Virus record (IMG/VR): IMGVR_UViG_3300046534_001250
Coordinates: 1 to 64,000 of that record
Strand: one strand, 5' to 3'
DNA length: 64,000 nucleotides
Origin: a virus
The position numbers and the translations under genes were made by a program. This document shows, one piece after another, positions 1 to 64,000 of this stretch (its first letter is position 1; the number at the start of each line of letters is the position of its first letter). The notes under the pieces are model-generated. The model had not been told where the DNA came from, did no database searches, and saw only the letters and a program-made list of their open reading frames with translations.

Positions 1-62
1 CCGGTCACGACGCTGGGTTCATACCCCGGAGATCGCTGGTTCAAATCCAGCCACTGCTACCA
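1..62 (+). tRNA. tRNA with CAU anticodon (Met, fMet or Ile2), 5' part missing
   Basis: The 3' two thirds of a tRNA are present and the 5' acceptor strand lies outside the window. The anticodon stem CTGGG/CCCGG closes a 7-base loop with anticodon CAT. The T arm is GCTGG-TTCAAAT-CCAGC. The 3' acceptor CACTGCT is followed by A and an encoded CCA ending at 62. CAU can be elongator Met, initiator Met or lysidine-modified Ile2, and the missing 5' half prevents a choice. Confidence 0.85.
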
Positions 63-137
63 CGCAAGTTCGTCTAACTTCTCGGACCTCGGGATCATTA
101 CCCTTGATATAGGTATAGAATCCTATGCTTGCAACCA
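63..137 (+). ncRNA. tRNA-like sequence with 8-base T loop
   Basis: A tRNA-sized stretch starts right after the previous CCA and ends in AACCA. GCAAGT (64-69) can pair with GCTTGC before the AACCA end. GTCT/GGAC can form a D stem, and T8- and A14-like bases are in place. ATAGG/CCTAT forms a 5-bp T stem with an 8-base loop instead of 7. The D loop has no GG and the anticodon stem has only about three pairs. It is either a decayed tRNA or an unusual tRNA-like RNA; no amino acid is assigned. Confidence 0.35.
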
Positions 138-231
138 CGTAAGATAGTCTAAATACCAGTAGCGATCCTGCAAAAACGACGTCGGCAGCATGCGCCGAAA
201 TTATAGGCTTGGTAACCTGTTCTTACAACCA
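138..231 (+). ncRNA. second tRNA-like sequence with 8-base T loop
   Basis: This stretch follows the previous unit directly. GTAAGA (139-144) pairs with TCTTAC before an AACCA end at 231. GTCT lies at the D-stem position. ATAGG/CCTGT (one G-T pair) closes an 8-base T loop. At about 93 bases it has room for a long variable arm like Leu or Ser tRNAs, but no convincing anticodon arm is seen. It could be a degenerate class II tRNA. Confidence 0.3.
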
Positions 232-397
232 CGTGCTAGATGGTAGTCTAGCTAGTAAGGTTAGTGACCTTATGATTAAGTAGGTTTACAACTACAAAAC
301 TAAACTCCTAGTCTCGGAGAGGCCGTCTGGTACGGACGTCAATTTGGTAAAGCAGTAGTTGCTAGCTAGCTTCAGCCTGTAATCTTTTAGTACAACG
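232..397 (+). other. gap in tRNA cluster without a recognisable gene
   Basis: About 165 bases lie between the tRNA-like units and the Asn tRNA. GTGCTA (233-238) could pair with TAGTAC (388-393), which is followed by AAC, echoing the acceptor ends of the two units before it. No T arm or anticodon arm fits and no open reading frame with a good start is present. It may be decayed tRNA sequence or leader RNA of the cluster. Confidence 0.3.
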
Positions 398-473
398 GGG
401 GGTATAGCTCAGTTGGTAGAGCGCTTGACTGTTAATCAAGATGTCGTAGGTTCAAGTCCTTCTACCCCCGCCA
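398..473 (+). tRNA. tRNA-Asn (GTT)
   Basis: This is a complete 76-base cloverleaf. The acceptor GGGGGTA pairs with TACCCCC, the discriminator is G (typical for Asn), and CCA is encoded. The anticodon stem CTTGA/TCAAG carries loop CTGTTAA with anticodon GTT. The T arm has a standard GTTCAAG-type loop. Confidence 0.95.
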
Positions 474-528
474 TGTCCAGTCATGTTAAGGCCAACTTCA
501 TCGGCCACTCCCCATGATTTGGACTTTT

Positions 529-590
529 GTGAACGTAACTCAGTGGTAGAGTACCGGTAGTCGCGGGTTCGAGTCCCGTCGTTTACACCA
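529..590 (+). tRNA. tRNA-like gene lacking the anticodon arm
   Basis: The sequence has a 7-bp acceptor (GTGAACG/CGTTTAC), T8, a D arm ACTC-AGTGGTA-GAGT, a T arm GCGGG-TTCGAGT-CCCGT, an A discriminator and an encoded CCA. Only about 10 bases lie between the D stem and the T stem where roughly 23 are expected, so the anticodon stem-loop is missing. All other parts keep their pairing. It is either a tRNA gene that lost about 14 bases recently or a deliberate tRNA mimic. It cannot decode in its present form. Confidence 0.8.
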
Positions 591-592
591 AT

Positions 593-663
593 TCGGTTGT
601 AGGTTTAAGTTAAAACCGTGGGATTGCCCAAAATGTCGGTATCGAATCCGACTGCCCGAACCC
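593..663 (+). ncRNA. degenerate tRNA-like sequence between tRNA genes
   Basis: TCGGTTG can pair with most of TGCCCGA. GGTT/AACC forms a possible D stem. GTCGG/CCGAC is a perfect T stem around the 8-base loop TATCGAAT, which is the usual TTCGAAT with one extra A. The anticodon part does not fold well and the 3' end reads ACCC rather than ACCA. It is probably a decayed tRNA or another member of the 8-base T-loop group seen at 63-231. Confidence 0.3.
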
Positions 664-664
664 T

Positions 665-741
665 GGTTCCTTAGCTCAGTTGATTAGAGCGCCGCCTTTA
701 CACGGCGGAGGTCACTGGTTTGAATCCAGTAGGAGCTACCA
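665..741 (+). tRNA. tRNA-Val (TAC)
   Basis: This is a complete 77-base cloverleaf. The acceptor GGTTCCT pairs with AGGAGCT using two G-T pairs. The anticodon stem CCGCC/GGCGG holds loop TTTACAC with anticodon TAC. The T arm ACTGG/CCAGT is standard and CCA is encoded. The next coding region starts four bases downstream. Confidence 0.95.
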
Positions 742-744
742 ACT

Positions 745-918
745 ATGACAAACAAACGCAAAGCAGAGATAGCCACATTCCTTAGTGGGATCAGTCTCGT
801 CCTAAAATTACCAGGAAATACAGCTAAAACTAACGCAGATATTGCCGAACAATTATCCGCCATCTCTCAGGAGTTAACGGCAGATATTAACAACCAGCCA
901 AATAAGCCTCCAGGATAA
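745..918 (+). CDS. small hypothetical protein (57 aa)
   Basis: A short reading frame starts at ATG just after the Val tRNA and runs to TAA three bases before the next gene. The product is basic at the N-terminus and ends in an Asn/Pro-rich tail. No strong ribosome binding site is visible because the tRNA 3' end occupies that position. Tight packing with the next gene supports it. No function is recognised. Confidence 0.55.
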   Translation: MTNKRKAEIATFLSGISLVLKLPGNTAKTNADIAEQLSAISQELTADINNQPNKPPG

Positions 919-920
919 CT

Positions 921-1190
921 ATGGAAATAGACTTACTAACTGAAGACACGATGGAAATCTTCGATGACATCCTGAGTCTCAAGTTTGAAGAACAGTTTGG
1001 ACTGTTCATTAACCTGGCAGAAGCATTGTCAGAAAGAGATCTAACTGACTTTACTACCAATCTCGCTAAGTGGAGTCATGCTGCGCTTGAAGACAAGGAA
1101 CGTTGGGACAACCTACGTAAAGCAGTTGTAGTGGCGTTGAAGACTTCGCCGAACGAAATACAATCTTTGTTCATGGCTATCGAAGACTGA
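921..1190 (+). CDS. hypothetical acidic protein (89 aa)
   Basis: The frame starts two bases after the preceding stop, with AGGA upstream. The product is acidic and predicted mostly helical from its Leu, Glu and Ala spacing. No family is recognised. It is the second gene of the small early run after the tRNA cluster. Confidence 0.7.
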   Translation: MEIDLLTEDTMEIFDDILSLKFEEQFGLFINLAEALSERDLTDFTTNLAKWSHAALEDKERWDNLRKAVVVALKTSPNEIQSLFMAIED

Positions 1191-1257
1191 ACCCAAACCC
1201 TATGTGATACAATCGGAAGAAGCAACTACTCGTTGCAAAATCCACATAGGAGATAAC

Positions 1258-1482
1258 ATGGGTGCACCCAATTCAGATCTGTTTAAAGCCAAGAAGGCAA
1301 ACAGTCAACAAAAGATTGAGATCGAAATGCTTCGTAAGCACATCGCAAAGCTCAACTTAGATCTACAGCTTATAAAGCTTGCTCTAGAAGCTGTAAAGCA
1401 AGAACTGCGCGTAGCAAAAACCATTAAGCGTAAGCCAGTAAAAGAATCAAGGCCCAAGGTGACTACCAATGATGATTCCTAA
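1258..1482 (+). CDS. hypothetical coiled-coil protein (74 aa)
   Basis: ATG at 1258 is preceded by GGAGATAAC, a much better start than the upstream in-frame GTG at 1204. Residues 10-55 show heptad-like Leu/Ile spacing and suggest a coiled coil. The C-terminus is Lys/Arg rich. It overlaps the next gene by 14 bases. No function is recognised. Confidence 0.7.
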   Translation: MGAPNSDLFKAKKANSQQKIEIEMLRKHIAKLNLDLQLIKLALEAVKQELRVAKTIKRKPVKESRPKVTTNDDS

Positions 1483-1783
1483 CACGCTACTGCTTATGTT
1501 AGCCATCTATAGTATCTGCTCAAGCGTACTTGCCAGTGTCGGAACGTTGTTCCTAGGTTACCTATCAGTAGAGACACTACTTGCTATTAAGTATTACATT
1601 ACATATAAGTCATGGCCGAAGAGCGGACTAGCGTTAGAGAACGCCGTCCTAAGACATCAAGCCCAAACTGCACATAGTAGATTGGCAGAACAGCAGGGTG
1701 AAAACACTCTGCTTCAAGATAAAATCACTGAACTAGACAAAGAACAAGCCTCTATTTTAAAGAGGCTCATAGAGGGAAAATAA
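1469..1783 (+). CDS. membrane protein with C-terminal coiled coil (104 aa)
   Basis: The first 45 residues are strongly hydrophobic and probably form one or two membrane segments. Residues 55-104 are charged with a coiled-coil pattern. This layout resembles small phage membrane-anchored accessory proteins, including some spanins, but no lysis gene lies next to it, so no function is assigned. AAGGTGA sits upstream of the start inside the previous gene. Confidence 0.65.
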   Translation: MMIPNTLLLMLAIYSICSSVLASVGTLFLGYLSVETLLAIKYYITYKSWPKSGLALENAVLRHQAQTAHSRLAEQQGENTLLQDKITELDKEQASILKRLIEGK

Positions 1784-2094
1784 TGAGAACTTTTGAAGTC
1801 GCATGTGCTGTCCTACGAACTGTCCGTCGCACTGCCACCGTTACCGTCGAGGCTAATAACTTTGCAGCAGCTGAAGCAGCCGCTGCAGCCGTCCTAGCCG
1901 TAGACCTGAGTGCCGATACCGTGACAAGCCGTGACCTTGTAGACACTACTAGCGTGAGTGCGCAGAGCATTACGGTTGTGGCTGCTGCTCCTGAGACTCC
2001 TGGGTTTGACAGCCACGGATTTCCCCAGGCAGTAGTGCAGGAACGACCAAATGGTTACCGTCAGGTAGGCCATACGTTCGATCCAGAAGCGTAA
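1783..2094 (+). CDS. alanine-rich hypothetical protein (103 aa)
   Basis: The start codon touches the preceding stop. The product is rich in Ala, Val and Thr, with an Ala run around residues 27-40 and a Gly/Pro/His-containing C-terminus. Codon use is more GC-rich than in neighbouring genes. It is the last gene before a strong terminator hairpin. No family is recognised. Confidence 0.65.
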   Translation: MRTFEVACAVLRTVRRTATVTVEANNFAAAEAAAAAVLAVDLSADTVTSRDLVDTTSVSAQSITVVAAAPETPGFDSHGFPQAVVQERPNGYRQVGHTFDPEA

Positions 2095-2100
2095 TAATAC

Positions 2101-2130
2101 GAGGCGAGCCCACAAGGCTCGCCTCTTTCA
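2101..2130 (+). terminator. rho-independent terminator
   Basis: GAGGCGAGCC and GGCTCGCCTC form a perfect stem around a short CACAA loop, followed by TTTCATTT. It closes the small early gene run before the Lon-like gene. Confidence 0.9.
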
Positions 2131-2142
2131 TTTGGGGGTCCT

Positions 2143-3864
2143 ATGGATCTACCCGTTTTTGTATTCAGCGAAGACGACTGTGTACCGTTTCCAGGCACAC
2201 AGATGCTACTCGATTTACCATTAGAACGAGCCAAGCTACTCAAGTCAGCAAGCTTAAGAGAAGCAGCAACTGGCAAATACTCTGATCAAATCGCAATAGG
2301 CTTCTCTGTAAGAGACCCTCGGGTTGTAATGAGTTCTATTGATGAATACTCAACTAGTGTCCATGAAATTGGAATACTATGCAGAGTAGATGAACGAGAG
2401 GAATGTGACGACTTTGAACTCATTCACCTTACTGGTATAGAGCGCATCTACTTACACGATTTCAGAATAATGGAATCACCTAGTACAGACCAGTCTATCA
2501 TCTTAACAACACATCAGCCTGTAAGCGAAGACTTCCTAGAAGCAGAAGAAGCTTTGATTCACGACATGGAAAATCTCTTCAATCTCATTACTGAGAATCC
2601 AAAGATTTATCCTGCGCTATTAATCGCAGACATTCAAGCAACTCAAAGTTTAATCTCAAAGATGAATAAGCTAGCAGACTATCTGCTAGGAAGTCCGCAA
2701 GAAAGAATTAAGTATCTATTAGAAGATGATAACTATGTTCGATGGGATAGTATAGTTACGCTAACCGTAGCTATGGCTGCTAAGCGACCTAAGATGTCTG
2801 GAAAAAAGAAGAAACCAGTTATAAAGAAGCAGCCAGCAAAAGAAATAACTGTCCCAGAGCAAGCTCTGCAGCTTCCATTAGACGAAGACTCTATGCGCAA
2901 CATTAAGCGCGAAGTAAATAAGTTAGAGAACTTGGCCAAAAGCAGTACAGAGTACGCTATGGTTATGGACTACTTAGATTGGGTTGTATCTGTTCCCTGG
3001 AAAAACACATCCTATAAAGACTTTGATCTGTCTAAGCTAAGAGAAACTTTGGATGAGACTCATTATGGTCTTGACGAAGTCAAAGCCCATATTCTAGAGC
3101 ATCTAGTTGTTGAACGACTACGCGGTGGTAACACCGGTACAGTATTATGCTTTGTCGGTTCGCCCGGTACAGGAAAAACTAGTATTGCTCAGCAGATTGC
3201 AAAAGCAACTCATAGACCCTTGCAACGAATTGCATTGGGCGGGCTAAGCGACGAAGCGGAAATTCGAGGTCACCGCAGAACTTACGTAGCTAGTAAGCCA
3301 GGTAGATTTATCACCGGGCTAAAGACCGCCAAAGCTATGGACCCGCTCTTTCTTCTAGATGAGGTCGATAAGATAGCTAAGTTCAAAGGCGATCCCATGA
3401 CAGCGCTTCTAGAGGTCTTAGACCCAGAGCAAAATCATTCCTTCGTTGACAGATACCTAGAGGTACCAGTGAACTTAAGCCAAGCTATGTTCATTTGTAC
3501 CGCAAACAATAAAGCAGACATTGACCCAGCCTTATTAGATAGAATGGAACTGATTGAGTTCCGAGATTACACTCTCGAAGAAAGAACACACATTACAACC
3601 AACTATCTAATGCCCAAGGTATTAAGCTTCTACAAGCTAGAAAGCTTTAATATTGTTTTCGATCCTACGCTGATTGATGTACTGTGTAAAAACAGTATAC
3701 AGATTAGACAGATTGAAAAAGACATAGCAAAGCTGCTTAGGATGGCTGCAGTCAAAATTCATGTACATGGAAGTGAGAGAGTTATCATTGATAGCGATTT
3801 CTCCGACCAAGTACTCAACAAATATAAAAGTAAAAACAAGCCCATTGGGTTTGGAGGACGATAA
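2143..3864 (+). CDS. Lon-like AAA+ ATPase without protease domain
   Basis: This 573-residue protein has a Lon-type N-terminal substrate-binding region (about residues 1-200), a helical linker, and a AAA+ module with Walker A GSPGTGKT at 339-346 and Walker B LFLLDEVD around 402-409. The IRGHRRTYV and GRF-containing segments after Walker A are typical of Lon. Lon is normally about 780 residues and ends in a Ser-Lys protease domain. Here translation stops at the end of the AAA+ module, with GFGGR as the last residues. It could act as an ATP-driven unfoldase or chaperone, partner the phage ClpP at 47264, or interfere with host Lon hexamers. The next gene starts on its stop codon. Confidence 0.9.
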   Translation: MDLPVFVFSEDDCVPFPGTQMLLDLPLERAKLLKSASLREAATGKYSDQIAIGFSVRDPRVVMSSIDEYSTSVHEIGILCRVDEREECDDFELIHLTGIERIYLHDFRIMESPSTDQSIILTTHQPVSEDFLEAEEALIHDMENLFNLITENPKIYPALLIADIQATQSLISKMNKLADYLLGSPQERIKYLLEDDNYVRWDSIVTLTVAMAAKRPKMSGKKKKPVIKKQPAKEITVPEQALQLPLDEDSMRNIKREVNKLENLAKSSTEYAMVMDYLDWVVSVPWKNTSYKDFDLSKLRETLDETHYGLDEVKAHILEHLVVERLRGGNTGTVLCFVGSPGTGKTSIAQQIAKATHRPLQRIALGGLSDEAEIRGHRRTYVASKPGRFITGLKTAKAMDPLFLLDEVDKIAKFKGDPMTALLEVLDPEQNHSFVDRYLEVPVNLSQAMFICTANNKADIDPALLDRMELIEFRDYTLEERTHITTNYLMPKVLSFYKLESFNIVFDPTLIDVLCKNSIQIRQIEKDIAKLLRMAAVKIHVHGSERVIIDSDFSDQVLNKYKSKNKPIGFGGR

Positions 3865-4049
3865 TGATTCAAATCACACTAGACAAGCTACCACAGCGTA
3901 TTTGGTTCGCAAAGAATACTAAGACCGGCAAAGCCCAGATTAGATTCAGTCGAGGCGAAGTACGTGATATTCGAGATGACGCTAAAGCCAAAGGAGAAGC
4001 TATGACCATCGGGTCATATGCTACACCAACGGTTGCGACCCACGGATAG
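3864..4049 (+). CDS. small hypothetical protein (61 aa)
   Basis: ATG overlaps the TAA of the Lon-like gene by one base, with GGAGG close upstream, suggesting translational coupling. The product is basic. Its segment KTGKAQIRFSRGEVRDIRDD loosely resembles a part of the endonuclease at 13892, but no catalytic motif is complete. Function unknown. Confidence 0.65.
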   Translation: MIQITLDKLPQRIWFAKNTKTGKAQIRFSRGEVRDIRDDAKAKGEAMTIGSYATPTVATHG

Positions 4050-4054
4050 GTCTT

Positions 4055-4078
4055 GGCCCCTTACAGGGCCTTTGTTTC
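4055..4078 (+). terminator. weak terminator-like hairpin
   Basis: GGCCC and GGGCC pair around a 6-base loop and are followed by TTTGTTT. The stem is only 5 bp, so termination is probably partial. It sits between the Lon-like unit and the ubiquitin-like operon. Confidence 0.45.
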
Positions 4079-4088
4079 AAAGGCAGTC

Positions 4089-4313
4089 ATGAATTTATAT
4101 TGTATCAATTTAGACATCTGTGGCTGGTTTGGAGAGTTCGCTGATGACAGTGAATTCTCCTGCCCTGTTTGCCACGCTTTAGCTATTCCGCTAGAGAAAT
4201 TAAGAACGGAAAAAGATGAACTTATTAACCAGTTCGTCTTCGCAGAAGCTGACCTCCCTGGTGAATCTTCACAAAGAGAACCAGAAGATCCAATGGAAGA
4301 TTCTGACTCCTAA
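4089..4313 (+). CDS. small CPVC-containing protein upstream of the ubiquitin-like genes (74 aa)
   Basis: ATG at 4089 has AAAGG upstream and is a better start than the TTG at 4053. The N-terminal third has Cys residues at CINLDIC and a CPVC pair, giving a possible four-Cys zinc site. The C-terminus is acidic. It is the first gene of the operon that includes the E2-like, JAMM, E1 and ubiquitin-fold genes. A zinc-ribbon adaptor role is possible but unproven. Confidence 0.65.
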   Translation: MNLYCINLDICGWFGEFADDSEFSCPVCHALAIPLEKLRTEKDELINQFVFAEADLPGESSQREPEDPMEDSDS

Positions 4314-4773
4314 TACTGAAGTCACACGTTTGCGAGCCTTGTTAGGCGTTTCACAAACTTACTATTCCAAAACAAAATCAGGGTTGTTGACCTCCGCAAA
4401 GATGAGGCAATTGCAAACAGTGGGTATTCACCCCACTAAGACCCACTATCATAAAGGACTGGTGAGTACAGTACTCTATACCAAGGGATTAAACCTTGAT
4501 CTGTCGGCTATTGACGCACACATAAGGACCACTGATAGCGCTGAGATTAACAACCTTCATATTGAAGCTAGCATACTTCAATACTTAGCTTTTAATAAAC
4601 AAGGCGTCTCTACGAAAGAAGCATTAAAAGAAAGAAACAAACGACTATGTGTAATCGCTAAAGTAGCTTTACCTTCCTATGTTTGGGAAGAGCTTAGATC
4701 CACAAAAACGTTTATGAAAAACACAGCCCCTTATGTTGGGCTGTACAAGGCATCACTCAATGAATCTAAATGA
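4216..4773 (+). CDS. hypothetical protein in ubiquitin-like operon (up to 185 aa)
   Basis: A basic protein with no recognised domain. Its 5' end overlaps the previous gene by 98 bases if the ATG at 4216 is used; a later start such as GTG at 4261 is possible. The 3' end overlaps the start of the large E2-like gene. The overlaps suggest co-translation with the modification genes, so it may be an accessory or substrate protein. Confidence 0.6.
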   Translation: MNLLTSSSSQKLTSLVNLHKENQKIQWKILTPNTEVTRLRALLGVSQTYYSKTKSGLLTSAKMRQLQTVGIHPTKTHYHKGLVSTVLYTKGLNLDLSAIDAHIRTTDSAEINNLHIEASILQYLAFNKQGVSTKEALKERNKRLCVIAKVALPSYVWEELRSTKTFMKNTAPYVGLYKASLNESK

Positions 4774-7066
4774 CAATTTCAACTTCATCTTGCCATACTC
4801 TATTGGCGGCAATGCTTCAAATCTATCTCTGGAGGCATCTAGAAACTTTGCTACGTATTACTCTGGATATAGAGGATGGTGTGCAGAGAATATATCCATT
4901 GACGAAGGCCCTGACAGATACTCTTACACGTCGCGGTCAAGCCTTACACTAACAAGAAATTGGTTAGTTCCAAGATTTGAAATTGATACTCCAACATGGT
5001 TTGTCAGATGCTCAAGTATTGAAACTTGGTCTAGAAGAGAAAGCGTAATTTCCAACGCTAGTTTGCCTGCAAAACACAATAGAGATTTACCATTCTTGTG
5101 GGTAATTCCAAAGCCTGCTGTAGTTGAAAACGGATATTCATATGCTGACTCAGAAACAATTGCGTACTTAGAAAGCCCACTGTTTTCTATAGCAGTCGCA
5201 GGGGATCCACTAGAAGGATCGCAGGGGCTTAACGGTACTAATAACATTAGGCATCAGCGCCACCAGCATGGCGTCTTGCGCATCTTTTCCAAAGAACAAG
5301 CAAGCGAATTGATTCCAGAGTTAGAGAACAAAGTCCCTACGATTAAAATCACAGGGCTGACCAGAGCTACTCCAGCTAACCCAAAGCCTAGTTATTCACT
5401 CAAGAAGCAAACCAAAGCACAAATCTTATCTGGCCAACGGCTATTCAGTTATATCCAGATAGTTACTGTCGTCGCAAACGACGGAACAGAAACTACAGAA
5501 AACTTGATTTCAGTAGGAATAGTTGGAGATGAAATACTCTTGAACTCCAGATACTCCGCTATATGTCTTCTAGCATTGATTGAATTTATTACATCAACAG
5601 AGTGGATAAATGATATCAAGTACCCGAACCAGGCTATTGTTCGAAACTTTTCTAGCGATCCAGAGTTCTGTCTATATTCTCAACCAACTGTGCCGTTTAA
5701 TATCAGCAATATCCCTGACACCAGCCACACGTCATTAAAAAACAGAGAGGCTAGCGATCTTACAGTCTTGAACTCTAGCGAAAGTGTTACTCGTGCACCG
5801 TTTGCCAGAACTTATTTGGCGGCAGTAAACAAAGTGGAATCTTACAGAGATCAAATTAAATCAATAGAGCAGGAAAGGAAGAGACACGAACAATTGATCC
5901 TTGAACACACCAGTTATATTGCAGAACGTACGCGTAAGATTGATCGGCTACAGAAAGATATCCTGACCGATAAAATACTTGTCAGAGAGGAACGACAAAA
6001 GGCTTTAATTGCTTCAGAAGCAATTCTCAAGCAAACTGATATCGTTGAAGTACTGACTCCGCAACTAGATGGACTTAAGGAGCTATTTAATAGCAAGTTA
6101 GAAAAATATACAGCTGAAGGAAGTTCTGTTCCTGCACTGGATAAGTATTTGTCCAACATGGGAATCAAGATTACTAAGTTGACATTCTTTGATGCTGAAG
6201 GCGAAACCATCAAATCACAAGACGTAGATGTAACCGGCATCCTTATGAATAGGTATGCAATCAAGAGTATGTCTTTTGAAACAACCCGACCTATGAACAT
6301 CAACGTACTGGATACTAACAAGCAAGTAGTTGATACTAGAGTCGGTGGACCATACCGTGTACGTCTCAAGCGATGTGCTGTACAGGAACGCTTTCAAGTA
6401 CGGATTAATGCATTAAGTCATGACAGTATTATAGGCATCGAACCTGTAACAAACACCGGCATCTTTTACGCAAAAGCCCATCCTCATACTGGCTGTTCTG
6501 CCTTGAAAAGAGATGATTATGTATCAGGGCTTGAAAGTCTTGTAAGCCAAGATATTGAACCATGTCTAGGCGAAGCCGAAGCAGCACTAGCTACTGCTAG
6601 CAAAACAAATAACATCAAAATGATTTTATTTGCAATGCTATCTTGGCTCAAGAATGCATACAAAGACGATCAATGGGGCAGGACCGCAGCCTGGTTTCCT
6701 AAGCCACGTTACATCGCTAATATGCTATTAGGAGAGGAGCTTGCTGCAGCAAAAATAGCTGTTTCTAACAATGGAATAAGCCTAATAGCTTATGCCAAAA
6801 TTGCATATTCAACAGACTACAGTATAACTTGGAGTCATGATGGAGCAATTGTGTGCGAAGAAGGCATAAGCTACGGTAAAGACCAATACAAGACTCTCTT
6901 ATTTTTCAAGAATAAAGAAGAGGCAAATTACTACATGCGTACACGATCTCAAGATTGGTTATCGTATTATCATAAGTACCATACTACAGATTGGTGCTTA
7001 GAAATTCTTAATGATTTTCCAGCCGAAACAGAAACACAAGAACAAATAGAAGAAATAAATGCATAA
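4760..7066 (+). CDS. large protein with E2-like (ubiquitin-conjugating) C-terminal region
   Basis: A 768-residue protein. ATG at 4760 with AAGG upstream is preferred to ATG at 4733. Residues about 370-450 are highly charged and look like a coiled coil. The C-terminal region has a beta-strand-rich stretch, then HPH at 574-576, then PCLG with Cys602, followed by a helix and a W/F-rich end. An HPH motif ahead of a Cys-Leu-Gly is the pattern of the prokaryotic E2-like fold, in which the Cys carries the ubiquitin-like protein as a thioester. The next three genes encode a JAMM protease, an E1 and a ubiquitin-fold protein, which supports the call. The N-terminal 370 residues are not recognised and may bind the target. 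Direct family evidence is limited to the motif, so the E2 assignment is an inference. Confidence 0.6.
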   Translation: MNLNDNFNFILPYSIGGNASNLSLEASRNFATYYSGYRGWCAENISIDEGPDRYSYTSRSSLTLTRNWLVPRFEIDTPTWFVRCSSIETWSRRESVISNASLPAKHNRDLPFLWVIPKPAVVENGYSYADSETIAYLESPLFSIAVAGDPLEGSQGLNGTNNIRHQRHQHGVLRIFSKEQASELIPELENKVPTIKITGLTRATPANPKPSYSLKKQTKAQILSGQRLFSYIQIVTVVANDGTETTENLISVGIVGDEILLNSRYSAICLLALIEFITSTEWINDIKYPNQAIVRNFSSDPEFCLYSQPTVPFNISNIPDTSHTSLKNREASDLTVLNSSESVTRAPFARTYLAAVNKVESYRDQIKSIEQERKRHEQLILEHTSYIAERTRKIDRLQKDILTDKILVREERQKALIASEAILKQTDIVEVLTPQLDGLKELFNSKLEKYTAEGSSVPALDKYLSNMGIKITKLTFFDAEGETIKSQDVDVTGILMNRYAIKSMSFETTRPMNINVLDTNKQVVDTRVGGPYRVRLKRCAVQERFQVRINALSHDSIIGIEPVTNTGIFYAKAHPHTGCSALKRDDYVSGLESLVSQDIEPCLGEAEAALATASKTNNIKMILFAMLSWLKNAYKDDQWGRTAAWFPKPRYIANMLLGEELAAAKIAVSNNGISLIAYAKIAYSTDYSITWSHDGAIVCEEGISYGKDQYKTLLFFKNKEEANYYMRTRSQDWLSYYHKYHTTDWCLEILNDFPAETETQEQIEEINA

Positions 7067-8225
7067 AGTAATTGGAACACAAACGATCGTACCTGTTGTA
7101 GGATCTAAAGCTGCTTTAATGATGGACGATACATTGTATCGTCAAACAAAGTATCTAGTTGATTCTCTCAAGACTGACGAAGTCCAGTGGTGGCACCGCG
7201 TCGAGAAAGTAACAGTTGAAGGAGCCACGTATTACATGCTGAAGGATTTGATTATCCCTCATCAAGAGGTACATGCTGCCACTACAGAAGTCGATGGGCA
7301 AAACCAGTACAAGGCTTACCAAGAAATCAAATCTCGCTTTACCCAAGAAGGCACAACAGACACAGAGTCAATGAACAAGTTCATTGGTGGCCTTACTTGC
7401 TGGAGCCACAGTCATGGAAACATGACCGTGGGGCCTTCGCCGCAAGACGAAGCACAGTTTAAGCTGTTCATTGAACAGCAGAGCAAAGATGACTTTGATC
7501 AGATCTTCCTTATGATGATCTGGAACAAGAAAGACGAAATCTATGCTCTCATTTATGATCCTGAAACATGCTTTATGATTGAGAATATTCCTCTGATTGT
7601 ATACTATCCAAATATCGAAACCGACTATATTGACGACGCTGTCGCCAATAAGGTCACAAAAAAAAAGCAAACGTATACACCAGTCAGTCAAACAACCTAC
7701 AGTGGGAAGAATGCCAAGGCTGGGAAGAGTACTACGAACAGCAAAGTCAACAATATGGCTCGGCGTATTCCTAGTGTGGGCGGACTTACGGGCAAGATTC
7801 GGACTCGCGCCTTTCAGCTGGGACAAATTGTCACTCAGTTCAGCAACCGACCTTCCGAACTGACAGAGTTAATGGAGATCTTCACGACTCATCTTGGCCA
7901 TAATGCCAATGCAATTCGTGCTCTCCGAATGCTTATCCACGGTGACTACAAGAACAAGGACCAGTTGAAAGCTTTTGAAAACTGGGACGAATCAGATTAC
8001 GAATTTGAAGTGATGGCGCTAGACAACCTTCTTAACACCGAATGGATTCCTAGCAATGGAATTATTGTACGCTCTCTAGATGTTGTGTCGTTTCTAACGA
8101 AACGACCTTCTCCCATGATTGGTTATGTTATTGACAACTTTTATGAATACTACGATGCTGTATACGAAGAAGCAGCAAAAGCAGTTCCTCAGCTAGAGGA
8201 TGGCGATCATGTCCGCAGTCTATAG
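7059..8225 (+). CDS. JAMM/MPN-domain metalloprotease
   Basis: A 388-residue protein whose first half is a JAB/MPN domain. His117-Ser-His119, Ser127 and Asp130 form the complete zinc-binding motif H-x-H-x7-S-x2-D, and upstream Glu residues can supply the general base. Enzymes of this family cut ubiquitin-like proteins from targets or trim their C-termini. The second half (about residues 200-388) has no recognised domain and starts with a Lys/Thr/Ser-rich linker. The start overlaps the stop of the E2-like gene and the end overlaps the E1 gene, so the three are probably translated together. Confidence 0.85.
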   Translation: MHKVIGTQTIVPVVGSKAALMMDDTLYRQTKYLVDSLKTDEVQWWHRVEKVTVEGATYYMLKDLIIPHQEVHAATTEVDGQNQYKAYQEIKSRFTQEGTTDTESMNKFIGGLTCWSHSHGNMTVGPSPQDEAQFKLFIEQQSKDDFDQIFLMMIWNKKDEIYALIYDPETCFMIENIPLIVYYPNIETDYIDDAVANKVTKKKQTYTPVSQTTYSGKNAKAGKSTTNSKVNNMARRIPSVGGLTGKIRTRAFQLGQIVTQFSNRPSELTELMEIFTTHLGHNANAIRALRMLIHGDYKNKDQLKAFENWDESDYEFEVMALDNLLNTEWIPSNGIIVRSLDVVSFLTKRPSPMIGYVIDNFYEYYDAVYEEAAKAVPQLEDGDHVRSL

Positions 8226-8904
8226 ACCTACCTTCCTCAGGGCTGCCGCATGGGTAGGCCCGGCTATGTTGACCGACGTTGTTACTATCGTTGGTTGCGG
8301 AGCGACAGGATCATACATCGCAGTTGCTTTAGCCAAGATGGGATTCACCCAGTTCTGTATCTACGATTCAGATTTAGTAGAGCCACACAACTTGCCAAAC
8401 CAAGAGTATGACTCTCGGCATGTTGGAATGCTCAAGGTTGACGCTCTTGAGCTTAAATTGATGGAGTTTAATCCAGATATTACAGTCACAAAAAACAACG
8501 AGTTCTTCACCTCAGATACAGTCATTTCAGATTTCGGCCCAGTCATTTTGACTACAGATACCAATAGTAGTCGTGTCGAAATCATGAATGTATGTAAAGG
8601 AAATTTGATGGTTGACCACGTATTTGAAACCAGACTTGGGTTTCATCACGGCGAAGTTGCCATCGTTGATAATCATGATTCAGAATCCGTTGAAAAATGG
8701 CTGAATACAGTAAAGCCAGATGATGAAATACCAGATGGGCCTTGCAATGAGCGTACATGTACTACTCTAGTAATGATGATTGCCGCGTTTACCGTGCATC
8801 AAATCTGTGAGAAATACAGTGCAGCTACCAAAGATGAAAGATGGATATATAACAAACGAACTCTGATTCAAATGAATCCGAGTCTTACCGTACTCAGTAT
8901 GTAA
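8209..8904 (+). CDS. E1/ThiF-family adenylyltransferase
   Basis: A 231-residue protein with the Rossmann nucleotide-binding motif GCGATG (residues 29-34), the acidic segment DSDLVEPHNLPNQ that follows it in ThiF/MoeB/E1 enzymes, and a downstream Arg/Lys-containing loop. Cys179 and Cys184 in PCNERTC are candidates for the catalytic or zinc-linked cysteines. Such enzymes adenylate the C-terminus of a ubiquitin-like protein and may take it over as a thioester. ATG at 8209 is chosen because AGAGGA lies at proper distance. The ubiquitin-fold gene follows after nine bases. Confidence 0.88.
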   Translation: MSAVYRPTFLRAAAWVGPAMLTDVVTIVGCGATGSYIAVALAKMGFTQFCIYDSDLVEPHNLPNQEYDSRHVGMLKVDALELKLMEFNPDITVTKNNEFFTSDTVISDFGPVILTTDTNSSRVEIMNVCKGNLMVDHVFETRLGFHHGEVAIVDNHDSESVEKWLNTVKPDDEIPDGPCNERTCTTLVMMIAAFTVHQICEKYSAATKDERWIYNKRTLIQMNPSLTVLSM

Positions 8905-8913
8905 GGAGAAACA

Positions 8914-9129
8914 ATGGTTGTTTCACTAGTAATTTTCCCAGGCCGTGGCCTTGATGGACACGTCGTTCTTGAAGCAGGCGCAAGTTTGCAAGACCTCGTA
9001 AACAAGCGTGACCTTTCCGGTCGTAGCCTCTGCGTCAATGGCGAAGAAATTCCAAGCTCTGCTTGGGAATCTACCATTCTTGAAAGCGGCTGGGAAGTCG
9101 CTGCTCTGAGCCCTTCTAAGGGCAACTAA
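8914..9129 (+). CDS. ubiquitin-fold (ThiS/MoaD-like) protein
   Basis: A 71-residue protein with AAGGAG just upstream. The segment VNGEEIP followed by W, T, L and a final beta-strand EVAAL matches the beta-grasp pattern of ThiS and related ubiquitin-like proteins. The C-terminus is Ser-Lys-Gly-Asn rather than Gly-Gly. Adenylation and conjugation usually need a terminal Gly, so either the last Asn is removed (possibly by the JAMM enzyme) or the chemistry differs. It is the last gene of the operon, followed six bases later by a strong terminator. Confidence 0.75.
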   Translation: MVVSLVIFPGRGLDGHVVLEAGASLQDLVNKRDLSGRSLCVNGEEIPSSAWESTILESGWEVAALSPSKGN

Positions 9130-9135
9130 TAGTAC

Positions 9136-9162
9136 GAGCCCCTTCGGGGGCTCTACTTTTTT
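9136..9162 (+). terminator. rho-independent terminator closing the ubiquitin-like operon
   Basis: GAGCCCC and GGGGCTC pair around a TTCG-type loop and are followed by TACTTTTTT. It separates the modification genes from phoH. Confidence 0.92.
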
Positions 9163-9341
9163 ATAAAACTAAGACGTATAATTACGAGTTGCTATGTAGA
9201 AATCTCTACTTGCAACTATCTTTTTAAGAAGAATATACCGCGAACGCATTAAGCTAAGCAGTTGGCCCCTACCAATTACTATACGTCTCCGCATACAATA
9301 GGGAGCCTTTAAGGCAAACCAATACAAGGGGATCTTACTCA
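9163..9341 (+). promoter_or_regulatory. intergenic region upstream of phoH with bulged hairpin and possible promoter
   Basis: About 180 bases without a gene. AGTTGC (9187-9192) and GCAACT (9212-9217) enclose GTAGA/TCTAC, making a two-part hairpin. TTGCAA near 9210 followed at 18 bases by TATACC could be a sigma70-type promoter. TATAAT at 9177 has no convincing -35. The hairpin overlaps the candidate -35, so it could be an operator or a leader structure. Promoter assignment is tentative. Confidence 0.4.
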
Positions 9342-10271
9342 ATGTTACAAATCACAGACCTAACAGTTTCGCCACAGTTTGTTGATCAGATGTATTCAGA
9401 GGGAACTGTTAAGAAAAACGCTCCATCTAATATTCCAGTCAACAGCTATGTCTTGTTTAGGGATGAAACCAATCCAAAGCATACTGCTTTAGCTAGATAC
9501 TTAGGCGATAACACTTGGCAACGTATTGCATCTAATTCCAGTTTGCAAACACAAGGAATTTCTCCAAAAGATGCTTACCAATGCGCATTTGTTGATGCGC
9601 TAAAAGCTCCAGGAACACTACTCAACGTAGCAACTGGTGCGGCTGGAACAGGTAAGACTCTGCTTGCGATGGCACACGCTATTGACCAATGGATGACGAC
9701 TCGTAAAAAGATTATCTTGTCTAAGCCTACCTCTATGGTTGGTAGCGGATCCGCTTTTGGGCCTGTGCCTGGTGACATTGAACAAAAGTATGCACCTTAT
9801 CTGGCTTCTTACGATATCGTATTGAAGAAAGTGTTAGGAGACTCTTACACAGGTTTTGTCAATTCAGCTATGAAGAATGGAGACATCGAGTTTGTGCCAA
9901 TTGAATTGTCTCGCGGTTGCACTTATGAAAATGCAACCTTTATTCTCGATGAAGCACAGAACCTTTCATGGCATGAGTTAAACACCATCGTCTCTCGTAT
10001 GGGTCAAGGCACAAACCTTATTATCCTAGGGGATCTAAATCAAATCGATACAGATTCTTACAAAACAGATACAGGACTATGGAAGTTTCTACGAAGCACT
10101 CCGTTTAATAAGAGCAATATCACCAGTTCAATTCAGCTAAAGACTCAATACCGTAGTCCGATTACACAATTGGTCTCAGATGTAAACGATTGGATTATTG
10201 AAGATGCAAAGCAAGCAAGAAACAGTAGACGCGATCTTCCAGCAACTAACAGCACATCCGACGAAGGATAG
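9342..10271 (+). CDS. phoH: PhoH-like ATPase
   Basis: A 309-residue P-loop protein. Walker A is GAAGTGKT (99-106) and Walker B contains LDEAQN (Asp203-Glu204), followed by the PhoH signature of a TxxSRMG segment and GDLNQID. Phage PhoH proteins are ATPases, some with RNA-helicase-like links, and the physiological role is not settled. The first 80 residues are an extension with no recognised fold. It starts a new transcription unit after the terminator at 9136. Confidence 0.92.
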   Translation: MLQITDLTVSPQFVDQMYSEGTVKKNAPSNIPVNSYVLFRDETNPKHTALARYLGDNTWQRIASNSSLQTQGISPKDAYQCAFVDALKAPGTLLNVATGAAGTGKTLLAMAHAIDQWMTTRKKIILSKPTSMVGSGSAFGPVPGDIEQKYAPYLASYDIVLKKVLGDSYTGFVNSAMKNGDIEFVPIELSRGCTYENATFILDEAQNLSWHELNTIVSRMGQGTNLIILGDLNQIDTDSYKTDTGLWKFLRSTPFNKSNITSSIQLKTQYRSPITQLVSDVNDWIIEDAKQARNSRRDLPATNSTSDEG

Positions 10272-10464
10272 GCTTGAAGTTCTGGGGAATGTGTTTATAT
10301 TATTAGGAGCCGAGGGCCTTGAAGTCCCCGGCAACTTAGAAATTAATCAAGACAATATAACTGGACTAGCCTTAGCTCATCAGAAGAAACATGGAGAGAA
10401 TATCTCTACTACACTGGTGATGCAGGGGCTTACTATGCTTATATGGTTAGAAAACATAAAGTAA
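10204..10464 (+). CDS. hypothetical protein (86 aa)
   Basis: ATG at 10204 lies inside the 3' end of phoH and the two genes overlap by 68 bases. The product is helical and acidic to neutral. No family is recognised. The deep overlap suggests coupled translation with phoH. Confidence 0.6.
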   Translation: MQSKQETVDAIFQQLTAHPTKDRLEVLGNVFILLGAEGLEVPGNLEINQDNITGLALAHQKKHGENISTTLVMQGLTMLIWLENIK

Positions 10465-10474
10465 GGAAAAGCAC

Positions 10475-10921
10475 ATGCCCAGACACGGCGTAATGAAATT
10501 TTATAAGTCTTTAGGCGCAGCACAATTTACGCTGCTGCCAGTAAAGCGAAACGATAAAGAATTTGTGGAAAGAGAAGGAGGTATTTTAGTTGAGGTCGCC
10601 CCAGGCGATGGCAAACGAGATAATCCAAACTGGGATTGGGACAGGAAGATCTCATTTGCAATTAGTTTTAACGACATTTGCAATCTCCTAGACCAAGACC
10701 CAGCTAAGCACCGCATCTTCCATAAACATAAGGACTCCCCCAAGACATTGCATTTTCAACCAGCTACCGATGAAAGGTATGCAGGTACGTTTATGCTACA
10801 GTTAGCAATGGGGTCCGGATCAAATAGACAAGCAGTATCAGTTCCCATTACAAATGGTGAACATGGCGCAATTATGCGTATGCTAGTAGCAGCACTACCT
10901 AAGTTAGTAGCATGGGAATAA
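10475..10921 (+). CDS. possible Whirly/MRP-type single-stranded DNA-binding protein
   Basis: A 148-residue protein beginning with a KFYKS and GAAQFTLLPV strand pattern, followed by a DWDRKISFAIS segment, an HKH-containing stretch and a TFMLQLAMGSG strand before a C-terminal helix. The alternation of basic, aromatic beta-strands and a final helix is like the Whirly/MRP ssDNA-binding fold annotated in several phages. This call rests on pattern only. Position near phoH and upstream of recombination genes fits an ssDNA-binding role. AAGGAAAAGC precedes the ATG. Confidence 0.45.
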   Translation: MPRHGVMKFYKSLGAAQFTLLPVKRNDKEFVEREGGILVEVAPGDGKRDNPNWDWDRKISFAISFNDICNLLDQDPAKHRIFHKHKDSPKTLHFQPATDERYAGTFMLQLAMGSGSNRQAVSVPITNGEHGAIMRMLVAALPKLVAWE

Positions 10922-11262
10922 AGAATCTCACCTGGAACATTGAAGTTCCAGATGGGAAGAGAGTAAAAATGACTTCGGAGCAGGTGATAAAGCTGCTATC
11001 CGATAAAGTCATGGAAGTCGAAAAAGAAGATATAGACCAACTAGTAGTGACGCTTGCAGATTACCTGGAAGCAAACTCTATGTTACGCAATTTGCGTGCT
11101 GTTGATACTATCCATCTAGGATTCGCAATAGGATATTACTATCGCGTATTTCTGGAGAAAAATGATGTTCAATTGGAGAACAAGGATGGGAATACAACCA
11201 GCAATAGCGGTGACATTGAAGCACCCGGCAGTTCACTCAGCAGCAATTCGGCTACTGACTGA
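10912..11262 (+). CDS. hypothetical protein (116 aa)
   Basis: The start overlaps the end of the previous gene by ten bases. The first 85 residues look helical and the last 30 are a low-complexity Ser/Asn/Gly tail. No known domain is recognised. Confidence 0.65.
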   Translation: MGIKNLTWNIEVPDGKRVKMTSEQVIKLLSDKVMEVEKEDIDQLVVTLADYLEANSMLRNLRAVDTIHLGFAIGYYYRVFLEKNDVQLENKDGNTTSNSGDIEAPGSSLSSNSATD

Positions 11263-11407
11263 CTTCGCTACGATAGGGATCGTAGGAGCAGTCTCCTACA
11301 TACAAGATGCTCTCGCAAATAAAATCGCTGACAAGATCATCGAGAAAGAGAGACAAGAGGAAAAACAAAATGAGTGTACAGTACAACGCAACAGTGAACC
11401 TAGTTAA
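11186..11407 (+). CDS. small protein with one hydrophobic segment (73 aa)
   Basis: ATG at 11186 has AAGGA just upstream inside the previous gene. The product has a hydrophobic segment near residues 24-42 and a Glu/Lys-rich C-terminus. It overlaps both neighbours heavily, so it is less certain than they are. Confidence 0.45.
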   Translation: MGIQPAIAVTLKHPAVHSAAIRLLTDFATIGIVGAVSYIQDALANKIADKIIEKERQEEKQNECTVQRNSEPS

Positions 11408-11777
11408 TACCCAAGGCAGCAGCTTACGAGCTTTTGCTACAGTCTTCGTCAAAATTGATGATGAATTCACTGTCGCCCTCAATGGCTTTCGTGTCATTGA
11501 AGGAAGCAAAGGTATTTTCGTGACCCCTCCCCAGACTAAGGCTAATAAGCCGGATGAAAATGGTAAGTTTAAATACTACAATGACATTCGATTCCTAGAA
11601 GAAGATCTGCCAGAAGGAACTTACGATGGCCCTCAAGAGAAGGCTGCGAAGGACGCTGTTCTAGAAGCCTATGGTGCCGCAATCGGAACCGCAACACGCG
11701 GAGGAGCCGCCTCCGCACAGGCAAATCAGCCTCAACGTACTGAGTCGCGTCCGACTCACACCCCCTCAAACTGGTAA
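11370..11777 (+). CDS. spoVG: SpoVG-like RNA/DNA-binding protein
   Basis: A 135-residue protein. ATG at 11370 is preceded by AGAGGAAAA. The N-terminal 60 residues follow the SpoVG pattern: beta-strands, an RAFATVFVKIDDEF segment, then FRVIEGSKGIFV and a PP-containing loop. SpoVG proteins of Firmicutes are small site-specific nucleic-acid-binding regulators. The C-terminal 50 residues are Ala/Gly/Gln-rich and probably disordered. A terminator follows, so it ends the phoH unit. A regulatory role in phage gene expression is an inference. Confidence 0.75.
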   Translation: MSVQYNATVNLVNTQGSSLRAFATVFVKIDDEFTVALNGFRVIEGSKGIFVTPPQTKANKPDENGKFKYYNDIRFLEEDLPEGTYDGPQEKAAKDAVLEAYGAAIGTATRGGAASAQANQPQRTESRPTHTPSNW

Positions 11778-11785
11778 TATAAAAG

Positions 11786-11812
11786 AGCGGCTGAAAGGCC
11801 GCTTTTTTATTA
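11786..11812 (+). terminator. rho-independent terminator
   Basis: AGCGGC and GCCGCT pair around TGAAAG and are followed by six T residues. It ends the spoVG transcription unit. Confidence 0.9.
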
Positions 11813-11818
11813 TCAATT

Positions 11819-12352
11819 ATGTCAATAACATTTGAGCAAGTAGATACTCAAGACATTGTTGACGAAGTAATAGCAACTGCGCAGAAGCACGGTGACATCA
11901 ATCAGGCGTTGATGGACCAATTTGAATTCTCAGGCAAGTCACTGACAGAGTGGATGGACGACGTAGCAGTCCCTATTCCAACTGAAGTGACCCCTGAGAA
12001 TTTTCGTAATGCCTTTACCCTCTGGGCTCGCAAGTTTCAGAAGGTTAACTACTATTACTCCATGGCTAATACCATGTTCTCAGCAATGAGTTCCGGTGGC
12101 GAGATTAAAAAGTCCGACTTGATATCCGCGCTAATGGAACACTACGCAAAAACGAAAGCAAAAAGACCTGCAGCTGCTACGCTTGAACGCATGGCAGACT
12201 CTTACATGGTCGATACAGTCAACACCCGTATCGCTGCTAAGATTGTACGTGACTTCTGGAAAGATCGTAAAGATACTTTGATTGAAGTTCGTAAAGCCTT
12301 AGAGTCGATCGGCATTTCCATGAACATGGAAATGAAATACCACGAGACCTAA
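11819..12352 (+). CDS. hypothetical protein (177 aa)
   Basis: The ATG follows the terminator T-tract by only a few bases and has no Shine-Dalgarno, which is unusual in this genome. A message reading through the terminator or starting very close to the ATG would be needed. The product is helical and mildly acidic, with no recognised domain. Confidence 0.65.
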   Translation: MSITFEQVDTQDIVDEVIATAQKHGDINQALMDQFEFSGKSLTEWMDDVAVPIPTEVTPENFRNAFTLWARKFQKVNYYYSMANTMFSAMSSGGEIKKSDLISALMEHYAKTKAKRPAAATLERMADSYMVDTVNTRIAAKIVRDFWKDRKDTLIEVRKALESIGISMNMEMKYHET

Positions 12353-12353
12353 T

Positions 12354-12623
12354 ATGTTTGAAGGCCTACTCTTAGGAGCGCTAACTTACGCGTCAATGCT
12401 AATTACATTTTTCAAGGCACCCAAATGGATACAGCACCTACTTACAAAGTGGAAGCTGCTAACCGATGTGAGTGCCATGGTAATTGTCTATCTCATACTA
12501 GGAGGTATCAGTAAAAGTATTGTCGCTATCGTCGGTGCTATTTTTACTGGGTTGCTTGTCGGGGTGACACTTGAGTTGGCCGCAAACAAAATTACGAAAA
12601 AGGAAAGCACATGGATGACTTAA
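12354..12623 (+). CDS. integral membrane protein (89 aa)
   Basis: Two to three hydrophobic segments (about residues 5-20, 38-52 and 56-77) end in a Lys-rich tail. Size and topology would allow a holin, but no endolysin is adjacent, so this stays open. It starts one base after the preceding stop and overlaps the next gene. Confidence 0.65.
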   Translation: MFEGLLLGALTYASMLITFFKAPKWIQHLLTKWKLLTDVSAMVIVYLILGGISKSIVAIVGAIFTGLLVGVTLELAANKITKKESTWMT

Positions 12624-12874
12624 AACTAATGCTGAGCTCTGTATCCTTCCAGGAGACTCTTGCAAGTGATGTAGCTACTCGTATCCAGATGAACTCTGAG
12701 TTCCTCACAGACGACTTTGAGCGTCTTGTAGAGCTATTCACAAGTGTGTCTGCTACAGAAAACGGAGCAGACTTCTTAGCCTTGCTCCTTGGAGTAAGTT
12801 CACTAGAGGATTACTACACTGAGATAGTGGAACAGATTCTTGAAGATGAAGCTGCTGGTAACGAGATAGACTGA
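12611..12874 (+). CDS. acidic hypothetical protein (87 aa)
   Basis: A helical, strongly acidic protein with AAGGAAAG ahead of the ATG. Its stop overlaps the next start in a TGATGG arrangement. No family is recognised. Confidence 0.65.
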   Translation: MDDLKLMLSSVSFQETLASDVATRIQMNSEFLTDDFERLVELFTSVSATENGADFLALLLGVSSLEDYYTEIVEQILEDEAAGNEID

Positions 12875-13455
12875 TGGAAGGCAGGAAAGATTTTGAAAAG
12901 ATTGCTCAGCAGATATTGCGTCAGGCAATGGATGATTACATTAAGTTGCAACATCCCAAGCAACGACGCAAGAAGTATCTGAAGGAGGCATGGTGGAGCG
13001 CTAACGATCTCTTTTTTGATCCATCCTTCAGGCTCGACAACCTAGAAGACGACAACAATCAAAGTATGTCGCTAACTGACTTCGTACAGGTAGCTGCAGA
13101 CAGAGAGAACGTCGACCTACAAAGACTGCGAGACTACTTAACCTCCACTTCTAAAGCCTACTGGGCAGAGCGCAATATGAGAACAGTAGAAATACCAAGC
13201 GACGTAGTTGTTGAAGGACATGCTTACGCTGTGTCTTACAACAAGGAAGATGCCTACGCCATAGACTATGACGAGAAAACCATCTGGCTGCCAGCATCGG
13301 CGCATAAGACGACGCAAGAAGAACAATTTTGTATTGCCGTCATGGAGGCAGTAGCTTTTCATACGGAAGCTAAGATGTCTCAGAAGGCTAGAAAGCAATT
13401 AGCTCAAGGCTGGTTCCGAGCACTCAAGGTAAACAACTGTTTTGTCGGAGACTAA
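12874..13455 (+). CDS. hypothetical protein (193 aa)
   Basis: The first 100 residues are basic and helical. The second half has an alternating strand pattern ending in EEQFCIAVMEAVAFHTEA, which faintly recalls degenerate metallopeptidase helices but has no HExxH, so no enzyme call is made. Its stop codon overlaps the stop of the convergent gene at 13452. Confidence 0.6.
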   Translation: MEGRKDFEKIAQQILRQAMDDYIKLQHPKQRRKKYLKEAWWSANDLFFDPSFRLDNLEDDNNQSMSLTDFVQVAADRENVDLQRLRDYLTSTSKAYWAERNMRTVEIPSDVVVEGHAYAVSYNKEDAYAIDYDEKTIWLPASAHKTTQEEQFCIAVMEAVAFHTEAKMSQKARKQLAQGWFRALKVNNCFVGD

Positions 13456-13880
13456 TAGCTCCACAACTCAAAGCCGTCATCAGAGTCTTTCCAGGCTTGG
13501 GTGACGGCTCTTCCACTGTATAGTTTATCTGCGTGGTGGATTATAAGCTGGGCACCAACGTCATCGAGAGCTTGTTGTTCTGGCAAGTCTTTACCAAGAT
13601 AGTCAGGACCTCTGATAAAGAACTTAGGCTGTAGCCTATGGATGAGTCTCGAAGGATCTTCTTCGTCAAAATGGACTACGTTACAAACGTATCTACAACT
13701 CTCCATCACTACGATTCTACTGCTTAGTCGAATCGCACAGTCACCATACTTTGCTTGTTGGTGCCTGTCACCATTTAAACCAACAGTCACGTCACCAAAT
13801 TTACTAGCGAACTTCAATAGCTCGACGTGTCCCTCATGAAGGACGTTGAACGTTCCTGAAACTAATACTTCAGCGCGCAT
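13452..13880 (-). CDS. HldE/RfaE-type nucleotidyltransferase
   Basis: A 142-residue cytidylyltransferase-fold protein. The N-terminus reads VLVSGTFNVLHEGHVELL, with the nucleotide-binding HxGH motif at His15-His18. Later FFIRGPDYLGKDLPEQ and the SGRAVTQ region match the C-terminal domain of HldE, which makes ADP-heptose-type sugars. Family members use ATP or CTP and a sugar phosphate. ATG at 13880 has GGAGG five bases upstream and is preferred to ATG at 13901. The gene is a single reverse-strand insert: its stop overlaps one neighbour's stop and its ribosome site overlaps the other's. A matching HldE-like kinase lies at 34617. Confidence 0.82.
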   Translation of the reverse strand: MRAEVLVSGTFNVLHEGHVELLKFASKFGDVTVGLNGDRHQQAKYGDCAIRLSSRIVVMESCRYVCNVVHFDEEDPSRLIHRLQPKFFIRGPDYLGKDLPEQQALDDVGAQLIIHHADKLYSGRAVTQAWKDSDDGFELWSY

Positions 13881-13891
13881 AGGAGCCTCCA
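13881..13891. promoter_or_regulatory. shared ribosome binding site for two divergent genes
   Basis: AGGAGCCTCCA contains GGAG on the plus strand and, on the minus strand, GGAG from the complement of CTCC. The plus site serves ATG 13892 and the minus site serves ATG 13880. The two start codons are only 11 bases apart, so the promoters must lie inside the opposite genes and the 5' ends of the messages must be complementary. Confidence 0.75.
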
Positions 13892-14641
13892 ATGGCAACA
13901 ACCATACTTAGTATAGCACTATTTGCTATAACTATTATTGCTATAGTAGTAGTCTACAGCAAGGCAGTCTCTGCTAACACGTCACGGCTTGAGATTGAAC
14001 GCCTGACCAACAGCATTGCTATACACGAAAGCAATCAAACTTATAAAGATGGCCGCATCACCCAACTAGCGACGGTCGTCGAAATGAAAGAGGCTCAGCT
14101 CGCAAAGGAGATACTCGCCACCGACAGGATTCGCTTCTTAACCACCAAGGTTATAAGAGACTTGGAGTCGGAACATCAAAAGCTTTTAGCCAACATGCGA
14201 GTTGAAGCAATCAAGGCCGAGAAGGCAATACGAGCTGATGCTATTGCTCGCTCTAAGACTGTCAATCACGGCTTCACGAGCGAGAACTTTGCACCGTTGC
14301 TAATGGACTTCAGTCATAAGGACTTTAGACACATGGGTGATCCGATTGATTACCTTGTCCCTGTAGGAGCTAGTGAGGTACGCGCGGGAACTAAAGATAA
14401 GATCGACAAGGTCATCCTCTTAGATATTAAGACCGGCAAAGCTCAACTAAATAAAGTACAACGGCGTATTAGAGACGCCATTGTTGAAGGTCGAATCTAT
14501 TTCGCCACATACAACACAGATACAAGTAACCTAAGGCTATGGCCAGAGGAAAAAACAGATGGAACTAAATCAGTCTTGGAACTTGAACCCAAGAGCACTC
14601 CCTCCGAAGAAGAATCAATTGCACCTAGTGATGATGCCTGA
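13892..14641 (+). CDS. membrane-anchored Holliday-junction-resolvase-related endonuclease
   Basis: A 249-residue protein with an N-terminal membrane helix (about residues 4-22), a long coiled coil (30-115) and a nuclease-like domain. The domain reads SENFAPLLMDF, GDPIDYLVP, VILLDIKTGKA and then RIRDAIVEGRIYF. This matches the family of endonucleases distantly related to archaeal Holliday junction resolvases, with the Asp and DxK forming a PD-(D/E)XK-type site. The last 40 residues are acidic. Tethering a DNA endonuclease to the membrane could link resolution or packaging to the envelope, which is inference. AGGAG precedes the start. Confidence 0.78.
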   Translation: MATTILSIALFAITIIAIVVVYSKAVSANTSRLEIERLTNSIAIHESNQTYKDGRITQLATVVEMKEAQLAKEILATDRIRFLTTKVIRDLESEHQKLLANMRVEAIKAEKAIRADAIARSKTVNHGFTSENFAPLLMDFSHKDFRHMGDPIDYLVPVGASEVRAGTKDKIDKVILLDIKTGKAQLNKVQRRIRDAIVEGRIYFATYNTDTSNLRLWPEEKTDGTKSVLELEPKSTPSEEESIAPSDDA

Positions 14642-14777
14642 GGGGTTTGAACCAGAATATATGGTTCTTACATACTTAGGAAACAACATGTGGGGCGCAG
14701 ATGGAATCACGTCTATAAAGCTTGGCTTAAATCACATCCGAGCAGTCATGCCGATTATTCGCCCAATGGTGAAATAA
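14559..14777 (+). CDS. small hypothetical protein (72 aa)
   Basis: ATG at 14559 has AGAGGA at good distance but overlaps the previous gene by 83 bases. The C-terminal part is hydrophobic with Met and Ile. Its stop overlaps the ATG of the diphosphohydrolase gene at 14777. No function is recognised. Confidence 0.5.
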   Translation: MELNQSWNLNPRALPPKKNQLHLVMMPEGFEPEYMVLTYLGNNMWGADGITSIKLGLNHIRAVMPIIRPMVK

Positions 14778-15823
14778 TGTCACGCATGCCAGTACCCGAT
14801 AGAATCCAATGCCCTCCCGTAGAGCAGCAAGAACTCTTCCCAGAGCAGGAGACCACACAGTGGGGAGATACCGTAGTTCCCGATCCTGTATCAGGCGCTA
14901 AGAAAGCGGATGCTTTAACAAATTGTGCTATTAAAAACGATGCTGGGAAACCTCGAATCGACCTTTTGCCAGTGCAACCACTATTAGACACAGCTAAAAT
15001 CTTTGCTTTTGGCGCTGCAAAGTATACAAAAACAGTTGACCTAGATAACAATTCTGCGCTTCAGTACCTGAAAGGAGAATTGTTAAAATGCGAAACTGTG
15101 ATGACTGTGCTAGCAAACACTATGCAAAAGGAAGATGTAGAAGGTGTTATGAAAAAAACCTTCGAGAATCTAATCCAGAATACGCTGAGCGCCAAAGGGA
15201 GAACTCTCGTCGATGGAGAGCAGATAATCCCGAACGTGTTGAGAAGGCGCGGCAAAAGCGTATGGCCTGCCCAAAACTCAGAAAGCGAGACGCTAACACT
15301 AAAGAGCGAATCAAACTGCGCCATCAAGGACTTACAAAAGAGTCAGCTAATTTGCTATTACAATTCCAATCAAATTGCTGCTCAATCTGCGAAAGAAATT
15401 TTGATGTCTGCACCAAGCACCTTGATCATTCACACGAGACAAAACTTGCAAGAGGCTATCTTTGTAGTCGGTGCAACAACGGATTGGGAATGTTTGGCGA
15501 CACTATTACTGGCCTTGAAAAAGCACTTCAATACCTCCTTGACCCACCAGCTAAGAACTTTATCAATAGGCAAAGGCGACCCAATTAGCTTGACAATTTC
15601 TGGAGAGCGTAATTGGGAGCAAGGTTTTCAATGGAGCAGAACGTACGCTGCGCTCCAACGCCACTTAATGGCGTGGTGGGCAGGAGAAAACACTGACGAC
15701 GAAAGCGGACAGAGTCACCTAGCACATGCTATGTGCAACTTAATGTTTTTGATGGAATTTGAAAACACACACGGAGAAAGAGATGATAGGCCAATTAGGA
15801 AGCCCGACACAACACGTAGATAG
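14777..15823 (+). CDS. dATP/dGTP diphosphohydrolase-like gene carrying a 192-codon in-frame insert
   Basis: The frame starts at ATG 14777. Residues about 50-83 contain DAGKPRIDLLP and FGAAKY. The matching second half resumes at residue 276 with RNWEQGFQWSR, HLMAWWAGE, and SHLAHAMCNLMFL. Together these form the phage dATP/dGTP diphosphohydrolase (DUF5664/MazZ-related) domain, which hydrolyses dATP or dGTP to the monophosphate. Between them is a stop-free stretch of about 576 bases (about 15026-15601) that is unrelated to the family and carries an HNH endonuclease in another frame. Without the insert the junction would read KY-GE-RNW, as in intact relatives. Whether the 348-residue form is made and active, or the insert is bypassed, is unknown. 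Confidence 0.8.
   Translation: MSRMPVPDRIQCPPVEQQELFPEQETTQWGDTVVPDPVSGAKKADALTNCAIKNDAGKPRIDLLPVQPLLDTAKIFAFGAAKYTKTVDLDNNSALQYLKGELLKCETVMTVLANTMQKEDVEGVMKKTFENLIQNTLSAKGRTLVDGEQIIPNVLRRRGKSVWPAQNSESETLTLKSESNCAIKDLQKSQLICYYNSNQIAAQSAKEILMSAPSTLIIHTRQNLQEAIFVVGATTDWECLATLLLALKKHFNTSLTHQLRTLSIGKGDPISLTISGERNWEQGFQWSRTYAALQRHLMAWWAGENTDDESGQSHLAHAMCNLMFLMEFENTHGERDDRPIRKPDTTRR
15088..15588 (+). CDS. HNH endonuclease (recombination endonuclease VII-like), inserted in the diphosphohydrolase gene
   Basis: A 166-residue protein with AAGGAG upstream. The N-terminus has a Cys-rich zinc element with CDDC and CRRCY, followed by a basic Arg/Glu helix region. The nuclease core has CSIC, LDHSHET, ARGYLCSRCNNGLG and a final helix, as in endonuclease VII-type HNH enzymes. 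Such proteins are common as phage homing endonucleases. It lies entirely inside the diphosphohydrolase reading frame but in a different frame. Only about 60 bases precede it and about 15 follow it inside the insert, too little for an intron core. Confidence 0.88.
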   Translation: MRNCDDCASKHYAKGRCRRCYEKNLRESNPEYAERQRENSRRWRADNPERVEKARQKRMACPKLRKRDANTKERIKLRHQGLTKESANLLLQFQSNCCSICERNFDVCTKHLDHSHETKLARGYLCSRCNNGLGMFGDTITGLEKALQYLLDPPAKNFINRQRRPN

Positions 15824-16067
15824 ATTTGGTAACCGAATCTACCTTGGTGACCTAGTGTTACAAACAGGTAAGTATAGTACTGGACTAGTACTTGTAATCG
15901 TGGGGGAAACCAAATGCAATGTCAGGGGAAAACAAACGCGTCGTCTTACAGATGCATTTTCAAGTGAAGGCGAAATCTTTCGTCCCAATAATCTAGTCAC
16001 ACTAGCGTCTATGAAGCAACTAGAAGCCAATAACTCTCAAGCTATTGCGGACTTTTTCACATGCTAG
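15783..16067 (+). CDS. tandem paralogue family, copy 1 (94 aa)
   Basis: ATG at 15783 has GGAGAAAGAG upstream and overlaps the end of the previous gene. The N-terminus reads LGSPTQHVDRFGNRIYLGDLV, shared with the next two proteins, followed by a beta-rich VLVIVGET region. The pattern suggests a small SH3-like or beta-barrel fold with a helical C-terminus. Function is unknown. Four related genes follow one another here. Confidence 0.7.
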   Translation: MIGQLGSPTQHVDRFGNRIYLGDLVLQTGKYSTGLVLVIVGETKCNVRGKQTRRLTDAFSSEGEIFRPNNLVTLASMKQLEANNSQAIADFFTC

Positions 16068-16324
16068 GTAGCCCGACTAACCACGTAGATACAAACGGAA
16101 GACCAATTAATATTGGAGACGTTGTTGTATCTACTGCCAATAACACGCCAGAGATATGGATGGAGGTAGTGATAGGCGCAACCGCTAAGCAACTGAAGGT
16201 TACAAGCCTGAAGCACGTAGGCGACAACTACTCCTTCACTAGGCCTTCGTCATGTGTATCTCTTGAATCCCTAATCAAATACTCACATGATAATTTACAA
16301 GGAGTTTTGGACCATGGTAGGTAG
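16061..16324 (+). CDS. tandem paralogue family, copy 2 (87 aa)
   Basis: It starts inside the stop region of copy 1. It shares GSPTNHVD, GRPINIGDVVV and the VVIGAT strand with its neighbours. The C-terminal helix differs between copies, so they may recognise different partners. Confidence 0.7.
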   Translation: MLGSPTNHVDTNGRPINIGDVVVSTANNTPEIWMEVVIGATAKQLKVTSLKHVGDNYSFTRPSSCVSLESLIKYSHDNLQGVLDHGR

Positions 16325-16574
16325 CCCGACCAATCAATTAGATTCTCGCGGCAATACAATCTGTATAGGAGATGTACTAGTTTATGGGTACAACTACGGA
16401 TTGATTCTGTACGTAGCGATTGGAGAGACACCAAAAATGATACGGGTAACCCGTCTAGTGAACACTCAACATTGGCCTAATGAAATAATCTCAGGCCACA
16501 AGACCCTTACCGTAGGTAGCATCCTAGATGCTCAAGCCACACTCTTGTCCGCAGCGCTAAAGGCTATTCAATGA
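16314..16574 (+). CDS. tandem paralogue family, copy 3 (86 aa)
   Basis: ATG at 16314, with AAGGAG at good distance, gives MVGSPTNQLD and aligns with the other copies; the upstream ATG at 16287 does not. It shares GNTICIGDVLV and YVAIGET with copies 1 and 2. Confidence 0.7.
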   Translation: MVGSPTNQLDSRGNTICIGDVLVYGYNYGLILYVAIGETPKMIRVTRLVNTQHWPNEIISGHKTLTVGSILDAQATLLSAALKAIQ

Positions 16575-16837
16575 TTGGTGACATCATTTGCTTTAAAGAC
16601 AAAATGGGCAACGACGTACGGATAGGAGACTTAGCTTTCGGATCCTATGGTGGACTCTACGTTTTCGTAGTTATTGGCGCGAGCAAAAAGCGAATTCGCG
16701 GAAGAATCTTAAACCACCCCGCAGGTACAATAAGCCGCTACACTCAAACGTTTCCCCCAGAAGATGTGGTAGTTTCTAACACCCTTATTGATTTATCAAT
16801 CAAATTACAACAAGACATTTTAGACATGGAATTTTAA
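16571..16837 (+). CDS. tandem paralogue family, copy 4, divergent (88 aa)
   Basis: It keeps MGNDVRIGDLAF and VVIGASKK but has lost the GSPT start, reading MIGDIICFKD instead. The overlap with copy 3 is four bases. It is the most divergent member of the array. Confidence 0.65.
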   Translation: MIGDIICFKDKMGNDVRIGDLAFGSYGGLYVFVVIGASKKRIRGRILNHPAGTISRYTQTFPPEDVVVSNTLIDLSIKLQQDILDMEF

Positions 16838-16838
16838 T

Positions 16839-17129
16839 ATGAAATGGAACAGTACACAAGAAGCACTAAACTTTCTCCTCACTAGCGCTCCGCTAGACAG
16901 AAAGAATTATGCGACTGCAGCATATAATACAATTGTTACAGCACTTAACAAGGCTGGAGAAGTAGATACCGAAGAAGTAGACCGTCTTAAGACCCTTGTA
17001 GACAATCGCAATACTGAGATTGCAAATTTAACCCTGCAAGTTTCCGATCTAGAAGGTCAACTGGCTACTGCTAGCAAGCCCAAGACCAGAACAAAGCGTT
17101 CAAAGAAGACTGATGAACCAGCCAGTTGA
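16839..17129 (+). CDS. hypothetical coiled-coil protein (96 aa)
   Basis: Residues 40-75 have heptad-like spacing and the C-terminus is Lys/Arg rich (KTRTKRSKK). It could bind nucleic acid, but no family is recognised. It overlaps the HD-domain gene by 17 bases. Confidence 0.65.
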   Translation: MKWNSTQEALNFLLTSAPLDRKNYATAAYNTIVTALNKAGEVDTEEVDRLKTLVDNRNTEIANLTLQVSDLEGQLATASKPKTRTKRSKKTDEPAS

Positions 17130-17742
17130 TATGGTGACGGGCCAAGGTCATGCGATTTACTTCTCTAATCCAGAGAGGACTACAATCGACCTACTTGATC
17201 TTCGCCGAAGCACCATGAATATCTGCAGATACAATGGGCACCTGAACTGGAAGCTCGTACAGCACTTGTGGTTATGTGTACAGTTGGCTAAGGCTAATTA
17301 TACACTCAACCCCTTAGCTTCACTATATGCTGGTGCTCACGACCTGCATGAAGTGTATGTTGCAGATATTGTTTCAGGAATGAAACCACACCTGACAAAC
17401 TACAGACGTATTGAATATAGCTGGGAAGTTTATGTTCATGAGTCACTAGGCTTGCCCTGGAGCCTACGCCCGCATGAAGAAGTCAAGTACGTTGACATGC
17501 GCGCCCTAGTATTAGAAATGAATGTACTCAGACATCCATCTGCTAAAGAAGTAGCCTCTCAACTAGGAGGGGAACCTTCTGGCGAAGAGCTACAAATCAT
17601 GATGGACGTACGTGCATTAAGCGTTTCAGACTGTTGGGATTTGCTTTGGGCGGAAATTTGCCAGGGAATCCAATATATTAAAGAGGTACGAAATGGCAAA
17701 GGCAAAAGCAACAGTCAAGAAAGAGAAAGTCGAAGTAGCTAA
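17113..17742 (+). CDS. HD-domain phosphohydrolase (YfbR/DatZ-like)
   Basis: A 209-residue protein. The N-terminus has a LRRSTMNICRYNGHLN segment, then His51 (QH) and the HD pair His76-Asp77 in GAHDLHEVYVADI, with a later Asp in VKYVDMRAL. This order of metal ligands fits the YfbR-like HD family, whose members act on dNTPs or dNMPs; DatZ of 2-aminoadenine phages belongs to the same superfamily. The substrate cannot be told from sequence. With the dATP/dGTP diphosphohydrolase nearby it suggests purine deoxynucleotide control. It overlaps the recombinase gene. Confidence 0.7.
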   Translation: MNQPVDMVTGQGHAIYFSNPERTTIDLLDLRRSTMNICRYNGHLNWKLVQHLWLCVQLAKANYTLNPLASLYAGAHDLHEVYVADIVSGMKPHLTNYRRIEYSWEVYVHESLGLPWSLRPHEEVKYVDMRALVLEMNVLRHPSAKEVASQLGGEPSGEELQIMMDVRALSVSDCWDLLWAEICQGIQYIKEVRNGKGKSNSQERESRSS

Positions 17743-18892
17743 CAAAACGGGAATCCGTGAGTTAGACGCAATGCTTGCAGCAGTTTCTAAGAAGTTCGGA
17801 AAAGACCTAGGTGGAGAAAACTACGGAGACGTAGAAATCTTTACTACCGGCTCATTGAACTTTGACATTGCGTTAAAGCGTGGTGGTATTCCCACCAATA
17901 CAGTTATTGAAATCTATGGCCCCAACAGTAGTTTTAAAACTACGTTTGCTGTCATAGCCTTAGCGGCACGACAGAAGTGGCGCAAGGAACAAGGTATCAC
18001 TGATCAGCGAGACCTGATCATTGACCTTGAATACAGTATGGAAGAGAGCTATCTAGTCAGTTATGGCGTAGATATGGACATGGTTATTTGGGTTCGCCCA
18101 GATACTATTGAAGAAGCTCTTCAGATGTGTATCGATATTCCAAAGAGCGGCAAGATTGATTACGTAATCTTTGATAGTGTTGATGCTGGTCAGAATGAAC
18201 GTCAGCAGCGTCGCCAAGTTGGAGAAGCAGATGTGGGAGGTTCGTCGAAAGACATGAACTTCGCTCTCCGTACGCTATCTAAGCTGTGTCATGAATATAA
18301 AACTACATATTGGTTCATTAATCAAATCAAGATGAACCCAGGTGTAATGTTCGGAAGCCCAGAGACAACTCCTGGCGGACTAGCTCTTGGATTCTATGCT
18401 TCGTTGCGTTTAAAGATGTTAACTCGGGCAAAGGTCCCAGACCTTCCAGGTGCATCTATGATTAGGTGCAAGGTTGGTAAGACAAAACTCAGTGGCGATG
18501 TAGAAGACTTAGTCACTGCCGCAATCATCTGGGGGCAGGGCTACGATGAGACTTACGAGCTAAACGCGCTAGCAACAAAGTATGGTATACTACGTCATAG
18601 TGCAGGGCAAACCAAAGTAGCATGGACTAAAGAACATGAACTTGAACCTATCGATTCGGAAGTTGAACCAGGCAAACAAGCAGGTATCGATTACATTCGG
18701 ACTAATGATGGTCCGCGTTTTAGATTGCGACATGCTGTATTGCGGGCCACCGAAACTGGTGGAGCAATGTCTGATGAAGCTGCCCTAGCATTTATCAAGG
18801 AGAAATATGGAGATGGAAGAGAAGACTCACCGACTGATGGAGTCAGTGAGGAAGATACAGAATCAACAGATGACGCAGAAGATTCTGAATGA
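17693..18892 (+). CDS. RecA/UvsX-type recombinase
   Basis: A 399-residue strand-exchange ATPase. Walker A is GPNSSFKTT (residues 76-84), with Phe in place of the usual Gly, as in T4 UvsX. A YVIFDSVDA Walker B, a PETTPGGLALGFYASLRL segment and a QIKMNPG motif are also present. The C-terminal 30 residues are very acidic, a feature of many RecA proteins that limits DNA binding. AAAGAGG lies upstream of the start, within the HD gene. It would form filaments on ssDNA and drive recombination-dependent replication and repair. Confidence 0.92.
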   Translation: MAKAKATVKKEKVEVANKTGIRELDAMLAAVSKKFGKDLGGENYGDVEIFTTGSLNFDIALKRGGIPTNTVIEIYGPNSSFKTTFAVIALAARQKWRKEQGITDQRDLIIDLEYSMEESYLVSYGVDMDMVIWVRPDTIEEALQMCIDIPKSGKIDYVIFDSVDAGQNERQQRRQVGEADVGGSSKDMNFALRTLSKLCHEYKTTYWFINQIKMNPGVMFGSPETTPGGLALGFYASLRLKMLTRAKVPDLPGASMIRCKVGKTKLSGDVEDLVTAAIIWGQGYDETYELNALATKYGILRHSAGQTKVAWTKEHELEPIDSEVEPGKQAGIDYIRTNDGPRFRLRHAVLRATETGGAMSDEAALAFIKEKYGDGREDSPTDGVSEEDTESTDDAEDSE

Positions 18893-18980
18893 GATTAGAA
18901 CCCGTACTACGGTATCGGTATTACAGTTAGAAAACCTAACTAAAACTATTTACGACATAATAGAAGAAGGAACATCATAA
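18807..18980 (+). CDS. small coiled-coil protein overlapping the recA end (57 aa)
   Basis: ATG at 18807 is preceded by AAGGAG at optimal spacing, inside the acidic tail of the recombinase gene but in another frame. The product is helical (MEMEEKTHRLMESVRKIQN start) and runs to a TAA that overlaps the next ATG by one base. The 86-base overlap, clear ribosome site and coupling to rIIA make it a likely real gene. It fills the otherwise unexplained gap between recA and rIIA. Function unknown. Confidence 0.6.
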   Translation: MEMEEKTHRLMESVRKIQNQQMTQKILNEIRTRTTVSVLQLENLTKTIYDIIEEGTS

Positions 18981-21196
18981 TGAAATTGCAAGGATCAGAA
19001 ATCAAAGTAGAACGACAAGGAGACATGAAGGAAACTTCATTTGGCATTAGCCAGGGAGATGAATCCCACATCCTAGTCATCCTTAGAGATAAGCTCTACT
19101 CAGACAAAGCACGAGCAGTATTACGAGAGTACGGAACCAATGCTCTCGATGCACATATGGAGTCAGGCAAAGGCAAGACTCCGATCAATGTGCGGTTACC
19201 TACTAGGTTTAATCCGTTTCTAACTATCCGGGATTTTGGTCCCGGACTAAGTTCGGAAGATGCAAACACAATCTATACTCAGTATGGCCGAAGCACAAAG
19301 CGTTCAAGCAACAGTGCTATTGGTCAGCTGGGACTTGGATGCAAAAGTGCTTTCGCGTATACTCAGCAGTTTACTATCACTAGTTGGCATGACAGCAAGA
19401 AGACAATCTACAATGCCTACATCGATGAGACCAATAAGGGCAAGCTCGCTAACATGGGTAGCCTAGATTGTAATGCAGGCGAGACTGGTGTTGAAATCAA
19501 AATTCCAGTCAAAAGCCAAGACATTGAAGAGTTCACTACCAAGGCTAAGTCTGTCTATTACTATTTCGAACCTAGGCCTGACATTAATACCACTATCACA
19601 GCCCCTGCCTACGCAATCTCTGGCGGATGGTGGCGGCTACGGAACGAATATAGCGTAGGACCCATGGCTGTTATGGGATCAATCGGATACCCCCTCAAAG
19701 TAGAAAGTATGGGGAACGTTCCTCAAGAACTTAAGGATTTTCTTCAGACAGGTATTGAAATTAGATTTAAGATCGGCGAGTTGGCAATTAGTGCCAACCG
19801 TGAAGACCTGGAGTACACGGATCATACGCGAACCAATATACTTAAACGTCTTCATCAAGCTTTTAGCGAACTGAAGACAGAGATCACAACTAAGTTTAAA
19901 GACTGTACTACACCTTGGGAAGCCCGCAAACTTTACGCACAGCTGACCGCTAGAAAGCATAGGTCACATATCTATGGTACGACTCGTAGTCGAGATATCC
20001 TTGGCGAGTTAACCAGCAAGTTCGCAACCTGGACTGATGGAACTCGTGTCGTAGACTTAAAGCCAATTACAATTTCAACTAAAAGAACTACATGGTCTAG
20101 CAAAAACGCAATTGTACCTCCAGCAAACTTCACTGCTAACTATTTACCAGCTGGATCTGACAGAGTCCACACAAGTTCATATGGTTCATCTATTAAAGTT
20201 GGCAATCAATTTACCCTACTAGTTAATGATGTAACTACTTTTAACGTAAAGCGCCGTAAAGTCTTGATTGATACGCTACAGAATGACGCTGAACTGTTAA
20301 TTCTAAAGTACGATGGTTCCGGAGATTTAAACACAGAGCTAAAGGCTTGGACTGAAAAGCTTGGAATTGATGGCGTCACGATCTATAAGTTAAGTGATTA
20401 CGATTACAATATGGTTAAGGGTGGAACAAACACTTCTAATATTAAAGAGAAGCACTTTGAATTAGTTACTGGTTGGCACCCAACAAGAAGCCCAAAGAGT
20501 AAAAACTGGAAGACTGCTTCACTGGATATCCAAGCTGGAGAAGGGGTATACATGCCACTCTATAGATACCAACCTGATGTACTCGACTGGACTATGGAAA
20601 CATTCCAAAAGCAGTTGACTCAGCTGAAAACGCTGGACAGTACAATTGTTCTTCCAACATTCTATGGAGTCAAACGAGACTCTGTAGCAAAGCTAGGAGC
20701 TAAGTGGATTTGTATTGATGCCTGGCTTACAAAAGAGATTTTAAAAGCCGCTAAGGCATCTCCACTGCTCAAGCAAGTGCCATCTTGGCAGTCCTGGTCG
20801 CAACATACAAGCGCTGGCTGGTTCTATCGAAGCTGGAATAAACAGGCAATAGAAAGATCTACAGAGACTTTTAAGTTACTAATAGGATTGCTTGGTGAAA
20901 AGCACGAAATCTGTCAGTTCTATACCGCCTTACAGTCTGAGACACTTAAATTCTCAGCATTGAATAACAAAATGACAAATGCTTATTCCTTGTTTACAAA
21001 CACTATTAGCAACATGCCTGCAGTCCAGGCAGCTATGAAACCTCGACATGATTTCAAAGTCATGGTAGGGGACATCCATATTAAGTATCCACTATTACGT
21101 TCGTTGCCTATGGTGACAACATCAGAAGATCAAATCAAAGAATTAGTACGCTATGTTAAACTAATTGACCAAGAGAGTAAAAATAATGACAACTAA
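18980..21196 (+). CDS. rIIA: rIIA-like GHKL ATPase
   Basis: A 738-residue protein whose N-terminal 190 residues carry the GHKL ATP-binding elements: EYGTNALDAH near residue 50, IRDFGPGLS, and IGQLGLGCKSAFAY. This matches phage rIIA-like proteins. In T4, rIIA and rIIB are membrane-associated proteins needed for growth on lambda lysogens and affect lysis timing. The C-terminal 500 residues have no clear domain. The rIIB-like gene follows at once, which supports the name. Confidence 0.82.
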   Translation: MKLQGSEIKVERQGDMKETSFGISQGDESHILVILRDKLYSDKARAVLREYGTNALDAHMESGKGKTPINVRLPTRFNPFLTIRDFGPGLSSEDANTIYTQYGRSTKRSSNSAIGQLGLGCKSAFAYTQQFTITSWHDSKKTIYNAYIDETNKGKLANMGSLDCNAGETGVEIKIPVKSQDIEEFTTKAKSVYYYFEPRPDINTTITAPAYAISGGWWRLRNEYSVGPMAVMGSIGYPLKVESMGNVPQELKDFLQTGIEIRFKIGELAISANREDLEYTDHTRTNILKRLHQAFSELKTEITTKFKDCTTPWEARKLYAQLTARKHRSHIYGTTRSRDILGELTSKFATWTDGTRVVDLKPITISTKRTTWSSKNAIVPPANFTANYLPAGSDRVHTSSYGSSIKVGNQFTLLVNDVTTFNVKRRKVLIDTLQNDAELLILKYDGSGDLNTELKAWTEKLGIDGVTIYKLSDYDYNMVKGGTNTSNIKEKHFELVTGWHPTRSPKSKNWKTASLDIQAGEGVYMPLYRYQPDVLDWTMETFQKQLTQLKTLDSTIVLPTFYGVKRDSVAKLGAKWICIDAWLTKEILKAAKASPLLKQVPSWQSWSQHTSAGWFYRSWNKQAIERSTETFKLLIGLLGEKHEICQFYTALQSETLKFSALNNKMTNAYSLFTNTISNMPAVQAAMKPRHDFKVMVGDIHIKYPLLRSLPMVTTSEDQIKELVRYVKLIDQESKNNDN

Positions 21197-22076
21197 ACCA
21201 CCAGTAATTCGCACTGAAGATCAAATCACTATCATCCTTAGTGGTCGCCCACGCATTGCAGATAGATCACATGGTAACTTTGAGCTTATTGTCGCCGCCC
21301 TAAATGAGGGGCGGTACAACGACCTTGAAAACCTATTTGACATCAAGTCTGCTATTGAGGCATGGTCTGAGGGTAAGTACACTGTCACTGAAGACAGTGT
21401 TACGTACGACGACGAACGCCTACCTAACTCGTTGGAACGTCGGATTCTCGCCTTCTTCGCAGCAGGTGAAGACTTTGCCCCGCTATTGGCTTTCCATAAG
21501 CGACTACAGGCTAATCCAAGTCGTAGTTCAGTACAGGAACTGTATACTTTCCTTGAGCACAAGAGTATCCCTATCGATGAGAACGGATACTTTTATGCAT
21601 ACAAGGCTATCACTCAGGAGTGGACAGACATCTATACCGGTAAGGTAGACAATAGCATTGGAGCCACTCCAAGTATGACTCGTAACCACGTAGACGATAA
21701 CCGAAACAACCATTGTTCACACGGTTACCATGTAGGAAGCCTGCACTATGTAAAGTGGTATGGCAACTCCGATAGTCGCTATGTAATCTGTCGTGTTGAT
21801 CCGGCCGAAGTCGTAAGCGTACCGCTAGATCATGACTGCCAGAAGGTTCGTGTCACAGGATACGAAGTTGTAAGTGAATTCACTGGCGCGCTGCCAGAGA
21901 CTCGCTGGTCTCCTGAAGATGAAAGTAAAGCTGACGACGAAACTGAAATCACTTTCGATGACGTCGACGACGACTACGATGAATGGCGCGAAGACTTAGA
22001 AGCTGAGAAAGAAGAACTTGAATGTGAAATGGCATCGCTGCAGGATCGCCTTCAGGACATCGACGACCAGCTCTAA
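21186..22076 (+). CDS. rIIB: rIIB-like protein
   Basis: A 296-residue protein. The central part reads GYFYAYKAI, TDIYTGKVDNSIG, MTRNHVDDNRNNHCSHGYHV, then VSVPLDHDCQKVRV and a YEVV strand. This is the conserved rIIB pattern of T4-like and other phages. The last 60 residues are strongly acidic and probably coiled coil. ATG at 21186 overlaps the rIIA end by 11 bases. A terminator follows. Confidence 0.88.
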   Translation: MTTKPPVIRTEDQITIILSGRPRIADRSHGNFELIVAALNEGRYNDLENLFDIKSAIEAWSEGKYTVTEDSVTYDDERLPNSLERRILAFFAAGEDFAPLLAFHKRLQANPSRSSVQELYTFLEHKSIPIDENGYFYAYKAITQEWTDIYTGKVDNSIGATPSMTRNHVDDNRNNHCSHGYHVGSLHYVKWYGNSDSRYVICRVDPAEVVSVPLDHDCQKVRVTGYEVVSEFTGALPETRWSPEDESKADDETEITFDDVDDDYDEWREDLEAEKEELECEMASLQDRLQDIDDQL

Positions 22077-22097
22077 TCTTAGATTAGACTTAATTTA

Positions 22098-22127
22098 GAG
22101 GCACCTCATGGGGTGCCTCTTACTTTT
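22098..22127 (+). terminator. rho-independent terminator after rIIB
   Basis: GAGGCACC and GGTGCCTC pair around a short loop and are followed by TTACTTTT. Confidence 0.9.
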
Positions 22128-22136
22128 GGAGAATGA

Positions 22137-22364
22137 ATGTTAGTAGAAGCTAAGCTGCCCAGGAGCGTGCAACAAGATATCTTAGATGCCTTCCAGCGCT
22201 TTTTTGGAGGGCCAACAGATTACATGGCTTTGATAGAAATCAAACTGGTAATCATAGAAGTACTTGTAGATGCTGCTATTGAAGCAGAAATAGACTTCAT
22301 ACCCGTAGTTGAGGTCACGGCTGAAGGCGACCGTGTAACAGTTAAGATACTAAAAGAAGAGTAG
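22137..22364 (+). CDS. hypothetical acidic protein (75 aa)
   Basis: The ATG has GGAG upstream. The product is rich in Val, Ile and Glu with alternating strands. No family is recognised. Confidence 0.65.
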   Translation: MLVEAKLPRSVQQDILDAFQRFFGGPTDYMALIEIKLVIIEVLVDAAIEAEIDFIPVVEVTAEGDRVTVKILKEE

Positions 22365-22386
22365 ATTTTTAACTAAAAGATATGAT

Positions 22387-22626
22387 GTGATACTCCTAAG
22401 TATAAAGAGGAGCTACCATGCAGACAGAACGTATACGAACCACCTTTACAAAGGCAGGACTTCTTGGGCAGAGCAAGAAATCCTAGGCGTTCCTCATGGC
22501 TTCCATATCGTACGGGCCCGCGCTCTAATAACTAGTGGCACGGGAACTACGTTAGCCCTGTCAGTAAGGGAATCAAGTGTCCCTACTGAGGATACAGATA
22601 TAGTTCTGCAATATGGACTGACTTAA
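22387..22626 (+). CDS. small protein with uncertain start, possible frameshift
   Basis: The convincing protein sequence is the last 50 residues, with GFHIVRARALITSGTGTTL and an acidic end, which resembles short phage virion appendage domains. The only start in this frame is a GTG without a ribosome site. An ATG at 22418 with a strong GAGGAG site opens a 22-codon frame (MQTERIRTTFTKAG) that would join this frame by a -1 shift near the Leu-Leu-Gly codons. Either a frameshift, a mutation or GTG initiation explains it. A terminator follows at 22648. Confidence 0.5.
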   Translation: MILLSIKRSYHADRTYTNHLYKGRTSWAEQEILGVPHGFHIVRARALITSGTGTTLALSVRESSVPTEDTDIVLQYGLT

Positions 22627-22647
22627 ACACGACAAATAACCGCACAA

Positions 22648-22678
22648 AAAAGCCACCCTTTGAGGTGGCTTTACTTTT
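22648..22678 (+). terminator. rho-independent terminator before dnaE
   Basis: AAAGCCACC and GGTGGCTTT pair around CTTTGA, followed by ACTTTT. Confidence 0.92.
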
Positions 22679-22704
22679 GAACACAGATAAACATAAGAGG
22701 AAAC

Positions 22705-24036
22705 ATGGAACCAGAACAGAATCAATTTGTACATCTTCACGTGCACACCGAGTACTCAACTTTGGATGGCATCAATCGAGTTGATCAAACACCAGATCAT
22801 ATCAAAAGCATGGGGCAAGAAGCTGTAGCTATTACAGACCATGGTAACGTCGCTGGCACTTACGACTTCTTCAAAGAATGTAGAAAGTCAGACATCAAAC
22901 CAATCCTTGGCATGGAAGCTTATTACACAGTAAATGATAAATCAGCGCGTGAAAAAGACGAAGATGGAAAGAACTACTACCATTTAATCCTTCTTGCTAA
23001 GAACAACATAGGGTTAAAGAACCTCTATGCTATATCTACTAAAGCTTTTACTGAAGGTATGTATTATAAGCCTAGGGCAGATGATGCTTTGCTGGCCGAA
23101 CATTCCGAAGGAATTATAGCCACAAGTGCCTGCCTTGGGAGCAGGGCTTCCCAGCTTATCTTAGCTGGTAGGAACGATGAAGCTGAACGACTTATCCTGC
23201 ATCACGCCGCTATCTTTAAAGGCAACTTCTTGATCGAGATCCAACTACACGACGATGATCAACAGCTAGTTAATGCAGTACTAATCCTTATAGCCAATAA
23301 GCACGGCCTGCCAATCATACTAAGTAATGACTGCCACTACCAACATGAAGTCGACAAAGAACTACACGAGCAGGCTCTCTGTATGTCAACGAATATGATT
23401 ATGTCAGATCCTCCCTGGAATCCAGAGTCTAAAGGAACTGCGACAGGCAAGACTCGATTCTCTTTCGGAGACATTGACGTCCACGTAGCCTCGACTGAAT
23501 GGATGTGGAAGAAGGCAAAAGCTCTAGGCATCCCATTAGAAGCTATTACAAACACTAGGTACGTAGCCGACATGATTGACGACTCGTCTTACTTCATGGA
23601 CAAGAAAAACCGCTACCCGTCATTCCCTGGACTCAGTGGGCTCCCACCATGGGAGGCTCTTGAGAACTTATCAAAGCAAAAGCTTATGGAAAAAATGGGA
23701 GGTATGCCGCCGGAAGAATACCGGGATAGAATGAATAGCGAACTAGCAGTTATTAAGAAGATGGGCTTCTACGACTATCTTCTTATCGTTGAAGACTTCT
23801 GTACTGGTGCTCGCTCTGAGGATGTATGGATTGGCCCAGGACGAGGAAGCGCAGCAGGATCATTAGTAGCTTATGCGCTAGGGATCACGCAAGTAGATCC
23901 TATCAAGTACGGCTTAATCTTTGAAAGATGGCTTAATTACGGGCGTGCCGCAACCCCGCTTATCTTTGATAGGCAAATGATTAAACAAATAAAGGAAACA
24001 CATGTACCAAAAACAACCTGTGGCCACAGTCACTGA
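22705..24036 (+). CDS. dnaE: DNA polymerase III alpha subunit, N-terminal fragment (PHP and first palm part)
   Basis: A 443-residue fragment with AGAGGAAAC ahead of ATG. The PHP domain begins with LHVHTEYSTLDG and contains AITDHGN and GMEAYY. Further on come SNDCHY and the palm motif GRGSAAGSLVAYALGIT (about residue 379), DPIKYGLIFERWLN. In intact DnaE this is followed directly by the catalytic PDIDIDF motif. Here the frame leaves the family after GRAATP and ends with about 25 unrelated residues. The catalytic Asp residues are all in the next fragment at 27706. It is either one subunit of a split polymerase or a remnant after insertion. Confidence 0.92.
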   Translation: MEPEQNQFVHLHVHTEYSTLDGINRVDQTPDHIKSMGQEAVAITDHGNVAGTYDFFKECRKSDIKPILGMEAYYTVNDKSAREKDEDGKNYYHLILLAKNNIGLKNLYAISTKAFTEGMYYKPRADDALLAEHSEGIIATSACLGSRASQLILAGRNDEAERLILHHAAIFKGNFLIEIQLHDDDQQLVNAVLILIANKHGLPIILSNDCHYQHEVDKELHEQALCMSTNMIMSDPPWNPESKGTATGKTRFSFGDIDVHVASTEWMWKKAKALGIPLEAITNTRYVADMIDDSSYFMDKKNRYPSFPGLSGLPPWEALENLSKQKLMEKMGGMPPEEYRDRMNSELAVIKKMGFYDYLLIVEDFCTGARSEDVWIGPGRGSAAGSLVAYALGITQVDPIKYGLIFERWLNYGRAATPLIFDRQMIKQIKETHVPKTTCGHSH

Positions 24037-24232
24037 ACCACAAATAGATATGATGTATCGTCATTTTAGAAATGCGATGCGTAAAAACTCTTGGCCAATT
24101 CCAAACCGCACAGAGTTCAGACAAATCTGTGTCATCTCGTTAGATCCAGAGGTTGAAGTCAAAGACGGCAAAACCGCTGTTGATAGCATCATCGCCGACT
24201 ACGAACTTATATTAGGCGGCTACGATGGATGA
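24002..24232 (+). CDS. hypothetical protein (76 aa)
   Basis: ATG at 24002 has AAAGGAAA upstream and overlaps the tail of the first dnaE fragment. No family is recognised. It lies in the segment that separates the dnaE pieces. Confidence 0.65.
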   Translation: MYQKQPVATVTEPQIDMMYRHFRNAMRKNSWPIPNRTEFRQICVISLDPEVEVKDGKTAVDSIIADYELILGGYDG

Positions 24233-24503
24233 CATGCTAGGCAAGCCTGTTAAAGTAGGCGACTACTTTTTACTGGCAGTAGGTAATCCTCGATATGGAG
24301 GTATCGTTGCCTCTGTAGGCAAAGTAGTAGGCAGCACGGAAAAGATGTGGACGTGTGCTCGTATTATAGATATGCGCAAAGACACATTGAAGCTTAAGGT
24401 CTCTAACTGTAAGGCTAAGAAGTTCTTAGTTGTCCCAAGTACCGTCATCGATCAGTGGCCAGAAGCAAAAAAGCTTCTGGATTCAAAAGATTTAAAAGTT
24501 TAA
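24225..24503 (+). CDS. hypothetical basic protein (92 aa)
   Basis: The product starts with GKPVKVGDYF and contains VGKVVGSTEK and many Lys residues. The GDY strand followed by a VGST turn is loosely like the paralogue family at 15783-16837, but too weak to join it. It ends just before a terminator shared with the reverse-strand cassette. Confidence 0.6.
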   Translation: MDDMLGKPVKVGDYFLLAVGNPRYGGIVASVGKVVGSTEKMWTCARIIDMRKDTLKLKVSNCKAKKFLVVPSTVIDQWPEAKKLLDSKDLKV

Positions 24504-24507
24504 AAAC

Positions 24508-24532
24508 CAGGGCTGTGAAAGCAGCCCTGTTA
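24508..24532. terminator. bidirectional terminator between convergent genes
   Basis: CAGGGCTG and CAGCCCTG form a perfect 8-bp stem. It lies between the plus-strand gene ending at 24503 and the reverse-strand patatin gene ending at 24530. T/A-rich flanks on both sides allow use in either direction. Confidence 0.75.
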
Positions 24533-25393
24533 TCCTAACTTACGCCTGTTGATCCAAGCTCGCTTACCGGCTTCGACACGCCGCTTATCAATTTCTGGGC
24601 CGAATTCGAAACTGCCCCCAACATCTTCTATATTATCTGGAGCCGATAGAAATACTTCCATGTCTAAGGCATACTTGTTTAGCCTGGCAATATCATTGTT
24701 TAATACATTTCCGACATGTATCTCAGAAAGCTGCTCGATTACTCCAAGAGCACCTTTCTTCCACTTGCCATAAGTACGATCCTCTACGCGGTAAGGACTG
24801 GCCCCGATCGCATATAGCCTCGTGCATGTTTGGCGAGCTCTTTCAGGCAACGGTGGGTAAACAGCAACGCCACCGCCATCCATGTATCTCCAACCTTCTA
24901 CAGGCTCATGATAAGGCAGGATGGCACTACTGCGCCCAATCCACATCAGTTGATCATCGATACTAAGCTCATCAATTCGAATTAACTTGGCCCCAGGAAG
25001 ATATTCAGGATCGATCCCACTAGGCGCCCAACTACTCCTGTCTGTAACCAATACCCAGCATTCTACCACGCAGGGATTTTCTTCTAAGTAGGGACGTAGT
25101 CGCCGCATAAAGACATTAAGACTCTTCCACCCATTTAAGGGGTTGATGTCGTTAACTCTCTGGACATCTCGCTCCTTAACGATATTGTTACTAAATTCTT
25201 CCAGCGCACTCATGGCATTTGCAGCAGCAAAACGAGCAGCAGTAGCTCCAATACTATTGCCAACAAATCCGTCAGGATGCTTTCCAGTGATAGCCAAGGC
25301 TTCATCAATAGCGCCCTGAATCTGCGGAAGCTCACTTCTTCCTCTGGCTCCACCACCACTAATTATAAACCATACGTTAGGGCGCTTCATCAT
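24530..25393 (-). CDS. patatin-like phospholipase
   Basis: A 287-residue protein with the patatin oxyanion motif SGGGARG (residues 12-18), the nucleophile motif GNSIG with Ser47, and a later DGGG holding the catalytic Asp of the Ser-Asp dyad. The order and spacing fit the family, whose members hydrolyse acyl chains from phospholipids. No signal peptide is seen. It is the last gene of a reverse-strand cassette behind three probable virion genes, and its start overlaps the stop upstream. It might act on host membranes during entry or lysis, or be carried in the virion; this is inference. Confidence 0.85.
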   Translation of the reverse strand: MMKRPNVWFIISGGGARGRSELPQIQGAIDEALAITGKHPDGFVGNSIGATAARFAAANAMSALEEFSNNIVKERDVQRVNDINPLNGWKSLNVFMRRLRPYLEENPCVVECWVLVTDRSSWAPSGIDPEYLPGAKLIRIDELSIDDQLMWIGRSSAILPYHEPVEGWRYMDGGGVAVYPPLPERARQTCTRLYAIGASPYRVEDRTYGKWKKGALGVIEQLSEIHVGNVLNNDIARLNKYALDMEVFLSAPDNIEDVGGSFEFGPEIDKRRVEAGKRAWINRRKLG

Positions 25394-26265
25394 TATGGAG
25401 CCCAGGGAGCAAGTTTCGATAACAAATACATTTGAATCGTTACGCCTTCGGCAACCGGCACATCTAACCAGGCAAAATCAACTGAAGAGCTATCTGCTAC
25501 AGCTTCGTGCAGAGTTCTTGAACCACTTGTCAAGAAAGCAGAATCAGCACCTTTTAACGAAACTAAATAAGCTGTGCCACCAGTTGAGGGGTCTGCAGAG
25601 TTGTTGAGTGCCAAGATTGCACTGCCAATAACAGCTGAAAGCTCATCAATGACATTTTGTCTACGCCGACGACCAGCAGCAATACTAGGACCTGCTGCTG
25701 AAAGAGAACCAGGAGTCGCAGCAGCAGTGTTGAAGCGTTCAGCATATTCAAGCCAAGACTCACTACTAGTCTTAAGCAAAGGAGAAGCAAGAGTAACGTA
25801 GGGTTTAAATCTATACTTAGTTGCACAAACATTACCAGCAGTATCTAGCCACTGAATGGTCATAAGTCTACAGTAGGGGCCGACACTATTAGTCTGAGCA
25901 CTCGGAGCTGGCCAGTAAGTCGATAGCTCTTTTATCACCGTATCTGCAGAGCTATTAATGAGTTCAGTTCTAACCTGGTGACCGTACTCAAAAACTTCAG
26001 TTCGATCAAGCCTGGTCATTAAGCCAGACTTGTAATTAAAAGCAGTAAGCGGTCCCCAAAGACTATCAGCAGGAAGAAGAGCCAACAACCTAGCAGGTGC
26101 ATCTTCAACGTACCATCCATTCTTGACAATAAGCTCTTCTAAGTCAGTATCCGTACTGAAAACCTCTAATGTTTGATTGTCACTTTGAGACATAGTTGCG
26201 CCTGTAGCAGCAACCCAGTTAAAGAGTTCAGCGGACTTGTATCCATAATGATGTATTAAGCTCAT
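25393..26265 (-). CDS. probable virion protein (290 aa)
   Basis: ATG at 26265 has GGGGAG upstream and overlaps the preceding stop. The product is rich in Ser, Thr and Ala with alternating strands. An Arg cluster (GRRRRQN) precedes a helix and a C-terminal beta-domain ending in hydrophobic residues. Composition and neighbours suggest a tail or appendage protein. No family is recognised. Confidence 0.55.
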   Translation of the reverse strand: MSLIHHYGYKSAELFNWVAATGATMSQSDNQTLEVFSTDTDLEELIVKNGWYVEDAPARLLALLPADSLWGPLTAFNYKSGLMTRLDRTEVFEYGHQVRTELINSSADTVIKELSTYWPAPSAQTNSVGPYCRLMTIQWLDTAGNVCATKYRFKPYVTLASPLLKTSSESWLEYAERFNTAAATPGSLSAAGPSIAAGRRRRQNVIDELSAVIGSAILALNNSADPSTGGTAYLVSLKGADSAFLTSGSRTLHEAVADSSSVDFAWLDVPVAEGVTIQMYLLSKLAPWAP

Positions 26266-27221
26266 AGCGTTGCTCCCCAAGGACTAGACTTTGTAGCAAG
26301 TTTCTTTAAGCCAAGTAAGACTTTTCTGCCAGACACACCGGTAGTATGAGCGCATAAGCCAGCATAAGTGTGTTGCCCACGACTACTAGCTGGAGGGATA
26401 TTTGTAGTCAAAAGACCAGAAGTGATAGTTGCATCTTCTACACCAGCTTCTCTAATCGCCCAGTGAATCCTTACGCCACCATCAACAAGAAATCCAAGTT
26501 CATAATTTTTGCCCTTTACAAACGCAACACCTGTATCAACAACAGTTGAGGTAGCGCTTCCATCATTATGAATTACCTCCCAGGTTGTGCCCTGGCTTCC
26601 ATCAGAAGACAATCTAATAGAAACATGAGGCTCGCTTGTACTTGACTTTGGATCAGCAAGCTGAAGACCTTCAAAGCCACTGCTCGTTAAGGCGTTGACT
26701 TTCCATCTCAAAACCAAACCAAGCCTGCACCAGGTCAAGACTGCATCTGACTCTGTACCTACTATCCAAGAGACCCCATGCGCTCCGTCAGCAGCAAAGC
26801 CGTTGTAGGTCTCTCTAGTAGTAGCAATCCCATCAACAGCCGCGCTACATGCAAGGTCTAACATTGTGCCAACACCGACTACTTGAAGATAGTCTGTTGA
26901 GCTAGAAACGTTGCTATGATTAGGGTTTGAAGTGTTTGAGAAAGCAGTACTTCTGTTTAAGACAAATGCTGCTCCGTACGAGTACTGGTTTATTATGCTG
27001 AAGACATCATTGCTTACGCCGCCGCCACCACCGCCAACAGGTTCATAAAGAGCATCAGCTTCAGCTTCAGTTAGTAGATTGGCAGCAGTAATCTGAGTAT
27101 CTGCAATACCAGGAGCCAAGGCATTAACTCGTGCATCAACTTCTGTTTCATCTGCACTGATAGCTTGGACCCCGGCTTCAGTCATGCCGCTAGTTGCTAC
27201 AGTTTTAGATAAACCAGCCAT
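26262..27221 (-). CDS. probable tail-fibre or virion surface protein (319 aa)
   Basis: A helical N-terminal part with LLTEAEADALYEPV, typical of tail-fibre shaft ends, leads into a six-Gly linker near residue 65. A 250-residue Ser/Thr/Gly-rich beta-domain follows and contains VSIRLSSDGS and TTWEVIHNDG, resembling a jelly-roll. The arrangement suggests a receptor-binding or fibre-tip protein. The start overlaps the previous stop by one base. Confidence 0.6.
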   Translation of the reverse strand: MAGLSKTVATSGMTEAGVQAISADETEVDARVNALAPGIADTQITAANLLTEAEADALYEPVGGGGGGVSNDVFSIINQYSYGAAFVLNRSTAFSNTSNPNHSNVSSSTDYLQVVGVGTMLDLACSAAVDGIATTRETYNGFAADGAHGVSWIVGTESDAVLTWCRLGLVLRWKVNALTSSGFEGLQLADPKSSTSEPHVSIRLSSDGSQGTTWEVIHNDGSATSTVVDTGVAFVKGKNYELGFLVDGGVRIHWAIREAGVEDATITSGLLTTNIPPASSRGQHTYAGLCAHTTGVSGRKVLLGLKKLATKSSPWGATL

Positions 27222-27604
27222 TACCACACCACCAGCTGAATAACAGCTGGAGTAGCCAGCGTCATAGCAGTAATCTCAATAGAAGAAACACTGACTCCAT
27301 CTACAAGTTCGATTAGAGCGCCTATGTCAGTGAACGTAGCGAACGCAGGGTCTCCGCTCCAGATGTCAGTACTATCAACATGGTTTGTAGACCGACCGAA
27401 ATCAGTTTGGATGTGCCTGGAAATAAGGTTATTAACCTTGTAACTAACACTATCAGTAGCAGATGTAGTTATCATTTTTAGCCCACGAGCAGGCCTGCCT
27501 AACACATCATCGATATTAATACGATCGCCGACAGCAACGTCAGTGATCACAACCGTACGTTGTGCACTAGGTACAGAACGCGGGACTTTGTTTACAGTAG
27601 CCAT
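27221..27604 (-). CDS. probable virion protein (127 aa)
   Basis: ATG at 27604 has GGAGATAACA upstream and is better than the upstream ATG at 27640. The product is rich in Val, Thr and Ser with beta-strand alternation. It is the first gene of the reverse-strand cassette that also holds the fibre-like and patatin genes. Confidence 0.55.
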   Translation of the reverse strand: MATVNKVPRSVPSAQRTVVITDVAVGDRINIDDVLGRPARGLKMITTSATDSVSYKVNNLISRHIQTDFGRSTNHVDSTDIWSGDPAFATFTDIGALIELVDGVSVSSIEITAMTLATPAVIQLVVW

Positions 27605-27705
27605 TGTTATCTCCAGGTAGATGATGCCGGAGAGCACCATTCAATTACTTAAGAGTATAGCATTTTCTTGATTCAAAATCAGTTCCATTTACTAAAAGGA
27701 TAAAA
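27605..27705. promoter_or_regulatory. divergent intergenic region between the cassette and the second dnaE fragment
   Basis: About 100 AT-rich bases lie between two divergent genes. It must hold start signals in at least one direction. GAGTATAGCAT and TTGATTCAAAATC are possible promoter pieces but no clear -35/-10 pair can be defined. An AAAAGGATAAAA ribosome site precedes ATG 27706. Confidence 0.4.
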
Positions 27706-28881
27706 ATGACAAACTTAACTAGCTGGTACATACCAGAAAGATTAAAAACTGTGGACCCAGACTTTCTTTCATTTGAAGAGGACCTATCCACTCAAGAAGA
27801 TAGACTAACAATATGGAACCTAGCAGAATCTAGAGCACTAGGAACTCTGCCTAATCCGCACAATAGTATCCTGCTCTACGTTACTGGCCTGACAGACGAC
27901 TTTGATCCCATCAAAGCACGAGTAGATACCACTGGGGGAAGTCCGCCAGATATTGATATTGACTTTGAATCACTCAATCGAGACAAAGCAATTGCATGGG
28001 TAATTAACAAGTGGGGGCAAGATAACGTCGCCAACATCATAACCCATGGTACATTCAAGCCAAAGAGTTTAACGCGGAGATACTTCAAAATAACTGAAGA
28101 AGAACCTCGATTAATGCAAGACATTTTGGAAGCTGTACCTAAACCTCTCTTCGGAAAAGAGGCTACTTTAGCTGAAATCATTCAGGGCAACGAGGACAAA
28201 AACTATGAACCTCACCCTCGACTAGCAACAGACGGAAAGTATAAAGGCTGGTACAAGTTCGCTAGCCAGTTAGAAGGAATGATTACTAACTTTGGAATCC
28301 ATGCAGGCGGAGTAGTCATTAGTGACTTCCCTATCTACGAACAGGTTCCAATGTGGAAGAACTCTAAGAGTGAGCGCATTACCCAGTTCGATATGCACGA
28401 GGTAGAAGACCTCGGGCTAATTAAGTTTGACTTCTTAGGTGTTAATAATATTGACATCATCAAGGAAGCTTGTAGGCTTGTAGGCGAAAACCACGGAATA
28501 ACGTTAGATCCGTACCAGATACCAGACCATGACAAGCGAGCATACGCGCTCCTTAACAGTGGGTTGCTTTGCGGAATCTTTCAGATGGAAACTAGTGGCT
28601 CGGCCAGAGATCTCATCATGCAAATCCTCCCAACAAGTATCGAAGACCTTAGTGACATCAGCGCGTTAAACAGACCTGGTCCACTTGAGAATCATTTCCA
28701 TACGCTCTACATGGAAAACAAAGCCAATGGGTACGCGCCAGAAGGCATCAACGAAATCGTTGCAGACATTACCAAGAGTACCCACTATACGATCATCTAC
28801 CAAGAACAGGTGATGGCAATCGTATCGCGACTCGCAGGCTTTACCTTGAGGGAGGCAGATGATGTCCGCAGAGCAATGGGT
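27706..28881 (+). CDS. dnaE: DNA polymerase III alpha subunit, catalytic fragment, first exon
   Basis: This frame has its own ribosome site and codes 392 residues before the intron. Residues 82-86 in PPDIDIDF hold Asp82 and Asp84, matching E. coli Asp401 and Asp403. The third catalytic Asp region, the HAGGVVIS motif, KFDFLGV, the RPGPL motif and the YQEQVMAI segment follow in the right order. The 80-residue N-terminus is not a normal DnaE domain. Its end, SILLYVTGLTDDFDPIK, resembles the SLVAYALGITQVDPIK end of the first fragment, as if that strand-helix piece were supplied twice. The exon ends after RRAMG and continues at 29266 by splicing, giving an 840-residue product. Confidence 0.9.
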
Positions 28882-29265
28882 TAACAACAAAATTCTTTAT
28901 ACGCTATACTCCAACCGAGAGGCAAGTATGCACGCTAAAAGAAAAGCCCGGTATCTGGGTGACCAGATGCAAAAACCACCCCGTGAATTGCTGGGAAGTC
29001 CTGAAGAGGATGATCAGCAGCCAAGCCCTGAGAGCAATCTCTCGGAAGGTTCAACGACTAGTTCAAACGTTCTCACCGAGAATATGAAGGACCACGAGCG
29101 CGGGGCATCAATACCATTCAAAGAAATTATCTCTGCACATCTAATGACAGCAGAGACCAAACTTAAATTTGAATACATATTTGATGATGATATAGTCTGA
29201 GCTACGTATATAACAAAGCAAAACGTAGAAGCGCAGGATAAAGAGCCTGCGCGATAACATAACTG
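28882..29265 (+). ncRNA. group I self-splicing intron in dnaE (384 bases, no internal ORF)
   Basis: The exon ends in T (GGGT, 28881) and the intron ends in G (29265), as group I introns do. GCCC at 28946-28949 can serve as guide, pairing with GGGT through the U-G splice pair. A TCTGG-GTGA-CCAGA hairpin fits P2. AATTGCTGGGAA (28986-28997) is element P. ATCAGCAGCCAAG (29013-29025) is element Q, and P4 pairs TGCTG with CAGCA. GTTCAACGACTAG (29049-29061) is element R and GATATAGTCT (29188-29197) is element S, with P7 pairing GACTA/TAGTC. TTCTC/GAGAA makes P8. Two hairpins follow as P9-type stems. Splicing joins RRAMG directly to KKKMS, restoring the conserved MGKKK motif of DnaE. Confidence 0.95.
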
Positions 29266-30612
29266 AAAAAAAAGATGTCCGTACTTGAGGCAGTTAAGCC
29301 CAAGTTCATTACAGGATGCCTAGCAAGCGGTACGACCTCAGGAGCCGCTGAAGCTCTTTGGAAGCAGTTGATTCTATTCAGTCACTACGGCTTCAACAAG
29401 TCACACAGCGTCGCTTACAGTGTCATTACGTACGTGTGTGCATACCTAAAAGCCAACTATCCAGCAGAATTCTTCTGTGCCCTCATGACTATCCGTAGTC
29501 AGACGATGGCTACTAAGGATTGGTGCCTTAAGGCGCCAGAGTATGTGCAAGAGGCAGAGAACATGGGGATCCGTATCCACGGACCCAACGTTCAGCAAAG
29601 TAACATCGGCTTCAGTATCGTAGAGAAGGAGATTTACTTTGGACTTAATGCCATCAGAAATGTAGGTATTACAGGTGCCAGAAGTGTAATGCAGGCACGA
29701 GGAAACCGTCGATTTAAAGACGTCAATGACTTCGTCTTCAGGATTGACCGCCAGAAAGCAAACACGAAAGTGTTCGCAGCCCTAATATACGCTGGAGCCT
29801 TTGACAGAATGGGGTACGACAGAAATGAATTGCTAACCAGCGCAAGAGCCCTCTATGATTATCCAAAAGATTATCAAGACTCTGTAACTAGAGACGCAGA
29901 CATTGTTGTCAGAGACAGGCAAAACATAGTGGTTGAAACGCGAAGAGAAGAGATAAGACTTCTTGTTAAGGAAGCTAAGGCTCTCAACCGAAAAGCCTTA
30001 AAGGCTAATCTGCCTGTGTCAGAAGAGACTGAATACTGGGTGGAATACACTCAGTATATTAAGGACTTGAAGGCAAAAGCGGCAGACATTAAACAGGCAG
30101 AGGAGGAGTTGGAAAATCATTTTGACCAAAGAGAATTAAAAGACTACCTAGAAGCAGCATCGCTAAGAAAGCTGCCAGCACTTAAACCTAAGCCTAAGCC
30201 AGAAGTAGTTATTGTTTCTAGGAGCACTACGATTAGTTTGTCAGTAGACCAGCTAATTATGCAAGCCGATTACATTGGTTGCTACTTGGGTGACAATCCA
30301 GCGGCAATCATTTTCCCAGAAGCTGAGGCAATCGCCGCAGTAGAAGACTGCGACTACACTATTATTTGTGGAGTCGTAACCAAAGTGAAAGAAATCATGA
30401 CAAAAGCAGGAGACCCAATGGCCTTCTTGCAGATTGGAGACGGAACTGCCATGGCAGAGATCGTCGTATTCCCTAAGCAATTTAAACGCTTTCACGAGAA
30501 CAAAACGTTCCCTGCCGAAAAAGATCTAGCTCAGTTTGCTGGACGTATAAAAGGCATGGAACCGATCACGATGCTAGCGGATCAAGTCGAAATTTACAGG
30601 AGACCTGAATGA
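29266..30612 (+). CDS. dnaE: DNA polymerase III alpha subunit, catalytic fragment, second exon
   Basis: The exon begins AAAAAAAAG, coding KKK before Met at 29275, so the polymerase continues in frame after splicing. It holds the conserved YGFNKSHSVAYSV, YLKANYPAEF segments, the tandem helix-hairpin-helix part and a C-terminal OB-fold (near IICGVVTKVKEI, AEIVVFPKQF). Its 448 residues complete an 840-residue catalytic subunit. Without splicing the piece could only start at the internal ATG, which has no ribosome site. The stop overlaps the ATG of the metallophosphatase gene. Confidence 0.92.
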   Translation, partial: KKKMSVLEAVKPKFITGCLASGTTSGAAEALWKQLILFSHYGFNKSHSVAYSVITYVCAYLKANYPAEFFCALMTIRSQTMATKDWCLKAPEYVQEAENMGIRIHGPNVQQSNIGFSIVEKEIYFGLNAIRNVGITGARSVMQARGNRRFKDVNDFVFRIDRQKANTKVFAALIYAGAFDRMGYDRNELLTSARALYDYPKDYQDSVTRDADIVVRDRQNIVVETRREEIRLLVKEAKALNRKALKANLPVSEETEYWVEYTQYIKDLKAKAADIKQAEEELENHFDQRELKDYLEAASLRKLPALKPKPKPEVVIVSRSTTISLSVDQLIMQADYIGCYLGDNPAAIIFPEAEAIAAVEDCDYTIICGVVTKVKEIMTKAGDPMAFLQIGDGTAMAEIVVFPKQFKRFHENKTFPAEKDLAQFAGRIKGMEPITMLADQVEIYRRPE

Positions 30613-31718
30613 GTACAAACAAATGGCGCGCCGAAGAAGAGCGCCTTCTAAAGATGCTTCTACCTACTAATACCCACCGAGAAATCTCTGAACAAATCAA
30701 TCGAAGATTTGCTCAGAAGCTAACAGGGTTCCCTGGTGAACGTAGCGAAGAATCAATTCGAAAAAAGATCGCACGAGAAGGGTGGAAGAAAGAAGACTTT
30801 AAAAACTATCAGGAAGAAAACGAGGTAGCTACTACCTTTAGGAAAATCGCTGCTATCCAAGAAGAATACAAGGATCGTTCTATCAAGCTTACCCGAGGCG
30901 TTATGCCAGCGGACCAAGCTACGACTAAGATCTTGTCCCTAAGTGATATTCACTTTCCGTTTGCGCGAGAAGACTTACTAGAACGAGCAATCAATGACAA
31001 TTCAGATGCTGATATCGTTGTAATTAACGGAGATATGCTGGAGGGTTATATCTTTAGCTCTTTTAAGAAGTCGAAGAACATTGCAGCAATTCACGAATAC
31101 ATTACAGCGTTTGAATTCGTTGAAGTGTTATCCAAGCGCTTCAAGGACGTAGTAATTGTAGACGGCAATCATGACATACGGTCTGGCCGACTGATTGGAG
31201 AAGGCATCCCTAAGGGAGCCGAACAAGTTCTTCGTACCAATCTGGTACAGCGAATTGCCAATGGTGAACGGCTTGATGAAACTGGAGCTGTTGTCGAACT
31301 AGTGGACTTTAAGAATGTTCATTACGAGGCTCGTGAGAGCTGGTATGTTCGTATTGGTAAGACCTTGTTTATCCACCCTCATACACGAGGCAGTGGTAAG
31401 CCTGGCTTTACAGTCAACGCAGTTGGAGAAAAGCTACTCAAGCGCTATCCAGATGGCGACGTTGACAGTGTGGTTTGCGGCCACACCCATCAGGTCTACA
31501 AGGGCATCGTTAATGGTGTCCTTATGATGGAACAGGGTTGCCTGGCAGACTTACTTGCTTATGTATGGAAGCCCAACAGCCTAACCCGCAAAAACTATCA
31601 AAACGGCTATGCCGTTATATATCAAGACAAAGACGGTAACACAGACTTTAATCGAAGTGGAGTAATTTACTTTGGTGAAGTTATTCCCGCCAAGAAAGAA
31701 ATTTTCAGTAAGGACTAA
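30609..31718 (+). CDS. calcineurin-like metallophosphoesterase with Myb-like N-terminus
   Basis: A 369-residue protein. Residues 1-60 look like a SANT/Myb-type helix-turn-helix with conserved Trp (KWRAEEERLLKMLL, REGWKKEDF). The phosphoesterase core has LSDIHFPF, INGDMLEG, VDGNHDIR and VCGHTHQVYKG, the DxH-GD-GNH-GHTH metal set. The order fits phage DNA-associated phosphoesterases, and the DNA-binding-like N-terminus suggests a nucleic-acid substrate. It overlaps the dnaE stop by four bases. Confidence 0.85.
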   Translation: MSTNKWRAEEERLLKMLLPTNTHREISEQINRRFAQKLTGFPGERSEESIRKKIAREGWKKEDFKNYQEENEVATTFRKIAAIQEEYKDRSIKLTRGVMPADQATTKILSLSDIHFPFAREDLLERAINDNSDADIVVINGDMLEGYIFSSFKKSKNIAAIHEYITAFEFVEVLSKRFKDVVIVDGNHDIRSGRLIGEGIPKGAEQVLRTNLVQRIANGERLDETGAVVELVDFKNVHYEARESWYVRIGKTLFIHPHTRGSGKPGFTVNAVGEKLLKRYPDGDVDSVVCGHTHQVYKGIVNGVLMMEQGCLADLLAYVWKPNSLTRKNYQNGYAVIYQDKDGNTDFNRSGVIYFGEVIPAKKEIFSKD

Positions 31719-31720
31719 AC

Positions 31721-32053
31721 ATGAGTAAACTAATTGACCCCAAGACAGGCCGGCCTATGGGCGGCAACACGGTACCCTTAGCAGCAATCGTAAAGCAGCT
31801 CTCCGTTCAGGACGACAAAATCGATGCGATGACTCAGCAAACTATCCACCTGGGTATTTTCATGCAGTTTATCGTGGAACAGCTAGCAGATATCAATATC
31901 GTTGTTGATACCTCAAATTTTGCAGCTTACGCTCAAGAAAAGTGGCAAGAGCTTCGAGAGGCCAATACAGCCCGAGTAGACGATGCTGTTACAGAAATGC
32001 AGGAAAACACACCAGATGCGGCGACCACGCTTGGAGTAGATCTCGATGGATAA
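31721..32053 (+). CDS. hypothetical protein (110 aa)
   Basis: A helical protein with DPKTGRPMGGNTVPL at the N-terminus and an acidic C-terminus. No family is recognised. It overlaps the following nuclease gene by eight bases, which suggests a partner role. Confidence 0.65.
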   Translation: MSKLIDPKTGRPMGGNTVPLAAIVKQLSVQDDKIDAMTQQTIHLGIFMQFIVEQLADINIVVDTSNFAAYAQEKWQELREANTARVDDAVTEMQENTPDAATTLGVDLDG

Positions 32054-33110
32054 CAACTGGTCATTCATTGATCACGTTACCGATTCTCTACTAATACCTC
32101 GCCCAGGCGATTCAAAGCACCCGACGCTGTGGCCTTCGGAAGCCACAGCGACTGTAACCGAAAACGGAAGAACTAAGGTGCTAGGCAAATGCCGACGCCA
32201 ACGTTTCTTTCGCTTCATGCTTAACTGCTACAAGTTCTATCCCAGGTACGCTCATTGGAAGCCACTTGCAGACGAACTAGTTCGTGAACGAATTCCGCCA
32301 GATCGCTACATGCTGTGGATTTGGAGACAAGGAGAGCTCTATGAGGACTTCCTCGTAGAGCAATCTAAAATCTCTGGAGTCTTTGCCTGCGGTCAAGTAC
32401 CACTCTACATCAAAGATCATAACATCTCTGGCAAAGAGGATATCGAAACTATCAATCCAGTCACTCATAAGTTTTCCATCGTAGAAGCTAAGAGTGTTTA
32501 TGGATTTGGTGGCAACGTAGTACTTGGTACACCTGCAGCTAGACGCAAAGGATTCATGGGGGTTCCCCGAGAAGGGAACCTTATGCAAATTGGTATCTAT
32601 CACTGGTGGAAGGCTTCGGCAGATTCGTCTTACGAGGAAAGCAGACTAGTATACGGAAGTAGAGATACTGGCCGTTACGCTGAATACCTTGTTAAAACTG
32701 AACCAGAAGTAACTGAAGATGGTGAAACTCGTACTTACATCTGGCACAAGGGCAATGCTCCTGTTCAGACTCCATGGGTTAAGAGCGCAATCTATATCGA
32801 AAATATCTTCGAGCAGTATGCTGGTACACAACTAGCAGTCGACGGAGGGTTTATTCCTCCCCGAGACTTCAAGTTGTTATTCGATGAAAAGGACCTGGCT
32901 CACCTATCAGATGAAGGAGGTCTTAGTAAGACTGACCAGATTCAGTATGACAAGGTCATTGCTCGTCGAGAAGAGAACGTCGAGCTAGTAGCAGCCGGTA
33001 AGAAAGAGAAGAAAGAACTTAAGCAGGTTGAGAAAGGTGATTGGCAGTGTAGATTCTGCAATTACAAGACCGTCTGCTTTGATAAGGACTCGGTACCACG
33101 AGAGGTATAA
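32046..33110 (+). CDS. Cas4/RecB-like PD-(D/E)XK nuclease with iron-sulfur cysteines
   Basis: A 354-residue protein. An early Cys in LGKCRRQRFF pairs with a C-terminal cluster WQCRFCNYKTVC, the four-Cys arrangement of Cas4 and AddB-type iron-sulfur nucleases. The middle has HKFSIVEAKSVYG, whose E-x-K is the PD-(D/E)XK active site, followed by a QIGIYHWW helix. Such enzymes degrade or process DNA ends and often work with phage recombinases. The stop overlaps the next ATG. Confidence 0.8.
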   Translation: MDNNWSFIDHVTDSLLIPRPGDSKHPTLWPSEATATVTENGRTKVLGKCRRQRFFRFMLNCYKFYPRYAHWKPLADELVRERIPPDRYMLWIWRQGELYEDFLVEQSKISGVFACGQVPLYIKDHNISGKEDIETINPVTHKFSIVEAKSVYGFGGNVVLGTPAARRKGFMGVPREGNLMQIGIYHWWKASADSSYEESRLVYGSRDTGRYAEYLVKTEPEVTEDGETRTYIWHKGNAPVQTPWVKSAIYIENIFEQYAGTQLAVDGGFIPPRDFKLLFDEKDLAHLSDEGGLSKTDQIQYDKVIARREENVELVAAGKKEKKELKQVEKGDWQCRFCNYKTVCFDKDSVPREV

Positions 33111-33325
33111 TGGAAACCTATTTCTGGGTTAAAGTATTTGATGGGGCTCGGGGCTATAGCTTCGGGCCCTATCCCGTTTTTAGTGTAGCTGCGGAAATTC
33201 TCGTAGAAGCGCCAATGATTATTGCACAACTAGGAGGTGGCGACAGCACTGTTTGCTCACTGACAGAAGAAGTTATTATTAACGGCTCCTGGACGGTAAT
33301 AAACGTAAAAGTAGAGACACGATGA
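33110..33325 (+). CDS. hypothetical protein (71 aa)
   Basis: A small beta-rich protein (FWVKVFDGARGYSFG start). It overlaps the preceding stop by one base and the next start by four. No family is recognised. Confidence 0.6.
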   Translation: METYFWVKVFDGARGYSFGPYPVFSVAAEILVEAPMIIAQLGGGDSTVCSLTEEVIINGSWTVINVKVETR

Positions 33326-34245
33326 GTATCTATGTAGACGTTGCTGTAGAAGCAGTAACCGTAAGCGAAGTAGTTATTGAGCCCAGAAAGGGCTCTGTGC
33401 CCGCAGAAGAAGTGCTTACGGGCTTCCCTATCCACTCTACGCCTGATGGCCTAGTCACGGGTTACGACGTGTGTGAAGCCTTACTAAAGGTAGGCGGAAG
33501 TCCAATACTTTCCCCAGATATTCCAAAGGATGAGTGGGAGGCCGCAATAGCAGAGTTCGCTGGCAATCCAAAATTCTGGATTGCAGCACGTAATGATAGA
33601 GATCTAATCGAAGAGATTAAAAACATTACTGGTGATAGCAGTCTGAATATCGCAACAGATGCAACCAATGGGTGGAGTAACGATTCTATCTTGATGACTC
33701 ATTTCTTAGCCAAGCAGCCAACAGTCATAGGTATCATGAGTGGACCAGTCGCTACTATCTTGGCCGCACTGGATATGCAGACGTCTGGCTGTACACATAT
33801 CAGAGTAGGCATTAACAGCAATGGAGTAGGTTTTCCGCACCTCACGGCGGTAGCACAGATAGCCCAAAGGCTCACAACCTCAAAAGTAGTTGCTGATTGT
33901 CAGATCCAAACGCCTGCAGAAGCAGTCAAATACCTGGCAGCTGGCGCTAACTCTATTATGCTAGACATACCGTTTGCATACGTTAGAGAGAGCAGGGGCT
34001 GGGTACAGGATGGATGGATAGAAACTATCCCGCAGGCAAGCGTCGTACGCTTCCCACTTCCAGACCCTACTCCCAAGCTAGTTAGAGACGGTATCCAATG
34101 GGATGGAGCCACTACCGCAAGCGTGGTAGCTAGCTATCGAACCGGCGCCTGTAAAGCCCTGGCTTTGCTAGGCTGTAGAACTGATGAGTTTATAACTAAC
34201 CAATCAAAATTTATAAGAACAAAACAAGGAGAAACATATGGCTAA
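33322..34245 (+). CDS. GMP reductase/IMP dehydrogenase-like TIM barrel with shortened catalytic loop
   Basis: A 307-residue protein. ATDATNGWSN, IMSGPVATI, IRVGI, then GVGFPHLTAV, VVADCQIQTPAEAVKYLAAGANSIML and a final FIRTKQGE match GMP reductase in order. Between IRVGI and GVG the normal catalytic loop with Cys (GSVCTTR) is replaced by the short NSN, so the hydride-transfer Cys is absent. The protein may bind nucleotides without the standard reaction or do a related one. It sits just ahead of an HldE-type kinase gene. Confidence 0.72.
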   Translation: MSIYVDVAVEAVTVSEVVIEPRKGSVPAEEVLTGFPIHSTPDGLVTGYDVCEALLKVGGSPILSPDIPKDEWEAAIAEFAGNPKFWIAARNDRDLIEEIKNITGDSSLNIATDATNGWSNDSILMTHFLAKQPTVIGIMSGPVATILAALDMQTSGCTHIRVGINSNGVGFPHLTAVAQIAQRLTTSKVVADCQIQTPAEAVKYLAAGANSIMLDIPFAYVRESRGWVQDGWIETIPQASVVRFPLPDPTPKLVRDGIQWDGATTASVVASYRTGACKALALLGCRTDEFITNQSKFIRTKQGETYG

Positions 34246-34633
34246 GAAATATCAAATGGCTATCGTATCATACCCCAAAGAAACCGTAGTTAATTACTAC
34301 GATTCAAATCTAGCAACGAGTGCTATTGACCAGCTGACTATTAAACACAGGTGGTCCAACAAAATATCGGTTCCAACAGTAGTAGTAGATATACCAGATA
34401 CTTTTACTGCCTTCTTGGAGTACAAGAGCTTTAGGTACTACCGAGATAGTACTTCTGTAAATTGGATCATTCGAGGGTGTAGCGTAATTGCCTTAGAAGG
34501 GGTTGAAGTTAAGAGCAAACTCGATATCATTGGCGACGCCCTACGAGATGGAAAAGTTGATAAGAACACAGTACTAAAGCAAGACTACAACTTCTCTCGT
34601 AACGGAGGAAGAGTTAATGTCCGAACAGCCTAG
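34238..34633 (+). CDS. hypothetical protein (131 aa)
   Basis: AAGGAG precedes ATG. The product has alternating strands and a basic, Asn/Arg-rich C-terminus. No family is recognised. It overlaps both neighbours. Confidence 0.65.
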   Translation: MAKKYQMAIVSYPKETVVNYYDSNLATSAIDQLTIKHRWSNKISVPTVVVDIPDTFTAFLEYKSFRYYRDSTSVNWIIRGCSVIALEGVEVKSKLDIIGDALRDGKVDKNTVLKQDYNFSRNGGRVNVRTA

Positions 34634-35381
34634 CATCGTAGTCTTTGGAGATCCAATCCTAGACGTCTTTTATCTAGGTACTATGGACGGCTTGCGATTC
34701 ACTCCAAAGAAGACAACCAACAGGAATGGAGGTGCTGTGAACACTCTGCTCAATGTTGTTGCAGTCTTACCAGAAGGATACCCGGTGATAGACAAGGTAG
34801 AGGGACTTGGTTCCGCCCGCCTGATTCGTCACTGTGACCTTAACGGGGTGGTGCTACATGAATTCTGGGCAGACAAGCCTTCTTCCCAGTTTGCGTGGGC
34901 CCTCAACAACACTGATGTTGCTATCTTTAGTGACTATGGACACGGAAGCTTAACTGCTCGCCCAGGTAGTATGGTCGCTAAGCACAAGCTGGCAGTGGTT
35001 GATAGCAAGCGCAGGACCTTCGACACGTCTTATCTAGAAAAGACCGAGACTAAAATCTGGAGATGCACTGGTGACGAGTACGATGAAACGTGGGCTAAAA
35101 ACTTTGATTGGATAGTCATTACCGATGGTGCATCAAATATCTATATTCGGCAAGGAATTCGGCCAGGAGTTGGTGGATGCTTGATCGTACCTACGATTGA
35201 CGTAGTGGATGCATGTGGTGCTGGCGATACATTCACTGCCGCTCTAGGATCTTACTTGCTCATGCACTCACTCAGCCCAAACTTAGATGAACTAATGCTA
35301 GCTTGTGAGTTTGCTCGTAAGGCTTCGCAAGATGTCTGTATGCAGAAGTTCACAGCAGTAACAAATATAACCTTGAGGTAG
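34617..35381 (+). CDS. HldE/RfaE-type sugar kinase (PfkB family)
   Basis: A 254-residue kinase with GGAGGAAGAG ahead of ATG. VFGDPILDVFYLG at the N-terminus, NGGAVNTLLN, FSDYGHGSL and DACGAGDTFTAALG with the catalytic Asp204 follow the HldE/RfaE kinase pattern, and the C-terminus (CMQKFTAV) resembles the end of that domain. HldE kinase phosphorylates heptose-7-phosphate at C1. Many bacterial enzymes are fused to a nucleotidyltransferase. Here that partner is a separate gene at 13452. A glycosyltransferase of the heptosyltransferase family is at 50187. Confidence 0.78.
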   Translation: MSEQPSIVVFGDPILDVFYLGTMDGLRFTPKKTTNRNGGAVNTLLNVVAVLPEGYPVIDKVEGLGSARLIRHCDLNGVVLHEFWADKPSSQFAWALNNTDVAIFSDYGHGSLTARPGSMVAKHKLAVVDSKRRTFDTSYLEKTETKIWRCTGDEYDETWAKNFDWIVITDGASNIYIRQGIRPGVGGCLIVPTIDVVDACGAGDTFTAALGSYLLMHSLSPNLDELMLACEFARKASQDVCMQKFTAVTNITLR

Positions 35382-35383
35382 TG

Positions 35384-37795
35384 ATGTATATCACAAACGC
35401 AGAGGACCTAGCAGCGGAATTAAAACCACGACTACGAGATTACCTCACTAAGACACTGGGTCCAGAGTATGGGCATAACACATTTAAGTGTTATGTCCAT
35501 GACGACAATAGCCCGTCAATGAAGTACAACCCCAAGGTCAATGACGAGGCGGTTCATTGCTTTGGCTGTGGAGTTACTCACGATATCTTTGCAGCAGCAG
35601 CTTACATTGAAAGCTTACCAGATAGCGGTAGCGACTGGATAAAGGTAACACTTCCTGCCCTGGCAGAGAAGCTAGGCGTAGAGGTAGTCTACGGGGACCC
35701 AACTGTAGAAGAACAGCAGAAACTTAAACTCTTTAAGATGGCTAGTGATATCGCTACTATCTTAGAAGACCATGGTGGAGCTGAAGAATACTGTAAAGTT
35801 CGTGGATGGTCTAACGATCATCTAACAATTGCTTCTATTGCTCCTGAAACCATTAAGAGCAAGCTGCTTGAACAAGGGTGGAGTTTCGAAGACATACTGG
35901 AAAGTAATCTGGTAGAGCACAACAACCTTCAGTTCTTTGGTTCTGAAAAAGTTACGTTTGTTGTCAAAGATTTCCGTGGTAGACCCGTTGGATTTGTTAG
36001 CAGGAATCCTACTGGTGATAGACGGTATATCAATAGCTACGATAGCACTATCTACAAGAAGGGCTCTACTCTACTTGGTATCCGTGTTGCTCTTAAAACA
36101 GCTAAGACTAATGGTCTCTATATTGTTGAGGGTCCTGGTGACCTTGCCGCTCTTCACAAGATTGGCGTCTTGAACGCTGTTGCCATTTGTGGCACAGCTT
36201 TTACTGCTGACCATTTGGCTCTCATTCGTTTGCTTGGTATCAAGGAACTTCACTTCTGTCTCGATTGGGATGAAGCTGGAGAGAAGGGTACTCAACAACT
36301 ACTACAGAAAGAAATTAAATTCGCTAAGGATATTCGGTGTTTTGTTGTGCCAGCTCCTGGAGAAGTTACAGATGTAAGTGACTTGCTAGCTACTGGTGCT
36401 ACTGCCCTTCCAGATAGCATTCCGGCTTTCGAATGGATGATTGGCCGACTACAAGACCAACTAGAACCTGCTGAACTATGTGAACAGATGGTAGCTGTTA
36501 TCTCAGCTGAGCCTACTGCTGTGCGACGAGAAATCTTCGCAGGTAAGCTCTCTAAGATGGTTGGCATATCCATTGTGAGCATCAACCACGATATCGAATT
36601 CATTAGGGACAACAAGCAACAGGATCGTAAGAACCAATTGCTTGGAGCGGCTGAACGATTCAACCTAGCAGTTGATGATGATCCTACCAGTATCATGAGC
36701 TGTATGGCTTCGTTGGAAAACGACATTGATACAATTGAAAAAAAGTTCTCTAAGGGATCTATTGGCGCCAGCTATCAGATCAACAAGTACAATGCCCTGC
36801 AAGAAGCTAAGAAAGAAGAAAGTAAACGAGATGAAGCCAGTGGCTTTCAGATGAATTACTTTACTAACATTCATAGAGCGTTTTCTGGCGGTGTACGTTG
36901 GAACTACGGTGTTCTAATATATGTTGGTGGCCGGCAAAATAGTGGGAAAACCGCTACCGTCATTGGTATCGGTCTCGATGTTGCACTAAGTGACCCAGAT
37001 ACTATTGTGCTTATGCACTTTACTGATGATAACTTTGCACAGGTAGAGCCACGGATTAAAACCAATATTGCGTTAATGCAGTTCGGAAAAGAACTACATA
37101 TCGCTGAGGCTGATAACCCGTACGTCAACATCAAGACGCCAGAACAAGCTGCGATACATGCTGATGCTGATACAAGCTTTAGAAACCTCATTGAAAACGA
37201 AAAGTTAGTAATCATCGATAGTGAAGACGGCAACACTCTTGGTATTCTTGAGAAGAACCTGCGGTATCTGCGAGGCAGGCATCCAGACAAAAAGATTCTT
37301 GTAATTGCTGACAACACTCACAACTACATGGACTTTCTGACTCTCGACCAGAACACACGTATGCGACGCATCAGTATGATGCAAAAAGCTTTTACCAATA
37401 AGTACCGTTGTACTATGTTCGCTACAGCTGAGTACAGAAAGAATGCTTCTCCCAATAAAGAAGAGATGCGTTTACCTGTAGATGATGACCTAGCTGATGC
37501 TCGGTCGTTAATGTATCTGCCCAATGGAATCATTCATGTTTACAATGACTTGAATGACCGGGGTGTAGAGCATGCTGAGATTATGTGGCACCGCCGTATG
37601 GGCGGAGAGCCACAAGCACGACTTATGCTGTGTGTTACTAAGAACAAGATTAATGGCTGGAAAAATAAGCTTATCTTGGACTTGGATAACAAGGTGGTTG
37701 GTGTCCGACCATTCGATGCTGATGAAGCTCGTAGGCAAAGCCAAAACCTAGGACAGGGTAAAGGCACAACCATAGACATAGGAAAGATTCAATGA
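35384..37795 (+). CDS. primase-helicase
   Basis: An 803-residue protein joining three parts. A CHC2-type zinc finger lies near residues 28-65 (CYVHDDNSPSM, CFGCG). A TOPRIM part includes IVEGPGDLAAL and FCLDWDEAG. A DnaB/gp4-type helicase has Walker A GGRQNSGKT at 515-523, then IVIDS-like and VIADNTH strands. This resembles the T7 gp4 arrangement and should unwind and prime the phage fork together with the DnaE polymerase. ATG at 35384 is used, with GAGG upstream; a GTG three bases earlier also exists. Confidence 0.92.
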   Translation: MYITNAEDLAAELKPRLRDYLTKTLGPEYGHNTFKCYVHDDNSPSMKYNPKVNDEAVHCFGCGVTHDIFAAAAYIESLPDSGSDWIKVTLPALAEKLGVEVVYGDPTVEEQQKLKLFKMASDIATILEDHGGAEEYCKVRGWSNDHLTIASIAPETIKSKLLEQGWSFEDILESNLVEHNNLQFFGSEKVTFVVKDFRGRPVGFVSRNPTGDRRYINSYDSTIYKKGSTLLGIRVALKTAKTNGLYIVEGPGDLAALHKIGVLNAVAICGTAFTADHLALIRLLGIKELHFCLDWDEAGEKGTQQLLQKEIKFAKDIRCFVVPAPGEVTDVSDLLATGATALPDSIPAFEWMIGRLQDQLEPAELCEQMVAVISAEPTAVRREIFAGKLSKMVGISIVSINHDIEFIRDNKQQDRKNQLLGAAERFNLAVDDDPTSIMSCMASLENDIDTIEKKFSKGSIGASYQINKYNALQEAKKEESKRDEASGFQMNYFTNIHRAFSGGVRWNYGVLIYVGGRQNSGKTATVIGIGLDVALSDPDTIVLMHFTDDNFAQVEPRIKTNIALMQFGKELHIAEADNPYVNIKTPEQAAIHADADTSFRNLIENEKLVIIDSEDGNTLGILEKNLRYLRGRHPDKKILVIADNTHNYMDFLTLDQNTRMRRISMMQKAFTNKYRCTMFATAEYRKNASPNKEEMRLPVDDDLADARSLMYLPNGIIHVYNDLNDRGVEHAEIMWHRRMGGEPQARLMLCVTKNKINGWKNKLILDLDNKVVGVRPFDADEARRQSQNLGQGKGTTIDIGKIQ

Positions 37796-37914
37796 CAATT
37801 AAAGATTCCGTACTAGGCATTCTGCCTGAGATTCAACGACGGCAAGAAGTAATGCAAAAGCGCAATGAAACAAAAGCAAAGGAGAAGCGAAATGAGAAGT
37901 CTAAAGCTGGGTGA
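37792..37914 (+). CDS. small basic protein (40 aa)
   Basis: ATG overlaps the primase-helicase stop as ATGA. The product is very basic (KRNETKAKEKRNEKSKAG end). GGAAAG lies upstream at good distance. It fills the gap before the next gene and overlaps it. The small size makes the call moderate. Confidence 0.5.
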   Translation: MTIKDSVLGILPEIQRRQEVMQKRNETKAKEKRNEKSKAG

Positions 37915-38083
37915 AGAAGTAGAGAGCGATGGGCGTAAAGCGTACGTAGCTCGATGCGACCAAGTGCTATTCGTAGGTGAAACAATCGTTCACGAAGGCA
38001 CTAATAAAATCGTCACAGAGGTTCGTCGCCTTTCAGACGGACCTCCCGCTCTTCAACAATGGGCCTTGGTATTCCTGGAGTAG
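37892..38083 (+). CDS. hypothetical protein (63 aa)
   Basis: ATG at 37892 is preceded by AGGAGAAG, so it is chosen over ATG at 37865. The product has alternating strands, including VARCDQVLFVGE. No family is recognised. Confidence 0.6.
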   Translation: MRSLKLGEEVESDGRKAYVARCDQVLFVGETIVHEGTNKIVTEVRRLSDGPPALQQWALVFLE

Positions 38084-38085
38084 AC

Positions 38086-38355
38086 ATGGACTTTGAAGAA
38101 GTGGTGGATTGGATATCGACTCTAGCGCCAATGTTTAAATACGAAGTTAAAGCAACTTGGCTATCTAGAAGTGAAGTAATCAGGTTAGACATGTATCATC
38201 GTAATGTAGCTGAGGATACGCTAATCCATCTACACAGTAGTTACACGCTGGAGTTTTTACGCTACGGCAAGCCAAAAGAAACATTGATTGAAAGGCTCTT
38301 GGAGCTAACCCGAGAAATGAATAGAGAAATTAGAGGTTCATATGGAATCGGTTAA
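38086..38355 (+). CDS. hypothetical protein (89 aa)
   Basis: ATG at 38086 has TGGAG upstream and follows the previous stop by two bases. Acidic N-terminus and a helical C-terminus. No family is recognised. Confidence 0.65.
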   Translation: MDFEEVVDWISTLAPMFKYEVKATWLSRSEVIRLDMYHRNVAEDTLIHLHSSYTLEFLRYGKPKETLIERLLELTREMNREIRGSYGIG

Positions 38356-38806
38356 CTTCCCAAGCTGGCCACATGACAGCTCCTGCCAATGCCCTGGAGG
38401 ATATCCTCCCTGCTCGTATTGTGTAGAGGAACCACTCTGTAGTCGCTGTGACAATAGAGGTAGAGACGTTGGTGAAAAAGGCTGGACAGAGATCAATGGC
38501 GATCTATTTTGCCAGGCGTGTTCTAAAGAAAATAGATTGCTATTTAACGAAGTAAAATGGATCAACAGCTTATGTCTGCCGCTTAAGTACAATACCTCAG
38601 CCGAAATGACTGGCGGATTCTTACGGATTGCAGTCAAACGTTACGACACACTAAGCAACAGAAGGTATAGCCGCTCTATGCTGCTCGAACCCAATAAGCT
38701 TTCGATGAACATTCGTAAAGATCTGCTTTTGGATACAATCAACAACCTGCATAAAAACATAGATGCCTACTTAAGAGACAAACTTTATGAACCTAACAGA
38801 AGCTAG
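38342..38806 (+). CDS. Cys-rich probable zinc protein (154 aa)
   Basis: The first 65 residues contain CQCPGGYPPCSYC, CSRC and CQAC, enough for two zinc sites. The remaining part is basic and helical. It may bind nucleic acid or protein; no family is recognised. It overlaps both neighbours by short stretches. Confidence 0.65.
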   Translation: MESVNFPSWPHDSSCQCPGGYPPCSYCVEEPLCSRCDNRGRDVGEKGWTEINGDLFCQACSKENRLLFNEVKWINSLCLPLKYNTSAEMTGGFLRIAVKRYDTLSNRRYSRSMLLEPNKLSMNIRKDLLLDTINNLHKNIDAYLRDKLYEPNRS

Positions 38807-39062
38807 AGATTGGGTTGCTGATTGGGATATGGCTTGTGAATACACGGTTAATCCGACGATCAACCCAGCAGGTACCAGACTAGCCTTAAGGGTTCATCAC
38901 GTCATGCCTAATGGCAAACGTTTTGGTCTATGCTGTTGGTTTTGCGAAAATGATTTTGCACGGCAACCAGCTAAGCCATTAATGATTAAGTGGCTGGCAG
39001 ATATGATTTCCAGAATCGACTCTATGGTTATGACTACTGAGCAAAATACAAAAGAAGGATAA
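38787..39062 (+). CDS. hypothetical protein (91 aa)
   Basis: A Trp- and Met-rich small protein (RDWVADWDMACEY, CCWFCENDF). No family is recognised. It precedes the ligase gene by one base. Confidence 0.65.
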   Translation: MNLTEARDWVADWDMACEYTVNPTINPAGTRLALRVHHVMPNGKRFGLCCWFCENDFARQPAKPLMIKWLADMISRIDSMVMTTEQNTKEG

Positions 39063-39063
39063 T

Positions 39064-40182
39064 ATGAAAATACATGCCCTACCGATACTCTATGCTAAGA
39101 GTTCTACTGGTAAGATTAAGCAGTGGGCGGTGTGCGCAAGCCACAACCCAGAACTAGAATACGGAACTGTGAGTACGGCTTATGGGTACGTAGATAGCAA
39201 GACACAGGCCACTGAGAAGCGCGCCTATCCTAAAAACGTAGGCAAGTCCAACGAGACTACTCCGTTTGATCAGGCGCTGTCACAGGCTCAAAGCTCATGG
39301 AATAGCAAGGTAGATAAGGGATACGTTACCCACGTAGATCTTATCCTTGATCCCAGGGACGTTAAAAACTTCCTGTGTATGCTAGCCGAGAAGCACATTG
39401 AAAGGTTTCAAGATCTAGTGTTCCCAGCGCTCTTGCAGCCAAAGCTTAATGGCTGTCGAGCTATCGCTAAAAAGCGAAATGGCGTTGTAACTATGTGGAG
39501 TAGAACAGGTAAACCCTGGGTTCACTGCCACGAAATTATAGCCGAGCTAACTGACTTACTGGAAGAAGGGCGATCTACAGACGGAGAACTTTACGTTCAC
39601 GGCTGGACACTACAAGCTATCAACCGTGCTATCAAGACCCGTAATGACAACACTCTGCTTCTCGAATATCATGTATATGATTTTCCAAACAACGAAACAT
39701 TCGAAGTACGAGAACAAAGAATCCCTGCATCAACTGGCAGGATTCATCACGTAGAACTTCAAACCATTAAAAGCGCAGAAGCGGTACAAGAAGCCCTACA
39801 AGCTTTCTTAGATCGTGGCTACGAAGGAATGATGATTCGCAACAAGCTTGGGTTATACAAGTATGGTGGGTATCGTTCAGTTGATCTACAGAAGTGTAAA
39901 TTGTTTCATGATGCTGAGTTCAAAGTCATTGGCGTCAAAAGCGCCACTGGTAAAGACCGAGGAACTGCTGTCTTTAAGTGCATAACCAAAGAAGGCAAAG
40001 AGTTTGATGTGCGCCCAATGGGTACACGCCCAGAACGTAAAGAGTACTTCGATAACTTCGAAGACAAATATAATGGAGAGTACCTTACAGTAAGGTACCA
40101 AGAACTTTCTGAAGCAAACATCCCTACTATTGTTACGGGCTTATGTTTTCGACTAGCAGAAGATTTACCGGAGCAGCAGTAA
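39064..40182 (+). CDS. ATP-dependent DNA ligase
   Basis: A 372-residue ligase. Motif I is QPKLNGCRA, with the adenylated Lys127; motif III DGELYVHG, motif IV YEGMMIRN and motif V LQKCKLF follow, with an OB-fold after. The third motif I residue is Asn rather than the common Asp (KLNG instead of KxDG), which is seen occasionally in viral ligases. The N-terminal 110 residues are a family-specific DNA-binding part. It would seal nicks during replication and repair. AAGGATA precedes ATG. Confidence 0.9.
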   Translation: MKIHALPILYAKSSTGKIKQWAVCASHNPELEYGTVSTAYGYVDSKTQATEKRAYPKNVGKSNETTPFDQALSQAQSSWNSKVDKGYVTHVDLILDPRDVKNFLCMLAEKHIERFQDLVFPALLQPKLNGCRAIAKKRNGVVTMWSRTGKPWVHCHEIIAELTDLLEEGRSTDGELYVHGWTLQAINRAIKTRNDNTLLLEYHVYDFPNNETFEVREQRIPASTGRIHHVELQTIKSAEAVQEALQAFLDRGYEGMMIRNKLGLYKYGGYRSVDLQKCKLFHDAEFKVIGVKSATGKDRGTAVFKCITKEGKEFDVRPMGTRPERKEYFDNFEDKYNGEYLTVRYQELSEANIPTIVTGLCFRLAEDLPEQQ

Positions 40183-40469
40183 TGAATGAAAGATCACAGT
40201 ACGAAGAGCTAGGCAGAGCATTGGCTAATGGGCCGCTAACAGCAGACCTAGGCGATATTAAACTCCGGGCAACTGATGAGCCTTCAGTCGAGGTACAAGA
40301 TGGATCCCATGTGGTGGGGCAAAGGGTTATTGCTGGCGGCAAGACTTACGAAGTTACTGATATTGAAAACATTTACTATCAGTACTACAACGAAATAACA
40401 GATGAAACAGATGGGCTATCTGGCATAACCAGATACTATAGCCAAGTACTAACGATGAGAGAAGTATAA
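40182..40469 (+). CDS. hypothetical protein (95 aa)
   Basis: ATG at 40182 overlaps the ligase stop and has GGAGCAG upstream. It has an acidic middle and a Tyr-rich segment (IYYQYYNE-like). No family is recognised. Confidence 0.65.
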   Translation: MNERSQYEELGRALANGPLTADLGDIKLRATDEPSVEVQDGSHVVGQRVIAGGKTYEVTDIENIYYQYYNEITDETDGLSGITRYYSQVLTMREV

Positions 40470-41059
40470 TGACGAGAGTACACTTGTGTGTAGACCTAGA
40501 GACCCTAGCGATCTCAACCGATGCAGTAATCCTTGCTATCGGTATCACAGCTTGGAACGAAGGTGAGCAGGAGCCATTTGATGGCATCCACTTACGTATC
40601 GACCCTGAGCAACCGGGTAGACGTATCGACCCACAGACTTTAATTTGGTGGCTCAAGCAAGACCAGGCAGCTGTTGACGCAGCCTTTATTGATGGCAAAC
40701 AAGGTAACGCCGAACAAGCTTACAAGTATATCCAGGACTGGATTAAAGACATGAATGTTGTGGGAGTTTGGGCAAACGATCCAAGCTTTGACATTGCTAA
40801 ACTAAATGACTTCTTCGGCAAGCAAGCGTTTTACTTCCGAGCTACTCGATGCTGTCGTACAGCGCTATCTGCGTTAAAGACCATGGGCTTCAATAAAGAG
40901 CTTGATGCGCTCCCCCAGGGGCAGAAGCATCATGCCCTAGCAGATGCTGAATACAGCGCCTCGATCGTTAGACTATACATGGAAAAGGTATTGCGAATCC
41001 CAAACATTCCCCAGCCAGAACCAGCTCACCACAAAGCGTGGAGGGACTATGAAGTCTGA
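40469..41059 (+). CDS. DEDD-family 3'-5' exonuclease
   Basis: A 196-residue protein. CVDLETLAI at the N-terminus, VWANDPSFDIAKL in the middle and HHALADAEYSA near the C-terminus give the Exo I, II and III motifs of the DEDDh fold. The closest known group is the Rv2179c-like exoribonucleases of mycobacteria and phages. It might trim RNA or proofread for the DnaE polymerase; substrate cannot be told. It overlaps the preceding stop. Confidence 0.88.
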   Translation: MTRVHLCVDLETLAISTDAVILAIGITAWNEGEQEPFDGIHLRIDPEQPGRRIDPQTLIWWLKQDQAAVDAAFIDGKQGNAEQAYKYIQDWIKDMNVVGVWANDPSFDIAKLNDFFGKQAFYFRATRCCRTALSALKTMGFNKELDALPQGQKHHALADAEYSASIVRLYMEKVLRIPNIPQPEPAHHKAWRDYEV

Positions 41060-41219
41060 TAACTCTGACCCAGAAATCTACGTCGAACTAGACGAACACG
41101 AGAGCAAGCACTCATACTTTCAATTGACAGTGGGACCATGTCGATGGTCCGAGCTAGATGAAGTAACAATCGCGGTACTTAAAGCCTTGGGGTATTCGCT
41201 TGAAGGATCAAGAGACTAA
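41049..41219 (+). CDS. small hypothetical protein (56 aa)
   Basis: ATG at 41049 has GGAGGG upstream, inside the end of the exonuclease gene. The product is acidic. The long upstream extension in this frame has no ribosome site and is not used. Confidence 0.55.
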   Translation: MKSDNSDPEIYVELDEHESKHSYFQLTVGPCRWSELDEVTIAVLKALGYSLEGSRD

Positions 41220-41221
41220 CA

Positions 41222-41512
41222 ATGAGCGAAAAGGATATCTCGTCCAAAGTAATGCAGCTGCCTTGCGGGCCCAGCTCTTTCAGGGGATACAATTCCGATA
41301 TAACACACAGTTGCGAAGTGTTTGAAGAAGATTGGAAGGAAATGTTCATCGGAATGCTCTGCTCTTTTGACTGTCAAAAATACACTGTTATATCGCTAAC
41401 AGCCATTAGCGAAAGATACCCTCTCTATTTAATAGGGACAGCTAAGTCTCTCGATCTTGTCCAAGGGCGAACCTCATATATTATAATGCTAAGAGAAAAC
41501 AATGAATACTAA
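41222..41512 (+). CDS. hypothetical protein (96 aa)
   Basis: A small protein with several Cys residues (LPCGP, HSCEVF, CSFDCQ). No zinc motif is complete and no family is recognised. Confidence 0.6.
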   Translation: MSEKDISSKVMQLPCGPSSFRGYNSDITHSCEVFEEDWKEMFIGMLCSFDCQKYTVISLTAISERYPLYLIGTAKSLDLVQGRTSYIIMLRENNEY

Positions 41513-41693
41513 AGAATTAATCGCATACCTGCAGGGTATGGTTACAGACCTTCGTACGGAGCGTGTGACAGAGTCAAGCGAAATGTACGAAGCAGGCGTG
41601 GCTTCAGGTAGAAACTTCGAAGCCAGAGAAATTGCAAACGACATCGAGCATATGCTCAGTTTACACCACGATGTAAAACGAGAGGAATGGTAA
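41502..41693 (+). CDS. hypothetical protein (63 aa)
   Basis: A helical, charged protein. Start and stop overlap the neighbouring genes. No family is recognised. Confidence 0.6.
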   Translation: MNTKELIAYLQGMVTDLRTERVTESSEMYEAGVASGRNFEAREIANDIEHMLSLHHDVKREEW

Positions 41694-42070
41694 TGGAAAC
41701 CGTACAAGAAGTAGAAACAATCACAACCGAAAAGCTTCAAGCATGTATTGATTCGATGCAGCGACGAAATGGTATTGAGCAGTACGTCCAGGTGACGATC
41801 GAACCGACACCAGATAGCCACCCAATCCACAAGATTAAGGTCGCTATCACTATCCCTGCTTTTGAACAGGGTGCTGAACCCATTAAGGTCAGCAACTCAA
41901 CGTTTGTTCTGTACAAGACACGGATGCAAACTGTGAGGAACACAATCGAGCACGCTTACAAGAGCGCAGTTCATCAGCTCACAAGCAATCTGGACTTTCC
42001 AATCGAATCTAATACCAGCATTAAATACCACATCGGTTACACAACAAACCCAGTGCATAATGGACAATAG
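41693..42070 (+). CDS. hypothetical protein (125 aa)
   Basis: ATG at 41693, six bases after an alternative ATG, has the better spaced GAGGAA. The product has acidic helices followed by a beta-rich VTIEPTP and KVAITIPAF part. No family is recognised. Confidence 0.6.
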   Translation: METVQEVETITTEKLQACIDSMQRRNGIEQYVQVTIEPTPDSHPIHKIKVAITIPAFEQGAEPIKVSNSTFVLYKTRMQTVRNTIEHAYKSAVHQLTSNLDFPIESNTSIKYHIGYTTNPVHNGQ

Positions 42071-42302
42071 ATATTACATCACTATTGTCAAAACTAGGGG
42101 TGGAGATACCTACACCATCCTGTGGAGAGGCTACCCCGATGACAAACTGCTTCATCATTGGCTGTGGAATAATATTCCAGGTGCGTTCTACAACGACACC
42201 TTTTATGGCACTTGGGAAACCGCAAAAGCAGAGGCTGTGTGGGAAGACACAATTTACCCAGCCGGCACATACCCACCACCCGGCATCAACTGGGATATAT
42301 AA
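42060..42302 (+). CDS. hypothetical Trp/Tyr-rich protein (80 aa)
   Basis: The product is rich in Trp and Tyr (ILWRGYPDD, HHWLWNN, GTWETAKAEAVWED) and starts with a short ITIVKTRGGDTYT strand pair. No family is recognised. Confidence 0.6.
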   Translation: MDNRYYITIVKTRGGDTYTILWRGYPDDKLLHHWLWNNIPGAFYNDTFYGTWETAKAEAVWEDTIYPAGTYPPPGINWDI

Positions 42303-42316
42303 CCCCCGAGAGAATA

Positions 42317-42538
42317 ATGAATAAAGAAGCAGACGTTATTTACGTTGAAGACCTTCTTGAATCAGACGACCCTGTCGACCAAATAGAAGGTAAGATTATG
42401 CTTGCGCTCATGGAACGCTTAGGCCTTGATGAGATTGATCCAAGTCGGCTGGACGTAAAGCATACTGAGACATCATACCCAGAAGGTAATCTTCTAGTAG
42501 AAACCAAAATCGAATATAAAGAGAGAAAAAATGAATAG
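42317..42538 (+). CDS. acidic hypothetical protein (73 aa)
   Basis: ATG at 42317 has GAGAGAATA upstream. The product is acidic and helical. It overlaps thyX by eight bases. Confidence 0.6.
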   Translation: MNKEADVIYVEDLLESDDPVDQIEGKIMLALMERLGLDEIDPSRLDVKHTETSYPEGNLLVETKIEYKERKNE

Positions 42539-43607
42539 AGAGGAACTACTCGCCAAACATGGTGAGCTTAGAAAGATTGGAACTGATGGTCATGTGCGAC
42601 TAGTAGATGTGATGGGCGATGATGCAGCAATTGTCCAGGCAGCACGAGTCAGTTACGGCAAAGGAACGAAGACAATCAATGAAGACCGGGGACTCATCCG
42701 GTACTTGATGCGTCATCGACACACCACGCCTATGGAAATGTGTGAGATTAAACTCCACATTAAGATGCCTATGGACAGTCATCGACAGCAAATTCGTCAC
42801 CGAACTTTCAGCGTAAATGAATATAGTACGCGTTACAGCGAAGCTATGGACTGCAGAGAGGTTACACCAGTAGAAGGGTGGAGGCTCCAGAGCCGAAACA
42901 ACAAGCAGGGATCCGCAGGGTTCATGATTGATGCTGACGAAGCGCACCTTGAGGGCAACATGCTCTCTGGTGTAGAGGTCGCAGATAGGCTATCAGCCCG
43001 AGAGCTAGAACTACATGAGCTATCTAATGCCGTGTACCAAGAGCGTCTAGCTGCTGGTGTTGCTCGTGAACAAGCTCGTAAGGATTTGCCGCTTAGTACT
43101 TATACAGAGTACTACTGGAAGGGCAACCTCCATAACTTGTTCCATTACCTAAGTCTACGTATGCACTCTCACGCTCAAAAAGAGATTAGAGAATTTGCGG
43201 AAGCTATCTATGATATAGTACAAGACTGGGTACCTATTGCAGTCGAAGCGTTTAAGGACTATCGTCTTGAAGCCAGTGGTTTCAGTGGTCCTGAATTGCG
43301 GATCCTAAAGACTCTGTTATCAACCAACCATGGCGAACTTATCCAACACGTTGACTACGACTACCCAGAGGGCGATGACGAGTTTGAACAGTTTTATGCC
43401 GAAGTGGCTTTTACAACTGGGCTCAAGACTGGACTAGCAAAAGAAGGCTGGTATCTTTTTTCTGCTAAAGACGGGAAGGCAGAGCTTCGCAGGCCCAGAA
43501 CCGTACACGACTTAACACAAGATGAACGTATTGGGTTCATGGAAGATGAAGGAGTAAGTAATGCAAGAGAACGAAGAGAATTCTGGGTTAAGCTCGGAGT
43601 TGTGTAA
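42531..43607 (+). CDS. thyX: flavin-dependent thymidylate synthase ThyX
   Basis: A 358-residue protein with the ThyX signature RHRTFSVNEYSTRY beginning near Arg89, preceded by RHRHTTPMEM and followed by a YTEYYWKGNLHNLFHYLSLR region with the dUMP-binding residues. ThyX methylates dUMP using methylene-tetrahydrofolate and FAD. The usual length is about 220-260 residues. Here a C-terminal extension of roughly 90 acidic residues is added, with no recognised domain. The phage can therefore supply its own dTMP. Confidence 0.93.
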   Translation: MNREELLAKHGELRKIGTDGHVRLVDVMGDDAAIVQAARVSYGKGTKTINEDRGLIRYLMRHRHTTPMEMCEIKLHIKMPMDSHRQQIRHRTFSVNEYSTRYSEAMDCREVTPVEGWRLQSRNNKQGSAGFMIDADEAHLEGNMLSGVEVADRLSARELELHELSNAVYQERLAAGVAREQARKDLPLSTYTEYYWKGNLHNLFHYLSLRMHSHAQKEIREFAEAIYDIVQDWVPIAVEAFKDYRLEASGFSGPELRILKTLLSTNHGELIQHVDYDYPEGDDEFEQFYAEVAFTTGLKTGLAKEGWYLFSAKDGKAELRRPRTVHDLTQDERIGFMEDEGVSNARERREFWVKLGVV

Positions 43608-43776
43608 GTGTTGTAGCTTAGGCTTCATCGACGCATTCGAAGATAAGGACTTTCGATATTACAACTGTGCTCGTGGCTACATAACCAAGATGCCATTGCG
43701 GCAAAAGTGTGAAGGCTGTACCTGCGAAGGAGTTGTTAAACCATTCTGCGATAAGCCAGTTCCGACGGTAGAATAG
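43561..43776 (+). CDS. Cys-rich small protein (71 aa)
   Basis: AAGGAG precedes ATG inside the end of thyX, in another frame. Seven Cys residues (CKCC, NCARG, CEGCTCEG, FCD) suggest zinc binding. No family is recognised. Confidence 0.6.
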   Translation: MQENEENSGLSSELCKCCSLGFIDAFEDKDFRYYNCARGYITKMPLRQKCEGCTCEGVVKPFCDKPVPTVE

Positions 43777-43777
43777 C

Positions 43778-44107
43778 ATGCTAGACAAAGCCTTAGCCCT
43801 CCCACTTACGGAGGGCTATTCTTTTTTAAAGACAGCCAGTTGCAAGATAACTAAATTCGCTTTCAGAGAAGACCTATCCAATAGCGATATCGCCTTTGGG
43901 TCTTTCAAAGCAAGAAGCTCGCCAGGTCACCACCCGACAAAGCTGGTGCTAACTTTTGAGAACAGGCTTGATAGGTACACTGTTACGTTCTCAAAGATAT
44001 CGATATATTCAGTATTCAGAAAAAGCCACTTACAACCTGCAGAATTTAGTTTTAAAAGCCCACCCCCAACGATAGAACACCACAGCTACAGGAAGAAAGA
44101 TGACTAA
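43778..44107 (+). CDS. hypothetical protein whose 5' end overlaps a terminator (109 aa)
   Basis: The only ATG is at 43778 and has no clear ribosome site. A perfect 9-bp terminator hairpin covers codons 6-14. The rest has beta-strand alternation with a basic C-terminus. Messages from upstream would mostly end inside it, so it may need read-through, its own internal start, or may be poorly expressed. Confidence 0.45.
   Translation: MLDKALALPLTEGYSFLKTASCKITKFAFREDLSNSDIAFGSFKARSSPGHHPTKLVLTFENRLDRYTVTFSKISIYSVFRKSHLQPAEFSFKSPPPTIEHHSYRKKDD
43794..43827 (+). terminator. strong rho-independent terminator
   Basis: TAGCCCTCC and GGAGGGCTA form a perfect 9-bp stem around a 7-base loop, followed by TTCTTTTTT. 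It ends the thyX gene run although a reading frame spans it. Confidence 0.88.
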
Positions 44108-44456
44108 CACACAAGGCGGTAGAGCCTACCCAAAATATGTAAAAAAGACCTGGGGTAGTGAACGACATTACAAAAACGACGAGCAGTACTGCATGAAGCT
44201 TTTACACATTGAAGATAGAGGAAGCACTTCAATGCACTTCCATCGAGATAAGCATGAGACACTTCTGGTTGTTAGCGGGTTACTTACTTTGACTATCACT
44301 CATGACAATTGCAAGTACGTGCATATCTTAAAGCCAGGAGATGCCTGGGATATGGTTCCAGGCATGATACACACACTCGAAGCTAAGGCTGGTCCCGTCA
44401 ATATTGTCGAGGCTAGCACCTTCGATCATCCATCAGATACAGTGAGAACCAAATGA
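44100..44456 (+). CDS. cupin-domain protein (mannose-6-phosphate isomerase-like)
   Basis: A 118-residue single cupin. KTWGSERHY at the N-terminus, STSMHFHRDKHETLLVVSG with metal-binding His and Glu, and LKPGDAWDMVPGMIHTLEA with the second His cover both cupin motifs. It resembles the C-terminal domain of mannose-6-phosphate isomerase/GDP-mannose pyrophosphorylase. It might isomerise or epimerise a sugar phosphate in the same pathway as the HldE-like genes, but the substrate is not known. Confidence 0.8.
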   Translation: MTNTQGGRAYPKYVKKTWGSERHYKNDEQYCMKLLHIEDRGSTSMHFHRDKHETLLVVSGLLTLTITHDNCKYVHILKPGDAWDMVPGMIHTLEAKAGPVNIVEASTFDHPSDTVRTK

Positions 44457-44752
44457 AAGATAAGAACTATATTTGGGGCGTTTGGGCCCGGTCTAACAAG
44501 ACTTTTTACTACATGAACACAGGCGTACACTCTGTTAATAACCCAGTAGAAAGAGTATTGAATACTCTTATTGCAAGGGAAGTTATAGAGATGAAGCCTG
44601 GGCGGCAAGCCTTACATTCAGAACCATACAAGCTCTATACGCTTGCGCAGGCTGAGGAAAAGAAGTTCGAAATCGAAGTAATCCATCACAATAAGCTAGC
44701 CCAAGACTATGCCTCTACAAAAGAGAAGGCTAAATTGAGCGGATGGTCCTAA
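44453..44752 (+). CDS. hypothetical protein (99 aa)
   Basis: A mixed, basic protein, overlapping both neighbours. No family is recognised. Confidence 0.6.
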   Translation: MKDKNYIWGVWARSNKTFYYMNTGVHSVNNPVERVLNTLIAREVIEMKPGRQALHSEPYKLYTLAQAEEKKFEIEVIHHNKLAQDYASTKEKAKLSGWS

Positions 44753-45615
44753 TGCAACTAAACCGAGAGTTGATAGCAGGGGCAGTCGTTGCCGTACTGG
44801 CATTTACTCTCAGTTGGGGTATCCAAAGCCAGCTTGCGCAGGCTAGAGAGTCTGCTATTAGGGCTAGTTACTTAGCTCAAATTGGGGACGTGCAGGCGGA
44901 CATGGAAGTGGTACGTATTGACGAAGTCTCTTCAATAGAAGAGATCTTGGCAGAATCATTTTCCGAACGGCAGGACCTGCTAGACAGGATCGTCACCCTG
45001 AATGAAGATATTGAAGGCTTGAGGTTTGTAGCATCAACAAGAGGCTCACTTTTAGGAAGTGAGCCAGAACCTATAATCATCAGACGCAATGAATTGCCAC
45101 CAGAACACGTTTACGAGACTGGCGGGCTAACGATTGCAGAGTTCAAGGTAGAAGACCTTGGAGACACAGTTAGTTATTCGTTTCCAACCTACGACTTAGA
45201 AGTAGAGGCTTCCTTTGTGATAGGGGAGTCGAAAGCTTCCGTAGATGTTGTGGCTTGGACTAGCTTTGATCCAGAAACAAGAGTAAGGATTGCTCAAGAC
45301 AGCCAGGTCTTTGACTTGACTAAAGAGCATAAGGTGTTAACTCCTCAAATTGGTCTAGGTATTACAACGGGGTATCCCAGCGTGGCACCAAGCGGCAGTC
45401 TATGGTTTTCAACTATCCATCCGAACCCAAGTTTAGACTTAGCAGTGCTTAGATTCAGTGGCAATGCTGAAGCCTTAGCAATAGGTATCGACCCAATATC
45501 CTACAATGTAGGAAAGCCATTGCCTGTATTGACCAACTTGTGGATAGCTCCAGGGGTATCACTGGATACATTAGGCCGTATAAACGGCAACATAACAATA
45601 GGAGCTAAGCTATGA
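44752..45615 (+). CDS. membrane-anchored protein with coiled coil and beta-domain (287 aa)
   Basis: ATG at 44752 overlaps the previous stop. A membrane or signal helix lies at residues 8-25 (AGAVVAVLAFTLSWG), followed by a coiled coil to about residue 100 and a beta-rich C-terminal domain. That domain ends with GITTGYPSVAPSGS, LDLAVLRFSGN and GRINGNITIGAKL. The topology suggests an envelope-associated protein with an outer-face domain. No family is recognised. Confidence 0.65.
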   Translation: MQLNRELIAGAVVAVLAFTLSWGIQSQLAQARESAIRASYLAQIGDVQADMEVVRIDEVSSIEEILAESFSERQDLLDRIVTLNEDIEGLRFVASTRGSLLGSEPEPIIIRRNELPPEHVYETGGLTIAEFKVEDLGDTVSYSFPTYDLEVEASFVIGESKASVDVVAWTSFDPETRVRIAQDSQVFDLTKEHKVLTPQIGLGITTGYPSVAPSGSLWFSTIHPNPSLDLAVLRFSGNAEALAIGIDPISYNVGKPLPVLTNLWIAPGVSLDTLGRINGNITIGAKL

Positions 45616-45800
45616 GCTACAGAACATACGACTATGTATGCAAAAACTTTGAATGCGAAAACCTTGATAAAGTTGACGAGCGTATGATTGAGTACGAAGA
45701 ACGAGACAGTGCAGAGTGTGAAAACTGTGGAGACACGATGAAGCGATTGCCTGCTGGTATACGTACTACTCATCATTCCTGGAGTACCTGGAGAATATAA
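45612..45800 (+). CDS. FmdB-like zinc-ribbon protein (62 aa)
   Basis: YDYVCKNFECEN and later AECENCGDTMKRL place two Cys pairs as in FmdB-type zinc ribbons, which begin with a Y-x-Y-x-C pattern. Such proteins are small and of unknown regulatory role. It overlaps the neighbours by one and four bases. Confidence 0.7.
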   Translation: MSYRTYDYVCKNFECENLDKVDERMIEYEERDSAECENCGDTMKRLPAGIRTTHHSWSTWRI

Positions 45801-46540
45801 TGAGTACAGCTGGAAAGCTGATCACAGGCCAAGACTTACGAGCTTTCGCACATTGCTCTAGATTCTATGATTTCGGAGGTTCGCTCACAGAGTACGAGCC
45901 TCCGCAACTTATTAACAAGACCGCTTTTGAATTAATGACGTCTGCTGCCATACGACATCCGATAAGCAATTACTTGGGAGCGGTAGTCAAAGCCATCCCG
46001 AGAGCAGTAAAGACTCTAGGGTTAAGAAAGAATCACCTAGGAGGCCAGGTGGATGCGTGGGAGAATGAAGCCCTAAGGTTCGTCCCTGCGATTTTTGAAA
46101 CCCTATCTCCGCTGAGATACTTCCCAATCTCTGGGCCAATGCCTTGGCGTGTGCAAATATCTAGAACACCAGTTGAGGTGACTGCAAATGCCATCTATAG
46201 AACCAGGGCCAACCAGACTTTACACGTAATACATTTCAGTCCCTACAAGACAACACAAGATCAGCTAAACGATCCTGTTGCGAACATCTTGCTTCATTCG
46301 ACAAAAGAGTTGGTCAAAGAAGACTACCAAAGGCCTCGCGTAATGGTCCACGTTTTTGGGAGATCGGGTCTGGGACAGATGACATACAACTCTATCGAAT
46401 CAAAAACTGCTGACGAAGGGTATACAAACCGACTGACATCTATGGTTAGGGCGATGGAAGTTGGGTATTCATATCCAGCAACTCCGTGCCCCAATTCTTT
46501 ATGTCCATTTCGCAAGCAGTGTTTACCGAGGATATACTAA
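45800..46540 (+). CDS. possible Cas4-like nuclease with C-terminal Cys cluster (246 aa)
   Basis: An early AHCSRFYDF Cys and a C-terminal CPNSLCPFRKQC cluster give the four Cys of Cas4/RecB-type iron-sulfur nucleases. The PD-(D/E)XK residues in the middle are not obvious, so catalytic function is uncertain and it may be a degraded or structural relative. The 354-residue nuclease at 32046 has a similar cysteine layout. Confidence 0.55.
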   Translation: MSTAGKLITGQDLRAFAHCSRFYDFGGSLTEYEPPQLINKTAFELMTSAAIRHPISNYLGAVVKAIPRAVKTLGLRKNHLGGQVDAWENEALRFVPAIFETLSPLRYFPISGPMPWRVQISRTPVEVTANAIYRTRANQTLHVIHFSPYKTTQDQLNDPVANILLHSTKELVKEDYQRPRVMVHVFGRSGLGQMTYNSIESKTADEGYTNRLTSMVRAMEVGYSYPATPCPNSLCPFRKQCLPRIY

Positions 46541-46851
46541 TGCACGATATAAAAATCATTAATGACGTCCAGCAGCCTATGCCAGAAATACTGGAGAACG
46601 GCCCATGGATTCATCATGCGACTTTAAAAGGCAGTCGAGGTCAAGAATACATTGTGTTCAGACAGGCTGCTACCAACAAGCTATACATTGAACGCGTAGA
46701 CAATAGCGTGACATGGACTCTAGTCAAGATTAAGGACGAATCAGAATGGGCAGAAGTTGCTCAATTTTGCGCAGACGCAGGCTTATTACAGATTGATAGC
46801 GATGTCAAGGCCTCTAAATCACTAGTGGAGCTAATGGATAATGGCAGTTAA
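46540..46851 (+). CDS. hypothetical protein (103 aa)
   Basis: ATG at 46540 has GAGGATATA upstream and overlaps the preceding stop. Beta-strands (EYIVFRQAATNKLYIER) are followed by an acidic helical part. No family is recognised. Confidence 0.65.
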   Translation: MHDIKIINDVQQPMPEILENGPWIHHATLKGSRGQEYIVFRQAATNKLYIERVDNSVTWTLVKIKDESEWAEVAQFCADAGLLQIDSDVKASKSLVELMDNGS

Positions 46852-47254
46852 AAGTAGATGGACGAATCAGTTCAAAACGTTAGATCACAATTCAAAGTTC
46901 CACAATGAAGCAAAACACGTTTTTGCAACAGACTCTTTTTTCAAAGGGCTCTCTTGTTATCAAGAAGTACCAGTCGTAGACTTGTGTCCAGGATACCACT
47001 CAAATGCACATCGTTTTGATTGGTATATAGAAGAGCTAAATGCCATTATCGAAATGCATGGGAGGCAGCATTACGTAGCAGTAAACTACGGTAACGCCTC
47101 TTACGAAGAGGCGCAAAAGGCTTTTAAAGAAATGCAAAACCGAGACAGCGCAAAGAAGCAAGCCGCTCTTGAAGCGGGCTTCACATATACAGAAATCCCA
47201 TACACATACTACAATAAGCTTGATGCTGAAACGCTCAAGAATCTTATTCTATAG
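46841..47254 (+). CDS. VSR-like PD-(D/E)XK endonuclease (137 aa)
   Basis: The core reads HRFDWYIEELNAIIEMHGRQHY, then RDSAKKQAALEAGFTYTEIPY. The Asp, the Glu with E-x-H-G-x-Q-H, and the RD-x2-K tail followed by a final beta-strand match VSR and DUF559-type nucleases, which cut DNA at mismatches or act as homing endonucleases. Its location gives no insertion signature, so role is open. Confidence 0.65.
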   Translation: MAVKSRWTNQFKTLDHNSKFHNEAKHVFATDSFFKGLSCYQEVPVVDLCPGYHSNAHRFDWYIEELNAIIEMHGRQHYVAVNYGNASYEEAQKAFKEMQNRDSAKKQAALEAGFTYTEIPYTYYNKLDAETLKNLIL

Positions 47255-47263
47255 GAGTACAAC

Positions 47264-47929
47264 ATGACAGAAGATGAAACCGTAGTCGAAGAGCCAGTTG
47301 AAGAGGAAGGCGTTGAAGGCTTTGATCTCGCAACCTTAATAGGCGGAAGCTCACAAGAAGTATGGAGACCAGACACGGTTGCTTTCTTTGGCTCAGCCAA
47401 TAGGAGTATCTTGATGTCAGGAGAGGTAGACCAGTCAATGGCAGACGCCATGATCGGGCAACTCCTTCAGCTAGACGAAGAATCTAACGACCCAATCGTA
47501 GTCTATATCAATACTCCAGGTGGAGAATTAGATAACGCACTTGCTATCTACGATACGATGCAGACTGTCGCTAGTCCAATCTTTACGATTGCAGTCGGAT
47601 CATGCATGAGCGCAGGGCTATTGCTCCTTCAAGGTGGAGACGTAAGATCGTCTATGCCGAGAACAAGGCTCATGTATCATGAGCCAATGGCTGGTGCCAA
47701 CGCCTTCAATAGCGAAGGTGCTGATGCTTTCGCAGCAAACTACGCTTGGGCCAAGCAGCAAATGAAAGAGATCCTGACAGAAGGAACGAACATCACCGAG
47801 AAAGTGTGGAAAGACACTTTCGCAGGGAAGACTGCAATGTTCCTTTCGGCTCAAGAAGCTCTTGAGCTAGATCTATTAGATGTCATTATGACGTACGCCG
47901 ATAAGGCAGTATTGCCAGATGGCAAGTAG
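47264..47929 (+). CDS. clpP: ClpP-like serine protease
   Basis: A 221-residue protein. VGSCMSAGLLLL with Ser116 and RLMYHEPMAG with His139 reproduce the ClpP catalytic Ser and His; YINTPGGEL and an Asp near residue 190 complete the site. The N-terminal 40 residues are acidic and extended. ClpP normally forms rings fed by a Clp ATPase. No ClpA/X is seen here, so it may pair with a host ATPase or the protease-less Lon-like ATPase at 2143; or it may mature virion proteins. AGGAG precedes ATG. Confidence 0.9.
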   Translation: MTEDETVVEEPVEEEGVEGFDLATLIGGSSQEVWRPDTVAFFGSANRSILMSGEVDQSMADAMIGQLLQLDEESNDPIVVYINTPGGELDNALAIYDTMQTVASPIFTIAVGSCMSAGLLLLQGGDVRSSMPRTRLMYHEPMAGANAFNSEGADAFAANYAWAKQQMKEILTEGTNITEKVWKDTFAGKTAMFLSAQEALELDLLDVIMTYADKAVLPDGK

Positions 47930-48269
47930 AGGCCGAGGCGCCCGACAAAAAGGATTCAACTTTGAGCGTGCTGTAGCCAAGCTTCTAACAGGCTTAACAG
48001 GTTTTGAATGGAAGCGTGGGCTAGGGCAAACTCGTGGCGGTGGAGCAGAGCACGCAGACGTTATTTCAGAACACATGGAAGATATTCATGTAGAATGTAA
48101 GCGTCACAAATCAGTATCAATTAAAAAAGCTATGGAACAAGCAGTCGGAGACCGTGATCCAGGAGATTTAGCAGTTGTAATCACTAAGGATGATCGTAAA
48201 GACATCTTAGTGACTATGCTCTGGGACGACTGGGCACTAATGTTCGACGTTTACACGGCCAACAGGTAG
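47919..48269 (+). CDS. Holliday-junction-resolvase-like PD-(D/E)XK nuclease (116 aa)
   Basis: A basic N-terminus (RGRGARQKGFNFERAVAKLL) leads to GLGQTRGGGAEHADVISEH and IHVECKRHKSV, the Glu/Asp and E-x-K of phage resolvase-type nucleases. A helix and terminal strands follow. It overlaps the clpP stop. It is the best candidate for a classic junction resolvase in the window. Confidence 0.7.
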   Translation: MASRGRGARQKGFNFERAVAKLLTGLTGFEWKRGLGQTRGGGAEHADVISEHMEDIHVECKRHKSVSIKKAMEQAVGDRDPGDLAVVITKDDRKDILVTMLWDDWALMFDVYTANR

Positions 48270-48273
48270 TACA

Positions 48274-48954
48274 ATGTACAGGTTTTTAAACGTCGATACA
48301 CGACCAATGCCACTAAGTATTTCTTCTAGAAGTTTTGCGGCCAGATGGCGTAAAGACTGGCAAAATAAAGCCTGTACAGAAGGACTACTATCTATTATGG
48401 AACCGTTCTTTAAGCAGTGGGAACACATGCTTACTGATCCAGGCTCCGAAAAAGACATCAATTTTATATCTCTATGCCACTTGCTTGAATCACAAGGAGT
48501 GAATCCAACTGCCGCTATGGAAGAGTGGATTCACTACGCAGATAATACGACCTCTATCCGAGAGGAGCTGGTCATGTTGTTTCTTACTCAAATGAGCAAG
48601 ATGCGATATTATCCTACCAAAGCGTCTTCTCGCATGGTAGAATATGTGCTAGCTCGTGATTTCAAGCAAAGACTTTGTAAGGAAATCCTAAAAGCAAGCA
48701 GGCACCCTATTGACATGCCGGTCAAGGAAGTTATATTCACAAGTATTCCTACTCCTTCGTTGGAAAAGGATATTCTGCTTATCAAACATTTAGGTTTGAC
48801 AGACTGGCAATGGTATTTATTAGAGCTACTCCGCCAAGGCAAAAGCAGTTTAGAGATAGCTAAAATTACACACATCCCTAGAGAAACATTCTACTACGAG
48901 GAACGCGAAATATGGCAGAGACTAAGGCAGATTTGGCTGATAGCAGAACATTAA
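48274..48954 (+). CDS. sigma-factor-like protein with region 4-type helix-turn-helix (226 aa)
   Basis: The last 55 residues (LTDWQWYLLELLRQGKSS, EIAKITHIPRETFYYEERE) form a helix-turn-helix like sigma70 region 4 or related phage late regulators. The first 170 residues are helical and lack clear regions 2 and 3. A role in directing late transcription, for example of the reverse-strand virion genes that start beyond this point, is inference. It overlaps the next gene. Confidence 0.5.
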   Translation: MYRFLNVDTRPMPLSISSRSFAARWRKDWQNKACTEGLLSIMEPFFKQWEHMLTDPGSEKDINFISLCHLLESQGVNPTAAMEEWIHYADNTTSIREELVMLFLTQMSKMRYYPTKASSRMVEYVLARDFKQRLCKEILKASRHPIDMPVKEVIFTSIPTPSLEKDILLIKHLGLTDWQWYLLELLRQGKSSLEIAKITHIPRETFYYEEREIWQRLRQIWLIAEH

Positions 48955-49409
48955 GCAATCAGCAGGCCATTGTAAAGCAACTCATTCGAAAACGTAATGA
49001 GCCGGTTCGACATGTAATCCCAGGTGGCGCAAACCTACTTGAAAACATTGATGAACGCACACTTAAGCGGGCAGTCAAGACATGGCTAAACCGTGTACGA
49101 TGGTTTGACCACGTGACTATTAATCTAGTTACAGATCCAGATACGCGTACTTATTCAGAAAAGAAAGTGGAAGACTTTCCAGAGGATATTATCCTTGCTT
49201 GGGATCGAGCAGACCAGGGCAAAGACTGGCTAGCTGGAATCATGTCTAAACACTTGGCAGAAACCAAAGTGCTCTCAGTAATTGCACGCAAAGACGGACT
49301 ATACCTACGAGTACCAACAGGTGATAGCACTATCGACCCGAAGGATGAAGATTGGGAACCACATCTACTCTTCGGACGTCGGGGTAAGGACGAGTATGCA
49401 GTCTTCTAG
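48912..49409 (+). CDS. hypothetical protein (165 aa)
   Basis: The 5' end overlaps the previous gene by 43 bases. Basic N-terminus, then an acidic beta-rich C-terminus. No family is recognised. Confidence 0.6.
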   Translation: MAETKADLADSRTLSNQQAIVKQLIRKRNEPVRHVIPGGANLLENIDERTLKRAVKTWLNRVRWFDHVTINLVTDPDTRTYSEKKVEDFPEDIILAWDRADQGKDWLAGIMSKHLAETKVLSVIARKDGLYLRVPTGDSTIDPKDEDWEPHLLFGRRGKDEYAVF

Positions 49410-49584
49410 AACACTGGCTGATGCTGAAGCTGAGCTTGAGACCCTTAAGGCTAAATACGCCTGGTTGGAACTCGTAGCCAAGGCGCTCAGAGTGGAGATG
49501 GGCCGTTTAAGGTCTGACTCAACTATGAGTATCAAAGCTGGAACTGTACTGATTACAGACTCTGTTGATACTATCAATATGTAG
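49396..49584 (+). CDS. small coiled-coil protein (62 aa)
   Basis: ATG at 49396 has AAGGACGAG upstream. Residues 8-45 are Ala/Glu/Leu-rich and probably coiled coil. It is the last plus-strand gene before the strand switch. Confidence 0.6.
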   Translation: MQSSRTLADAEAELETLKAKYAWLELVAKALRVEMGRLRSDSTMSIKAGTVLITDSVDTINM

Positions 49585-49599
49585 TCGCCCCAGATAATG

Positions 49600-49630
49600 A
49601 AAGCCGGTCCTTAGTGGCCGGCTTTTTTTA
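49600..49630. terminator. bidirectional terminator at the strand switch
   Basis: AAAGCCGG and CCGGCTTT pair around an 10-base loop and are followed by T residues on the plus strand, with A residues ahead of the stem serving the minus strand. It separates the plus-strand replication region from the minus-strand virion region. Confidence 0.85.
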
Positions 49631-49631
49631 T

Positions 49632-49850
49632 TTATCCAGTGGGATCTTCTTCGATAGTTTGTACGCGACGCTGGATAGCATCCACTTCAACATGCAGTGC
49701 CTGTACATCTGTTTGGGTTATGACGCTCAACTGCGTAAGTTGGTTAACCGTAACAAAACTATTGATAGCAACTAAGACGTCATTGAGAACGTTCTCAGTC
49801 TTACGTAAGCGAACTAAGATTGCTTGATATTGGTCATCAGATACTGCCAT
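49632..49850 (-). CDS. small coiled-coil virion-unit protein (72 aa)
   Basis: ATG at 49850 has GGAG upstream and overlaps the HAD gene end. The heptad pattern (VRLRKTENVLNDVLVAI, DVQALHVEVDAIQRRV) suggests a coiled coil. It is the last gene of the minus-strand unit. Confidence 0.6.
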   Translation of the reverse strand: MAVSDDQYQAILVRLRKTENVLNDVLVAINSFVTVNQLTQLSVITQTDVQALHVEVDAIQRRVQTIEEDPTG

Positions 49851-50190
49851 TTTGTTCTCCAAGTAACACATTGATAGTGCTCTTCATAGACTCTACATTA
49901 ACTGCCTTGTCATCGAAATACAAGTCAGCTCCAGGCTTGCCGAAATAAATCTCATCATAAGGCACACCCCATGTATCGAGCTGTAAGCACGTCAGGAAGC
50001 CCCAGGCGGCAGTAGCCTGTCCAGGGTTACCCTTCGAGCTCCCCATCCCTCTAGCGGTATAGACGATGATTGTATGGCCATCCTCGCTCAACTTACGGAG
50101 TAGTTGAATCGCTTCTACGTCAGGCTTTGAATCTATGTAGTCGCCCTCCCCATGACAGAGCGTCTCATCTAAATCAAAACATAATCTCAT
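49837..50190 (-). CDS. HAD-superfamily phosphatase (117 aa)
   Basis: The N-terminus CFDLDETLC holds Asp6 and Asp8, the HAD nucleophile and acid. VYTARGM gives motif II and KPGADLYFDDKAV the Lys and the later Asp pair. It belongs to the small capsule-biosynthesis-type HAD group. With the GT9 gene upstream (start overlap four bases) it may remove phosphate from a sugar intermediate. A GmhB-type role is possible but not shown. Confidence 0.75.
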   Translation of the reverse strand: MRLCFDLDETLCHGEGDYIDSKPDVEAIQLLRKLSEDGHTIIVYTARGMGSSKGNPGQATAAWGFLTCLQLDTWGVPYDEIYFGKPGADLYFDDKAVNVESMKSTINVLLGEQNGSI

Positions 50191-51044
50191 GCGTTCTCCC
50201 TTAAGGTCCTAATCATTTGCCCACAAACTTCTGTGGCTTGAATATCCTGCATACACTTGAAGACATACTCGCATTTAGTATACCAGCAACCCAGGCAAGA
50301 CACCGTACTGGCTACAATCCCCGTATGCGATGGGTAGTAATTGATGCGTGAATCCGGGGGAGTGCTTCCAAAAAGCACTACAGAAGGAGTCGCTAACGCT
50401 CCTGCCATATGCATTGGGCCACTATCTGGTCCGATGAAACAATCCGCTTCACCTATTAGCGCACCCATTTCCCGAATGTCAGTACCACTTACATCGATAC
50501 AGTTACTATAGGAACTCCAATCACGACCACCCTCCCAATCTAGTATGAGGTAAGTGATTGATAGTTTCTCTGTTCCTGTTATTAGTTCTACGTACCTTTC
50601 TATTGGCCAGCTTCTTTTTATGTCATCGCTGGCCACATGCAGTACGACCATTTTATTGCTTGTTCTTAACGACCTAGCTTGCTCTGCTTCCTTGGCGGTC
50701 ACTACGTAGAACGGTACCTTGTTCTTCGCTTCTACCCCAAGGGCTTTGGCAAACAAGTCTATTCGATTCACTAATGGTAATCCCTTGTGCTCTTGTCTTA
50801 TACATACTGATGATACATCTATTACTTTGTCATAAGAACTATGGTTGATGCGCCGAGAATCAATAAGTTCATCTACAAACGGACACCCAGCAAGCAGCTG
50901 GGAGTACGTGCTAGTACTCAGGTCGATAGCGAACGTAACATGTACACCAGTTTCCTTAAGTGCTCGAAGCCCCGGAGTAAGCATAAGCACATCGCCTACG
51001 CCTCCAGTCCTACGAAGTATACAAACTCTTTCTACAATAGACAT
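50187..51044 (-). CDS. glycosyltransferase family 9 (heptosyltransferase-like)
   Basis: A 285-residue protein. RRTGGVGDVLMLTPGL at the N-terminus and DCFIGPDSGPMHMAGALATPSVVLFG in the second half are the GT9 signatures, with the Ser-Gly-Pro-x-H donor-binding loop. Several Cys near the C-terminus are also typical. GT9 enzymes transfer heptose from ADP-heptose to lipopolysaccharide cores; other sugars are possible. Its phage copy may modify host surface sugars or phage components. Confidence 0.85.
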   Translation of the reverse strand: MSIVERVCILRRTGGVGDVLMLTPGLRALKETGVHVTFAIDLSTSTYSQLLAGCPFVDELIDSRRINHSSYDKVIDVSSVCIRQEHKGLPLVNRIDLFAKALGVEAKNKVPFYVVTAKEAEQARSLRTSNKMVVLHVASDDIKRSWPIERYVELITGTEKLSITYLILDWEGGRDWSSYSNCIDVSGTDIREMGALIGEADCFIGPDSGPMHMAGALATPSVVLFGSTPPDSRINYYPSHTGIVASTVSCLGCWYTKCEYVFKCMQDIQATEVCGQMIRTLRENA

Positions 51045-51051
51045 TCAAAGA

Positions 51052-53463
51052 CTAGAGTAAGTCCCAGGCAACAGAGACATGAGAGATCCGAGCAATAACC
51101 GGAGCTGCGGCTGCAGTCTTGATCCCATAGTAAACCTGGCCTAAATATTCACTAGCAGGATTAAGGACATTGGTAGCTCCGGTTACAACAATTACGTCAT
51201 TCATTGAAAGTGTTACTTGGCCACCGGCATTAACAGAGAACTTAACTGCAAGTGGAGTATCAGCAGCCGCAGGGACTCCGGTATCTGTAACAGTATCAAC
51301 ACCGACAGCAGAAGTAACTAGGTACCAATTCGCAGAAGTACTATCATAACGAATAATCATTTTTTCATCGTCTGATGTATCGTCGAAAATATCAATATCT
51401 TCACGAATGCCAAACTCTACACGCTGACTAGTCAAGGTATCAAGGCTTATGACAGTAGCCAATACAACCTTAGACGTTGTGCTGTACTTGGCTATAGAAG
51501 TAACCTTTCCGCCCTGCCAGCGATTTGTATGATCGCTGTATTCAGGAGAGATAACAGTACAATCATTAGCTGCGGTATTAGTTACCAATGCAATGTAGCT
51601 TTCTGAAAAACCACTGACAGTTGGGTTGTTGACTCCGCCTAAACCAAAGATGTGATTGGAGCTAAAAGTAGATACTGCTTCAGGGCGTAACTCAAACCCC
51701 TCACGAAACACAGCCCGGCTTCTAGTATTGGCAATATCGTAACGTAAGTCGCCAGCAATTGTATCTACAATCTCAGCATCAAGGGTAATAGCACCACGAG
51801 TACCGGTTGGGGAAGCACCCGTTGTGATAGTGATATCTCCCGAGTCATCATCTGTACTGTCTCCAGTCAGGATGTTGATCGCTCCCGAAGGAGGAGTAGA
51901 GCCATCAGAACCAACATCACCTGTGCGGATTGTAATGGGGGAAGTATAGTAGTTGCTGTCTGCTGTTTCGATTAAGATCTTCGACTCAGTAGTAGCCCCC
52001 GCCAACATGTGAATAATACCACCACCACCAGCTCCACCACTGGTACTGCTACCAGTGTGAAGATCCAGGTTTCCAGTATCGCCACTGACCGTGTCCGCAG
52101 TATGGATAAAGATCCCGCCACTATTCTGATCACTTGTACCGGTATACATATAAATAGCACCAGTAGTAGCTTCTGAGGTACCAGTTCTCAATGACAGGTC
52201 ACCAGACTGTGAAGTATCGGTACCGTTGCCAGTCAATATTGAAACAGTACCAGTAAAATCTCCAACAGCACTATCGCGAGCCTCGCTAGTAATAGTTACG
52301 CCTTCTGGATAAGTGTTGCCATCTTTACCATTAGAAGATTTAATCAACACCCCGCCGTCACTAAAGCCACTAGAAGGCTCTTGTGCTCCGGGTGTGATCG
52401 TAATGCGCCCAAAGCGATTTGTCGCAGAGGCTCCAGTAAAGAGACTCAAGTCACCACTCTTCTCATCAGAGTCACCAGAGTAAATGAAAACTTGCCCACT
52501 ATCACCGCTAGTTCCAGAGCCAGCATCAGCCAAGCCAGAATAGATCTTGACTTCACCTGTATCGCCAGCGGTACCACCGGCATCAGTCGTAGTGGTATTT
52601 CCGGAGCGTACTGTAACTGCTCCTGAGCCAGTGCCAATTTTGTTGTTGGTTACGGTTCTAATACCTGTTTCAATTACAATGGGAACCGTAGCAGCTGTTT
52701 CAGCTACATCAGTTACTGCAACAGTGGCAAAATCAACTGTTGATCCTGAGTATCTTGCATAGCCATTAAGAGCTGTACCAAAAGACAGCAAATCCCCATC
52801 AGAAACAACAGGGTTTGTGCCGTTGGATGTCTCCCCGATTAAGAGGCTTGCTCCCCAGCCAGCTAAACCAGCAAGGCTAAGAGTAGGGTAAGAGTCAGTG
52901 TAGCTCAAGCCAGTAGGCGAGTAGCCATTAAACAGATTGCCAACAGCATCAATAATTTGAGCTAAAGGATGCGACAAATCTGATAAGCCATCACCATCAA
53001 GGGTGTAGTTGTCGCCAAAAGCATCTACAACGACCTGATCCAAATCAAGATCGTTGGCTGTGATAAGACCACGAACAGCAGTGTCGTCATAAGCACTGGC
53101 TTCTGCCGCAGTAATAGCGTTTTCAATTCGCGCAATCTCTGCCAAAAGTACATCAACCGTTTCTTTGATTGTAAGTTTCCGACCAAGACCACTATCGTAA
53201 TAAACTTCGGCACCAGAGCTATTAGCTTCTACGTGCGTGTAGATTGCATTGCCAGACAAGCCAAGGGTCTGAGGATCAACCCCAGTTACTTCAGCTAGCT
53301 TAACCATTAATGGATAGTAGACAGTGTTCAACTGATTAATTAAGTTAGCAATGTCTGCCTTAGTGTTGGCAACATGTGCTGTACGTTGCGCAACAGTTTG
53401 AAGAGTGCCGCTACTCGCACCAGTTCTCTGTGTGAGGATTTCGAGGTCGGTAGACAATGGCAT
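51052..53463 (-). CDS. tail-fibre/spike-like protein with beta-helix repeats (803 aa)
   Basis: The N-terminal 150 residues are helical, ending in an Ala-rich coil. Residues about 290-560 consist of repeating units such as SGDSGQVFIYSG, SGDLSLFTG, SGDLSLRTG, SGDITITTG, with Ser-Gly-Asp turns and I/L-x-T/S-G strands. This periodicity of about 15-20 residues is typical of right-handed beta-helices and trimeric spikes. The C-terminal 250 residues form a beta-rich, lectin-like domain. It is probably receptor-binding. Start overlaps the preceding stop. Confidence 0.7.
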   Translation of the reverse strand: MPLSTDLEILTQRTGASSGTLQTVAQRTAHVANTKADIANLINQLNTVYYPLMVKLAEVTGVDPQTLGLSGNAIYTHVEANSSGAEVYYDSGLGRKLTIKETVDVLLAEIARIENAITAAEASAYDDTAVRGLITANDLDLDQVVVDAFGDNYTLDGDGLSDLSHPLAQIIDAVGNLFNGYSPTGLSYTDSYPTLSLAGLAGWGASLLIGETSNGTNPVVSDGDLLSFGTALNGYARYSGSTVDFATVAVTDVAETAATVPIVIETGIRTVTNNKIGTGSGAVTVRSGNTTTTDAGGTAGDTGEVKIYSGLADAGSGTSGDSGQVFIYSGDSDEKSGDLSLFTGASATNRFGRITITPGAQEPSSGFSDGGVLIKSSNGKDGNTYPEGVTITSEARDSAVGDFTGTVSILTGNGTDTSQSGDLSLRTGTSEATTGAIYMYTGTSDQNSGGIFIHTADTVSGDTGNLDLHTGSSTSGGAGGGGIIHMLAGATTESKILIETADSNYYTSPITIRTGDVGSDGSTPPSGAINILTGDSTDDDSGDITITTGASPTGTRGAITLDAEIVDTIAGDLRYDIANTRSRAVFREGFELRPEAVSTFSSNHIFGLGGVNNPTVSGFSESYIALVTNTAANDCTVISPEYSDHTNRWQGGKVTSIAKYSTTSKVVLATVISLDTLTSQRVEFGIREDIDIFDDTSDDEKMIIRYDSTSANWYLVTSAVGVDTVTDTGVPAAADTPLAVKFSVNAGGQVTLSMNDVIVVTGATNVLNPASEYLGQVYYGIKTAAAAPVIARISHVSVAWDLL

Positions 53464-55463
53464 TAAATCACCCGTGCTTTGAAGGAGTTGATTACCGGAG
53501 TGACATTTGGATCACTGGTATTAAGTACTGCTCTAACGTAAAAGCTTGTTGCTGGTCCGTCTTGCAGGATCCATGTGGTATCGAATAATTCGTTTACCCA
53601 CGATGAATCAGTTTTGTTGACCTTCACTTTGAAGTGGAGATTCCCATCGGCGTTTTCTACCGTGAAACTATTATAGTACCTTTCGTCACTAAATTCTAGA
53701 TTGCTGAAGTCTTCAGGAGCTAGGTAATAAAGACGTTGGCCGTAGTACTTGTCTGTACCAAAGTAAGGCTTAAGCCCAGTATGATCTCCCCGATACTGAT
53801 ACCCTTCGATAATGTACCTGTGGTTGTAAGGATACAGCGGATCATTCTGTAAGAAATCTTCAGGACTACTCAACCCAGAAGGCAAAGCTAGCCAATTAGC
53901 CTTCGAAGTAGTGAACTGAAAAACACCCTTAGGCACGTGAACACTTCCACTAACGGGAGTACCTGACAAGAAAGCATTGGAGGAGCCAAGGTCTAATGTA
54001 ATGCCTTCTTCAGACTCTACCTCAAACGTAGTTCCCATTAAGCCAGACGCAGTTTCGTACCAGCCAGGAGGAAGACCAAGTACTGTCGCTTGAGAGGAAG
54101 GCATGTTGCGGTTGATAACAACTTCCGATAGCGGAGTCTTGGTTACGAAGTTTTCAGCAACGTAAACATTCAATACGCCCTCAGTGGCGTATTGTAAATT
54201 CTCTAGCCCGGTGACAGATTCAAGTACACTGCCAGCAGAAAGAGTTGAATCTATGTATTGAGCAGAGTCACCTGGAGCATTAGATGCAAAAGAAACAATA
54301 GGAGCATGTCCTGTTCTCTCTTCAACTGCTAACCAGGGCCCATCAACATTGACAGAAGCAAACCAGTTGACGTAAGTGCCAGGAGGTTTCACACAGCAAC
54401 TCCTCAGTGTTAACTTCGTGAAGGCAATATCTCCACCCTCTGCATTTGTAACGGAGTAAGGACCAGAGTAAAGCTCGGCGTCCTGGGCTAAACGATAGCT
54501 GTTATTAAACACTTGAATACTATCTAGAGAGAATACGTAAACATTCTGTCTCCCACTAGTAGTCTTTTGATCGGAAGCTGTTTTTGACAATCGGATCTGC
54601 AGTTTCTTAACACCGCTTACACCAATAGGAAAAGTATTTTGCCCCTTGATTAAGACTTGCTCGACAGGTTCTACCGGAGTAACAACAGAGCCACCAGTAC
54701 TGTAAAATACTGTGGCTGTTAGATCGCTATCCACAGCAATTGGTAAACCATTAAGGCGTAGCTCTGACACATCAGTATCTTCGGTAAACACTATGTCTAT
54801 CAGTAAACTAACCCTACCACGCTCTCTGTCCGTATAAACCAGATACTCCCAGGTACTACCATCAGTCTCTACTAGCGCATGAACAGGGGAAGTAGCACTC
54901 TGACCTAAAAGCGTACTGGCACTAAAAGCAGCAGCTCTTATAGTGGCATCTTCAAGATTTACTTCTGCCCAGTTCTGCTTAGGCAACGTAACAGCACCAG
55001 CCTCAACAGAAGCAGTACTCTTAACAAGATCAACACGGTTCTGAGCTCCGAACTCTTCTTCTATACCATGCAAGAAAACGTCAGCAGTAGAAGTGAGCAG
55101 CAAGAGGTTGTCTGCTCTGCTTCCTTGGATATCTAATAGGCGATTGAGTCGATAGGCATTCGTCATGAACCCACGAAAGCTATCGTCAAGAGAACCGAAC
55201 AAAGAGTCAAGCTCTCCATTAATAGCTCTCAGGTCGTCTACGAATGCCCTGCGATTAGCAGTCTCTTGAGATGCGCTAGCATGCTGTCCAAAGCCAGGCC
55301 TCTCTACGTCATAGCCACTAAAGCCAATCTTATCAAGGTTCGGTTTAGCGACACCAGCTTTAGTCAGCAGGATTCGAAGCTCCTGAGATGTCGGAGAACG
55401 ACTATTAGACTTTACAAAGTCTTCAATAACCCTTCTCTTAAGTGCTTTTTCAAAATGCTTCAT
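53463..55463 (-). CDS. probable baseplate/adhesin virion protein A (666 aa)
   Basis: A helical N-terminal third (about residues 1-160) precedes beta-rich domains. The segment RVSLLIDIVF, followed by KLQIRLSKTA, resembles a discoidin-like module that also appears in the next two genes upstream in the unit. The C-terminus ends with SFYVRAVLNTS and PVINSFKARV. Composition, length and location indicate a large virion protein. No named family is recognised. Confidence 0.55.
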   Translation of the reverse strand: MKHFEKALKRRVIEDFVKSNSRSPTSQELRILLTKAGVAKPNLDKIGFSGYDVERPGFGQHASASQETANRRAFVDDLRAINGELDSLFGSLDDSFRGFMTNAYRLNRLLDIQGSRADNLLLLTSTADVFLHGIEEEFGAQNRVDLVKSTASVEAGAVTLPKQNWAEVNLEDATIRAAAFSASTLLGQSATSPVHALVETDGSTWEYLVYTDRERGRVSLLIDIVFTEDTDVSELRLNGLPIAVDSDLTATVFYSTGGSVVTPVEPVEQVLIKGQNTFPIGVSGVKKLQIRLSKTASDQKTTSGRQNVYVFSLDSIQVFNNSYRLAQDAELYSGPYSVTNAEGGDIAFTKLTLRSCCVKPPGTYVNWFASVNVDGPWLAVEERTGHAPIVSFASNAPGDSAQYIDSTLSAGSVLESVTGLENLQYATEGVLNVYVAENFVTKTPLSEVVINRNMPSSQATVLGLPPGWYETASGLMGTTFEVESEEGITLDLGSSNAFLSGTPVSGSVHVPKGVFQFTTSKANWLALPSGLSSPEDFLQNDPLYPYNHRYIIEGYQYRGDHTGLKPYFGTDKYYGQRLYYLAPEDFSNLEFSDERYYNSFTVENADGNLHFKVKVNKTDSSWVNELFDTTWILQDGPATSFYVRAVLNTSDPNVTPVINSFKARVI

Positions 55464-58375
55464 TATCTAAACCTAAATCCAAGTAGTGAAACCAATGGGC
55501 TGAAATACGTTTCCAATCCACGAAGAGTCTTTTGGTTAGCAGCTGTAGCCCATACACATTTAATGTATCCCACATCTCCCCACAGATTCTTACCACTAGT
55601 ATGAACCTGGTTTGCCCTTTTATCAAAAGTGCTCTCTATCGGTAGTGCAATATCATAACACGCTTCGTACACAGCAACCTTGTACGTAAGGGTGGACCCA
55701 CTCCGGAAAGCAGCGTAAGAGAAAACCATACCTCGACTATAGTTTACAGAGTACTTGTTACGAGGGTTGAAGTCTGGGTCCCGATACAGGTAAGTGATTG
55801 AGATCCCAGCAGGAAGGCTGACTCCAACGCCAGTGTAAATAGAGACAGTGCCATCGTTTGCTACATACCAATCGCCATCAGCAACTACGTTAACTAGCGC
55901 AGTCTTTTGACTAACAAATGTAGCCACATCTCCGAACACAACTCCGCCATCGTTGTACCAGAGCACACCAGCAGAAAGGTTGAATGAAACTATACCAGCT
56001 GTATCCGGTAGCGCAATAGTTTCTTCAGCGTGCATAGGAACCAGTCCTAAGAATTCACTCTTCCCATTAAGGTAAGGAACTTCTACCGGTGTTGCACCAT
56101 TGTCAAACAGATTGACAGGAACCTTCAACGTACCAGGTATTAAGCTATCGTAGCTTAACCTGTATGCATCAATGACACTCGTTACCTGGTCTCTGGTTAT
56201 CTCAATAGCTGCAACGCCAACCATGGGTGAAAGCTGCTCACCAACCGTGTCTGCAGCATCCCTGGCAACAAAACTACTGTCGGGTATTGTAACTCCGACA
56301 GGAACGCCATCCTCGAACACGATGTCGTAAGACTCGCTAGGTAAAGGGGCAGCGGTCAAGTGCGTGTAAGTAAGCCTCGCCAACTTACTTCCCAGCTCAG
56401 AATCAAGCTCAAGGATACCATTCTGAAAGTCTACGAAGTATTTACTAGGGCCCAATAGGCTCCTGTTCGTCACCAGTGTGTAGGTGCTCATGTCTGAAAA
56501 AACCAAAGAGGTAGTATCAGCAAGCAAGTGACTATGAGGAAGGTTGATTGTCTTTTGGTCCTTCGGCATAACCACGGTATTAACAACGCCAGCAGCAGGC
56601 AGGTACTTGATACTGATCGTTTCTTTATCTGGGTCCGGGATAGTCTCAAACTTATGATGGAATCCGCCAGCCACTGGAGTGAACTTCATCTTCTCAGGAG
56701 AAACAACCATTGAAACCCGACTACCAGTACGTAATTGAGAAGGCATAACCAGTTCTCGATAGTCGTCAGCGAAGGACCATTGGCCAGAACTTACAGCAGT
56801 GTTGTCGACGACGTACTCTTGCTTTATGCGGTTTACATAAATGCTTATATCGTCAGCATCTAAACCATGATCTAGAATGTAGATCGGAAGCCCGAATGCA
56901 ACCTCCGCATCAACGCCCTTCCCGAGGGGGCGTTGACCAAAACGATCGCCCCTTCTGACAGTCCCCGACTGGAAGGTCCATGGCTTCTGTACCGACGGGC
57001 TATCTAAGGAGAATATAATGTTCGATTGAGAACGAGATGCTCCCTTGGTCTGCATAGGGTAATCAAACTTCATGCCGTCGGACCAAGAAGCAATACCACT
57101 CAACGCCCCATCTGGTCGCTCCAAGTCTAGGCGCCAAACGAAAGAACCACCTTGCCCATCGAGTAAGATTGTCTCCCCTCCTGGGTCTAGTTCTGTATGC
57201 TTCCAACTACCACCACCATCACTCGTAACACTAAGCGATGCATCGTAAGTACTAGTGTCCGCAGGAGCAATCTCTACGACCGGAAGTGCAGCATAGAGTC
57301 CTTTGGGTAGCTCAGATTCTAAGCTGTTTACTTGGCCACTGCTTTTGAAAGCATGTCTGCCAGCCCGTAATGACTTCACGCCTATGGCAAAACGCTTTCG
57401 TAACTGCTCGCCAACTACGATCTGGGTACTATGGTTCTGAATTAAACTGATTACCACGACTTGCGTTTCGACCGGAAGGAATATCATATTCCATTCAGAG
57501 TCAGTTCCTGCAGACTTAACATCATATGCATCGGGACTGCTACCAGGAGCTAAGTCTCTAATTGATGTCCCATCCGTTCCGAAGCGGATGTCTTCGATCT
57601 TGAAGGCAATACCGTCCCCGAACGAGATAGGCTCCATCGCAAGATAATTGATAACCTCTGGCTTGGAGAACTCAACAACAAGCTTGAGCTTTACAGGCCC
57701 AACGTCAAGCTTCTCAAACTCAAACCAACGACTAGAGTCTCCGGAGATTACATTCAAGGGGCTGACATTATTTACAGTGACTGCACGATTGCTATTGCCA
57801 GGTCTACCTACACTATCTCGCCCTACTGAAACCTTCTTGGGGCTAAGCGTAATGGTGTCCTCAATGGGAAGAGTGGCAATGCCTTGCTGCGTTTGTATAT
57901 TCAGAACAGGCTTCTCAACGAATGAGTCTCCGAGTCCACGCCAGGTAAGGAAGTTCTCAGCCAGTACGAAGCTACTACGCTCGTCGCTCCAAAGCTTAGC
58001 AGCCGCTCGCTTCTGCTGGATGGTCTTCTTCTTACCAACCAGCTGCATGAGAGTTATCTCTTGAGTATTTAACCTAGATAGAAACAACGTTATGAGCCGA
58101 CGCATCTTCGTTAGCGACGCCTTCACAAACCAACGTTGTTCCGTATAGGCGCTGTTCAGTTCGCTAAGCTCTTGGTACTGACCACTGGAAACCTCTTGCA
58201 ACTGAATGTCAAAAGTATTCAAGCGTTCAAACAAAGCCATGGCGTCAGACTCTACGCCAAGTCGACCCTCAAGCGTAGAAGCATACTGCCAGCGAGACAC
58301 AAAGTCTTTCAAGGCATCCGTTAGCGCATCAACCTCAGCTAAATACTTCTGATCTAAAACAATATTAAGACTCAT
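55463..58375 (-). CDS. probable baseplate/adhesin virion protein B (970 aa)
   Basis: A coiled-coil N-terminus (residues about 1-130) is followed by several beta-domains, including KLKLVVEFSKPEVINYLAMEP and VVVISLIQNHS, which is again the discoidin-like pattern. The C-terminus ends in an aromatic strand LLGFRFR. It is the longest virion gene in the window. Its start overlaps the preceding gene by 11 bases. Confidence 0.55.
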   Translation of the reverse strand: MSLNIVLDQKYLAEVDALTDALKDFVSRWQYASTLEGRLGVESDAMALFERLNTFDIQLQEVSSGQYQELSELNSAYTEQRWFVKASLTKMRRLITLFLSRLNTQEITLMQLVGKKKTIQQKRAAAKLWSDERSSFVLAENFLTWRGLGDSFVEKPVLNIQTQQGIATLPIEDTITLSPKKVSVGRDSVGRPGNSNRAVTVNNVSPLNVISGDSSRWFEFEKLDVGPVKLKLVVEFSKPEVINYLAMEPISFGDGIAFKIEDIRFGTDGTSIRDLAPGSSPDAYDVKSAGTDSEWNMIFLPVETQVVVISLIQNHSTQIVVGEQLRKRFAIGVKSLRAGRHAFKSSGQVNSLESELPKGLYAALPVVEIAPADTSTYDASLSVTSDGGGSWKHTELDPGGETILLDGQGGSFVWRLDLERPDGALSGIASWSDGMKFDYPMQTKGASRSQSNIIFSLDSPSVQKPWTFQSGTVRRGDRFGQRPLGKGVDAEVAFGLPIYILDHGLDADDISIYVNRIKQEYVVDNTAVSSGQWSFADDYRELVMPSQLRTGSRVSMVVSPEKMKFTPVAGGFHHKFETIPDPDKETISIKYLPAAGVVNTVVMPKDQKTINLPHSHLLADTTSLVFSDMSTYTLVTNRSLLGPSKYFVDFQNGILELDSELGSKLARLTYTHLTAAPLPSESYDIVFEDGVPVGVTIPDSSFVARDAADTVGEQLSPMVGVAAIEITRDQVTSVIDAYRLSYDSLIPGTLKVPVNLFDNGATPVEVPYLNGKSEFLGLVPMHAEETIALPDTAGIVSFNLSAGVLWYNDGGVVFGDVATFVSQKTALVNVVADGDWYVANDGTVSIYTGVGVSLPAGISITYLYRDPDFNPRNKYSVNYSRGMVFSYAAFRSGSTLTYKVAVYEACYDIALPIESTFDKRANQVHTSGKNLWGDVGYIKCVWATAANQKTLRGLETYFSPLVSLLGFRFR

Positions 58376-60434
58376 CGCGCTTGACCTTCAATAGGTAAGA
58401 GGTGATAACGGGAGAGACATATCCGTTTGAAGTCTCTGCTCTCATCATCATAACAGTTTTAAGTCTTGCTTTCATACCCTGCAGGGAAGGATCAAAAACA
58501 ATACGTCCATTACGCAATGTCACAAGGCCTTTAGGCTCAAGGTCTTGAACGCTCTTAGGCAGATACTGTATGCGATACAAGCTATCGTATTGAGGACTAG
58601 CCACCTTGATTCGGAACGTACCAGCGAGGGTCTTACGGAAGTTTCTCCGCAAAGTCATAGTGGCAGGCACTTCGGTAAGCCAGGTACTACCGTCATCTAG
58701 TGAGAAGGAGTAGTCTTGCCCAAGGACTAAAAGAGTGTCGCCCAAGTAGACGCTGAACGGATCGTTAGCCAGCTCTTTGATATACCCAAAAGGCGTTGGG
58801 GCAAACTCAACCAGCTCTCCAGAGCCAACATAATCCAAGGCTTTAACCGTGAAAGCATCAACAATAACCCAGTTAGAAGACTTGATATTAAAACTATCAT
58901 CATCACCTGGCGCACTTATAACCAAGGTGTTAGACACATCAGTAAAGCCATGCTCGGTAACAAATACAATCTGCAGTCCACCAGCAATGTATTCAGCAGT
59001 AGCTATTTTGACTTTCTCTGCCATGTATAGCACGTCAGGGAAGAGCTTACATCTTCCGACTTGACCCACTAAGGGAAGGTGTTCTATCTGTACTGGCAAC
59101 GAGTCTGGAATCGGAATCAAAGCCTTCAGCGCCAAGTCCGTACCATCGTAGATTTCAACTCCATAGTAGGTCTCGTTAGAAGCCTGACTATCGGGAAGAT
59201 TAATGTGCGTACCATCTTTATCTACAGTGATAGAGATAGACTCTACAGCAGTAGTGTGGGCAAGAGCCTGTAGCTTGTCGATATTGATTGCTGGGCTTTC
59301 AAAAAGCCCCAGCCCCCTATAAAGACGCAGACCTAATTCGATCGTTTCGATCGAGAAGTCATATATTTTCGCAGGAATAGATACTGTGTTTTCAGGTACA
59401 AGTTGAGACCAACCCAATCCGGATACGACGTCATTGAGCTTACGAGCATTAAGATCATCAAAGCGTACAACTTCGCTAGAGACGGGAGCAAACTGTACAA
59501 GCTTAACCTTGAGCTGCCGAGTCCTTACCGGTTCAAACAATAACGTCAAGTACAGGTCTGCGTCAATTTCAGTAGTAGTCAGTAATACTTCTTCTCCAGC
59601 GTTGTTGATGTACGACACGCTTTCCACACACACGGGAGAAGCGCCAATAGGTTTAATCTTTAAACTATTAAGCTCTTGCGGAACCGTCATCTCAAACAGC
59701 AACGTACAGTAAACCGGCTTGTGCAAGTACCTTTTGCTAGTATTGTCTGAGTGTCGCTTGGCTATAACATATCTAAAAGACTCGCCTTCGCGCAACACGC
59801 TATTGGGATCTCCATTCACCAGTGGTAAATGAGTGCTTCCAACATTAGTTTCTTCAGCTACAAGTACTACCTTTGAGACCAGTAGCGGTTCGGTGCGCAA
59901 CACAGGCAACGTGATCCCTGCAGCAGGGATAAGAGAAGCAATGTCTTCGGGCAATAACGTTCGTCCGGTTTTGAAATCTACACGCCATTCGCAATCAGCC
60001 CACTCGGTAGGAAGATCTTGAGGCCTACTCCAGCGATTAAGCTGTGCATAATTAAAGCCAGACTGATATGATACTTCATCTTCTGTCAGCATACTGCCTA
60101 GAGAGTGCACATCGGTTTGCAACTCAGATAGTAACGCAGAGTTTCTATCACGGAAGTTAGAGATATCGTGATTAAGTACACGAATTGTTTCAGCCAAGCG
60201 GCCTATCGAGAACTTAGAGTCCTTTAAATACACAGACTGTATGCCACTGCTGCTAATAGAACCAGGAAGCAACTGCGGGTAATCTACAACCCTATTCTCT
60301 TTGAGGTATTTACGAGCAAGAGAATCTATAGCAGACTCGCTAAGCTCAAGATGATCAACATCCGACACACGACGTCGAGCCGCTCTTCTAAGCGGCTCGT
60401 CCTGGTCGAACTTTTTTATTAGATTCAAAGGCAT
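58365..60434 (-). CDS. probable baseplate/adhesin virion protein C (689 aa)
   Basis: A helical N-terminus with RRAARRRVSDVDHL leads to beta-domains with CTLLFEMTVPQELNSLKIKP and RQLKVKLVQFAP, the same discoidin-like pattern as proteins A and B. The end, MRAETSNGYVSPVITSYLLKV, resembles the end of protein A. These three consecutive genes look like diverged duplicates. Confidence 0.55.
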   Translation of the reverse strand: MPLNLIKKFDQDEPLRRAARRRVSDVDHLELSESAIDSLARKYLKENRVVDYPQLLPGSISSSGIQSVYLKDSKFSIGRLAETIRVLNHDISNFRDRNSALLSELQTDVHSLGSMLTEDEVSYQSGFNYAQLNRWSRPQDLPTEWADCEWRVDFKTGRTLLPEDIASLIPAAGITLPVLRTEPLLVSKVVLVAEETNVGSTHLPLVNGDPNSVLREGESFRYVIAKRHSDNTSKRYLHKPVYCTLLFEMTVPQELNSLKIKPIGASPVCVESVSYINNAGEEVLLTTTEIDADLYLTLLFEPVRTRQLKVKLVQFAPVSSEVVRFDDLNARKLNDVVSGLGWSQLVPENTVSIPAKIYDFSIETIELGLRLYRGLGLFESPAINIDKLQALAHTTAVESISITVDKDGTHINLPDSQASNETYYGVEIYDGTDLALKALIPIPDSLPVQIEHLPLVGQVGRCKLFPDVLYMAEKVKIATAEYIAGGLQIVFVTEHGFTDVSNTLVISAPGDDDSFNIKSSNWVIVDAFTVKALDYVGSGELVEFAPTPFGYIKELANDPFSVYLGDTLLVLGQDYSFSLDDGSTWLTEVPATMTLRRNFRKTLAGTFRIKVASPQYDSLYRIQYLPKSVQDLEPKGLVTLRNGRIVFDPSLQGMKARLKTVMMMRAETSNGYVSPVITSYLLKVKRDES

Positions 60435-60904
60435 TATTCAACTCTCAGGTTCACAAAGAAGCGCCGAGCACTAACAACTGGCGGTGTTTCAAACCTGACT
60501 GTAACATTTGTACTGGCACCAGCAGCCAGATCAATCAAAGGAATCTTAGTCCGGAGAATAGCGCCTTGAGCCCTAGTGACATAACCAGTCCAGGCACCAC
60601 TGTTGTTAGTGAGGGTCAAATACACACCTCCGCTAGCTTCAGCACCGTCTGCAACGCGTTGGCCCCACTCAAGCAAGTCATTGTAGTCAGTTGCTGGAGG
60701 AAAGGCAGCAGGGTTATCTACGTCGCCTACATTGGAGGCAGGAGCCAGATAGATACCAAGACCTGTTAAGGCGTCTTCGCCGTTATTCTTTATAGTGATT
60801 TCGATGTCACCACTAGGAGCAGGCGCATCAGACTTAACAACCAATGGGTCATAGATGATATCGCCCGAGAGAACACCGGTAAATTGCAAATCATTAATTG
60901 ACAT
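60434..60904 (-). CDS. probable virion protein with immunoglobulin-like fold (156 aa)
   Basis: A beta-sandwich-like protein: GDIEITIKNNGEDALTGLGIYL, a Gly/Ala-rich loop and TNVTVRFETPPVV then a final RRFFVNLRVE strand. It resembles CARDB or Ig-like surface domains. It lies between two large virion genes with overlapping start and stop. Confidence 0.5.
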   Translation of the reverse strand: MSINDLQFTGVLSGDIIYDPLVVKSDAPAPSGDIEITIKNNGEDALTGLGIYLAPASNVGDVDNPAAFPPATDYNDLLEWGQRVADGAEASGGVYLTLTNNSGAWTGYVTRAQGAILRTKIPLIDLAAGASTNVTVRFETPPVVSARRFFVNLRVE

Positions 60905-62994
60905 TAAAGCACCTTGATAGAAACAGAATTAGGGATGGGAAACTCTTGCCCATCTTCCACTAAGGCGATACCGTAATGATAAACCTGAGTAGTAACAGCA
61001 GTAGCATCAGTATAACTTATATCGCCATCAGTTGGGGATGCGACAACATGCAGCGACACCCAAGTTCCTTGCAGACTATCCTTCCTGTAGATGATAAGGC
61101 TGTCAACTGGACCTTCATAAGTCCATGACAAATCAACTTCGCCAGTAAGAACTGAAGTAGCAGACAGCTGAGTGGCAGGATAAACCCAACGAATAACAGG
61201 ATACACACTTGCATCTAAGTGTCTAAGCAAACGCTCTTCGGCCTGAACCTTGGTGAGTACTCCACCGTAATCTTCAAGCAGAGATAGCTGCGCCTCAATA
61301 ATGAACGCCTTGTTTCTAGGTGCAATCATTCCGTCTTCATGGCCAGCCAGATAGCTTTGCTGAATACGAGGGTTGCGAAGCAAAACAGCATCATTGACAG
61401 GTCGGGCACCTTGTTTGCGAACACCAACTACAAAGTAATCATCGCCAACTGGCTGTTCTGTTACTACTACTTCTGACAGGATAAGATAAGCATTTAAGTT
61501 ATCGTACCCAGCAGCATAAAGCCCAAGGAAAGTATTAGTATTATCCACAGCAGAGTAAAGAGTACCAATCGCGGTACCGTAGTTATAAGCTCCAAGTCCA
61601 TCAGTCATCTGAAGGTTTGGATGTGTGGCCCCAACGCCTTGTGAGCACTCTAGAATTTCGCCGTTGCTTCCTACAATAAGATAATGCAACGCATCATCAC
61701 CGGCAGATACGTCAGGAACCACGTAGAATACTACAAGCTTGTCAGCTACCCGAGGGTTCAAGCCGGGGTTGAGGTCAAGCTTAGTGACTTCGAAGTCTAC
61801 AGTGTTATAATAGGCCTGGACATCGACTGTCCAACTAGGATCAAGGTCGAACGCAAGATGAATAAAGCCACCTGGATTATCCCAAGAAGCGATTGCATCC
61901 GAGTTCCACTTCACATCTGTGTCCGAGAACCTAAGTCCGCTTAGCGCGCCATTAGTAGTAAAGGCAAACAGCAGGTTGCCATTATGATCCTTTACAAAAA
62001 CAGAGGCATGTAGTCCGTCGTCTGGGTGTACTCCAAGATGAGGACGTATGGTCTTGAGCACATTGCGGGTTACAAACCACGTTTCACTATTGTTCGAATA
62101 GATGTAGGGCTTATAGGGGGCAAATGGCTGGGTATCATATTCGGGTAGCGAGTACGACCTCTGGGAACCGTTTACCAACCCATTCACGATAGCAACATTG
62201 GTACGGAGGTACCAAGGATTATCAGCTTCTCGCACAGCAGGAATAACTGGGCGTAGCTGACTACGATCCATAGGCTTCCTCCACCAACGCGAACCGTAGC
62301 TCATGTAGAAGGTAAACCCGCTAGAATTCCGAGACTTACTATAAGTCGGAGAGCTATCGTAAAGGCGACCAGTGTCAGGGTCAATATCACGCCAGCCAGC
62401 TTCTGGAGCTGCTGGCTCTGCATTTAATAGCGTGTTTGTGGATACACCAGCTGAATCTTCTGACTGAATAAAGTAAAGCGCGTAAGCACCAGTCTTGGAA
62501 TTGAAGTAATTCCGGTAGTTGGTAAAGACCCTGCCGGCTTCGTAGTCAAACGAAATACCTTCCTGATGTTGATCATAACCATCAGAGCGCTGAATACTTA
62601 ACGAAGCCCGAACAGTATTCTCAGGCAAACGATGCATGTAGTAAAGCGGAACCTCAGACCCGTCAGAACCAAGAACAGTACGATCAGTAATCAAGACTTT
62701 GTCATACTGGCTGCTAAAGCTTCGAGTAACGCTAACGCTTTCCTGCGAACCGCTATCCGTCATACGAGGAGCATTAGCTGCGACACCGTAGCTCTTGTCA
62801 ACAATCTGCAGATTACGTTCTGGGCTAAGAGGCAGGAATTCTATATAGTCCAGGGCAATAGCATTAGCCTTCACATCACGCTTGTACCTAAAGTGTTCTA
62901 CTCTGTTCTGAACATAGTCTTCCATTGAGACAAGGAGTGTCTTCGGCGTAGCACTAGCGCCACCATCAGCAATAAGTTCAAGAGTAATAGACAT
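60904..62994 (-). CDS. large virion protein with fibronectin III-like C-terminus (696 aa)
   Basis: The main body is beta-rich with Tyr/Asp-rich loops. The last 90 residues, with VDLSWTYEGPVDSLIIYRKDS, SYTDATAV and YHYGIALVEDGQEF, follow the fibronectin III strand order. FnIII domains in phage tails help bind host surface sugars. The start overlaps the preceding stop. Confidence 0.55.
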   Translation of the reverse strand: MSITLELIADGGASATPKTLLVSMEDYVQNRVEHFRYKRDVKANAIALDYIEFLPLSPERNLQIVDKSYGVAANAPRMTDSGSQESVSVTRSFSSQYDKVLITDRTVLGSDGSEVPLYYMHRLPENTVRASLSIQRSDGYDQHQEGISFDYEAGRVFTNYRNYFNSKTGAYALYFIQSEDSAGVSTNTLLNAEPAAPEAGWRDIDPDTGRLYDSSPTYSKSRNSSGFTFYMSYGSRWWRKPMDRSQLRPVIPAVREADNPWYLRTNVAIVNGLVNGSQRSYSLPEYDTQPFAPYKPYIYSNNSETWFVTRNVLKTIRPHLGVHPDDGLHASVFVKDHNGNLLFAFTTNGALSGLRFSDTDVKWNSDAIASWDNPGGFIHLAFDLDPSWTVDVQAYYNTVDFEVTKLDLNPGLNPRVADKLVVFYVVPDVSAGDDALHYLIVGSNGEILECSQGVGATHPNLQMTDGLGAYNYGTAIGTLYSAVDNTNTFLGLYAAGYDNLNAYLILSEVVVTEQPVGDDYFVVGVRKQGARPVNDAVLLRNPRIQQSYLAGHEDGMIAPRNKAFIIEAQLSLLEDYGGVLTKVQAEERLLRHLDASVYPVIRWVYPATQLSATSVLTGEVDLSWTYEGPVDSLIIYRKDSLQGTWVSLHVVASPTDGDISYTDATAVTTQVYHYGIALVEDGQEFPIPNSVSIKVL

Positions 62995-63998
62995 TATTGG
63001 TACTGTACCGTAAGGCGGTAGCCGACATTGGCCACATGCCAGCCGGTGGTTGCTTCGGCGAAAACATCAATCGTATCTGTCAATGTATTAAGATACGCAC
63101 GCAACTCACCTACGTTAAGTCCGGCGCTATTAGAGGTGACAATCGGAACCCATATATCCCCACCTTGATTTAACATCAGGTTAAAGCCAAGAATAGTGTG
63201 TCCGCTATATCTTGAAACATCAATCCCGTCAGTTCCTCCAGATAAATCTAGACCACTAGCCACCGCACCTTTGATTATAACTCCAAACTTTACACCACCT
63301 TGAGTGGCTACAGCCTCAGCGCCTTTTACACCATCCTCAGGATAGATTGCTCCATGGAACTGATGGCCTGTACCACTGGTAGGAGCCGTATATATCAACC
63401 GGTTATTAACATCTTTGACAATCCTGCCGCTAGCAGCGGTATTATCAGGATCTCCAAAGACCACCTCTACGGTAGCAGTAGTCAATGGAGCCGCAGGAGA
63501 TAAGACACTGCCTGCAGCTTGTCCAGCATAGCCGAGTACAAGGTCACCGCGCATTACATTGCTGTCATTAACACTCTCATCAACTCCAGTTAGCCAGCCA
63601 TCTCGATGCAGGTACTGAGGTGCAAAGTTGCTAGGATTACTTGACGGTCCAAACGCTCCAGAAGCTCCTGGATATGAAAGCATACCTACAAGGTTTGCTA
63701 CGTCATAGAAAGGCCCACCCCAACTGCGAGGACTAGGCTCCAACAGCTTACGACGAAGGTCATCGATGCTGCTGGTAATATCAGTGCCTACAGTAGCAAT
63801 ATAAAACACATCACCACGAAGTATCTCGGCAGACAGATCAAGGTTGCCTACCTCTACGATAGTAGGAGTATTGTAATAATACTGACCCAAGTCATAGGTC
63901 TCGCCAGTGGTGTAATTCTTAAGATATAAGAAGCCATCAGGCAACCGATCTCCAGAGATAAAATTATCTATAAGTACACTAGGCAACTGAAGCTGAAT
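62994..63998 (-). CDS. virion protein, 5' end beyond the window
   Basis: The frame runs open to the window end with no ATG; the only start-like codon inside is a TTG at 63986, so the gene probably begins outside. The visible 334 residues are beta-rich with an ASGAFGPSSNPSNF loop and a WHVANVGYRLTVQY end. It belongs to the minus-strand virion unit. No family is recognised. Confidence 0.55.
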   Translation of the reverse strand: MQLQLPSVLIDNFISGDRLPDGFLYLKNYTTGETYDLGQYYYNTPTIVEVGNLDLSAEILRGDVFYIATVGTDITSSIDDLRRKLLEPSPRSWGGPFYDVANLVGMLSYPGASGAFGPSSNPSNFAPQYLHRDGWLTGVDESVNDSNVMRGDLVLGYAGQAAGSVLSPAAPLTTATVEVVFGDPDNTAASGRIVKDVNNRLIYTAPTSGTGHQFHGAIYPEDGVKGAEAVATQGGVKFGVIIKGAVASGLDLSGGTDGIDVSRYSGHTILGFNLMLNQGGDIWVPIVTSNSAGLNVGELRAYLNTLTDTIDVFAEATTGWHVANVGYRLTVQYQ

Positions 63999-64000
63999 GT

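Follow-up and report, generated by a model that had tools for sequence, protein, structure and literature searches.

The question raised by this locus is whether a bacterial virus carries a system of its own for attaching a ubiquitin-like (Ubl) protein to other proteins. The window analyzed here is a stretch of 64,000 nucleotides (positions 1 to 64,000 of IMGVR_UViG_3300046534_001250), taken from an 82-kb IMG/VR record of a tailed phage; the collections searched contained nothing closely related to it. Four tightly packed genes, all on the + strand, span positions 4760–9129. They encode an E2-like protein of 768 aa (4760..7066; 777 aa if translation begins at 4733 instead), a JAMM/MPN+ peptidase-like protein of 388 aa (7059..8225), a single-domain E1/ThiF-like adenylating enzyme of 234 aa (8200..8904) and a putative ubiquitin-like protein of the ThiS-type beta-grasp, 71 aa long (8914..9129). 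The E2-like and JAMM ORFs overlap by 8 bases and the JAMM and E1 ORFs by 26, and 9 bases separate E1 from Ubl. A preliminary description of this DNA had named the same four genes, and our analysis confirmed their ORFs, strand and order. The cassette neighbors in this phage are Lon-like AAA and PhoH genes. Two further proteins, a CPVC protein and one of 185 aa, had been proposed as accessories, but this was not borne out; neither they nor the Lon-like and PhoH proteins have a counterpart in any related locus, and all four genes were therefore left out of the cassette.

The same gene set was found in about 80 other phage contigs belonging to several unrelated phage groups. Genes for Ubl, coiled-coil/E2-like protein, JAMM and E1 adjoin in about 75 IMG/VR viral loci, as they do in the relatives L099 and L101 and in a prophage of Allochromatium humboldtianum DSM 21881, while L097 and L098 hold at least three of the four and crAss-like and Flavobacterium phages (FpV) carry an analogous set. 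Counting the analogous sets, the carriers comprise gut and rumen phages of about 100 kb, the crAss-like and Flavobacterium phages, a Chromatiales prophage and the window phage. Scans of IMG/VR with the single window E2-like, JAMM and E1 sequences found nothing, nor did a tblastn search for the E2-like protein in phages, and a search through 210 genomes from the order that includes Allochromatium recovered only the known copy. Because the set recurs side by side in so many other phage contigs, we read the four genes as one Ubl system, and the E1, JAMM and Ubl roles originally proposed are supported.

The E1 protein matches ThiF (PF00899) with E=2.2e-23 and 83 bits against a cut-off of 28, and has both the Rossmann motif and the Cys of this family, in agreement with its first identification. 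Its top PDB relatives are the ‘ThiF-type’ proteins 9egb/9egc, MccB also being among them; ThiF/MoeB models are among its top family matches, and the PADLOC E1-E2 models match it as well. Two candidate catalytic cysteines, Cys179 and Cys184, had been suggested. Both are present, numbered C182 and C187 from the first ATG, but Cys182 (8743..8745) is the one that never varies in three alignments, of 6, 18 and 12 sequences. In the JAMM protein, the metal site E41, H117, H119, S127 and D130 is invariant in an alignment of 18 relatives and follows the pattern Glu ... HxHx7Sx2D; the HSH...S..D motif lies at 7407..7448. The last four of these residues had been noted before, and E41 is the upstream Glu that completes them. 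The window JAMM protein had no match in Pfam, those of L099 and L101 hit Prok-JAB at scores under its cut-off, and a C-terminal region of about 200 aa is unique to the window phage. Earlier bit scores for JAMM and E1 were dropped because the models contained the window sequence, and leave-window-out models were used instead. These models hit the window JAMM at E=2e-18 and the window E1 at E=4.6e-29, each among 134 window ORFs. Thus, the comparison firmly places JAMM and E1 as homologues of the phage family found here.

The E2-like protein is harder to place. Its N-terminus (aa 1–345), a region of about 345 aa, has no relative. It is followed by a long helix, a predicted coiled coil in the AlphaFold2 model (aa 347–453, 5798..6118; pLDDT 85–93 over about aa 381–440), and by the C-terminal E2-like module. 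Here the HPH motif (aa 574–576, 6479..6487) and the candidate catalytic Cys602 of PCLG (6563..6565) lie exactly where they had first been reported, and align with the HPHI/NPHI and the invariant Cys of relatives. A motif of the form [NHQP]PH...C[LMIWF]G occurred in 5 of 20,000 shuffles of the protein; of the 33 ORFs in the window with a length of 150 aa or more, 1 has it. The His and Cys are kept in all 65 distinct gut-phage relatives and are the two invariant positions in alignments comprising 46 to 53 highly diverse sequences, the HPH-to-Cys spacing being 26 residues in the window protein versus about 6 in most relatives. The preliminary description saw the size of the protein as a possible new architecture. 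It is indeed larger than known E2 domains; however, its relatives, of 351–655 aa, likewise carry a coiled coil N-terminal to the E2-like module, and a large coiled-coil E2 is therefore the norm in this phage family.

Searches with the 768-aa protein gave no match in Pfam, NCBIfam or PHROG, and no curated E2 family exceeded its cut-off for this protein or any relative. The best link runs through the bridging relative L099, whose E2 (HPHISGSGSVCWG) has UQ_con as its top Pfam match, covering the Cys region (E=0.022; 14.8 bits, below the cut-off of 27). The window C-terminus aligned to the L099 protein with z=4.3, none of 500 shuffles doing as well, and HPH 574–576 and C602 fell on the corresponding positions of HPHISGSGSVCWG, the order of an HPN-like motif followed by Cys seen in UBC/E2 proteins. 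A profile of the gut-family E2s matched one of L099, L101 and L098 with P=2.7e-4 (score 33.9, best of 30 column-shuffled controls 20.0) when the two shared no sequences and L075 was removed; an earlier P=6.2e-6 was set aside, L075 having been present on both sides. The window protein itself gave no significant match to the family profiles or HMMs, nor did the gut profile to Prok-E2_B and Prok-E2_D proteins, and the E2-like alignments, used as profiles against solved structures, gave no match. In an unforced MAFFT alignment, H, C and G of the window protein fell on the columns of the motif, which happened with none of 20 shuffles; it is no proof, since 1 of 11 unrelated proteins aligned in the same way.

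Structure prediction, proposed at the outset as a check on the fold, gave a divided answer. The AlphaFold2 model of the window protein is poor (pLDDT 46), and Foldseek found no significant match in PDB for the good model of relative L014 (pLDDT 92), a UBC fold being absent among the 50 matches listed; among viral models it returned two uncharacterized phage proteins. Nevertheless, the L014 model runs helix, two strands, a helical insert, two strands, HxH/C and three helices, an order that we read as UBC-like. These results bear on an alternative in which E1, Ubl and JAMM form a SAMP-like or CysO/Mec+-like module and the 768-aa protein, instead of being an E2, acts as scaffold, adaptor or substrate, with another role for HPH and PCLG. 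The confident L014 model lacking an E2 fold match, the absence of any E2 family above cut-off and the failure of family HMMs to detect the window module speak for it. However, H and C are the sole invariant positions in the diverse alignments, the gene adjoins JAMM and E1, UQ_con is the best Pfam match of L099 and the L014 strands and helices are suitably ordered around the motif, and we consider this alternative unlikely. The E2 role suggested in the preliminary description is thus supported only by motif, context and weak homology, and is the weak link of the cassette reading.

The Ubl protein bears on two further alternatives. Its best Pfam match is ThiS (PF02597; E=0.012), as first proposed, but at 16.5 bits it falls under the cut-off of 22.5; ThiS is also among the best matches for the Ubls of relatives, and L097 exceeds the cut-off. 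Against a gut-family profile made without it, the window Ubl gave P=0.026. A 99% profile match to alignment A7 was discarded, as A7 contained the window sequence. The protein ends in ...SPSKGN rather than in Gly-Gly, its KGN aligning with KEGG(R) of L097, KGG(M) of L101 and KGA(A) of other relatives; Gly-Gly thus stands at the aligned position in L097 (KEGGR) and L101 (KGGM). No distinct gut-family Ubl ends in GG, and C-terminal residues among relatives are A, R, K and others. The ThiS matches, together with the ThiF/MoeB models matched by E1, would suit a sulfur-carrier pathway in which E1 thiocarboxylates the Ubl, sulfur passes to a phage metabolite or nucleic-acid modification and JAMM trims the carrier. 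Sulfur carriers require a C-terminal Gly-Gly, however, which neither the KGN end nor the gut-family tails provide, and the constant HxH/Cys coiled-coil partner does not fit such a scheme, which we regard as improbable. Still less credible is an MccB-like set in which E1 adenylates the C-terminal Asn to yield a modified peptide: MccB is a relative of E1 and the window Ubl does end in Asn, but the family modifier is a beta-grasp-like protein of 70–84 aa and no short peptide, the JAMM partner is constant and other Ubls end differently. Finally, the sequences are highly divergent, as in a decayed, functionless remnant of a defense cassette, but with ORFs intact and overlapping and active-site residues all kept, here and in about 80 other contigs, this can practically be dismissed.

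Taken together, the sequence comparisons suggest that the locus is probably a phage-borne, reversible Ubl-conjugation cassette working inside the infected cell. E1 would activate the Ubl (71 aa) by adenylating its C-terminal end and then hold it as a thioester on Cys182. From there the Ubl would move to the 768-aa protein, acting as E2, whose C-terminal module would accept it on Cys602. The coiled coil and N-terminal region of this protein may serve dimerization, target choice or both. Within the infected cell, one target protein or a small number of them would receive the Ubl on an amino group, through an isopeptide bond, and the JAMM protein would cleave it off again; JAMM may also mature the Ubl in relatives in which it has a C-terminal extension. 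Such a role would presumably lie in host control or counter-defense within the cell, and not in the virion.

Known systems share parts of this organization. Among prokaryotic Ubl/E1/E2/JAB operons, those of row 6d have separate Ubl, JAB, E1 and E2-like genes on mobile elements, with E2s lacking the classical His (Iyer et al. 2006, PMC1779556). These and PRTRC-type cassettes resemble ours in having the four genes side by side; the E2-like proteins of the phage family, however, carry a coiled coil, and an HxH precedes their Cys, and the window set falls outside PRTRC, its E1 scoring 22.6 bits against a PRTRC_ThiF cut-off of 144.75 with no Prok-E2_D match. The antiphage system Bil (BilABCD) also groups Ubl, E2, JAMM and E1 in one operon, its E2 having the CEHH pattern C-x5-E-x-H-x4-H (PMC11354881). 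The window set lies outside Bil as well: its Ubl has one domain instead of two, its E1 is one 234-aa domain and not IAD plus AAD, residues 602–615 lack the Bil pattern, and it is carried by a phage and not by the defending host. PMC13373217 cites the Bub pathways (Gong 2025, Ye 2026), which are ubiquitination-like operons of bacteria. Type II CBASS Cap2/Cap3 has like E1, E2 and JAB chemistry, but Cap2 is a fused E1-E2, whereas here the two are separate and a dedicated Ubl gene is present; no CD-NTase match was found among the window operon genes, which places the set outside type II CBASS. The lambdoid tail-assembly proteins TAPI/TAPK likewise combine a phage Ubl with JAMM, but the window cassette has an E1, no NlpC/P60 match and Lon-like AAA/PhoH instead of tail genes as neighbors.

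A broader reading, which we put forward tentatively as perhaps somewhat less likely true than false, is that several unrelated tailed-phage groups maintain a complete E1-E2-Ubl-JAMM cassette within the early or DNA-metabolism region and tag host or defense proteins during infection, a mirror of bacterial Bil, Bub and CBASS, using a coiled-coil E2 class outside Pfam and Ubl tails with dipeptides such as Asn-Ala or Gly-Asn instead of Gly-Gly. The question is directly testable, because the wider group has culturable members (Flavobacterium phages FpV and the A. humboldtianum DSM 21881 prophage). In bacteria, Ubl conjugation is known chiefly as antiphage defense or plasmid cargo. Were phages themselves to maintain such a cassette, that picture would be reversed, with a bacterial virus having its own protein-tagging machinery. 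If true, the known range would grow by a coiled-coil E2 class and by Ubls that lack diglycine, which would bear on the origin of the eukaryotic ubiquitin system.

Four consecutive plus-strand genes encode a 768-aa protein (4760–7066) with HPH at residues 574–576 and a cysteine at 602, a 388-aa JAMM protein (7059–8225; PADLOC JAB, E=0.02), a 234-aa E1 (8200–8904; Pfam ThiF, E=2.2e-23) and a 71-aa protein (8914–9129; Pfam ThiS, E=0.012, below cut-off) whose sequence makes it a plausible beta-grasp modifier (Ubl). The four genes are as the preliminary description had them; numbering from the first ATG turns its two E1 cysteines, Cys179 and Cys184, into C182 and C187. Because the genes overlap or sit 9 bases apart, they are likely one operon, in an IMG/VR virus record of 82,033 bases in full. 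Pfam searches returned no match for the 768-aa or the 388-aa protein. Directly upstream of the operon lies a Lon-like protein with an AAA domain and without the peptidase motif (2143–3864), similar to proteins of gut phages and of Moraxella phage Mcat3. A small, acidic-rich protein with one CPVC motif (4053–4313) has no relatives in the related loci. Two minus-strand ORFs were also observed: one of 149 aa amid a run of plus-strand genes (13452–13901), with a nucleotidyltransferase-like LVSGTFNVLHEGH, and one of 287 aa (24530–25393) starting with NVWFIISGGGARGRSELPQ, which resembles a patatin-like start.

Used as direct queries, the window proteins found no relatives in scans of IMG/VR or, for the 768-aa protein, by tblastn in phages. 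Weak JAMM and E1 matches, adjacent to each other, were found in gut phage contig MT835544 (L003). Its genes specify, in order, a beta-grasp-like protein of 78 aa, a coiled-coil protein of 491 aa that carries PQPHIDDYQCFRG, the JAMM protein and the E1. Successive searches with JAMM alignments started from this contig yielded 21 and then 76 viral loci, about 75 of which share the order Ubl, E2-like protein, JAMM, E1; in the others one component went unrecognised or, as in L075, the order differs. We then ran profiles built with the window sequence removed against the 134 window ORFs, and these matched the window JAMM protein (E=2e-18) and E1 (E=4.6e-29). Alignments with the relatives showed JAMM residues E41, H117, H119, S127 and D130 and E1 residue C182 to be invariant. 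In nearly every gut-phage cassette a reverse transcriptase gene follows E1 (the same place in 72 loci; in L014, 10535–11689, RVT_1 E=1.5e-19, nearest PADLOC model RT_II-A, 2.4e-47), and a gene of 129–143 aa stands ahead of the Ubl in about 70 loci; the window phage has neither.

Further relatives link the window to this family. L075, a prophage in Allochromatium humboldtianum DSM 21881, has two ThiS-like genes in tandem, genes for an E1 and a JAMM protein, and one for a coiled-coil protein of 351 aa that carries HPHILGNDEPCLG; BLASTP aligned its E1 (4e-17) and JAMM protein (2e-8) with those of the window. A final scan with an E1 pair added four contigs: L099 and L101 with all four genes, L097 with Ubl, large protein and JAMM, and L098 with large protein, JAMM and E1. 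The protein encoded beside the JAMM gene carries HPHISGSGSVCWG in L099 and HTHIGTEGKICWG in L101, and the top Pfam match of the former is UQ_con, the ubiquitin-conjugating enzyme family, spanning the Cys region below cut-off (E=0.022).

The 768-aa protein probably has an E2 role. The motif His and Cys are kept in 65 of 65 distinct gut-family proteins and are the two invariant positions in both the 46- and the 53-sequence alignment. Shuffling the window protein 20,000 times produced the motif 5 times; among 635 ORFs of at least 200 aa in the loci 56 bear it, 54 of them E2-like proteins. With L099 the window C-terminus aligned over a stretch that begins in the strand region and takes in HPH, CLGEA/CWGNA and YSTDY/YSSDY (z=4.3, 0 of 500 shuffles); the alignment with L098 was weaker (4 of 500). 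Profiles of the gut family and of the L099/L101/L098 group, with no sequence in common, matched at P=2.7e-4, well over 30 column-shuffled controls. A long helix precedes the C-terminal module in window and gut proteins alike. In the L014 model (pLDDT 92.3) the module runs helix, two strands, helical insert, two strands, HxH/Cys segment and three helices, which may be read as the UBC order plus an insert. Against an E2 role, Foldseek gave this model no significant PDB match and no UBC among the matches listed, and no curated E2 family scored above cut-off for the window protein or its relatives. The poor model of the window protein and its HPH-to-Cys distance of 26 residues also count against that role.

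The VNG and C-terminus of the window Ubl line up with those of its relatives, and the proteins end at the aligned place: KGN in the window, KEGG(R) in L097, whose Ubl (ending KEGGR) is above the ThiS cut-off, KGG(M) in L101 and KGA(A) in L099. The typical end of a gut-family Ubl is K-x-D-N-A; its variants include KADGG, KADGA and KADSA, each with a short tail after it. Since the ends are of these kinds and no distinct gut-family Ubl ends in GG, tails departing from terminal Gly-Gly are the rule among the window phage and its relatives. Some members (L018, L035, L051, L058 and L070) have a long C-terminal extension, and the JAMM protein may trim such forms.

Analogous sets occur in crAss-like phages cr111_1, Dulem virus 41 and bajarodcaudo virus 1 and in cultured Flavobacterium phages FpV (L004–L007), beside primase and uracil-DNA glycosylase genes. 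They comprise a Ubl-like protein, whose N-terminus appears ubiquitin-like, a protein with HSH then C[LTI]G 14–20 residues on, and JAMM and ThiF proteins; their annotations read hypothetical, metalloprotease or thiamine biosynthesis. We call these sets analogous, with related E1s, because the E1s match the gut-family profile (1e-20 to 9e-18) and the E2-like proteins have no sequence match to those of the gut family.

Prokaryotic Ubl/JAB/E1/E2 operons were described by Iyer et al. 2006 (PMC1779556), passages of which name the Ubl/JAB pair of tail assembly as the sole phage case. Features of the Bil, PRTRC and CBASS types were not found in the window cassette. Full-text searches turned up no earlier account of an E1-E2-Ubl-JAMM set carried by a phage; as they covered only a minority of subscription papers and no preprints, its novelty is provisional.

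In the proposed pathway, E1 would adenylate the Ubl and form a thioester at C182, from which it would pass to C602 of the 768-aa protein and then to target proteins, to be removed by the JAMM protein. We infer each step from the named protein families; the results themselves show which parts are present and how they are homologous. Gene surroundings favour an intracellular role: the operon lies between the Lon-like AAA protein and PhoH (9342–10271), and the crAss-like sets stand among DNA-metabolism genes. The likeliest purpose would be control of host proteins or counter-defence.
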